A stretch of 32,252 nt of DNA from positions 507,983 through 540,234 of the forward strand of contig CP070722.1 of NCBI GenBank assembly GCA_020350785.1, read 5' to 3'. Source of the stretch: Gemmatimonadota bacterium (GTDB lineage: Bacteria; Gemmatimonadota; Gemmatimonadetes; Palauibacterales; KS3-K002). Below are positions 1-32,252 of this stretch, in pieces. The position numbers were made by a program, and so were the translations under genes. Positions within the stretch are counted from its first letter, which is position 1. Each line of letters starts with the position of its first letter. Below the pieces are notes generated by a model that saw only the letters and a list, made by a program, of their open reading frames with translations, was not told where the DNA came from and ran no database searches.

Positions 1-461
1 AAGAAGGACCTGGAGATCTTGACCATCGCCGCCACCACCCAGGCCATGGCGAGGACGTTGACGAAGAGGCCGAAGTAGACGGCCTTGACCGCTCTGAGCA
101 CCGCCGCCGGCCTTCCCGAGTAGCGCAACTCGGCAAGCTCGGCCTTGGTCATCACGCCGCCGCGCCGCCACAGCGGTGCGAAGAGGAACGCGCCGAGCAT
201 GCTCGTGGTGACGAAGCACCACCAGAGCCAGTTCTTCCAGATGCCGGCGCTGCGCACCCACCCGGTGATGACCAGGGGGGTGTCGGCGGCGAAGGTCGTC
301 GCCACCATCGAGGTGCCGGCCAGCCACCAGGGGAGCGAGCGGCCTGAAACGAAGTAATCTGTGAGGCTGCGACTGGCGCGGCCGCGGAACCAGAGGCCGA
401 TGCCCAAAGCAATCGCCAGGTAGGCGATCACGACGGCCCAATCGAGTCCGGCGAGCCTCAT
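1..461 (-). CDS. Sodium:solute symporter family (SSS) protein, N-terminal part, cut by left edge
   Basis: Reading the minus strand from the ATG at 461-459 gives 153 codons without a stop to the window edge. The start is preceded by a purine-rich ribosome site (AGAGGAGAG). Seen: a first hydrophobic segment at about residues 8-24, then the stretch around DYFVSGRSLPWWLAG (about residues 38-52), followed by MVATTFAADTP and further membrane segments rich in Trp. This 'YFxxGRxLPWWxxGxSxxAT' pattern after the first helix is typical of Na+/solute symporters of the SSS (PutP/SGLT) family, which use the sodium gradient to import solutes. The substrate cannot be told from the N-terminus. The gene is divergent from udp, with about 230 bp between them. 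The rest of the gene, including the core sodium-site helices, lies outside the window. Confidence 0.85.
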   Translation of the reverse strand, partial: MRLAGLDWAVVIAYLAIALGIGLWFRGRASRSLTDYFVSGRSLPWWLAGTSMVATTFAADTPLVITGWVRSAGIWKNWLWWCFVTTSMLGAFLFAPLWRRGGVMTKAELAELRYSGRPAAVLRAVKAVYFGLFVNVLAMAWVVAAMVKISRSF

Positions 462-695
462 CTGCGTGCTCTCTCCTCTGATTGTCGACCTCTGGACGGC
501 ACGGGCGAAGCGGATCGAGAATAGCGCTGTCGTACCGAGCGCGGCCAGGGCATCGCACGCGCCGCCTAAACAGGTATGGCACTCGGCGGGGCCGATGCGT
601 GTCCGGGATTGTAATTGCGCGGCCAGGCTGGCACTATGACATGACGGGGGGTGCGCCGCATGCGACGCTTACAGCCTGCCGGCCGGAGCGACACA

Positions 696-1457
696 GTGGG
701 CAAAGTCTACCATCTCGACCTCGACGAGAAGTCCATCCGCGGCGCCAGACATGCGTTTCTGCCGGGAGACCCGGGGCGGGTTTCCCAGTTGGCCGCGGGC
801 TTCGACGCCAGCGCGCACGAACTGGCCTATCGGCGCGAGTTCCGCACCTACCTGGGCGAGCTGAGCGGCGAGCCGGTTCTGGTCACCTCGACCGGGATCG
901 GGGGCTCATCGACGTCGATCGCGGTGGAAGAGTTGGCCAAGTTGGGCGTGCACACCTTTCTGCGCGTCGGCACGACTGGAGCGATCCAGCCGGACATCGC
1001 TATCGGCGATGTGATCATCACCAGCGGCGCGGTCCGGCTGGACGGTGCCTCTCACCACTACGCTCCCATCGAGTATCCTGCCGTGGCGAACCATGAGGTA
1101 CTGGCAGCGCTCGTGGAGGCGGCCCGGAGCCTGGGTCTGCCGCACCACGTCGGGGTGACCGCTTCCTCCGCCACCTTCTATCCCGGCGAGGAACGGAGCG
1201 ACTCGTTCAGCGGGTATGTGCTGAGGTCCTTTCAGGGTTCCACGGAGGAGTGGAGGCGACTGCAGGTTCTGAATTTCGAGATGGAGTCGGCCACGCTGTT
1301 CACCATGTGCTCGGCGCTCGGCTTGCGTGCTGGATGCGTGACCGGCGTCGTGAATCGCGCGGGTGGTGACCGCATCTCTGAGGGCGATCTATCTCGCGGT
1401 GAAGACGCGGCGATTCAGGTAGCGGTGGCGGGTATGCGCAGGCTGTTGAAGGTCTGA
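696..1457 (+). CDS. udp: Uridine phosphorylase
   Basis: Cytosolic nucleoside phosphorylase: uridine plus phosphate gives uracil plus ribose 1-phosphate (pyrimidine salvage). The protein follows E. coli Udp closely from end to end. Seen: the phosphate loop GDPGRV near the N-terminus, STGIGG(S)STSIAVEELA, RVGTTGAIQ, VRLDGAS, GVTASSATFYPG and the ribose-binding FEMESATLFTM. Start choice: a GTG at 696 has a GGAG at 685-688 and gives 253 residues, the length I recall for E. coli Udp. An upstream in-frame GTG at 651 and an ATG at 660 would add 15 or 12 residues that do not look like the family, so I prefer 696. It is the first gene of a + strand series. The 41 bp before the next open frame would allow co-transcription with the radical SAM gene, though no functional link is obvious. 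Confidence 0.93.
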   Translation: MGKVYHLDLDEKSIRGARHAFLPGDPGRVSQLAAGFDASAHELAYRREFRTYLGELSGEPVLVTSTGIGGSSTSIAVEELAKLGVHTFLRVGTTGAIQPDIAIGDVIITSGAVRLDGASHHYAPIEYPAVANHEVLAALVEAARSLGLPHHVGVTASSATFYPGEERSDSFSGYVLRSFQGSTEEWRRLQVLNFEMESATLFTMCSALGLRAGCVTGVVNRAGGDRISEGDLSRGEDAAIQVAVAGMRRLLKV

Positions 1458-1543
1458 TTCAAGATAGGGTGCTTTACGGCTCTTAGGGTCGAAGTGATGT
1501 GGAGTCGGGTCAACATGAGGAGTCGTCAGGCGTAGGCAGCATC

Positions 1544-2617
1544 ATGGAGACGATCGTACCCACCAAGTACTGGCATCGACTGGATGACGGGCGTATCCAG
1601 TGCGACCTCTGCCCGCGCTACTGCCGGCTCCGGCAAGGGCAGCGGGGAATGTGCTTCGTGCGCCAGTGTCAGGACGGTCAGATCGTACTCACCACCTACG
1701 GCCGCTCTAGTGGCTTCTGTATCGATCCCATCGAGAAGAAACCACTGAATCACTTCCTGCCCGGCACGCCGGTTCTCTCATTCGGCACCGCCGGCTGCAA
1801 TCTGGCGTGCAAGTTCTGCCAAAACTGGGACATCAGTAAGTCGCGCGAGATCGACACGCTGGCGGACGCGGCATCGCCGGAGGGCTTGGCGGAGACGGCG
1901 GAACGTCTTGGCTGCACGAGCGTCGCCTTTACCTATAACGATCCGGTGATCTTCCATGAGTATGCGATCGATGTGGCGCAGGCTTGCCGGACGCGGGGGA
2001 TCAAGACGGTCGCGGTGACGGCGGGGTACGTCTGTGATGAGCCGCGCCGCGAGTTCTACGAGTTCATGGACGCCGCCAACGTTGACCTGAAGGCCTTCAG
2101 CGAGGCGTTCTACTGGAAACTCACCAAGGGTCACCTGCAACCCATCCTCGATACGTTGGTCTACCTGAAGCGTGAGACGGACGTTTGGTTCGAGCTCACC
2201 ACCCTGCTCATCCCTGGAAAGAACGACTCCGAGTCCGAGATCGACGAGATGACGGGCTGGGTAGTCGAGCACCTCGGACCCGACGTGCCGATGCACTTCA
2301 CGGCCTTCCACCCGGATTGGCAGATGCTGGATGTGCCGGCGACCCCTCCGCATACGCTCGCCCGGGCGCGGCGGATAGCGATGCAAAACGGGGTGCGCTA
2401 CGCCTACACCGGCAATGTCCACGATGTGGAGGGCGGCAGCACGATCTGCCACGGCTGCGGCACCGTGCTCGTCGCTAGAGACTGGTACGTACTGCGCGCC
2501 TGGAACCTGTCCGAGGCCGGCCGTTGCCGGAAGTGCGGCACCGAGTGTGCCGGCGTCTTCGAGGGGCCGCCCGGGACGTGGGGTGCCAAGCGAATGCCCG
2601 TCCGAATCGGCCGCTGA
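1544..2617 (+). CDS. amrS: AmmeMemoRadiSam-system radical SAM enzyme (AmrS family)
   Basis: Radical SAM protein of the AmmeMemoRadiSam group, whose substrate is not established to my knowledge. Seen, with the ATG at 1544 as residue 1: an N-terminal CDLCPRYCRL cysteine cluster with a further Cys (GMCFVR), the central radical-SAM motif CNLACKFCQNW (CxxxCxxC, binds the 4Fe-4S cluster that cleaves SAM), the TFTYNDP-like stretch AFTYNDPVIF, a TIM-barrel core, and a C-terminal zinc-ribbon-like pair CHGC...CRKC. Length (357 residues) and layout fit the family. An in-frame GTG at 1499 would add 15 residues unlike the family; the ATG at 1544 has only a weak site (TAGG) upstream. Partner genes for the AMMECR1-like and Memo-like proteins, which give the system its name, are not in this window, so it is either an orphan here or its partners are elsewhere. 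Confidence 0.9.
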   Translation: METIVPTKYWHRLDDGRIQCDLCPRYCRLRQGQRGMCFVRQCQDGQIVLTTYGRSSGFCIDPIEKKPLNHFLPGTPVLSFGTAGCNLACKFCQNWDISKSREIDTLADAASPEGLAETAERLGCTSVAFTYNDPVIFHEYAIDVAQACRTRGIKTVAVTAGYVCDEPRREFYEFMDAANVDLKAFSEAFYWKLTKGHLQPILDTLVYLKRETDVWFELTTLLIPGKNDSESEIDEMTGWVVEHLGPDVPMHFTAFHPDWQMLDVPATPPHTLARARRIAMQNGVRYAYTGNVHDVEGGSTICHGCGTVLVARDWYVLRAWNLSEAGRCRKCGTECAGVFEGPPGTWGAKRMPVRIGR

Positions 2618-2753
2618 CCCGCCAGGAGGATCAGAGCGACAGGCCGGCCGAGCCGATCGCTTATACCGCCCGACACGGCGGTGCGCCGGCAATCGTAGTC
2701 CGCGTTGGCCCAACGAGATTGCCAGAGCTGACGCAGGCCGATAGACTCGCCCC

Positions 2754-3704
2754 ATGTCTGGGCTCGGGATCAAAGCCGTCACGACAGTCGCAGCGGCCCT
2801 GTGCGTGGCCTGTGCTCCGCAGCGGGACGCAAGAACGTCTCTGATGTTGGAGTGGGTGCCCGTCGATTCGCTGAACGCGAATCTGCCGGTCGGCATCCGA
2901 GTGTTCGCCGGCCGCAGCGAGTCACCGCCCCTCCGCGCCTGGTACGTGCGCATCGATGAGGCCGACCCTGAGATTGTCACGCGGGTGACGATCTCGGATG
3001 ACACCACGGACAACCGCGAGACTGTGTCCAGCTTCGCGGACGAGCCGGGCGCCTGCGTGGCGGTGAACGGCGGCTACTTCGCCATGGGCCAGCGACCGGC
3101 GCGTCACGCCGGCCTGCTGGTCACGGGCGGCGTCATCCGCGAGCCGGCCACCCGCGCCGTCACGCGTGAATCGCAGACTTACGAGACGGCCCGAGCCACC
3201 ATCGGCTTCTCCGCCGACGGTGAGATCGACATCGCCTGGGCAACGAGCCGCAACGATACGGTGTTCAAGTGGCCCGAGCCGCCGCCGCATCGTCGGGGGC
3301 GACCGGCCGGACCCCTCAGCTACGAGACGGCTGAGCCCTGGGAGGTGTGGGGCGCTCTTGGAGCCGGGCCCGCGCTGGTCGTCGCGGGCGCGATCGACGT
3401 CCCATTGGCCGAGGAGGTCTTCTTCGGCACTTCCATCCCCGATGTTCACCCGCGCACCGCCGCGGGCCGGACGGCTGACGGTGCACTTCTGCTCATGGTG
3501 GTGGACGGTCGGCAGGCGGCCAGCCGAGGGGCCAGCCTGGAAGAGCTTGCCGCCTTGATTCGAGATGTGGGCGCTGTGGAGGCGCTCAACCTCGATGGCG
3601 GCGGATCCTCGACGCTGGTCGTGAACGGGACTCTGGTGAACCGGCCGGTCGGCAGCATCCTCGAGCGCGAGGTCATGTCCGCGCTGGTTACCTTCTGCCG
3701 CTAG
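2754..3704 (+). CDS. Phosphodiester glycosidase family (NAGPA-like) lipoprotein
   Basis: The 316-residue protein has an N-terminal hydrophobic segment ending in a lipobox-like LCVAC (Cys20), so it is probably an exported lipoprotein. The rest is a phosphodiester glycosidase (NAGPA/DUF2233) domain. Seen: VNGGYFAMG at about 104-112, GAGPALVV at 203-210, HPRTAAG at 232-238, VVDGRQ at 250-254 and NLDGGGSSTLVVNG at about 279-292. The NGGYF, HPRT(A)xG and LDGGGSSTL motifs are the family hallmarks. The mammalian member removes GlcNAc from GlcNAc-1-phospho-mannose. Bacterial members act on phosphodiester-linked sugars of envelope polymers, so an envelope glycan role is inferred. Only 41 bp separate it from the downstream HGSNAT-like acetyltransferase, which suggests one transcript. 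No good ribosome site stands out before the ATG. Confidence 0.88.
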   Translation: MSGLGIKAVTTVAAALCVACAPQRDARTSLMLEWVPVDSLNANLPVGIRVFAGRSESPPLRAWYVRIDEADPEIVTRVTISDDTTDNRETVSSFADEPGACVAVNGGYFAMGQRPARHAGLLVTGGVIREPATRAVTRESQTYETARATIGFSADGEIDIAWATSRNDTVFKWPEPPPHRRGRPAGPLSYETAEPWEVWGALGAGPALVVAGAIDVPLAEEVFFGTSIPDVHPRTAAGRTADGALLLMVVDGRQAASRGASLEELAALIRDVGAVEALNLDGGGSSTLVVNGTLVNRPVGSILEREVMSALVTFCR

Positions 3705-3745
3705 GATATCGGTCGCGAGGCGATGGCCAAGAGGATGCACATCCA

Positions 3746-4876
3746 ATGACGGAAACTGAAGACCGTTTGTCCGGGCGGCTCACTTCGCTGGACGCATTTC
3801 GCGGCGCGACCATCGCCGCCATGATACTTGTCAACAACCCGGGCAGTTGGTCGCATGTCTATGCGCCGCTGCGGCATGCCCCCTGGCATGGCTGGACTCC
3901 CACCGATCTCATATTCCCCTTTTTCCTGTTCATCGTCGGCGTGGCCATGCCGATATCGTTTGGCAGGCGCCGGGAACGCGGGCAGTCGCGGCGCCGGCTG
4001 TTCCGCCACGTTCTACGCCGTAGCCTGATCCTTTTCGGGCTGGGGCTGTTCATGGCCAGCTTCCCGACCTTCAGCGAGTGGGGCTCGCTTCGCATCATGG
4101 GCGTCCTGCAGAGAATCGGCGTCGTCTACGCGATCGCGGCCACGCTCTACCTGACTGTGGGGCCGCGCTCCAGATGGGCGGTTGTCTGGGCTCTCTTGCT
4201 CGGCTACTGGGCGGCCCTGACCCTGGTGCCGGTGCCCGGCTTCGGAAGCGGGGATCTGTCGCCGGAGGGCAACCTGGCAGCCTACATCGACCGGATCACC
4301 CTAGGGCAAAGTCACCTCTGGCAGGCGCGCGCCTGGGACCCCGAAGGTCTGCTCAGCAGCTTGCCGGCCGTTGCCACTTGTTTGCTGGGAGTCTTTACGG
4401 GTGAGTGGATCCTGAGTTCACGGAACCGCGAGCTGAAAGTGCGGGGGCTGGCTGCTGCCGCGGCGGCTGCGGTCGGCCTGGGCTTGACCTGGGATCTGCT
4501 GTTCCCGGTCAACAAGAACCTGTGGACTAGCTCGTATGTCGTGCTCACCGCCGGAATGGCCGGGCTGGTGCTGGCGGGCTTCTACTGGCTGATCGAGATC
4601 CGCGGCCGGCGCGCCTGGAGCAAGCCGTTCGTCATCTACGGGATGAACGCCATCGCAGTCTTCGTGGCTTCCGGCCTGCTGACGCGCCTGCTTGTCCGCT
4701 GGCAGGTCCCCTCAGTCGGCGGCACGAGGTCGGTCTACACCTGGATATATGATGAGGTCTTCGCCTCGTGGGCCGGACCCCTCAACGGGTCGCTCCTCTT
4801 CGCGCTCTCCTACATCCTCTTCTGGCTGGCCGCAATGTGGGTGCTCTTCAGGAAGGGAGTGTTCGTCAAGATCTGA
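3746..4876 (+). CDS. HGSNAT-like membrane acetyltransferase (DUF5009/DUF1624-type acyltransferase)
   Basis: Integral membrane protein of 376 residues with about ten hydrophobic segments. Seen: SLDAFRG at 14-20 (the 'RxxSLDxxRG' opening of this acyltransferase group), RHAPWHGWTPTDLIFPFFLF at about 43-62, and LRIMGVLQRIGVVYAI in the third or fourth segment. These match the human lysosomal heparan-alpha-glucosaminide N-acetyltransferase, where the equivalent His (here His44, in 'HxxWxGxTxxDLIFP') is the acetyl-carrying residue. The family moves acetyl groups from cytosolic acetyl-CoA across the membrane to an amino sugar. The bacterial acceptor is unknown; an envelope or catabolised glucosamine-containing glycan is an inference, helped by the NAGPA-like gene just upstream. 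The start ATG has AGAGGA about 10 bp upstream. The gene ends at a 329 bp gap. Confidence 0.88.
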   Translation: MTETEDRLSGRLTSLDAFRGATIAAMILVNNPGSWSHVYAPLRHAPWHGWTPTDLIFPFFLFIVGVAMPISFGRRRERGQSRRRLFRHVLRRSLILFGLGLFMASFPTFSEWGSLRIMGVLQRIGVVYAIAATLYLTVGPRSRWAVVWALLLGYWAALTLVPVPGFGSGDLSPEGNLAAYIDRITLGQSHLWQARAWDPEGLLSSLPAVATCLLGVFTGEWILSSRNRELKVRGLAAAAAAAVGLGLTWDLLFPVNKNLWTSSYVVLTAGMAGLVLAGFYWLIEIRGRRAWSKPFVIYGMNAIAVFVASGLLTRLLVRWQVPSVGGTRSVYTWIYDEVFASWAGPLNGSLLFALSYILFWLAAMWVLFRKGVFVKI

Positions 4877-5205
4877 GGGGCCGCCTGCAATCATTGCCAG
4901 TCGTTGACAAGTAATGCTCAGCTTGGCGGGCGCCGATCTGTAACTTGGACTTCACTAGTCTTGCACAAAAGCCTTCCTTAGGAGGCTTGGCTGACCTTTC
5001 CAGCCTCTGGTACGATAACTGCCCCCCCCATCAGCTCGAGTTCATCAACACACGTTTGATCCTCCGCCGCAACTTGTTTTCCAGTATAAGAGCTCGCCTT
5101 CCCGCCAGGCGTTCGTACCGCGTTGACACGCTTGGAGAGAATTGGTGAACACGCTTTCCTGCCGAGTCATGTTCCAACACCCGTTTGCAGAAAGGAGATC
5201 CGGGC
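4877..5205. other. Intergenic region with no supported gene
   Basis: The 329 bp between the acetyltransferase and the next lipoprotein gene hold only a short + frame (4945-5148) with no family resemblance and no ribosome site. Two exact TTGACA hexamers (4904-4909 and 5123-5128) lack a convincing -10 box at 16-18 bp. A weak promoter-like pair, TTGGCT (4987-4992) and TACGAT (5011-5016) with an 18 bp spacer, points toward the lipoprotein gene. A small bulged hairpin (4969-4977 with 4981-4988) has no T-tract. A leader of some kind is possible but not shown. Confidence 0.5.
5191..5197 (+). promoter_or_regulatory. Shine-Dalgarno site deciding the start at 5206
   Basis: AAAGGAG lies 8 bp before the ATG at 5206. 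It rules out the upstream alternative start at 5185, which would put this site inside the coding region and add residues before a clean lipoprotein signal peptide. Confidence 0.8.
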
Positions 5206-5874
5206 ATGTTACGTTTCGATCGCGTTCTGGCCGCGCTCATCCTGCCGTTCGCAGCGCTTATGGTGCTGGGCTGCAGCGAGGGGACCGGCCCAGATCCCCA
5301 GGCCGGCAGCCTCGCCACCGGTAACGGTGCGCCGAACGGCGCTCATTACAACCTCAACATCATCGGCGTTCCGAGGGACAAGACCGCCGACATGACTGGC
5401 AACAACGGTCACAGGATCTTCGTCAAGCTGCAGGGCAACACGAAGATCTATCTCGCGGAAGGGGAGACCTATCAGGTTCTCGATGCCAACGGGACCGACG
5501 GGGACGGCGCTCGCTTCCAGTTGCCCAATCCGGATCCGGATGGCGACGGGGTCACGGAATACAGCGTCTATGCTCGCGCGTTAGGTAGACCGGGCGGCAG
5601 CTCGACGACCACGACCTGCGCCACCGACCCGACGACGGGGGACGTGTATTGCTCCTCCGAAAGCATGGTCATGGTCCGCAGTCGGGGACGTTCCAGCTTC
5701 ACTAACGTCAGTCGCGAGCTGCTCTATATCTACGTCGACCTGGATGGTGACGGCCAGGCGGAGCGCTACGGGTTATTGGATGACGCTTTGCAGGATTACT
5801 ACTGGAACTACGACAACAACGGGCTGAAGCTCGTTCAACTGCGCTTTTATGAGATCCCAACGGATGTGAACTGA
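5206..5874 (+). CDS. Conserved-looking exported lipoprotein with DxDxDG loops, function unknown
   Basis: 222 residues. A signal peptide ends in the lipobox VLGC (Cys23), so the mature protein should be anchored to a membrane facing the periplasm or the outside. The mature part contains a compact N-terminal stretch (GAPNGAHYNLNIIGVP at 41-56, then KTADMTGNNGHRIFV at 59-73) that reads like a real conserved domain rather than filler. Two acidic loops, DPDGDG at 110-115 and DLDGDG at 178-183, resemble dockerin/EF-hand-type calcium loops. Two cysteines (138 and 149) could form a disulfide across a Thr-rich loop. The C-terminal half is rich in Tyr and Asp. I recognise no named family and offer no function. 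It stands alone between two gaps and is followed by a hairpin terminator candidate. Confidence 0.85.
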   Translation: MLRFDRVLAALILPFAALMVLGCSEGTGPDPQAGSLATGNGAPNGAHYNLNIIGVPRDKTADMTGNNGHRIFVKLQGNTKIYLAEGETYQVLDANGTDGDGARFQLPNPDPDGDGVTEYSVYARALGRPGGSSTTTTCATDPTTGDVYCSSESMVMVRSRGRSSFTNVSRELLYIYVDLDGDGQAERYGLLDDALQDYYWNYDNNGLKLVQLRFYEIPTDVN

Positions 5875-5967
5875 CACGGACGCGAGGCGGCGGTCAAGCT
5901 GTCCGGATCGCCGGCGGGCACTAGCGGTCCAGGCCGTCGCCTCCTCCAGCCCGTCGTTTCCCGCTGC

Positions 5968-6001
5968 AGGCCCCGGAGTCAACCACTGGTTTCCGGGGCC
6001 T
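5968..6001 (+). terminator. Hairpin, probable terminator after the 5206-5874 gene
   Basis: A perfect 10 bp inverted repeat (AGGCCCCGGA at 5968-5977 and TCCGGGGCCT at 5992-6001) has a 14-nt loop and is followed by ATTCTTC, a poor T-tract. It lies 93 bp after the stop and before the next gene. A factor-independent terminator is plausible, but the tail is weak. Confidence 0.55.
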
Positions 6002-6115
6002 ATTCTTCAGGTGTTGCCGTGCACAGTTTGTCTATGGCCCGCGCACGGCCGCGCGGCGGCCTGCGTCGCAGGCGTGCACTCACACTTAGCTGGCAACTGG
6101 GCAAAGGCCTGGCTG

Positions 6116-8320
6116 ATGTCAGACGGCGAGCAACAGATGGAGGTTCGACGGGACGATAGCGGCGGACGCGGGGCTGCTATTCGGCTCGCCGCCTACAGCT
6201 TTCTCATCCTCTTCTTCGAGCTGGCTCTGATCCGCTATCTGCCCGCCACGGTCAGGTTCTTCTCCTACTACATCAACCTCGTACTGATCGCCACTTTCGT
6301 TGGCATGGGGGCCGGCCTGCTGGCCGTTCGCCAGGTGGATCGGTTGCGCTGGGCGTTTCCGGTGCTGGCGCTCCTGGTCGTCGCGCTGGCCCGCCGGTTG
6401 GCCGACGTGCCGGTAATCGCGCCGCAGGATCCTGATGAGTTCCTTTGGGCCAACTTCTACGACACGTCAGAGGCGGCGGTCGCGCTCGGACTTGTGCCCA
6501 CTGTGGGAGTGCTCTTCGCCGCCTGCGCGGTCTTTTTCGTACCGTTGGGCGCGATGTTGGGCGAAGAGTTCAGACGCTTCAGATCCTTGGTGGCTTACTC
6601 CATCGACATCGCCGGCAGTCTTCTCGGCATCATCTGCTTCGGGTTGATCAGCTATGCGGGGTGGCCACCCTGGTCCTGGTTCGCGCTGGGCCTCGCCGTT
6701 CTGGCCGTGGTATCGCTTCAGCGGTTGCGGTATTCCGCCGCGACTGCGGCCTTCGGGGTTGCGGTCGTTGCTCTGCTGCTGACGGCGCAGAGCCCGACTG
6801 AGCGCTGGTCTCCCTACTATCGTGTCGACTGGCGCGAGGCCAGGGAGGCGGGCTACGCCGTCAACGTCAACGGCTCGATGCATCTGTCGATTCTCGACCT
6901 CTCTGAGGATGGCGCCCAGTCCGATCCTTGGGTGCAGGGCGCCAAGCTGAGCTACCTTGCCCCCTACCAGACGGCGGGCGATACGGTCCTGGTCCTCGGC
7001 GCCGGCGCCGGGAACGACGTCGCGCTGCTGCTCGACATGGGGGTCGAGCACGTCGATGCAGTCGAGATCGATCCGGTAATCGCAGAGATGGGTCGTGGTC
7101 TGCATTTCCAGCGACCGTACCTCGATCCACGTGTGAAGGTCCGGATCACGGACGCTCGCGCGTTTCTGAAGTCAACGGCAAGGAGGTACGATCTCGTCAT
7201 CTTCGGCACACTAGACAGCCAGACCCTGTTATCGGGGCTCAGCTCACTTCGCCTAGACAACTACGTATACACCCTGGAGGCGTTGCGATCGGCCCGCGCC
7301 CTCCTGTCGCCGGGCGGTCGGCTGGTCATGTACCACATGTCGCCGCGGGAAGACATCGCAGCGAAGATTTTCCAGACGCTGGCCATCGCCTGCGGGCGGC
7401 CGCCGATCGTCCACCACTGGCAGCCGCATCTTCTCTTCAACTTCGCCTTCGTCTGCGAGAACTCGGTTGTGCAAGCACCACGATTGCAGACTGTGGAGTA
7501 TCGCCTCCGCTTCCCGATCACCTTCCAGGCTGGCGGAGAGCGAGAACGGATGGAAGTGGTGAACGAGTCGCGACTCGCCGGTTATCCGGACTATCTGCTG
7601 CAAGATGTCGAGATACCTAGCGACGACTGGCCTTACCTCTATCTTCGGCGGCGAACCCTTCCGGCGGTATACATGGAAGGGCTGGCGTTGGTGCTTCTCT
7701 TCTCAGTTCTGCTCGTAGCGTTGGCCGGCGGTCGTCAAGTGCGCGGCGCTGCAGATCACCAAATGTTCCTCCTGGGTCTCGGCTTCCTGCTGCTGGAGAC
7801 GAAGAGCGTGACCGAGATGTCGCTCCTCTTCGGCTCGACCTGGGGCGTGAATTTGCTGGTCTTCTCTTCGATCCTGTTGATGATCCTGCTGGCCAACTGG
7901 CTGGTCCTGGCTCGGGGAAATGTGTCGCTCCGACCGGTCCTCCTCGCACTGCTGGCCAGCCTGATTGCGGGCTATGCGATTCCGGTGCGGGCGCTGGTGG
8001 GCTCGTCCGCCACCCTGGAGTGGATCCTCGGCGGTCTCTTTCTGGCGCTCCCGCTATTCTTCGCCGCCCTCACGTTCGCGACCCTGTTCAAAGAGCGGCA
8101 GAACTCCGTCCGGGCTCTGGGCTACAACTTGTTTGGTGCCGCCGTGGGTGGCGTGTTGGAGTATTCGGTCATGGTACTGGGTGTGAAAGCCCTGTACTTG
8201 ATCGCCGCCGCGGCCTATGGGTTGCTCTGGTTTTCATTATCGAGGTCCGGGCGCGGCGCCCTTGCCGGACGCATTGCCGGCCCGACAAGCGGGCCGCTAT
8301 CTTCGGCGGACCACATGTGA
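6116..8320 (+). CDS. Membrane protein with embedded spermidine-synthase-like Rossmann domain (paralogue A)
   Basis: 734 residues from the ATG at 6116. The frame is open upstream to a GTG at 6011, but those 35 residues are not membrane-like and begin 10 bp after a terminator hairpin, so I prefer 6116. Layout by eye: six or seven membrane segments (about 20-235), a soluble SAM-type domain (about 250-500), then six or seven more segments (about 540-725). Seen in the soluble domain: LVLGAGAGNDVALLL (nucleotide loop), VDAVEID (acidic ribose contact), ITDARAFLK, and YDLVIFGTLDS. In spermidine synthases the last segment reads YDxIxxDxxDP, where the first Asp is catalytic; here it is Gly364. True aminopropyl transfer is therefore unlikely. 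The first helix has FELALIR, matching YEILLVR in the second copy at 29711-32116. Function unknown. Confidence 0.85.
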   Translation: MSDGEQQMEVRRDDSGGRGAAIRLAAYSFLILFFELALIRYLPATVRFFSYYINLVLIATFVGMGAGLLAVRQVDRLRWAFPVLALLVVALARRLADVPVIAPQDPDEFLWANFYDTSEAAVALGLVPTVGVLFAACAVFFVPLGAMLGEEFRRFRSLVAYSIDIAGSLLGIICFGLISYAGWPPWSWFALGLAVLAVVSLQRLRYSAATAAFGVAVVALLLTAQSPTERWSPYYRVDWREAREAGYAVNVNGSMHLSILDLSEDGAQSDPWVQGAKLSYLAPYQTAGDTVLVLGAGAGNDVALLLDMGVEHVDAVEIDPVIAEMGRGLHFQRPYLDPRVKVRITDARAFLKSTARRYDLVIFGTLDSQTLLSGLSSLRLDNYVYTLEALRSARALLSPGGRLVMYHMSPREDIAAKIFQTLAIACGRPPIVHHWQPHLLFNFAFVCENSVVQAPRLQTVEYRLRFPITFQAGGERERMEVVNESRLAGYPDYLLQDVEIPSDDWPYLYLRRRTLPAVYMEGLALVLLFSVLLVALAGGRQVRGAADHQMFLLGLGFLLLETKSVTEMSLLFGSTWGVNLLVFSSILLMILLANWLVLARGNVSLRPVLLALLASLIAGYAIPVRALVGSSATLEWILGGLFLALPLFFAALTFATLFKERQNSVRALGYNLFGAAVGGVLEYSVMVLGVKALYLIAAAAYGLLWFSLSRSGRGALAGRIAGPTSGPLSSADHM

Positions 8321-8508
8321 ATGTGAGAGAGGAGTACCGGATTCCGAGGATGCTTTCAAGAAGGCCGGGGCGACCATGCATCCTTTTGACCCGTGAGCGC
8401 ATCATTATATTGGGGTGACAAACTCCGCATGGCAGGCCGGCCTGGTGGGCAACGACTCTCTCTGGCCGTCCGAGGGGTGATTCCCAAGACCCTACAGGCA
8501 ATTACTTG

Positions 8509-10383
8509 ATGATCAGCGATAAACCCTCGCGGTTAGGTCTCTTCCTGGCGGAGCTCAAGCGCCGACACGTGTGGCGGGCGATGATCGCCTATGCGGCCGC
8601 GGCTTTCGTCGTACTGCAGACAGCAGAGATAGTCCTTCCGGCGTTCGACGCGCCTGCCTGGGGGATGCGTGTATTGGTGCTGCTGACGCTGCTGGGCTTG
8701 CCCATGACCTTGGCTCTGGCCTGGGTCTACGAGATAACGCCGCAGGGCATCAGGCGGACTGAGGATCTGGAGACCCCGCTTCGTGGCCATACGCGTCCTG
8801 GCCGTATGATGCCTCGCGTGGCCTTTCTGGGGCTAACGCTGGCGACGGTCGCGGTCGCCGGCTGGTGGATGGTGCGCTGGACGGTTCCGGAAGACGCTGG
8901 CCCCGGTGGGGTGGAGGAGTTCAGCGCGGTGCCGGCCCCGGCAGCCTTGGCTGAAGTCGGACCCATCCGCTCGCTGGCCGTTCTACCGTTCGAGAGCTTC
9001 GCCGAGGACGCCCAGCCGGACTACTTTTCCGCCGGCATGCACGAGGCGGTCATCGCGCAGCTCAGCCAGATCTCGGCGCTCAGAGTCGTCTCGCGGACCT
9101 CCGTGATGCGCTACGCCGGAACGACGCTGTCGGTGCCGCAAATCGCGCGCGAGCTGAACGTCAGAGCGGTCGTTGAAGGGTCGGTGCTACGAGCCGGCGA
9201 CCGCGTCCGGATTACCGTTCAGCTGATCGATGGTCGGACCGACGATCACCTGTGGTCGCAGGTCTACGAGCGTGAGCTCGAGGATGTCATCGCTTTGCAG
9301 AGCGAGGTCGCTCGCGCCATCGCCGCGGAGATCGAGGCTGAGCTGACGCCGGAGGAAGAGACGCGTCTGGCTTCCACGGTGCCAGTCGACCCCGAGGCGT
9401 ACGATGCCTATTTGCGAGGTCGCGAAGAGCAGGCGAAGGGAACGGTCGAATCCCTCGAGGAGGCGAAGGGTCACTACCAGGTAGCGGTCGAGGAGGATCC
9501 ATCCTTCGCCGCCGCCTACACCGCCCTCGCCGGCACCCGGGTCCTTCTGGGTATCAGCGACTCGACCCGCCTCGAGGAGTTCGCGCCTGCGGTCCAGGAG
9601 GCCCGGCGCGCCCTGGAGCTGGATAGCAGCTCGCCCGAAGCGCAGGCGGTACTGGTGGAGATTCAGCGGCGACTGACGCAGAGAGCGGATTCGCTGCAAA
9701 GGCAGGTCCGGATTGCAGTGCCGGGGCTGGACTCTCTTGTGGCTCCAAACGCCGAATTCGTGGTGGAGCTGAGCGAGTTCGGCCGTCAGGTGCAGGAGGT
9801 CGCGCTGGCGCCGAAGGTCGGTACCCGGGCTAGCTTGGGTACCGAGCGTGAGGTGGGGATGGCGCGCCACCTTGCCGGTTCGGGTCAGTACGAGGCCGCC
9901 GAGGGGGTGCTTCGCGGTTTGTTGGACGCTGATCCCAACCTGGAAGCGGCTTGGGATGCCTTGGAATATGTCCACACCGTCCAGGGCGACTACGAGGGCG
10001 CCGTGGCGGTTCGTGCCGAGCGAGTGGAGCGAGAGGGTCACGGTGCCGAAGAGCGAGCCGCGCTCGGCCGACTGCGGGAGCGCATCGCTGCTGATGGAGA
10101 GCGCGGGTATTGGGAGTGGCGTCTGCAGGAGCTGAGCGACAAGGAAGATACCGGCGAAGAAGTGTCGCAGGTGGATATCGCTTCCACCCTGGTGCACCTG
10201 GGTCGCCGTGACGAAGCGCTCGACCGCCTGGAACGGGCGCGTGCCGAACGTGACCCAAAGTTGGCCTTGTTGATGAGCGACCCGACTTGGGATCCTCTGA
10301 GGGGCGAGCCACGATTCCGCGCGCTGTTGGTCGGGCTGCGCAAAGTTCATGTGCGCCCGCCGTCACCGCCCGATAGGCGCTGA
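8509..10383 (+). CDS. FlgO/TolB-like domain and TPR membrane protein (kinase-less)
   Basis: 624 residues. N-terminus: ELKRRHVWRAMIAYAAAAF opens a first membrane segment (about 24-44), with a second at 54-74 followed by the usual 'AWVYEITPQGIRRT', and a third at about 103-122. Then comes a FlgO/TolB N-terminal-like domain (about 152-278): SLAVLPFESF, DYFSAGMHEAVIAQLSQI, LRVVSRTSVMRYA, ARELNVRAVVEGSVLRAGDRVRITVQLID and DHLWSQVYER. After VDPEAYDAYLRGR (about 294-304) come degenerate TPR repeats to the C-terminus. This architecture is often found fused to serine/threonine kinases or CadC-type DNA-binding domains; here neither is present. The likely role is sensing or protein-protein scaffolding at the membrane, which is inferred. 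The start is ATG 8509, preceded directly by an in-frame TTG (8506); the ribosome site is weak. Confidence 0.88.
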   Translation: MISDKPSRLGLFLAELKRRHVWRAMIAYAAAAFVVLQTAEIVLPAFDAPAWGMRVLVLLTLLGLPMTLALAWVYEITPQGIRRTEDLETPLRGHTRPGRMMPRVAFLGLTLATVAVAGWWMVRWTVPEDAGPGGVEEFSAVPAPAALAEVGPIRSLAVLPFESFAEDAQPDYFSAGMHEAVIAQLSQISALRVVSRTSVMRYAGTTLSVPQIARELNVRAVVEGSVLRAGDRVRITVQLIDGRTDDHLWSQVYERELEDVIALQSEVARAIAAEIEAELTPEEETRLASTVPVDPEAYDAYLRGREEQAKGTVESLEEAKGHYQVAVEEDPSFAAAYTALAGTRVLLGISDSTRLEEFAPAVQEARRALELDSSSPEAQAVLVEIQRRLTQRADSLQRQVRIAVPGLDSLVAPNAEFVVELSEFGRQVQEVALAPKVGTRASLGTEREVGMARHLAGSGQYEAAEGVLRGLLDADPNLEAAWDALEYVHTVQGDYEGAVAVRAERVEREGHGAEERAALGRLRERIAADGERGYWEWRLQELSDKEDTGEEVSQVDIASTLVHLGRRDEALDRLERARAERDPKLALLMSDPTWDPLRGEPRFRALLVGLRKVHVRPPSPPDRR

Positions 10384-11004
10384 CTGCCGCACAGCACCAA
10401 CCCTGCCGCCAAACCGTCAGGCGGCCGCCAACTTCGAGGCCTTCGGCACTCCCTTTCCCAACGTTTACGAGGGCGCTATGCGGTTGACTCTTTGAGTTAT
10501 ACGGCGGGCCAGAACTCGGATCCCGTAGTCGTCATATTCTCTTGGCATGGTTTCGGATCCCTGGTCTGGCCCGCCAGCTGCTTCCGGGTTGTTCTCCTCT
10601 TCTGCTGACTCATCGGCTCGCAGCGGGGCGCCGCCGACAGCCGCTCCATCGAGGGCTGGCTTCCACAGTAGCAACACCCGTTCCTTCTGAGCGATCTTCG
10701 TGCTAAGTGTCTGGTATATATAATCTTGTGGGCGTCGGACACCTTGGCCGCAAGAGCGGCCTCGCACTGTCGCGTTACGGGCACGTAACACGACCGGTTA
10801 CCGGTCCGCCCCGTCAGCTACGACCCTGCGGCGGTTTGGTGGAGAGGGAGCCCCTGCCAGGTCGCAGCTCTTGAGGCCCCGAGTAGTTCGAACGGCGGCC
10901 GGATCGGAGGGACCCGCGAGGCATGGCGGGTGACGTTGGTGAGGCGTAGCTTGGGGCGATCAGGTCGAGTCTGTTTTCAGTTTCAGATCAGCGAGCGGGC
11001 TAGC
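10384..11004. other. 621 bp intergenic region with a long inverted repeat and an AT-rich island
   Basis: I see no convincing gene here. A minus-strand frame (10791-10465, 108 codons) has a plausible-looking composition but no ribosome site and no recognisable family. The region holds the inverted repeat at 10503-10575 (listed separately) and an AT-rich spot with an exact TATAAT at 10719-10724 in otherwise GC-rich DNA, without a good -35 box for either strand. A small RNA, a decayed element or a regulatory region are all possible. Confidence 0.5.
10503..10575. repeat. Long imperfect inverted repeat (21-nt arms)
   Basis: GGCGGGCCAGA at 10503-10513 is repeated as a perfect reverse complement at 10565-10575. 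The arms extend inward to GGATCC boxes (10518-10523 and 10555-10560), giving 17 of 21 paired positions with a 31-nt loop. There is no T-tract and no transposase nearby. It could be a structured RNA, a protein-binding site or the remnant of a small mobile element. Confidence 0.65.
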
Positions 11005-11442
11005 ATGGCACAAGGCAAGCGCGGGCTCCTGAGCGCGCCGGCACTCCTGCTGGGCGCTTTCCTGGCAGTCGGGTGCTCCACCGAACCTATACCGCGGGAC
11101 TACCGTTGGGTTTACGGAACTTGGGATTGGGTCAAGGCTGTGGGTGAACCCAATTTCGAGATGACACCGCAAAGTGAAGGTTTCGAGCTCAAGTACGTAA
11201 TCAGTCGGGGTGGCTTGTTCGAGATCTACAGGAGCGGCTTCCTGGAGGTCAATACTAGCTTCACGTTCTCGTGGGACACGGTGTCCAGCCCAGGTGACAC
11301 GCTCGGGGTGTTGGAGTTCGCGGATTCGACGGCGTATACCGGTCGGCGCCAGCTGCTGAGGCGTGTCGGTGCCGACACCCTGGTACTGTTCAGCCCTTTC
11401 ATCGATGCGCCCCACGTCTACTTCGTAAGGTCCAGTCGCTGA
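11005..11442 (+). CDS. Small lipoprotein, function unknown
   Basis: 145 residues from the ATG at 11005. The start is chosen because it gives a clean signal peptide (basic GKR, hydrophobic core) ending in the lipobox AVGC (Cys24); the longer frame from 10930 adds 25 residues before that signal. The mature part is beta-rich by eye, with WVYGTWDWVKAVG near its start, SGFLEVNTSFTFSWDT in the middle and VYFVRSS at the end. The 'YGTWxW' opening and alternating aromatic strands recall small lipocalin-like lipoproteins, but I cannot assign a family. The ribosome site is poor (GCGGGC). The next gene starts 141 bp downstream and is unrelated. Confidence 0.75.
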   Translation: MAQGKRGLLSAPALLLGAFLAVGCSTEPIPRDYRWVYGTWDWVKAVGEPNFEMTPQSEGFELKYVISRGGLFEIYRSGFLEVNTSFTFSWDTVSSPGDTLGVLEFADSTAYTGRRQLLRRVGADTLVLFSPFIDAPHVYFVRSSR

Positions 11443-11583
11443 GCGCGGGCGACGAGCCATCTGAACGCCGCCGGCCGGTGCTTGACCTGCATCTGTGGCC
11501 TTCCCATCGTGCGCTGCAGGGCGCGCCGTGATCGCGCATAGCGGTGTGAAGATGCGCGCTCGGACATCTAGGAAGGGGCGGCG

Positions 11584-12987
11584 ATGAAGATCCAGTTCTG
11601 GGGGGCGGCACGCACCGTCACCGGCTCGATGCACTTACTGGAGGTGAATGGACAACGCGTTCTGCTGGACTGCGGCCTCTACCAGGGCAGGCGCAAGGAG
11701 GCCTTCGAGCGCAACCGGGGGTTGCCGTTCAAGGCCACCGACATCGATACGGTCATCCTTTCCCACGCCCACATAGATCACAGCGGCAACCTCCCTTCGC
11801 TGGTGCGGGCCGGATTTCGAGGCTGCATCTATTCCACCTCGGCCACGCGCGACCTCTGCGCCTACATGCTCGTCGATTCGGCGCACCTGCAGGAGAACGA
11901 CGTGCGCTTCGTGAACAAGCGGCGGAAGAAACAAGGTAAGGTGCCGTTCGAGCCGCTCTACACGAAGGATGACGTGGTCGAGACGCTGAAGTTGTTTCGC
12001 AGCATCGACTACGATCTTCCGTTTGAGCCCATGGCGGGACTGCGCGTCTTGTTCCGAGATGCCGGCCATATCTTGGGCTCGGCGATCGTGATCATCGATG
12101 CGAGCGAGAAGGGGCGCGAGTCCCGGCTGGTGTTCAGCGGTGATATCGGTCGTAAGGGCCTGCCCATACTGCGTGATCCGCGCACCGCCGAAGGCGCTGA
12201 CTTTGTCATCATGGAAAGCACCTACGGCAGCCGGGAGCACGAGACGGTCGCCAATGCCAAGAACCTCTTGCTCGAGACCGTGCTGGATGTCACGGATAAA
12301 GGCGGCAGATTGCTTATTCCCGCCTTCGCTGTCGGCCGCACTCAGGAGATCGTGTATCGACTAAACCAACTGTGGGAGGATGGCTCCCTGCCTCCCGTCG
12401 ATGTCTACGTCGACAGTCCTTTGGCTGTCAATGCGACCAGCGTCTTTCGGCTGCACCCTGAGTGTTACGACGAGGAGTACATCGAGGTGATGCTCAACGA
12501 CACGAACCGCGATCCACTCAATTTCGAGGGGTTGAGCTATGTCCGCAGCACCGATGGCTCCAAAGCGTTGAACGCTCTTGACCGTCCGGCTGTGATCATC
12601 TCCGCCTCGGGCATGTGCGAGGGCGGCCGGATCCTGCACCACCTGCGCCACCACGCCATCGACCCGGCCTCGACCGTGCTGTTCGTGAGTTTTCAAGCGG
12701 AGCACACCTTGGGACGCAAGATTCTCGAGGGCAGGAATCCGGTCTCTATCTACGGTGAGGAGTACGAGATTCGCGCCAGCGTCCGAAAAGCGGAGGGGTA
12801 CAGCGCCCATGCCGACCGCAGCGGCCTGTTGAGTTGGGCCGCGCGCGTCCGGGCGGAGGGTGACGTCAAGCATATCTTTCTCGTGCACGGGGAGGAGGAG
12901 GGCATGTCGGCGCTGGCCGGAGGTCTGCGCGAGCAGGGCGCGCCCGATGTGCAGCTGCCCCAGCGCGGCCAGGCGTACGAGCTCTAG
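11584..12987 (+). CDS. MBL-fold/beta-CASP RNA-processing exonuclease or endonuclease
   Basis: 467 residues with a metallo-beta-lactamase fold and a beta-CASP insert, the architecture of CPSF-73 and related bacterial RNases. Seen: FWGAARTVTGS at the start, the zinc motif HAHIDH at 61-66 (HxHxDH), RDAGHILGSA, FSGDIGR, then beta-CASP motifs MESTYGSREH (acidic motif A), IPAFAVGRTQEIVY, SASGMCEGGRILHH and AEGYSAHADRSGLL (distal His). It should be a cytosolic Zn-dependent ribonuclease. The exact substrate (mRNA turnover or maturation) is not determinable. Length fits the 450-470 residue bacterial group, without the RNase J C-terminal domain. AGGAAGGGG at 11570-11577 serves as ribosome site. It ends 24 bp from the convergent LOG-family gene. 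Confidence 0.93.
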   Translation: MKIQFWGAARTVTGSMHLLEVNGQRVLLDCGLYQGRRKEAFERNRGLPFKATDIDTVILSHAHIDHSGNLPSLVRAGFRGCIYSTSATRDLCAYMLVDSAHLQENDVRFVNKRRKKQGKVPFEPLYTKDDVVETLKLFRSIDYDLPFEPMAGLRVLFRDAGHILGSAIVIIDASEKGRESRLVFSGDIGRKGLPILRDPRTAEGADFVIMESTYGSREHETVANAKNLLLETVLDVTDKGGRLLIPAFAVGRTQEIVYRLNQLWEDGSLPPVDVYVDSPLAVNATSVFRLHPECYDEEYIEVMLNDTNRDPLNFEGLSYVRSTDGSKALNALDRPAVIISASGMCEGGRILHHLRHHAIDPASTVLFVSFQAEHTLGRKILEGRNPVSIYGEEYEIRASVRKAEGYSAHADRSGLLSWAARVRAEGDVKHIFLVHGEEEGMSALAGGLREQGAPDVQLPQRGQAYEL

Positions 12988-13011
12988 TTGGGCCCCGACC
13001 CTTTGGCCTGT

Positions 13012-13773
13012 CTATCCGCCGCTTTGCGGACGTCGTGACGGCCGCCGGCTCCGCGACTTTCTTTTTCCGGCACCGTCGACCTGGGCTTTGTGATCGCGGA
13101 TACGGGCGACTGCCTCCTCGATAGTCGCGGCACAGAAGGGTATGGAGAGGTCTTGGGGGTCGGCCAGGTTGCGTCCGGGGTGGATCATGTGATTTCGTGC
13201 CCACTGCACCAGATCCTTCCACATCTCCCCGACAAGTATGAAAGGCTTGTCGTACACGTGGCGCACCTGGCATAGCTGCCACACCATCAGAGCCTCCAAG
13301 CTCGTTCCGATGCCGCCGCGCACGACGATGAAAGCGTCGGAGAGGCGCACGAAGTGATGCAATCGCGTGAAGAAGGTGCGGTGCTTGTAGACGCGCTCGA
13401 CGAATGGATTGGCCGCTTCTTCATGGGGTAGCTCGATCGGTAGCCCGAACGAGCGAGTGCGGTTGTCGGGGTCACCCACCTGCTCGCCTTCGTTGGCCGC
13501 CTGCATCAACCCGGGCCCGCCGCCGGTGACGATGTCGCACCCGAGCGCGGCGAGCTGGGACGCCAGATCGCGCACCTCATTGTAAAGCCTTTCGCCGGGC
13601 TGCATCCGAGCCGAGCCGAAGATGGTCACACGATAAAAGCGGCTGCTCGGTGCGCGTATCCGCGAAAGATCATCGACAACCCTCCACAGATCGCGGAGCG
13701 ACGCCTCCACAATCTTGAACGTGGCGTCGGGGTCGACCTTGGACGATGACGCGCTCTGCCCTTTTCTCGTCAC
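13012..13773 (-). CDS. LOG-family nucleotide-binding protein (lysine-decarboxylase-like fold) with basic tail
   Basis: 252 residues from the GTG at 13773, chosen because AAGGAG lies 6 bp upstream; the frame is open 30 codons further but without a ribosome site. Rossmann-like LOG family. Seen: VTIFGSARM at about 49-57, VTGGGPGLMQAANEG at 82-96 and VRGGIGTSLEAL at 151-162. The family signature is PGGxGTxxE, which in plant-type LOG enzymes hydrolyses nucleoside 5'-monophosphates. Here the Pro is Arg152, while GG, GT and Glu160 are kept, so phosphoribohydrolase activity is possible but not certain. The C-terminus is a strongly basic tail (GAGKRKSRSRRPSRRP) not usual for the family. It lies 133 bp downstream of the ACT-domain gene on the same strand. 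Confidence 0.9.
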   Translation of the reverse strand: MTRKGQSASSSKVDPDATFKIVEASLRDLWRVVDDLSRIRAPSSRFYRVTIFGSARMQPGERLYNEVRDLASQLAALGCDIVTGGGPGLMQAANEGEQVGDPDNRTRSFGLPIELPHEEAANPFVERVYKHRTFFTRLHHFVRLSDAFIVVRGGIGTSLEALMVWQLCQVRHVYDKPFILVGEMWKDLVQWARNHMIHPGRNLADPQDLSIPFCAATIEEAVARIRDHKAQVDGAGKRKSRSRRPSRRPQSGG

Positions 13774-13779
13774 GCTGAT

Positions 13780-13785
13780 CTCCTT
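13780..13785 (-). promoter_or_regulatory. Shine-Dalgarno site deciding the LOG-family start
   Basis: On the minus strand AAGGAG sits 6 nt before a GTG at 13773. It makes that GTG the likely start rather than the first codon of the open frame at 13863. Confidence 0.75.
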
Positions 13786-13906
13786 GGTGAGACGCTCGAG
13801 TGATTTCTTGCCGGTGCTGTATGATGAAGGAAATGCCGCGCTCCGCTCCGACGCGCGGAGCACGGCACATCGGCCGCTGCTCTTCGGCGCGCTATCTCCG
13901 CCGCTG

Positions 13907-14323
13907 CTACTTGGCCCCTAGGGCCTTCGCAGCGCGGCTGTAGTCCTTGGGCCTGACCCAGAGGATCATGCCGTAGCGGTTCTTTCCGGCGGCTACCGCG
14001 TCGGCAGCCGTGATGTTGATCTTGCTGGCCGCTAGCTTGTTGATGTGGCGATGAACCGAGCCGAGCCTGTCGTCCCCTTGAATCAGGAAGCCCTTCTTGA
14101 CCTTGCTCAACCGCCAGTCGTTCTTCCGGGCCACGCGCCGCAACGCCGCCATGTTTTCCGGAATCAGATCGATTTGAGCCTTTCCGGCCTTCCCAGGGAA
14201 GCCGGTATAAGCCAGGAGGCTCACACCCGCGTCCTTGAGCTCGCCGAGGATATTGGCACCATGGCCAGCTCGGTTGGGAACGGTCACGTATACGTAGTTG
14301 ATCTTCTTGACGCGATCAGCCAT
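13907..14323 (-). CDS. Tandem ACT-like domain protein, function unknown
   Basis: 138 residues from the ATG at 14323, which has a near-perfect AGGAGGT four bases upstream; the open frame continues to 14374 but that site settles the start. Two ACT-like units can be read. The first is about 8-73 (INYVYVTVPNRAGHGANILGELKDAG, with the 'vpNrpGxgAxil..L..aGV' pattern). The second is about 75-135 (GFLIQGDDRLGSVHRHINKLAASKINI followed by YGMILWVRP). ACT domains bind small ligands, often amino acids, and regulate enzymes or transcription. No catalytic domain is attached, so it is probably a free-standing sensor; the partner is unknown. It is followed on the same strand by the LOG-family gene after 133 bp. 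A promoter candidate lies about 85 bp upstream. Confidence 0.85.
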   Translation of the reverse strand: MADRVKKINYVYVTVPNRAGHGANILGELKDAGVSLLAYTGFPGKAGKAQIDLIPENMAALRRVARKNDWRLSKVKKGFLIQGDDRLGSVHRHINKLAASKINITAADAVAAGKNRYGMILWVRPKDYSRAAKALGAK

Positions 14324-14327
14324 GGGT

Positions 14328-14334
14328 ACCTCCT
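14328..14334 (-). promoter_or_regulatory. Strong Shine-Dalgarno site of the ACT gene
   Basis: AGGAGGT on the minus strand, 4 nt before the ATG at 14323, fixes that start. Confidence 0.85.
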
Positions 14335-14408
14335 GGTGGAAGCGATGAGTCGAAGTACACAGGCGGAACAGCACGGCGGGTAACCCGGTCGCCGCTCCAT
14401 CGCAGTAC

Positions 14409-14437
14409 TCTATATCTGTTTGTAGAAAAATGGTGAA
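14409..14437 (-). promoter_or_regulatory. Sigma-70-type promoter candidate for the ACT/LOG pair
   Basis: On the minus strand, TTCACC (14437-14432) and TATAGA (14414-14409) are separated by exactly 17 bp in a locally AT-rich stretch. Each hexamer matches consensus at four of six positions. The start of the ACT gene is about 85 bp downstream. This is a by-eye match only. Confidence 0.4.
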
Positions 14438-14776
14438 CTGCGGCCTCTCGCGCGAGGGGCGGCGCTGGCCTTGTTCTCACTCGTCTCGGCGCCGTTTTGT
14501 GTTGCGGTATTGTGGAGGCTAGAGCACCTCGGCAGAGATGTGCGGATCGCCTCGTGGCGAGTGATCTAGGGTGCGGGGATCGGGGCCTCCGGACGGTGTA
14601 GGCTGGCCGACAGGCTTGCACCGAGAGCGCGACCGATTACTTTGCACCCAACCGCAGTTGCCGGGTTCGGTCGGGGCCACCGTGCGCGCCTCGGTCGCAC
14701 TGTCCGAAATCGAGATCGGGCAGGCTGAAGCCCCAACCAGGTCCGCCGCCGGGCGGGCCCAATACGGGAGGTCGCA

Positions 14777-15916
14777 GTGAGCAGCTCGAAGCTAGCCTGG
14801 TTCAGGCAAGTCCCCCTTGTAGCCTTGGCCCTTTCGTTTTCGTTTCTCGCCGCGTGCGATGACGATGGTGGACCGGGCACCACGGGCACCGACGTCGACC
14901 CGACGGTCGCTAACGCCGTGCTCGACAGCGTCCTACAGAGCTTCATCGATGACAACCCGTCGGCTCAGGCGGCGGGCGGCCCTATCGGCGGCTTCATCAC
15001 GGCACTGACCAGCCAGCAGCCGGTGGCGCCGCCAACAGTCATTCGCATGCCTCTGAACGCGGGCGTCGCCGCCGGTGGCACGCGGGTGAGCGAGATACTC
15101 AACGTACTGCGCTTGGCCAGCGCCCCGGGCAGCCCGTTGGCCAGTGCCAGCATTCCGTCGAACCTGGTGGGTGCGACGTGTGTCTGGAACTTCGATACGA
15201 GTGCAGGCTGGCTTGATGACACGAGCCGAAGGGGACTGTGCGGCACGGGCAACTGCATCCGTTTCGCGCTGTACCCACTCGGTGCGGATGGGCTTCCCAA
15301 TTCGCAGACCGAGATCGGCTACATCGATATCACCGACGAGACGATTCTCGGGGGTGGCGGGGTCTTCAACATCAACGTCACCATTCTGTCGCAGGCGGAC
15401 GGAGTGACGGCACTCGATTACGGTGTCAGCGGCACTCTCTCGGAGACCACCGTCAACCTGACGATGTCGGGCACGCTCTCTGACGCCACCAGCACCCTGC
15501 CCATCGTGTTCACCATTCTGGGCAGCCCGGCGGACTTCTCGACGTCGTTCGGTATACAGGCCGGCGGCTTTGCCATCGGTCTGACGTTCGCGTTCAACGA
15601 GTCGACCGGCTACGACTATGTGGCCATCGCCACCGACCTGACGAATGACGATGAAATCAGGATCGTCGTCGGCGTCGATTTCGCTGATAGCATCAAGCCC
15701 GGAAGCGAAATCGCGTTCAACGGCCAAACGGTGGCGACGCTATCCGGCACCGCCGACTTCGTCACCGCGACGGCGGTCGAAGGTAGTGGCTTGACCGCTG
15801 GCCAGTTGCAGGCGTTCGTGGCGCTGTTCGGAACCTTCCAAGAGTTCTTCGGCGACATGGCTGGATTGTTCGCCTTTGCCGTCGCGAATACCGGTAACAC
15901 GGTGATCATTGAGTAG
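14777..15916 (+). CDS. Large exported lipoprotein, beta-rich, function unknown
   Basis: 379 residues from a GTG with GGGAGGT (14766-14772) four bases upstream. The signal peptide ends in the lipobox LAAC (Cys27), followed by an Asp/Gly/Thr linker (DDDGGPGTTGTDVDP) typical of surface lipoproteins. The mature part starts with a short helical region (about 40-55), then long beta-strand-like Thr/Ser/Gly-rich stretches with three cysteines near 133-160 (CVWNFDTSAGW, LCGTGNC). The pattern resembles a beta-barrel or beta-sandwich surface protein; I recognise no family. It has its own strong terminator and is therefore probably monocistronic. The aconitase gene follows 227 bp downstream. Confidence 0.82.
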   Translation: MSSSKLAWFRQVPLVALALSFSFLAACDDDGGPGTTGTDVDPTVANAVLDSVLQSFIDDNPSAQAAGGPIGGFITALTSQQPVAPPTVIRMPLNAGVAAGGTRVSEILNVLRLASAPGSPLASASIPSNLVGATCVWNFDTSAGWLDDTSRRGLCGTGNCIRFALYPLGADGLPNSQTEIGYIDITDETILGGGGVFNINVTILSQADGVTALDYGVSGTLSETTVNLTMSGTLSDATSTLPIVFTILGSPADFSTSFGIQAGGFAIGLTFAFNESTGYDYVAIATDLTNDDEIRIVVGVDFADSIKPGSEIAFNGQTVATLSGTADFVTATAVEGSGLTAGQLQAFVALFGTFQEFFGDMAGLFAFAVANTGNTVIIE

Positions 15917-15937
15917 ACCTTCGGTCTCCGGAAGAAT

Positions 15938-15972
15938 GCGCGGGTGGCCGCACCAGGCCACCCGCGCTTTTT
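15938..15972 (+). terminator. Rho-independent terminator
   Basis: A perfect 12 bp GC-rich stem (GCGCGGGTGGCC at 15938-15949 with its reverse complement at 15956-15967) has a 6-nt loop and is followed directly by TTTTT (15968-15972). It lies 21 bp after the lipoprotein stop and separates it from aconitase. Confidence 0.93.
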
Positions 15973-16143
15973 CATCGCCTACAGACGGCGGCGGGCGGTT
16001 CCGGGCGGCAGGTCTCCGCGGCCTGGAGCCCTGGGGTACTGCGTGCCAGGCGGCATGCGGGGAGGCATTGACGAACTCATCGCCGGGCGCGACAGTACAA
16101 GTCTGCGACCCCAGCGCATATAGAAGATAGGAGTTCCCGGATC

Positions 16144-18837
<2,694 letters not shown>

Positions 18838-19011
18838 TGCTGCGGAGAGGTGGCGCTCCACATTCTCCTGCAACGCGGGTCTCCGCGTGATCCAGGCGTA
18901 ACCAGTGGGTATTGTCCCTTCCCGCCACCGGAGGTTCTCGCTGTCCAGCCTAGGGGCAACGTTCCCTAGGGCCAAGAAGTCGAGGAACCTGGAACATTAC
19001 GGCCTCTTGCG

Positions 19012-19017
19012 TATAAT
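19012..19017 (+). promoter_or_regulatory. Exact -10 box (TATAAT) just upstream of the metal-efflux block
   Basis: TATAAT at 19012-19017 lies only 10 bp before the ATG at 19028. Transcription would start near 19023-19025, giving an almost leaderless message and cutting off the GGAG at 19019-19022. No good -35 box lies at 17 bp; TGGAAC at 18990-18995 is the nearest partial match. I found no clear metal-regulator palindrome. Confidence 0.45.
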
Positions 19018-19027
19018 TGGAGTTGCT

Positions 19028-19363
19028 ATGCGTGCCATGGCCCTGCTCGTACTGATTCTTCACCTGGCCCCGCTGGCCGGGCAGGCGGCTCATCCAAGGC
19101 CAAGCGCTCCGTGCGAACACGCGAAGCCCCTGACGGCGGTGCTGATTAGCGCGAGCGCCGCCGACGCTGCCCAGGCGGATTGCCAAGACTGCGGGACGAC
19201 AGAGTGCTATCACGTGCTTGGTTGTGCGGCGAGCGGATCGGCGAAGGCCGAGGCGTTTGCGGTCGAGTTCCCGCCGCAGTTGGCGCACTCGGCGCATGTT
19301 GAGGGCGCAACAACCGGGCACAGCAACTACACCACACCGGTCCTACCACCACCCAAAGCCTAG
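19028..19363 (+). CDS. Small exported Cys/His-rich protein leading the copper-efflux genes
   Basis: 111 residues from the ATG at 19028 (GGAG at 19019-19022); the frame is open from 18905 but the upstream part lacks a signal peptide. Residues 1-20 form a signal peptide (ALLVLILHLAPLAGQAA). The mature part has five cysteines (29, 52, 55, 60, 66) in C-x22-C-x2-C-x4-C-x5-C, several histidines (22, 31, 62, 87, 90, 98) and a Pro-rich end (VLPPPKA). A short exported Cys/His-rich protein directly before cusC suggests a periplasmic metal-binding accessory, as CusF is for E. coli CusCBA, but it has no CusF-like fold or motif that I can see. I do not recognise the family; metal binding is inferred from composition and position. 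The distance to cusC is 89 bp. Confidence 0.7.
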   Translation: MRAMALLVLILHLAPLAGQAAHPRPSAPCEHAKPLTAVLISASAADAAQADCQDCGTTECYHVLGCAASGSAKAEAFAVEFPPQLAHSAHVEGATTGHSNYTTPVLPPPKA

Positions 19364-19452
19364 CCTCTCAACAGACGGGCGAACGAGAGGACGCTTGACG
19401 GAGCCATCCGTCCAGTGCCTCCGGACATGTTGCTTTCTACGAGAGGCGAAGC

Positions 19453-20724
19453 ATGACCCGAATGGTTATGAGCGCATTGGTTGCGCTCCTCGCAAGCTCG
19501 CCGGTGGCTGTCAGGGCGCAGGTCGATCAGGACGCTGACACGCTCCGGCTGGACGCCGCCCTGTGGCTGGCGCGATCGGCGAATCCGATGCTGCAGGCGG
19601 CGCGCCTCCGGGCCGATGCCGCCGCGGAGCGCATTCCGCAGAGCGGGGCCTGGTACGATCCGCAGCTGACGTTCGGCCTCCTGAACCGGCCGGTCGCGGA
19701 TCTGGGGAACACGGATCAGCCGATGACGATGAACTCGGTCACCCTGACGCAACGATTTGCGTGGCCGGGTAAGCTGGGGTTCGGCGCAGAGCGGGCTGAG
19801 CATCTGGCGCGGGCGGATAGTCTCGAAGCTGAGGAAGTCGAGCGGGGCCTGCTGGCGCGAGTGAAGTCGGCTTACTACCAGCTCGCGTTCATGGACCGCG
19901 CGCTCATCGTGATGAGTGACACGCGGCAACTGCTGCGTGATTTCTTGGAAGTGTCGTCGGCTCGCTATGCGGTGGGTAGCGGACTACAGCAAGACGTGCT
20001 GCAGGCGCAGGTGTCGATCGCGCAGATGACCGAGGACATCACGGTGATGGAGCAAGACCGAATAGCGATGGCTGCGCGCCTCAACGCGTTGCTCGGCCGA
20101 GCGGCCACGTCGCTCGTCGGGGCGTTGGAGTTGCCGGCACCCGGCGACGCGCTCCCGGCGATGGAGGAGTTGATGGATACGGCCGTGGCCCGGCGTCCGG
20201 CGCTGAGCGCGGCGCGGCAACGCGTGTTGGCGGCGGAGGCCGGCTACCGAGCTGCGCGACGTGCTCTGTATCCCGACTTGACGGTCGGTCTGGGCTATGG
20301 CCAACGTCCGCAGTTCGATGACTTCTTCACCGTGATCTTTGGCATCAGCATCCCGGTGTTCGCCGGCTCTCGGCAACTACCGCAGCGTCGCGAGATGCAG
20401 GCGATGCAGTTGATGGAAGAGGCGCGCGAACGTGACCTCTACAACGAGACGTTCGCGCAGCTCGCGGAGTTGCGTGCGCAGGCCGAGCGGGCGCGTAAGC
20501 TGTCCAGTCTGTACGCGACATCGGTACTGCCTCAAGCGCAGGCGGCGGTCGAGTCGGCGCTGTCCGCCTACCGGGTGGGTCGCATCGACTACACGACGCT
20601 GGTGGTCAACGAGATGACCGTGAATCGTTATCAGATAGAGAGCGTGCGCCTCACCGCAGAGTACCATCGCGCAGTCGCGGAGGTTGAGGCGATGATGGGT
20701 ACGACGCTTGGAGGTGACAAGTGA
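19453..20724 (+). CDS. cusC: TolC-family outer-membrane channel of copper/silver efflux (CusC-like)
   Basis: 423 residues with a signal peptide (to about residue 22, ...AVRAQ). It is an outer-membrane efflux protein with two repeats of long alpha-helical stretches. Seen: LDAALWLARSANPMLQAARLRADAAAERIPQSG with YDPQLTFG in the first half, and PALSAARQRVLAAEAGYRAARRALYPDLTVGLGYG in the second, the usual TolC-family 'A..A.......P.l...' pattern. No lipobox Cys is present, unlike E. coli CusC, so it is a non-lipidated member. It forms the exit duct for the CusBA pump. Its stop overlaps the GTG start of cusB by 4 bp, indicating one operon with translational coupling. Confidence 0.9.
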   Translation: MTRMVMSALVALLASSPVAVRAQVDQDADTLRLDAALWLARSANPMLQAARLRADAAAERIPQSGAWYDPQLTFGLLNRPVADLGNTDQPMTMNSVTLTQRFAWPGKLGFGAERAEHLARADSLEAEEVERGLLARVKSAYYQLAFMDRALIVMSDTRQLLRDFLEVSSARYAVGSGLQQDVLQAQVSIAQMTEDITVMEQDRIAMAARLNALLGRAATSLVGALELPAPGDALPAMEELMDTAVARRPALSAARQRVLAAEAGYRAARRALYPDLTVGLGYGQRPQFDDFFTVIFGISIPVFAGSRQLPQRREMQAMQLMEEARERDLYNETFAQLAELRAQAERARKLSSLYATSVLPQAQAAVESALSAYRVGRIDYTTLVVNEMTVNRYQIESVRLTAEYHRAVAEVEAMMGTTLGGDK

Positions 20725-21980
20725 ATAGAACGGCAGTAGTCGCGTTGTTCGGCGCTCTCCTCGCGGTCGGTTGTGGCGGCGGCGACGAGGAATCGGCGAT
20801 GCCGGGAATGACCGCCGAGGAGCATGCCATGCACACAGGTGCCGGCGGTGCCGCTACGGATAGCGCGGGGGTGCAGCTGCGGTCAGCCGTTCATTTGACG
20901 GCCGCGGAAGAGCGTGCTTTGGGCATCGTCTACACGACGGTCGAGCGGGGCCCTTTGCTGCGCACGATTAGGACGGTGGGCCGTCTGGAGGCGGCAGAGC
21001 CGCGCATCGCCGATATCACTCCGAAGATCGAGGGCTTTGTCGAGCGGCTGCTCGTCAACACGACGGGCGAGCCCGTTCGCCGTGGCCAGCGCCTGTTGAC
21101 GATCTACAGTCCAGCGCTGGTCGCGGCGCAGGAGGAACTGCTGACGGCCAAACGGCTGGCCGCGCAGGTGGACACCGCGGCCGGTGAAGCGTGGCGCAAC
21201 GCGCAGGCGACGTTGGACGCCGCGCGGCGGCGCCTGACCTATTGGGACATTACGGCCGATCAGGTCGCCCACGTTGAGGAAACCGGCGAGGTGACCAAGA
21301 CGCTGACGCTGGTGTCGCCAGTGAACGGCATCGTGCTGGAGAAGCTTGTCTTGGAGGGCCAGCGGGTGATGCCGGGCGAGCGGCTGTACCGGATCGCGGA
21401 TCTGTCGGAGATCTGGGTCGAGGGCGATGTGTTCGAGCAGGATCTCCAGTTCGTCCGCGAGGGTCAGCAGGCGCACATCGAGGTGGCCGCTTACCCGGGC
21501 GTTCACATGATGGGCCGAGTGAGCTTCGTCTACCCGACGGTAGACGAGCGGAGCCGCACCAACCGGGTCCGCCTGACGGTGGCCAACCCTGATCTGCGAC
21601 TCAAGCCGGGTATGTTCGCGACCATGTATCTCGATGCGGAGTTCGGTGAGGCCGTCATCTCGCTGCCGCTCGACGCGGTGGTGGCCACCGGCGAGCGTAA
21701 TCTGGTCTTTCATCAACACGAAGATGGGTCGCTCCACCCGCACGAGGTCGTGCTCGGCCCGCGTGCCGGGGACCGGGTCCAGGTCCTCGCGGGCCTCGAG
21801 GAAGGAGCGCGGATCGTAGCCTCGGCGAATTTCTTGATCGATGCCGAGTCGAGACTCGCCGGGGGCCGCGGCGACATGCCGGGGCTGCAGCACGCCGGTC
21901 ACGGGTCGGCGGTCGAGCCGCAGGGTGAGCACACGCAACATGCGGACACGATGTCCACCGGGGAGCACCGCCATGATTAA
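20721..21980 (+). CDS. cusB: RND efflux periplasmic adaptor lipoprotein (CusB-like)
   Basis: 419 residues, GTG start within the stop of cusC. The lipobox AVGC (Cys18) anchors it to the inner membrane. Next is a short Met/His segment (MPGMTAEEHAMH, 27-38), then a membrane-fusion protein core. Seen: KIEGFVERLLVNTTGEPVRRGQ (first lipoyl half), YSPALVAAQEELL (start of the helical hairpin), SPVNGIVLEKLVLEGQRV (second lipoyl half), LYRIADLSEIWVEGDVFEQD, then beta-barrel segments including RLKPGMFATMYLD. The C-terminal tail is His/Met-rich (HAGHGS, GEHTQHADTM, GEHRHD), fitting metal capture. CusB-type adaptors link the pump to the outer channel and pass Cu(I)/Ag(I) to CusA. It overlaps cusA by 8 bp. 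Confidence 0.93.
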   Translation: MNRTAVVALFGALLAVGCGGGDEESAMPGMTAEEHAMHTGAGGAATDSAGVQLRSAVHLTAAEERALGIVYTTVERGPLLRTIRTVGRLEAAEPRIADITPKIEGFVERLLVNTTGEPVRRGQRLLTIYSPALVAAQEELLTAKRLAAQVDTAAGEAWRNAQATLDAARRRLTYWDITADQVAHVEETGEVTKTLTLVSPVNGIVLEKLVLEGQRVMPGERLYRIADLSEIWVEGDVFEQDLQFVREGQQAHIEVAAYPGVHMMGRVSFVYPTVDERSRTNRVRLTVANPDLRLKPGMFATMYLDAEFGEAVISLPLDAVVATGERNLVFHQHEDGSLHPHEVVLGPRAGDRVQVLAGLEEGARIVASANFLIDAESRLAGGRGDMPGLQHAGHGSAVEPQGEHTQHADTMSTGEHRHD

Positions 21981-24900
21981 CAAGATCATCGAGTGGTCGC
22001 TTCGTAACCGTTTCCTCGTCCTCCTGGCCAGTGGAGCGATCATCGCCGGCGGCGTCTGGGCGCTGCGGACGACGCCGCTCGACGCGATCCCCGATCTGTC
22101 CGATGTGCAGGTCATCATCCAGACGGACTTCCGCGAGCAGGCGCCGCAGATCGTCGAAGACCAGATAACGTACCCGATTACCTCCGAGATGTTGAAGGTG
22201 CCAGGGGCTCGCGTCGTGCGGGGCTACTCTTTCTTCGGGCTCAGCCTGGTCTACGTGATCTTCGAAGACGGCACGGACATCTATTGGGCGCGCTCGCGCG
22301 TGCTGGAGTACCTGAATGGTATCCGGCAGATGTTGCCGCAGGGCGTCGAACCGACTCTGGGTCCGGACGCCACGGGGGTCGGCTGGGTCTACGAGTACGT
22401 GCTGGAATCGGACAGCCTCGATCTGGCTGAGCTGCGCACGCTGCAGGACTGGTACATCCGCTATCAGCTGACGGCGGTGCCGGGTGTCTCAGAGGTCGCC
22501 AGCCTGGGTGGCTTCGTGAAGCAGTATCAGGTGGAGGTGGACCCCGAGCGGCTGCGCGCTTTCGATATCCCGGTGACTCGAGTCGCACAGGCCATCGGTT
22601 CGCACAACATCGACATCGGCGCGAGGGTGCTCGAGATGGGCGGCCGCGAGTACATGATCCGCGGGCTCGGCTACCTCGAGAACGTCGGTGACATCGAGAA
22701 CGTCGCGGTGGGAGCGACGCCCGGCGGCACGCCGGTCCGGGTGGCTGACGTGGCGCGAGTGCAGGTCGGGCCGGCGCCGCGCCGAGGCACGGCAGACCTG
22801 GACGGTCGCGGCGAGGTGGTGGCGGGCATCGTCGTCATGCGCTTCGGGTCCGACGCGTTGAAGACGATCGAGCGGGTCAAGGAGCGGCTTGCGGTGATAC
22901 AGCAGGGATTGCCGGCCGGCGTCCAGCTGCGTGCCGCCTATGACCGCAGCGACTTGATCCACCGGGCGATCCACACCCTGCGCGAGAAGCTGGTCGAGGA
23001 ATCGATCATCGTCGCGCTGGTCGCCGTGCTCTTCCTGTTGCACGCGCGCTCGGCGCTGGTGGCCATCGTCACGTTGCCACTGGGTATTCTGATCTCCTTC
23101 ATCGTGATGCGGCTAATTGGTGTGAACGCCAACATAATGAGCCTCGGCGGTATCGCGATCGCCATCGGTGCCATGGTGGACGCGGCCATCGTGATGATCG
23201 AGAACATGCACAAGCACCTGGAGCGCGAGGGCGACACGAAGAATCACTGGGCGATAGTGCTGGAGAGCGCCAAACAAGTAGGACCGCCGCTGTTCTTCTC
23301 ATTGCTGATCATAACCTTCAGCTTCCTGCCCGTCTTCTCATTGGAGCAGCAGGAGGGACGGCTGTTCAAGCCTTTGGCCTTCACTAAGACGTTCGCGATG
23401 GCGGGCTCGGCTCTGCTTTCGATCACCTTGGTGCCGGTATTGATGGGCTACCTGATCAAGGGGAAGATCAAGCCAGAGTCACACAACCCGGTGAACCGGG
23501 CATTGCGCTGGATCTACCGGCCCGTGATCGATTTCGTCGTGCGACGGCCCTGGATCGTCATCGCCAGCGCAGTTGCGGTCTTGGCTTTGACCATAGTTCC
23601 CTGGCGGCGATTGGGCAGCGAGTTCATGCCGCCGTTGGAGGAAGGGTCGATCCTCTTCATGCCGACGACGCTGCCGGGTGTGTCCATCGCCCAAGCGCGT
23701 GAGGTCATGCGCTACCAGGACAGCGTCCTCGCCGCGTTGCCCGAGGTCGAAATCGTACTGGGCAAGGCGGGGCGCGCTACGACGGCCACCGACCCGGCCC
23801 CACTCTCTATGTGGGAAACGACGATCACCCTCAAGCCAAAGGATGAATGGCGACCGGGGATGACCTATACGCGACTGATCGCCGAGATGGATCGCGCAGT
23901 GAGGGTGCCGGGCGTTACGAACTCGTGGACCATGCCCATCAAGGGACGGATCGACATGCTGGCCACCGGCGTGCGCACGGCGGTGGGTATAAAGATCTTC
24001 GGCCCGAATCTCGACACGCTGCAGATGCTGGGCGAGCGGGTGGAGCGAATCGTCCAGGGCGTTCCGGGGACGCGCAGCGCGTTCGCCGAGCGCGGCGTCT
24101 CGGGCTACTACGTCGACATCGACATAGACCGAACCGAGGCGGCTCGCTACGGCCTGAATGTAGGCGACGTGCACCGGGCGATCATGGCCACGGTTGGCGG
24201 CTTCACCGCCGCGCATACGGTCGAGGGTCGCGAGCGCTACGCCGTGAACGTCCGCTATCCGCGGGAATTGCGCGACGACCTGGAGAAACTGCGCGAAGTC
24301 ACCATTCCCGCCATGAACGGACAGGTGCAGATCCCGCTGGGCCAGGTGGCCAGCGTCCAGCTCTCACGGGGCGCCATGGCGGTGAAAACCGAGAACGCAT
24401 TCCCCGTTACCACCATCTTCGTCGACATCGGCGAACGCGACGAGGGAAGCTACGTGCGCGAGGCACAGCAGCGAGTGAATGCGCAGCTGAGCCTGCCGGC
24501 CGGCTATACGCTGGTCTGGAGCGGCCAGTACGAGTTCATGCAGCGCGTTCGCGAGAAGTTGGAGATCGTGGTACCGGTGACGCTGGGTATCATCTTTCTG
24601 TTGCTCTACCTGAACTTCCGGTGTGTTACAGAGTCGCTGATCGTCATGCTGGCACTGCCGTTTTCGGTAGTGGGCGGCATCTGGTTCCTCTGGCTGCTGG
24701 ACTACAACACCAGCGTGGCCGTCTGGGTCGGCTTCATCGCGCTGGCGGGCGTCGCCGCGGAAACGGGGGTCGTGATGCTCATCTACCTGGACGAGGCCTT
24801 CCACCGTTTGAGTCTCGAGGGACGTATGAGTACGGCCGCCGATGTGGCGGTGGCCGTGCGCCAGGGAGCAGTGGAAAGGCTCCGACCCAAAATGATGACG

Positions 24901-25137
24901 GTGACGGCAATCATCATGGGCCTCCTGCCGATACTCTGGAGCGCCGGCACCGGCGCCGACGTGATGAAGCGGATCGCCGCGCCTATGGTGGGCGGCATGT
25001 TGACGGCGACGCTACTGACTCTGGTGGTGATCCCGGCGATCTATCTGGTGTGGCGCCGCTGGCAAGTGCGACGCTGGCCGCAACAGCCCGTACGCGAGGC
25101 TCTGCGGGACGACATGGCGCTGACGCCAGGAGATTAG
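21973..25137 (+). CDS. cusA: Heavy-metal RND pump, Cu(I)/Ag(I) type (CusA-like)
   Basis: 1054 residues from the ATG at 21973. The frame is open from 21841, but the extra 44 residues overlap cusB and are not family-like, while MINKIIEWSLRNRF is the standard start. A 12-helix RND protein, proton-driven. Seen: LDAIPDLSDVQVIIQTDF, GAMVDAAIVMIENMHKHLE (proton-relay Asp in helix 4), GSEFMPPLEEGS, and GFIALAGVAAETGVVML. The three methionines that bind Cu(I)/Ag(I) in E. coli CusA (573, 623, 672) are present as Met563 (LFMPTTLPG), Met613 (APLSMWET) and Met662 (RIDMLATG). Their 50- and 49-residue spacings equal those of CusA. This points to monovalent copper/silver export rather than the divalent CzcA role. 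Confidence 0.96.
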   Translation: MINKIIEWSLRNRFLVLLASGAIIAGGVWALRTTPLDAIPDLSDVQVIIQTDFREQAPQIVEDQITYPITSEMLKVPGARVVRGYSFFGLSLVYVIFEDGTDIYWARSRVLEYLNGIRQMLPQGVEPTLGPDATGVGWVYEYVLESDSLDLAELRTLQDWYIRYQLTAVPGVSEVASLGGFVKQYQVEVDPERLRAFDIPVTRVAQAIGSHNIDIGARVLEMGGREYMIRGLGYLENVGDIENVAVGATPGGTPVRVADVARVQVGPAPRRGTADLDGRGEVVAGIVVMRFGSDALKTIERVKERLAVIQQGLPAGVQLRAAYDRSDLIHRAIHTLREKLVEESIIVALVAVLFLLHARSALVAIVTLPLGILISFIVMRLIGVNANIMSLGGIAIAIGAMVDAAIVMIENMHKHLEREGDTKNHWAIVLESAKQVGPPLFFSLLIITFSFLPVFSLEQQEGRLFKPLAFTKTFAMAGSALLSITLVPVLMGYLIKGKIKPESHNPVNRALRWIYRPVIDFVVRRPWIVIASAVAVLALTIVPWRRLGSEFMPPLEEGSILFMPTTLPGVSIAQAREVMRYQDSVLAALPEVEIVLGKAGRATTATDPAPLSMWETTITLKPKDEWRPGMTYTRLIAEMDRAVRVPGVTNSWTMPIKGRIDMLATGVRTAVGIKIFGPNLDTLQMLGERVERIVQGVPGTRSAFAERGVSGYYVDIDIDRTEAARYGLNVGDVHRAIMATVGGFTAAHTVEGRERYAVNVRYPRELRDDLEKLREVTIPAMNGQVQIPLGQVASVQLSRGAMAVKTENAFPVTTIFVDIGERDEGSYVREAQQRVNAQLSLPAGYTLVWSGQYEFMQRVREKLEIVVPVTLGIIFLLLYLNFRCVTESLIVMLALPFSVVGGIWFLWLLDYNTSVAVWVGFIALAGVAAETGVVMLIYLDEAFHRLSLEGRMSTAADVAVAVRQGAVERLRPKMMTVTAIIMGLLPILWSAGTGADVMKRIAAPMVGGMLTATLLTLVVIPAIYLVWRRWQVRRWPQQPVREALRDDMALTPGD

Positions 25138-25471
25138 ACTTCTTGAGGGAGGTCGGAGCATCGAAGCTACGGCAAGAAAGGGATTAAAGACTAATCATTC
25201 TAGACGAGTGTGGCCTGACTTCGATGAAGACAGAAGTGGACGTCCCAAATTGGCCCAGGCCTCATGCAGGGGAAGCGAGCGAGTGACGCATCATGGCTAG
25301 GTGCGCTCAGGATAATGGAACGGATGCTGGAGGCTCGCCCGACCTCCGCCGGAAACTCGACCGTCATCGCCGCATTGGCCGAGACGCGTTGCGCCCGGTT
25401 GACGGTTGGCGAATCGAGTCACTACCGTTAGCGACTAGTCGTACCAGGCCTGGACGCTCGACCGCGCTTAG
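25138..25471. other. 334 bp gap between cusA and the molybdoenzyme gene
   Basis: I see no terminator hairpin and no convincing gene. A 60-codon + frame (25293-25475) overlaps the next start by 4 bp but has no ribosome site or family resemblance. TTGACG at 25399-25404 is a possible -35 box, with only a poor -10 (TACCGT, 18 bp on). No FNR-type TTGAT-N4-ATCAA site was found. The gap probably holds the promoter of the operon that follows. Confidence 0.45.
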
Positions 25472-27535
25472 ATGAATATCTTCACCACCGCCTGTCCCCG
25501 TAACTGCTACAGCACCTGCGCCATGAAGGTGCAGGTAGAGAACGGCCGCATCCGTCGGATCGAGCCCCATACGGGAAACCAGGCGACGCCCGGAGGCGCG
25601 TGCCTCAAGGGCTTGAGCTACTTGGAACGCGTCTATTCGCCGGACCGCATTCTCCAGCCGCTCAGGCGCAGACCGGGTTCGGGGGAGTTCGACCCGATCT
25701 CATGGAACGAGGCCCTCGAGACGATTGCTGGAAAGCTGGACGAGCTGCGGTCGGGTCCAGGCCCTCAAAGCGTGCTTTACTACGCGGCGAGTGGGACGAA
25801 AGGGTTGCTGAATGCGGTGGGGATGGATTTCTGGCGTCGCTTCGGTGGCTGCACGACCACGTTCGGAGACCTCTGCTGGCCTGCGGGACTCGAGGCCACC
25901 CGGCTGACCCTCGGGGAGAACAAGCACAGCGCGCCGTGGGACATCGCGAAGGCAAAGCTGATCGTCCTTTGGGGAAAGAACGCGGCGGAGACCAACATCC
26001 ACCAGATGGTCTTCGTCGACCAGGCGCTCGATGCGGGGGCGAAGCTCGTGGTCGTCGATCCGCGCCGCACGCAGTCGGCTGAGCGCGCAGCGCTTCTGGT
26101 ACAGCCGAGGCCGGGAACCGATGGCGCGCTGGCCCTGGCGCTCGCCCGTCTGCTGATCGTCTCGGACCGAATCGATCATCAGTTTATTCGCGATCATGTG
26201 CACGGCTTCGAGGCATTCGCCAGCATGGTCGAGGTGTGCACGCCGGAGTGGGCGGCGGACATCACCGATGTTTCGACCGCGTTCATCCACCAGCTGGCAG
26301 AACACATCGGCACGATTCGGCCGGTCACCATCAGTCCCGGTTTCGGGATGCAGCGCTACACCAATAGCGGTCAGACGATGCGGGCGTTGCTGGCACTACT
26401 GGCCATCACCGGCAACATCGGCAAACCGGGTGCGGGTTGGGTCTACGCCAATCTGCAGAGTCACATCTTCGATGAAGTACGGGATCCCATCGCCTTCTAT
26501 CCGCCGGAACGTCCGGATGGCGTGGTGCGCATCTCGATCTCGACGGCGCGCCTCGGCAAAGACATGCTGGCGACGCGTGATCCGGAGCTGCGGATGGCCT
26601 GGGTCGAGCGCGGCAATCCGGTTACCCAAAACCCTGAGACGAACACGGTGCTGGAGGCTTTCCGCGCTCTGGACTTCCGGGTCGTCGTCGACCAGTTCCT
26701 CACCGACACCGCCCGCGAGGCCGATATCGTCCTGCCCGCGAAGACGATGTTCGAGCAATCAGACGTCATCGGCGCCTACTGGCACGCTTACATCCAGTTC
26801 AAGCAGAAAGTGATCGATCCACCGGGCGCGGTGAAGCCCGAGTCGGAGATTTACGGGCTCTTGGCTGAGCGCCTGGGCCTACCAGGGGCTGATGACGGTA
26901 CGGTCTTCCCGGTCTCCGACGAGGAGGTGGAGACGTATCTGAGCGCCAGGCTGTCACCATTCCCGGAGTTGAGCCTGGAGCGTTTGAGGGAGGACCCGCA
27001 GCTGGCCCCGGGCCAAGAGGAAGTGGCGTTCGCGGATAGAGTGTTCGCCACGCCGAGTGGGAAGATAGAGTTGGAGTCTGAGGAAGCCTACCGGCGCTGG
27101 GGCGTCGACGCGCTTCCGGTTTACACGGAACCGGTGGAATCGGTACGTGGCGGCGCCCCGGATGCGGATATCTTACCGCTGTACTTGATGACGCCCAACA
27201 CCAAGAATCGCATTCACTCACAGTTCAACAACCTGCGGATGATCCGACAGCTCAGTCCCAGGCCGTTGGTGCACATCCACCCCGACGACGCGCGCCGGCG
27301 GCGCATTCGCGACGGCGATCTTGTCCGTGTGCATAACGACCGGGGCGAGCTAATCCTGGAAGCGAGCCTCGATAACGGATTGAAGGCGGGCTGCGTGTCG
27401 ATCACCAACGGCTGGTGGATCTCGGAGGGCGGAACTGTGAACTTCTGTTCGGCCGGGCGTGAAACTGATATGGGACACGGCGCGGCATTCCACGATGTGC
27501 GGGTAGAAGTGCGGGCGCTGGACGATGGCGAATAG
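25472..27535 (+). CDS. DMSO-reductase-family molybdopterin oxidoreductase, cytoplasmic type
   Basis: 687 residues. Seen: N-terminal 4Fe-4S motif CPRNCYSTC plus GACLKG (Cys8, 12, 16, 44), then PISWNEALETIAGKL, YYAASGTKGLLN, FGDLCWPAGLEA with Cys135 as the likely Mo ligand, LIVLWGKNAAETNIHQM, VVVDPRRTQSAERA, PGTDGALALALARLLI and RPLVHIHPDDARRRRIRDGDLVRVHNDRG near the C-terminus (cofactor-binding cap). This is the catalytic subunit of a complex iron-sulfur molybdoenzyme. There is no twin-arginine signal: the protein begins four residues before the cluster region, and an in-frame TAG directly precedes the ATG. It should therefore work on the cytoplasmic face. Substrate unknown. It overlaps the next gene by 11 bp, which encodes its electron-transfer and membrane partner. 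No TorD-type chaperone gene is nearby. Confidence 0.93.
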   Translation: MNIFTTACPRNCYSTCAMKVQVENGRIRRIEPHTGNQATPGGACLKGLSYLERVYSPDRILQPLRRRPGSGEFDPISWNEALETIAGKLDELRSGPGPQSVLYYAASGTKGLLNAVGMDFWRRFGGCTTTFGDLCWPAGLEATRLTLGENKHSAPWDIAKAKLIVLWGKNAAETNIHQMVFVDQALDAGAKLVVVDPRRTQSAERAALLVQPRPGTDGALALALARLLIVSDRIDHQFIRDHVHGFEAFASMVEVCTPEWAADITDVSTAFIHQLAEHIGTIRPVTISPGFGMQRYTNSGQTMRALLALLAITGNIGKPGAGWVYANLQSHIFDEVRDPIAFYPPERPDGVVRISISTARLGKDMLATRDPELRMAWVERGNPVTQNPETNTVLEAFRALDFRVVVDQFLTDTAREADIVLPAKTMFEQSDVIGAYWHAYIQFKQKVIDPPGAVKPESEIYGLLAERLGLPGADDGTVFPVSDEEVETYLSARLSPFPELSLERLREDPQLAPGQEEVAFADRVFATPSGKIELESEEAYRRWGVDALPVYTEPVESVRGGAPDADILPLYLMTPNTKNRIHSQFNNLRMIRQLSPRPLVHIHPDDARRRRIRDGDLVRVHNDRGELILEASLDNGLKAGCVSITNGWWISEGGTVNFCSAGRETDMGHGAAFHDVRVEVRALDDGE

Positions 27536-28904
27536 CTTCGTCTTCGATCCTAACCGCTGCACCGGTTGCCATGCTTGCCGGCTGGCGTGCAGCATCGAGA
27601 ACGACCTGGGGCTGGAGCGGAGCTGGCGGCGGATAGACACGTATAATCGCAACCATCTCCCCAACCTACCGCTCTACCATTTGTCGCTCGCCTGCAACCA
27701 CTGCAACGAGCCCGCTTGCATGTATGCCTGCCCGGCCCTGGCCTACTCGCGCGACACAGCGACCGGTGCGCTGATCCTCGACGAAGGGAAATGCTTAGGT
27801 TGCAGATACTGCGCCTGGGCCTGCCCCTACGATGCGCCCGTCTTTGATCAGGCGCGCGGTATAATGACGAAGTGCACCTTCTGCAACCATCGTTTGCTCG
27901 ACGGCCTCAAGCCCGCCTGCGCCGCGCTCTGCCCGACCGGCGCCCTGGATTTCGCCGACTTGCCGGAAGACCGGCTCCGCCAGGAGATAGCCGGCTTTCC
28001 GACCAGCGCGCTGCAACCCCGACTACAGATCAAGCCGCTTCGCCCAGAGCGGAAACGGCCGCTGATGACGGCGGCGGATGTGAGAAATCCGTTCGTCCCA
28101 AGTCAGGAGCCTTCTGGGTCCGAAATATCGCTTCGCTCTGAGTGGTCGCTGGTCGGGTTTACGACTCTGCTGGCGGTGCTGGTCGCTACCGTCACCGCCA
28201 ACCTGAAAGGAGCTCTCGCGGTACCTCCGCTGGTCTTCCTAGGCGCGGCAGCTCTCAAGCTGGGGCTTGCGAGCGCGCACCTGGGCCGACTGAGTCGTGC
28301 TTATCGTGCCGTGCTCAACCTGCGCCGTTCCTGGCTGAGCCGTGAGGTCGTGGCTGTCTCGTCGTTCGTCGGCCTGAGCTGCGCGTACCTCTGGTTGGCC
28401 CCTGACAGCAGGATCGTCGGCGCAAGCGCCGTACTCGCCGGCGTGGCGGCACTGTGGTGCGCCGATCAGGTCTACGGTGTCCTCGATGGCGCGGCACCCG
28501 TGTATCAGCACAGCGCCAGCGTGTTATGGACCGGCCTCTACCTGAGCGGCTTGCTGGGGGGGACGGCTTGGCTGGCGGGTCTCCTTGGTTTCGGCAAGAT
28601 GATGCTCTACGTTCTGCGTAAGTTGAGGTTACTCGACACAGGCAAGCCGGTACGGCCGCTGATCAGCGCGGCGCGATTGGTGGTGGGCCTGTTGCTCCCA
28701 CTGCTGCTTTGGTCCATCGATCGAGAGGCGACCGTCGCCTTGCAGGTTTTCTTCGCTTTGTTGGGTGAAGCGATCGACCGCGCCGAGTTCTACTCTGAGT
28801 TGCAGCCGCGCTCGCCGCGCCGACAGATGGCTCTCGAACTTGATCATCAGCTTGGTGTCCGCTCTGGGAGGAGTGTAGAGCCGGCGCTTTCAGGGGCAGA
28901 CTGA
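27525..28904 (+). CDS. Fused four-cluster ferredoxin (DmsB-like) and DmsC-like membrane anchor
   Basis: 459 residues in one frame. The first ~150 residues carry 16 cysteines in four groups: 12/15/18/22, 57/60/65/69, 90/93/96/100 and 117/120/132/136, the DmsB/PsrB arrangement for four 4Fe-4S clusters. From about 205 to 425 the chain is strongly hydrophobic with about eight segments, the DmsC-type anchor that exchanges electrons with quinones (WSLVGFTTLLAVLVATV; VYQHSASVLWTGLYLSGLLGGTAWLAG). In E. coli these are two proteins, so this is a natural fusion. The FeS part has no export signal, which matches the non-Tat catalytic subunit and places both in the cytoplasm. It overlaps the previous gene by 11 bp; the next gene starts 72 bp later. 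Confidence 0.92.
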   Translation: MANSFVFDPNRCTGCHACRLACSIENDLGLERSWRRIDTYNRNHLPNLPLYHLSLACNHCNEPACMYACPALAYSRDTATGALILDEGKCLGCRYCAWACPYDAPVFDQARGIMTKCTFCNHRLLDGLKPACAALCPTGALDFADLPEDRLRQEIAGFPTSALQPRLQIKPLRPERKRPLMTAADVRNPFVPSQEPSGSEISLRSEWSLVGFTTLLAVLVATVTANLKGALAVPPLVFLGAAALKLGLASAHLGRLSRAYRAVLNLRRSWLSREVVAVSSFVGLSCAYLWLAPDSRIVGASAVLAGVAALWCADQVYGVLDGAAPVYQHSASVLWTGLYLSGLLGGTAWLAGLLGFGKMMLYVLRKLRLLDTGKPVRPLISAARLVVGLLLPLLLWSIDREATVALQVFFALLGEAIDRAEFYSELQPRSPRRQMALELDHQLGVRSGRSVEPALSGAD

Positions 28905-28976
28905 TTCGCTGTCACTTGACTACCAGCGGTCGTGCATGGGAAGTTGTGACAGAGGCTCCTCGATACCGACAAGGCG

Positions 28977-29705
28977 ATGCGGCGACGGATTGCGGCGATA
29001 GTCAGCCTGGCGCTTTTGCCACCACTCGTTGGCGTGGTGGGCGCTCTGAAGCGCCAAGACTCGCAGGCGGAGCGCTACGAGAACGAGCGTCTCGCCATGG
29101 TGCGGCAGATCGAGCAGTACGGAGTGCGCGACTCCGCGACTCTCGCCGCCATGCGGTCGGTGCCGCGCCACGATTTCGTGCCGCGCGAGCAGCGTCGACG
29201 CGCCTACGGGGACCACCCGCTTCCTATCGGTTACGGACAGACCATCTCCCAGCCCTACATCGTGGCCTATATGACGGAGATCCTGGAACCGGAGCCGGCG
29301 ATGAAGATCCTGGAAGTGGGCACCGGCTCCGGTTACCAGGCGGCTGTGCTCGCGGATATCGGTTGCGCCGTCTACACGATCGAGATCTTCGAGGCTCTCG
29401 CCGATAGCGCGCGCTTGCGACTCAGGCGGCTCGGCTACGACAACGTCTTGGTGCGGCACGCGGACGGTCACTACGGCTGGGAGGAGGCGGCTCCCTTCGA
29501 TGCCGTCATTGTCACCGCCGCCGCTGGGTTCATTCCGCCGGCGCTGGTCGATCAACTGAAGCCGGGTGGCCGGATGGTGATTCCGGTGGGCAGCGTCTAC
29601 GGCGTACAGAACCTCATCTTTCTGGAGAAGGACACCAGCGGTGACGTGCGAACGCGAAACCTGCTTCCCGTGCGCTTCGTGCCCATGCTGAAAGGGCTTC
29701 GCTGA
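28977..29705 (+). CDS. pcm: Protein-L-isoaspartate O-methyltransferase with N-terminal export/anchor segment
   Basis: 242 residues. PCMT transfers a methyl group from SAM to isoaspartyl residues in damaged proteins so that they can revert to aspartate. Seen: RHDFVPREQRRRAYGDHPLPIGYGQTISQP (the family's 'VPR..FVP......AY.D.PLPIG.GQTISQP' block), MKILEVGTGSGYQAAVLA (SAM loop), VYTIEI, FDAVIVTAAAGFIPPALVDQLKPGGRMVIPVG. All core motifs are intact. Unusually, residues 1-24 read basic-hydrophobic (MRRRIAAIVSLALLPPLVGVVGAL), a signal peptide or membrane anchor. Exported or anchored PCMTs are found in several Gram-negatives, where the source of SAM is a puzzle. It lies 72 bp after the ferredoxin-anchor gene and 5 bp before the next gene, so the operon is likely. 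Confidence 0.93.
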   Translation: MRRRIAAIVSLALLPPLVGVVGALKRQDSQAERYENERLAMVRQIEQYGVRDSATLAAMRSVPRHDFVPREQRRRAYGDHPLPIGYGQTISQPYIVAYMTEILEPEPAMKILEVGTGSGYQAAVLADIGCAVYTIEIFEALADSARLRLRRLGYDNVLVRHADGHYGWEEAAPFDAVIVTAAAGFIPPALVDQLKPGGRMVIPVGSVYGVQNLIFLEKDTSGDVRTRNLLPVRFVPMLKGLR

Positions 29706-29710
29706 ATCGA

Positions 29711-32116
29711 GTGACAAGGTACTCGCGGCCGCTTGCCATTGCGCTCATCTCGGCCAGCACGCTCTCCTACGAGATCCTCCTGGTACGAATCTTCGCCATC
29801 GAACAGTTCCATCACTTTGCCTACATGGCGATCGGCGTCGCCATGTTGGGCTTTGGTGCGAGCGGGACGCTGTTGGCGCTGGCAGGCCGAAGGCCGGAAG
29901 CCCAGCTCGAGCGCTGGTACTCTCGCTCGGCGCTTGCGACGCCACTCGCGCTGATCGCCAGCGCTACGCTGGTGCACCTTGTACCGCTGGACGCCACCCA
30001 ATTGCTCTGGGATAGCGGCCAGTGGCCGCGACTCGCCGCGGTCTATCTCTTGCTGGCTTTGCCCTTCGGTGTCGGTTCTCTGCTGATCTTGCTCTCCTTG
30101 ACGCTGGAGCCGGAGCGCGCGGGCACGCTTTACGGGGCGAGCTTTCTGGGGGCGGGACTCGGTACGGCGCTGGCCGTGGCGGTGCTGTGGCTGGCGCTCC
30201 CAAATCGAGCGCTGGCTGCGCCGGCACTCGTGGCGGCTCTAGGAGCCTTGGCCGCTCAAAGCGGCGTGAAGATCCGCTACAAGGCTGCCGCCTGGGCCAT
30301 AATCTTGTTCGCCGCGGCCGTGTACGTGAAACCGCTCTGGCGTCTCCAAATGATTCCCTACAAAGGCCTGCCTCAGGTCGAAGCGTATCCGCAGGCGCGG
30401 CGGATAGCAGAGCGAAGCAGCCCGCTGGGCTGGGTCGTTGCGGTCGAGGCGGATGCCTTCCGCCATGCTCCGGGACTGTCGCTGGCCTTTCGCGGGACGT
30501 TCCCGCGACAGGCGGCCCTGTTCGTCGATGGAGAGGTGGCTGGGGCGGCGAGCGATTGGGGAGGCAACAGCACCGCCAGAGCTCTACTCGACTGGCTGCC
30601 CACGGCCATGCCCTACGCCCTCGGAAAACCGGAAGGTGTGCTGGTGCTGGGTGCCGGTGACGGAATGGAAGTGTGGAGCGCCTTGGCGCATGGCGCCGAT
30701 CGAGTGGTCGCATCCGAACTGAATCCGCAGCTCGTTGAGCTGGGTGCCTGGAGCACCGACGCCTCTCCCGTCCGCGGCGGCCCCGCGCCGGTCGATTGGG
30801 TGATCGGCGACGCGCGAGCCTACGTCGCCCGTTCGGAGGAACGCTTTGAGCTGATCACGCTTGGTGCGGGTCATGGCCTTGGTGCGGCCGCCGCCGGTGT
30901 GCATGCGCTCAACGAGGATTTTCTACATACGGTCGAGGCCTACGTCAGCTACTTGGAGCACCTGACCGACAATGGAGTGCTCTCGATCACGCGCTGGCTG
31001 ACCGTGCCACCGCGGTCGAACGTGCGCGTCATTCTCACGGTGGCCGAGGCGCTCAGGCGCGCGGCGCCCGCTGCGCTAGCCGACGGGATGGTGGTTGCAA
31101 GGAGCTGGGCGACTTCGACGGTGCTGGTCAAGCCGTCGGGTTTCGCGCCCGAGGAAGTGGCGAAGCTGAAGAGCTGGGCAGAGCTGCGCCGCTTCGACCT
31201 CGATTGGTACCCCGGTACAGGGCAGCACGAGACTCAGTTCAACGTCTTGGATGAGCCGACGCTATTCGAAGCGATGAGTGCGGCTGTCGCGGGTACCGAC
31301 TCGATCTCCGCCTTTGTAGCTGCCTACCCGTTCCATGTGGCGGTGGCCACTGACAGTCGCCCCTATCCCCATCACTTCCTGAGGGCAAGATCTCTGCTGG
31401 GCTTCTTACGTGGCAATCGGGGCGCCATGCTACCGTTTGCCGAGTGGGGCTACGTAGCCCTCGTCGCTACTCTGGCCCAAAGCGTGCTCTTTGCCGCAGT
31501 GCTGATGCTTGTTCCGGCGGCCCTGCGCGCCGGGGAAATGGGGCGGGGAGGGTGGTGGCTGGTTGTAGTGTACTTCGCTTCTATCGGGTTCGCCTATCTG
31601 GCTGCCGAGGTCGCCGCCATCCAGCAGTTGAATCTCCTGCTGGGTCATCCTGTCTACGCGGTGGCGGCGGTGTTGTCGGCTTTTCTTGTCTGCTCAGGTA
31701 TCGGAAGCATATGGTCGGATCGACGTCCCGCCCGAAGCGGTTGGCATGCCGGAGTTGTGATCGCGCTTTTGCTGTCGATATATGCGGCTCTGCTGTTATT
31801 CCTGATCCATCAACTCCAGCCTCTGCATCTAGCGATCCGGGCGTTGACGGCGACTCTGGTCCTGGCTCCGCTGGCCTTCCTGATGGGCCTGCCGTTCCCT
31901 CTGGGGCTTCGTGTTCTGACGGGCGAGGGCGCCGTGGCTTGGGCCTGGGCCGCTAATGGCTTCGCCTCGGTAGTCGCGACCCCGTTGGCCGCGCTGATAG
32001 CCCTGGATGCCGGCTCGCCGGTCTTGTTCTTACTGGCCGCGGCGGCCTACGCCGGTGCGGGGCTGACGCTCCGCCGCGCAGCGCGGCGGAGCGGAGCAGT
32101 TCTGCTGCAGACCTAG
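29711..32116 (+). CDS. Membrane protein with embedded spermidine-synthase-like Rossmann domain (paralogue B)
   Basis: 801 residues from a GTG 5 bp after the pcm stop. Layout by eye: N-terminal membrane region (about 5-225, seven or so segments), a soluble SAM-type domain (about 240-560) and a C-terminal membrane region (about 575-795). Seen: TLSYEILLVRIFAIEQFHHF in the first helix, VLVLGAGDGMEVWSAL (nucleotide loop), VVASELNPQLVELG (acidic contact), WVIGDARAYVA, and FELITLGAGHG where spermidine synthases carry YDxIxxDxxDP. Both Asp residues are lost (Gly385 and a His), so it is not expected to be an aminopropyltransferase. It shares architecture and the E-x4-R of helix one with the gene at 6116-8320. 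Its role may be linked to the molybdoenzyme and PCMT genes ahead of it. It shares its stop bases with the convergent gene. Confidence 0.85.
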   Translation: MTRYSRPLAIALISASTLSYEILLVRIFAIEQFHHFAYMAIGVAMLGFGASGTLLALAGRRPEAQLERWYSRSALATPLALIASATLVHLVPLDATQLLWDSGQWPRLAAVYLLLALPFGVGSLLILLSLTLEPERAGTLYGASFLGAGLGTALAVAVLWLALPNRALAAPALVAALGALAAQSGVKIRYKAAAWAIILFAAAVYVKPLWRLQMIPYKGLPQVEAYPQARRIAERSSPLGWVVAVEADAFRHAPGLSLAFRGTFPRQAALFVDGEVAGAASDWGGNSTARALLDWLPTAMPYALGKPEGVLVLGAGDGMEVWSALAHGADRVVASELNPQLVELGAWSTDASPVRGGPAPVDWVIGDARAYVARSEERFELITLGAGHGLGAAAAGVHALNEDFLHTVEAYVSYLEHLTDNGVLSITRWLTVPPRSNVRVILTVAEALRRAAPAALADGMVVARSWATSTVLVKPSGFAPEEVAKLKSWAELRRFDLDWYPGTGQHETQFNVLDEPTLFEAMSAAVAGTDSISAFVAAYPFHVAVATDSRPYPHHFLRARSLLGFLRGNRGAMLPFAEWGYVALVATLAQSVLFAAVLMLVPAALRAGEMGRGGWWLVVVYFASIGFAYLAAEVAAIQQLNLLLGHPVYAVAAVLSAFLVCSGIGSIWSDRRPARSGWHAGVVIALLLSIYAALLLFLIHQLQPLHLAIRALTATLVLAPLAFLMGLPFPLGLRVLTGEGAVAWAWAANGFASVVATPLAALIALDAGSPVLFLLAAAAYAGAGLTLRRAARRSGAVLLQT
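32067..32093. repeat. Near-perfect GC palindrome at the end of a convergent gene pair
   Basis: CGCTCCGCCGCGC and its exact reverse complement flank one central A (13 bp arms, 32067-32079 and 32081-32093), ending 21 bp before the shared stop codons. It is read as coding for Arg/Ala-rich residues, yet its symmetry and position suggest a two-way transcription barrier. There is no T-tract on either side. Confidence 0.6.
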
Positions 32117-32252
32117 GGCCAGATGCCGCGGGCCAGGGTGACGTTGGCGACCCGGCTGACGGCGAGGATATAGGCGGCGGTCCGCAGATCCACCGGCTCC
32201 AGCGGCGCGCCGCCCAGTCCCCGCTTCTTGCGCTCGTTCTCCAGCGCGTCCA
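32113..32252 (-). CDS. Glu/Leu/Phe/Val dehydrogenase (glutamate dehydrogenase type), C-terminal end, cut by right edge
   Basis: Reading the minus strand toward 32113 gives 46 codons ending in TAG. The visible sequence, with ALENERKKRG followed by VDLRTAAYILAVSRV and TLARGIWP before the stop, matches the conserved C-terminal helix and tail of bacterial NAD(P)-linked glutamate dehydrogenases ('.DLRTAAYvlAv.RVa.vtl.RGi.P'). These enzymes interconvert glutamate and 2-oxoglutarate plus ammonia in the cytosol. The catalytic and nucleotide-binding parts lie outside the window. Its stop codon (32115-32113) shares the CTAG tetranucleotide with the stop of the convergent gene. Confidence 0.85.
   Translation of the reverse strand, partial: DALENERKKRGLGGAPLEPVDLRTAAYILAVSRVANVTLARGIWP

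Follow-up and report, generated by a model that had tools for sequence, protein, structure and literature searches.

A 734-residue membrane protein of a Gemmatimonadota bacterium, encoded in a 32,252-nucleotide stretch of contig CP070722.1 (assembly GCA_020350785.1, positions 507,983 to 540,234 of the forward strand; hereafter the window), can be labelled a spermidine synthase but is probably a different enzyme. Its modelled architecture is one of seven helices, a SpeE-like domain and seven further helices. Across the aligned family, judged by residue equivalence, this domain has lost both of the acids with which spermidine synthases hold the amine, while the ribose and adenine contacts are kept. 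The best explanation, to which we give slightly less than an even chance, is an extracytoplasmic AdoMet-dependent transferase, most likely a methyltransferase, with the SpeE fold set between two seven-helix membrane halves. Most surprising is the position of the domain, which, judging from the distribution of charges, appears to be outside the cytoplasmic membrane. The protein belongs to a large and widespread group of bacterial membrane proteins in which, judging from the aligned rows, loss of the SpeE catalytic residue is family-wide. Its parts, and its paralogue in the same window, are as follows.

6116..8320, + strand: coding sequence of the 734-residue membrane protein (paralogue A), from the ORF and its translation; in-frame GTG upstream at 6011
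6155..6784, + strand: N-terminal membrane half, seven helices, residues 14-223, from the AF2 model, seven hydropathy peaks and charge statistics
6800..7645, + strand: SpeE-like (PF01564) Rossmann domain, residues ~229-510, from Pfam, phmmer, profile, AF2 and fold search; outer position suggested by charges
6998..7018, + strand: glycine loop GAGAGND (295-301), Ala298 replacing the Asp/Glu of GxG(D/E)G, from sequence and family alignment
7064..7072, + strand: E317-I318-D319, 317 corresponding to the ribose-binding acid of SpeE, from sequence and family alignment
7151..7153, + strand: Asp346, corresponding to the adenine-binding Asp of SpeE, from phmmer and family alignment
7205..7258, + strand: catalytic-Asp column (Gly364), Asp367, mobile gate loop and Arg379-Leu380-Asp381, from sequence, phmmer, AF2 and family alignment
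7664..8278, + strand: C-terminal membrane half, residues 517-721, modelled with seven helices and containing near-invariant E561, W576, N671 and E682, from AF2 and family alignment
29711..32116, + strand: paralogue B, 801 residues, related over the SpeE-like domain and C-terminal membrane half, from profile match and hhalign

The SpeE-like domain and its family

The reading frame is already open from the upstream GTG (ORF 6011-8320), and since full-length homologues from Gemmatimonadota align to the 734-residue protein only from about residue 12-26 onward, the ATG at 6116 is a plausible start. An AF2 model built from a 20-row family alignment (pLDDT 83.3, pTM 0.87) places the domain between two polytopic halves, as the initial annotation of this DNA had proposed, with seven helices in each, and the model of a relative that is 33% identical (L109; pLDDT 82.6, pTM 0.87) has the same order of helices, domain and helices. 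Plain hydropathy of the window protein gives seven peaks in the N-terminal half and five in the C-terminal half, plus a false one within the domain; because only five of the seven C-terminal helices are seen in this way, the helix count of that half rests on the AF2 models.

Sequence and fold both relate the domain to SpeE. Pfam reports Spermine_synth (PF01564) at residues 289-371 with an E of 2e-7, above the cut-off, and methyltransferase models weakly; the solved sequences closest to the single protein by phmmer are spermidine synthases (E 4e-7), and a family-profile search of the PDB returned SpeE at E 2e-17 and also human METTL13 at E 8e-5. Structure prediction and comparison with spermidine synthase had been proposed as a check, and the window model matches SpeE 3anx (Z 20.1, rmsd 3.3, 255 residues aligned) as well as human METTL13 (Z 15.7), the top fold matches among the 50 rows listed being SpeE chains rather than methyltransferases. 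Spermine_synth was found in all 20 of 20 family members and Methyltransf_25 in 15 of them at E 0.01. NCBIfam aminopropyltransferase models match the window protein at scores well short of their cut-offs; against the equivalog it reaches 34.7 of 260 bits, a threshold that the genome's own canonical SpeE also misses (123.8 of 260). Common to the window family and SpeE (PF01564; 3anx, 1uir, 3o4f, 6o65) are the fold, the ribose acid, the adenine Asp, the second gate Asp and disorder of the ligand-free gate loop: residues 368-380 fall below a pLDDT of 50 in the AF2 model, and the gate loop is described as disordered in most ligand-free aminopropyltransferases (PMC6514230). SpeE, however, has the catalytic Asp and the acid of GxG(D/E)G, whereas the aligned window family is without both and is set between two membrane halves.

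The family extends far beyond the phylum. A search of 298 genomes of Gemmatimonadota gave a match at E 1e-20 in 22, own genome included, and 3 of the 8 genomes in the taxonomic family of the window's organism match, again counting its own. Scanning one-genome-per-species contigs (genome_contigs) with the single protein found no relatives; with the 20-row alignment (20 of the first 23 rows, leaving out L016, L019 and L020, whose ORFs are without their first part) a tblastn scan at E 1e-3 gave at least 518 relatives among at least 588 matched stretches, the more distant of these relatives possibly belonging to sister families. The loci analysed here are the best 80 of the at least 518 relatives. 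By our count from record titles, mostly of MAGs, they span more than 20 phyla, and the groups represented include Gemmatimonadota, Acidobacteria, Chloroflexi, Verrucomicrobia, Omnitrophota, Planctomycetota, Actinomycetota, Proteobacteria, Myxococcales, Melainabacteria and others. Four loci (L044, L055, L081 and L114) gave no family ORF and were left out; the 77-row alignment holds the other 76, some of them partial (L115, L043), and the window protein, and the 80-row alignment adds three named plasmid relatives. A phage collection holds one related, unannotated 5.3-kb record, perhaps of bacterial DNA. No bacterial account of this helices-SpeE-helices architecture was found among the papers listed from the open-licence PMC literature (PMC7775120 has no bearing on it), nor did we find a reported activity for any family member.

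Blastp clustering of the genes at the 80 loci gave no cluster, the family aside, that is present in more than 4 of them, Pfam found no family in more than 2 of 79 neighbours (of 95 candidates, from 147 flanking ORFs), and ten window ORFs compared with the ORFs of the 80 loci gave three matches only, in three loci. As read by a simple, greedy ORF caller that may miss small genes, there is no recurrent neighbour gene pointing to a substrate among the 80 loci. Within the window, paralogue B matches the family profile at E 2e-18 over the domain and C-terminal half, including the Glu of the 'ETK' helix, and hhalign relates the C-terminal half of A to B at E 7e-6; the N-terminal halves of the two have no sequence relation by hhalign against shuffled controls. 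Paralogue B carries the glycine loop GAGDG and neither Asp of the D-x-x-D motif (LGAGHG), and the two paralogues appear to represent separate branches within a wider group.

Active-site residues

In Arabidopsis SPDS1, Asp131, Asp201 and Gln107 are reported to hold the aminopropyl amine, with Asp201 positioned for putrescine deprotonation, while adenine is held by Asp182 and the gate-region Asp204 touches the polyamine (PMC6514230). By motif equivalence Asp131 corresponds to Ala298 of the window protein, Asp201 to Gly364, Asp182 to Asp346 and Asp204 to Asp367. The 'IFGTLD' of the window protein aligns in phmmer without gaps to 'IIDTTD' and 'IIDLTD' of solved SpeE structures, which puts Gly364 (codon GGC, 7205-7207) in the catalytic Asp column and Asp367 (codon GAC, 7214-7216) in the second Asp column. 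The initial annotation had read these two residues in the same way, and had noted that the loop GAGAGN and EID are retained, which they are at residues 295-300 and 317-319; beyond what it described, the glycine-loop Asp of SpeE is replaced as well (Ala298). As for the SpeE pocket Gln (Gln107 of AtSPDS1), the profile alignment places its column near residue 276, in a gapped stretch, and none of columns 270-285 is mainly Gln; Leu281 was on this ground rejected as its site.

Conservation of Gly364 had been put forward for testing by family alignment, and over 80 rows the position is always small and never acidic, though not strictly Gly (G 51, A 27, S 2); among the 23 Gemmatimonadota rows, one of which is the window protein, 22 have Gly there and the other has Ser. 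Column 298 of the same alignment is acidic in none of 79 rows (T 39, S 25, A 7, M 4, G 2, P 1, N 1, with one gap). Thr or Ser thus occupies it in 64 of 79, and these residues are usual at the glycine-loop acid column of ordinary class I methyltransferases. Other positions are strongly kept: column 317 is Glu in 73 rows and Asp in 6 (n=79), Asp301 is present in 79 of 79, D346, D367 and R379 are invariant in 80 of 80, and column 381 is Asp or Glu in all 80. Counted over 77 rows, G295, G297, G299, D301, D319, D346, R348, D367 and R379 are each kept in 73 to 77. The gate residues Asp367, Ser368, Arg379 and acid 381 are conserved about as strongly as the ligand loop, Asp367 and acid 381 being located within or beside the mobile gate loop. 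Residues 364 and 381 are also paired, G364 occurring with D381 (48 v 3) and A364 with E381 (22 v 5), a pattern that may reflect mere ancestry.

Because the amine-holding acids are lost and the adenosine contacts kept, AdoMet rather than decarboxylated AdoMet is the likely ligand of the domain. That the residues argue against a spermidine synthase, as the initial annotation held, is borne out by the acids absent at 298 and 364, and a rejection on residues rests on these two positions as aligned. Elsewhere in the same genome, at C1:305341, an ordinary SpeE with GGGDG and CDLPDP lies a few hundred bases from a match to AdoMet decarboxylase (SpeD), so that polyamine synthesis need not depend on the window protein; spermidine synthase identity was rejected on the lost residues together with this separate SpeE and SpeD. 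Such proteins had been expected to be labelled spermidine synthase often, and one relative is a case in point: WP_007015716.1, from the Novosphingobium plasmid pLA5, is annotated 'spermidine synthase', yet has Ser at 298 and Ala at 364. It is a single instance.

Orientation and likeness of the membrane part

With seven helices before the domain, the N-terminus and the domain are expected on opposite sides of the membrane. Lys and Arg were counted in the eight residues flanking each helix core, a statistic picked after the result for whole loops was known, and in the N-terminal half 70 of 70 rows favour an inner N-terminus and outer domain; the same count in the C-terminal half, taken separately, favours an outer domain in 70 of 70. 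Helix by helix, 13 of the 14 favour the outward arrangement on average; support is weak for helix 8 (35 rows for, 15 against), and the exception, helix 13, is neutral (15 v 14). Whole-loop counts also favour an outer domain in the C-terminal half (69 for, 0 against; n=70) and are ambiguous in the N-terminal half, with 32 rows for and 25 against, a result on which a single 34-residue loop weighs heavily; both statistics use 70 of the 77 rows, 7 rows beyond the length limits having been dropped. Since the membrane-proximal positive charges place both termini inside, the domain would lie outside. Two extended relatives fit, in our reading, a helix 1 that starts inside: L061 carries two additional helices at its N-terminus, their positive charges falling on the inner side, and L101 begins with a signal-peptide-like stretch and one helix.

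Other observations bear on the same question less directly. Fold alignments start at residue 107-112 of the window model in 24 of 50 listed rows, and many start at 114-120 of L109; these positions fall in the long loop that joins helix 3 to helix 4, by parity on the domain's side, and are a hint, as only the ends of the aligned ranges are known. The domain is poor in cysteines, with at most one in 55 of 70 rows, which is uninformative on side. Near-invariant polar residues make up 10 of 219 positions in the outer half of the membrane and 2 of 186 in the inner half (p 0.04), whereas for near-invariant residues of every kind the figures, 20 of 219 and 10 of 186, do not differ clearly (p 0.18); with the helix halves assigned by hand, the enrichment of polar residues in the outer half is weak and suggestive only.

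The membrane part is probably MFS-like, on a fold match in one of the two models. The window model matches NorC 7d5p, a 14-helix MFS transporter, with Z 19.7 and rmsd 4.5 over 315 residues (model 19-715, 10% identity), and SLC15A4 with Z 16.7 and rmsd 4.8 over 356 residues. Among the 50 rows listed for the L109 model there is no MFS chain, SpeE-type and methyltransferase chains appearing instead. The likeness to 14-helix MFS transporters thus lies in the fold of the window model only, set against that 10% identity and no Pfam MFS family match at E 1, and hhalign of the membrane halves against the MFS_SpdSyn proteins of the genome did no better than shuffles. The latter, L032 and L034, pass the cut-off of NF037959 ('fused MFS/spermidine synthase') and combine membrane helices with a SpeE domain as the window family does, but their hydrophobic helices come before the domain only, whereas the window protein has helices on both sides. 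The Novosphingobium relative matches weakly, below that cut-off (20.5 of 40 bits), and the window protein has no NF037959 match at E 1 in NCBIfam.

Candidate functions and their meaning

As an extracytoplasmic transferase, the protein would bind AdoMet in a domain exposed on the outer face of the cytoplasmic membrane, its N- and C-terminus both inside, and would methylate a substrate that is part of the envelope, secreted or in the outer leaflet; the MFS-like membrane part would deliver AdoMet outward to the domain, or present the substrate, and these last two steps, acceptor and delivery, are the least secure. Precedents for the chemistry come from plants and fungi. In Datura spermidine synthase the exchange D103I, at the glycine-loop column, leaves aminopropyl transfer undetectable and gives low methyl transfer from AdoMet, which further changes increase (PMC3725402). 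Plant putrescine N-methyltransferase is likewise a SpeE fold switched to AdoMet by loss of this same Asp; the passages drawn on give no exchange at its catalytic Asp (D173 there) and mention no membrane part, whereas the window family has Gly or Ala at that position (PMC3725402). The fungal NHMT AN4663 is an established ER methyltransferase of the N-terminal histidine on secreted enzymes; by its published description seven helices precede its SpeE-like domain, in which Ile occupies the glycine-loop acid column, as the window family has seven helices and then a domain without this acid (PMC10349129). NHMT consists of the 7TM segment and soluble domain only, however, whereas the window family adds a second membrane half. 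Removal of the helices abolished methylation, limited ER AdoMet was named by the authors as a possible bottleneck, and they found the 7TM segment in filamentous Ascomycota and one unclassified fungus (PMC10349129). Since D103I SpdSyn and NHMT work with AdoMet in the absence of the glycine-loop acid, the window family is by analogy most likely a methyltransferase, and would serve the outer side of the cytoplasmic membrane.

This explanation is favoured by the acids gone at 298 and 364, invariant D346, D367 and R379, Thr or Ser at 298, the matches to Methyltransf_25 and METTL13, the 70 of 70 orientation in each half, the D103I and NHMT precedents and the separate SpeE next to SpeD. It is weakened because an outer domain requires AdoMet outside the cytoplasm in bacteria; by the ambiguous raw loop count of the N-terminal half, neutral helix 13, weak helix 8 and the AF2-based helix count of the C-terminal half; and by an MFS match in one model, the lack of an MFS sequence relation or a telling neighbour, and SpeE as the best fold match. 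A fuller version, in which the protein is self-supplied, its MFS-like part exporting AdoMet to the outer domain and that domain methylating or alkylating envelope or secreted molecules, we regard as doubtful.

Much the same chemistry could take place on the other side of the membrane, a cytoplasmic domain acting as an AdoMet-dependent methyltransferase, with the membrane halves holding its substrate, a membrane lipid or quinone-like molecule. AdoMet synthesis is cytoplasmic and the pocket changes suit methyl transfer, and near-invariant polar residues in the membrane part and the model-based helix count of the C-terminal half also speak for such an enzyme. It is nevertheless unlikely: the charges of 13 of 14 helices are opposite on average, the fourteenth (helix 13) being neutral, the sums oppose it in 70 of 70 rows for each half, and L061 and L101 carry extensions that we read as fitting a helix 1 that starts inside. 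The outer position, the adenosine contacts and the MFS-like fold of one model would equally suit a transporter with a built-in outer receptor, in which the domain binds AdoMet, methylthioadenosine or polyamine and passes it to an MFS-like importer with no catalysis; conservation of Asp367, Ser368, Arg379 and acid 381 at about the level of the ligand loop suggests chemistry, and that, with no MFS family match, makes a receptor distinctly improbable.

The remaining alternatives concern the SpeE ancestry of the domain. SpeE as the closest fold among the listed matches (Z 20.1), Asp367 and acid 381 each present in 80 of 80 rows and the pairing of G364 with D381 and A364 with E381 would be in keeping with an aminopropyltransferase that uses Asp367 or acid 381 in place of the lost acids. 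We consider this very unlikely, both amine-holding acids being absent, D103I SpdSyn being without aminopropyl transfer in the published description (PMC3725402), an ordinary SpeE adjoining SpeD in the same genome and the pairing perhaps being mere ancestry. Loss of two SpeE active-site acids might instead mark a degenerate domain with a structural role only, to which we assign an equally low probability, as the nine glycine, Asp and Arg positions from G295 to R379 are highly conserved across many phyla, each in 73 to 77 of the 77 rows.

If the self-supplied version is the correct explanation, it would mean AdoMet chemistry outside the cytoplasmic membrane in many bacterial phyla, within one polypeptide. 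With at least 518 relatives, the risk of misnaming extends to a large group. Should the domain face outward, how AdoMet gets outside in bacteria becomes a question, and the family would be a bacterial counterpart to the NHMT of the fungal ER.

Paralogue B and other genes in the window

Besides paralogue A, the membrane protein whose SpeE-like domain lies between two seven-helix halves, the window carries the following genes:

3746-4876 (+), NagX/HGSNAT-like membrane acetyltransferase homologue (Pfam, NCBIfam)
8506-10383 (+), TPR-repeat protein of 625 aa, encoded downstream of paralogue A and weakly matching TolB_N (Pfam)
28977-29702, PCMT-family gene preceding paralogue B (Pfam)
29711-32116 (+), paralogue B, 801 aa (sequence kinship with paralogue A)

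The product of 3746-4876 exceeds the cut-off of HGSNAT_cat and falls under that of the NagX equivalog; no link was found between the TPR protein and paralogue A. Kinship between the two paralogues spans the SpeE-like domain and the C-terminal membrane half. The glycine loop of paralogue B reads GAGDG, with the Asp retained, and both Asp of the D-x-x-D motif are missing, LGAGHG standing in their place.

Relatives in the genome and on phage-titled and plasmid records

The same genome encodes two more membrane SpeE-like proteins, L032 (G000:C1:1990164) and L034 (G000:C1:1332732), both exceeding the cut-off of NF037959 (NCBIfam, 'fused MFS/spermidine synthase'). By hydropathy, L032 comprises seven helices followed by its SpeE domain, which would also lie outside if those helices start inside.

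In the phage collection, MT838436.1:1349-2941 is a relative covering 78% of the query; the 5.3-kb record, titled 'Bacteriophage sp.', is unannotated and is perhaps bacterial DNA placed in a virus bin. The relative on Novosphingobium plasmid pLA5 (L117) is labelled spermidine synthase, and nearby are two class I SAM methyltransferases, a protein with a VTT domain and a glycosyltransferase of family 2.

Pairing of residues 364 and 381

Across 80 aligned rows of the paralogue A family (window 7205-7258), Gly364 pairs with Asp381 (48 v 3) and Ala364 with Glu381 (22 v 5), reflecting either contact between the residues or two old clades.
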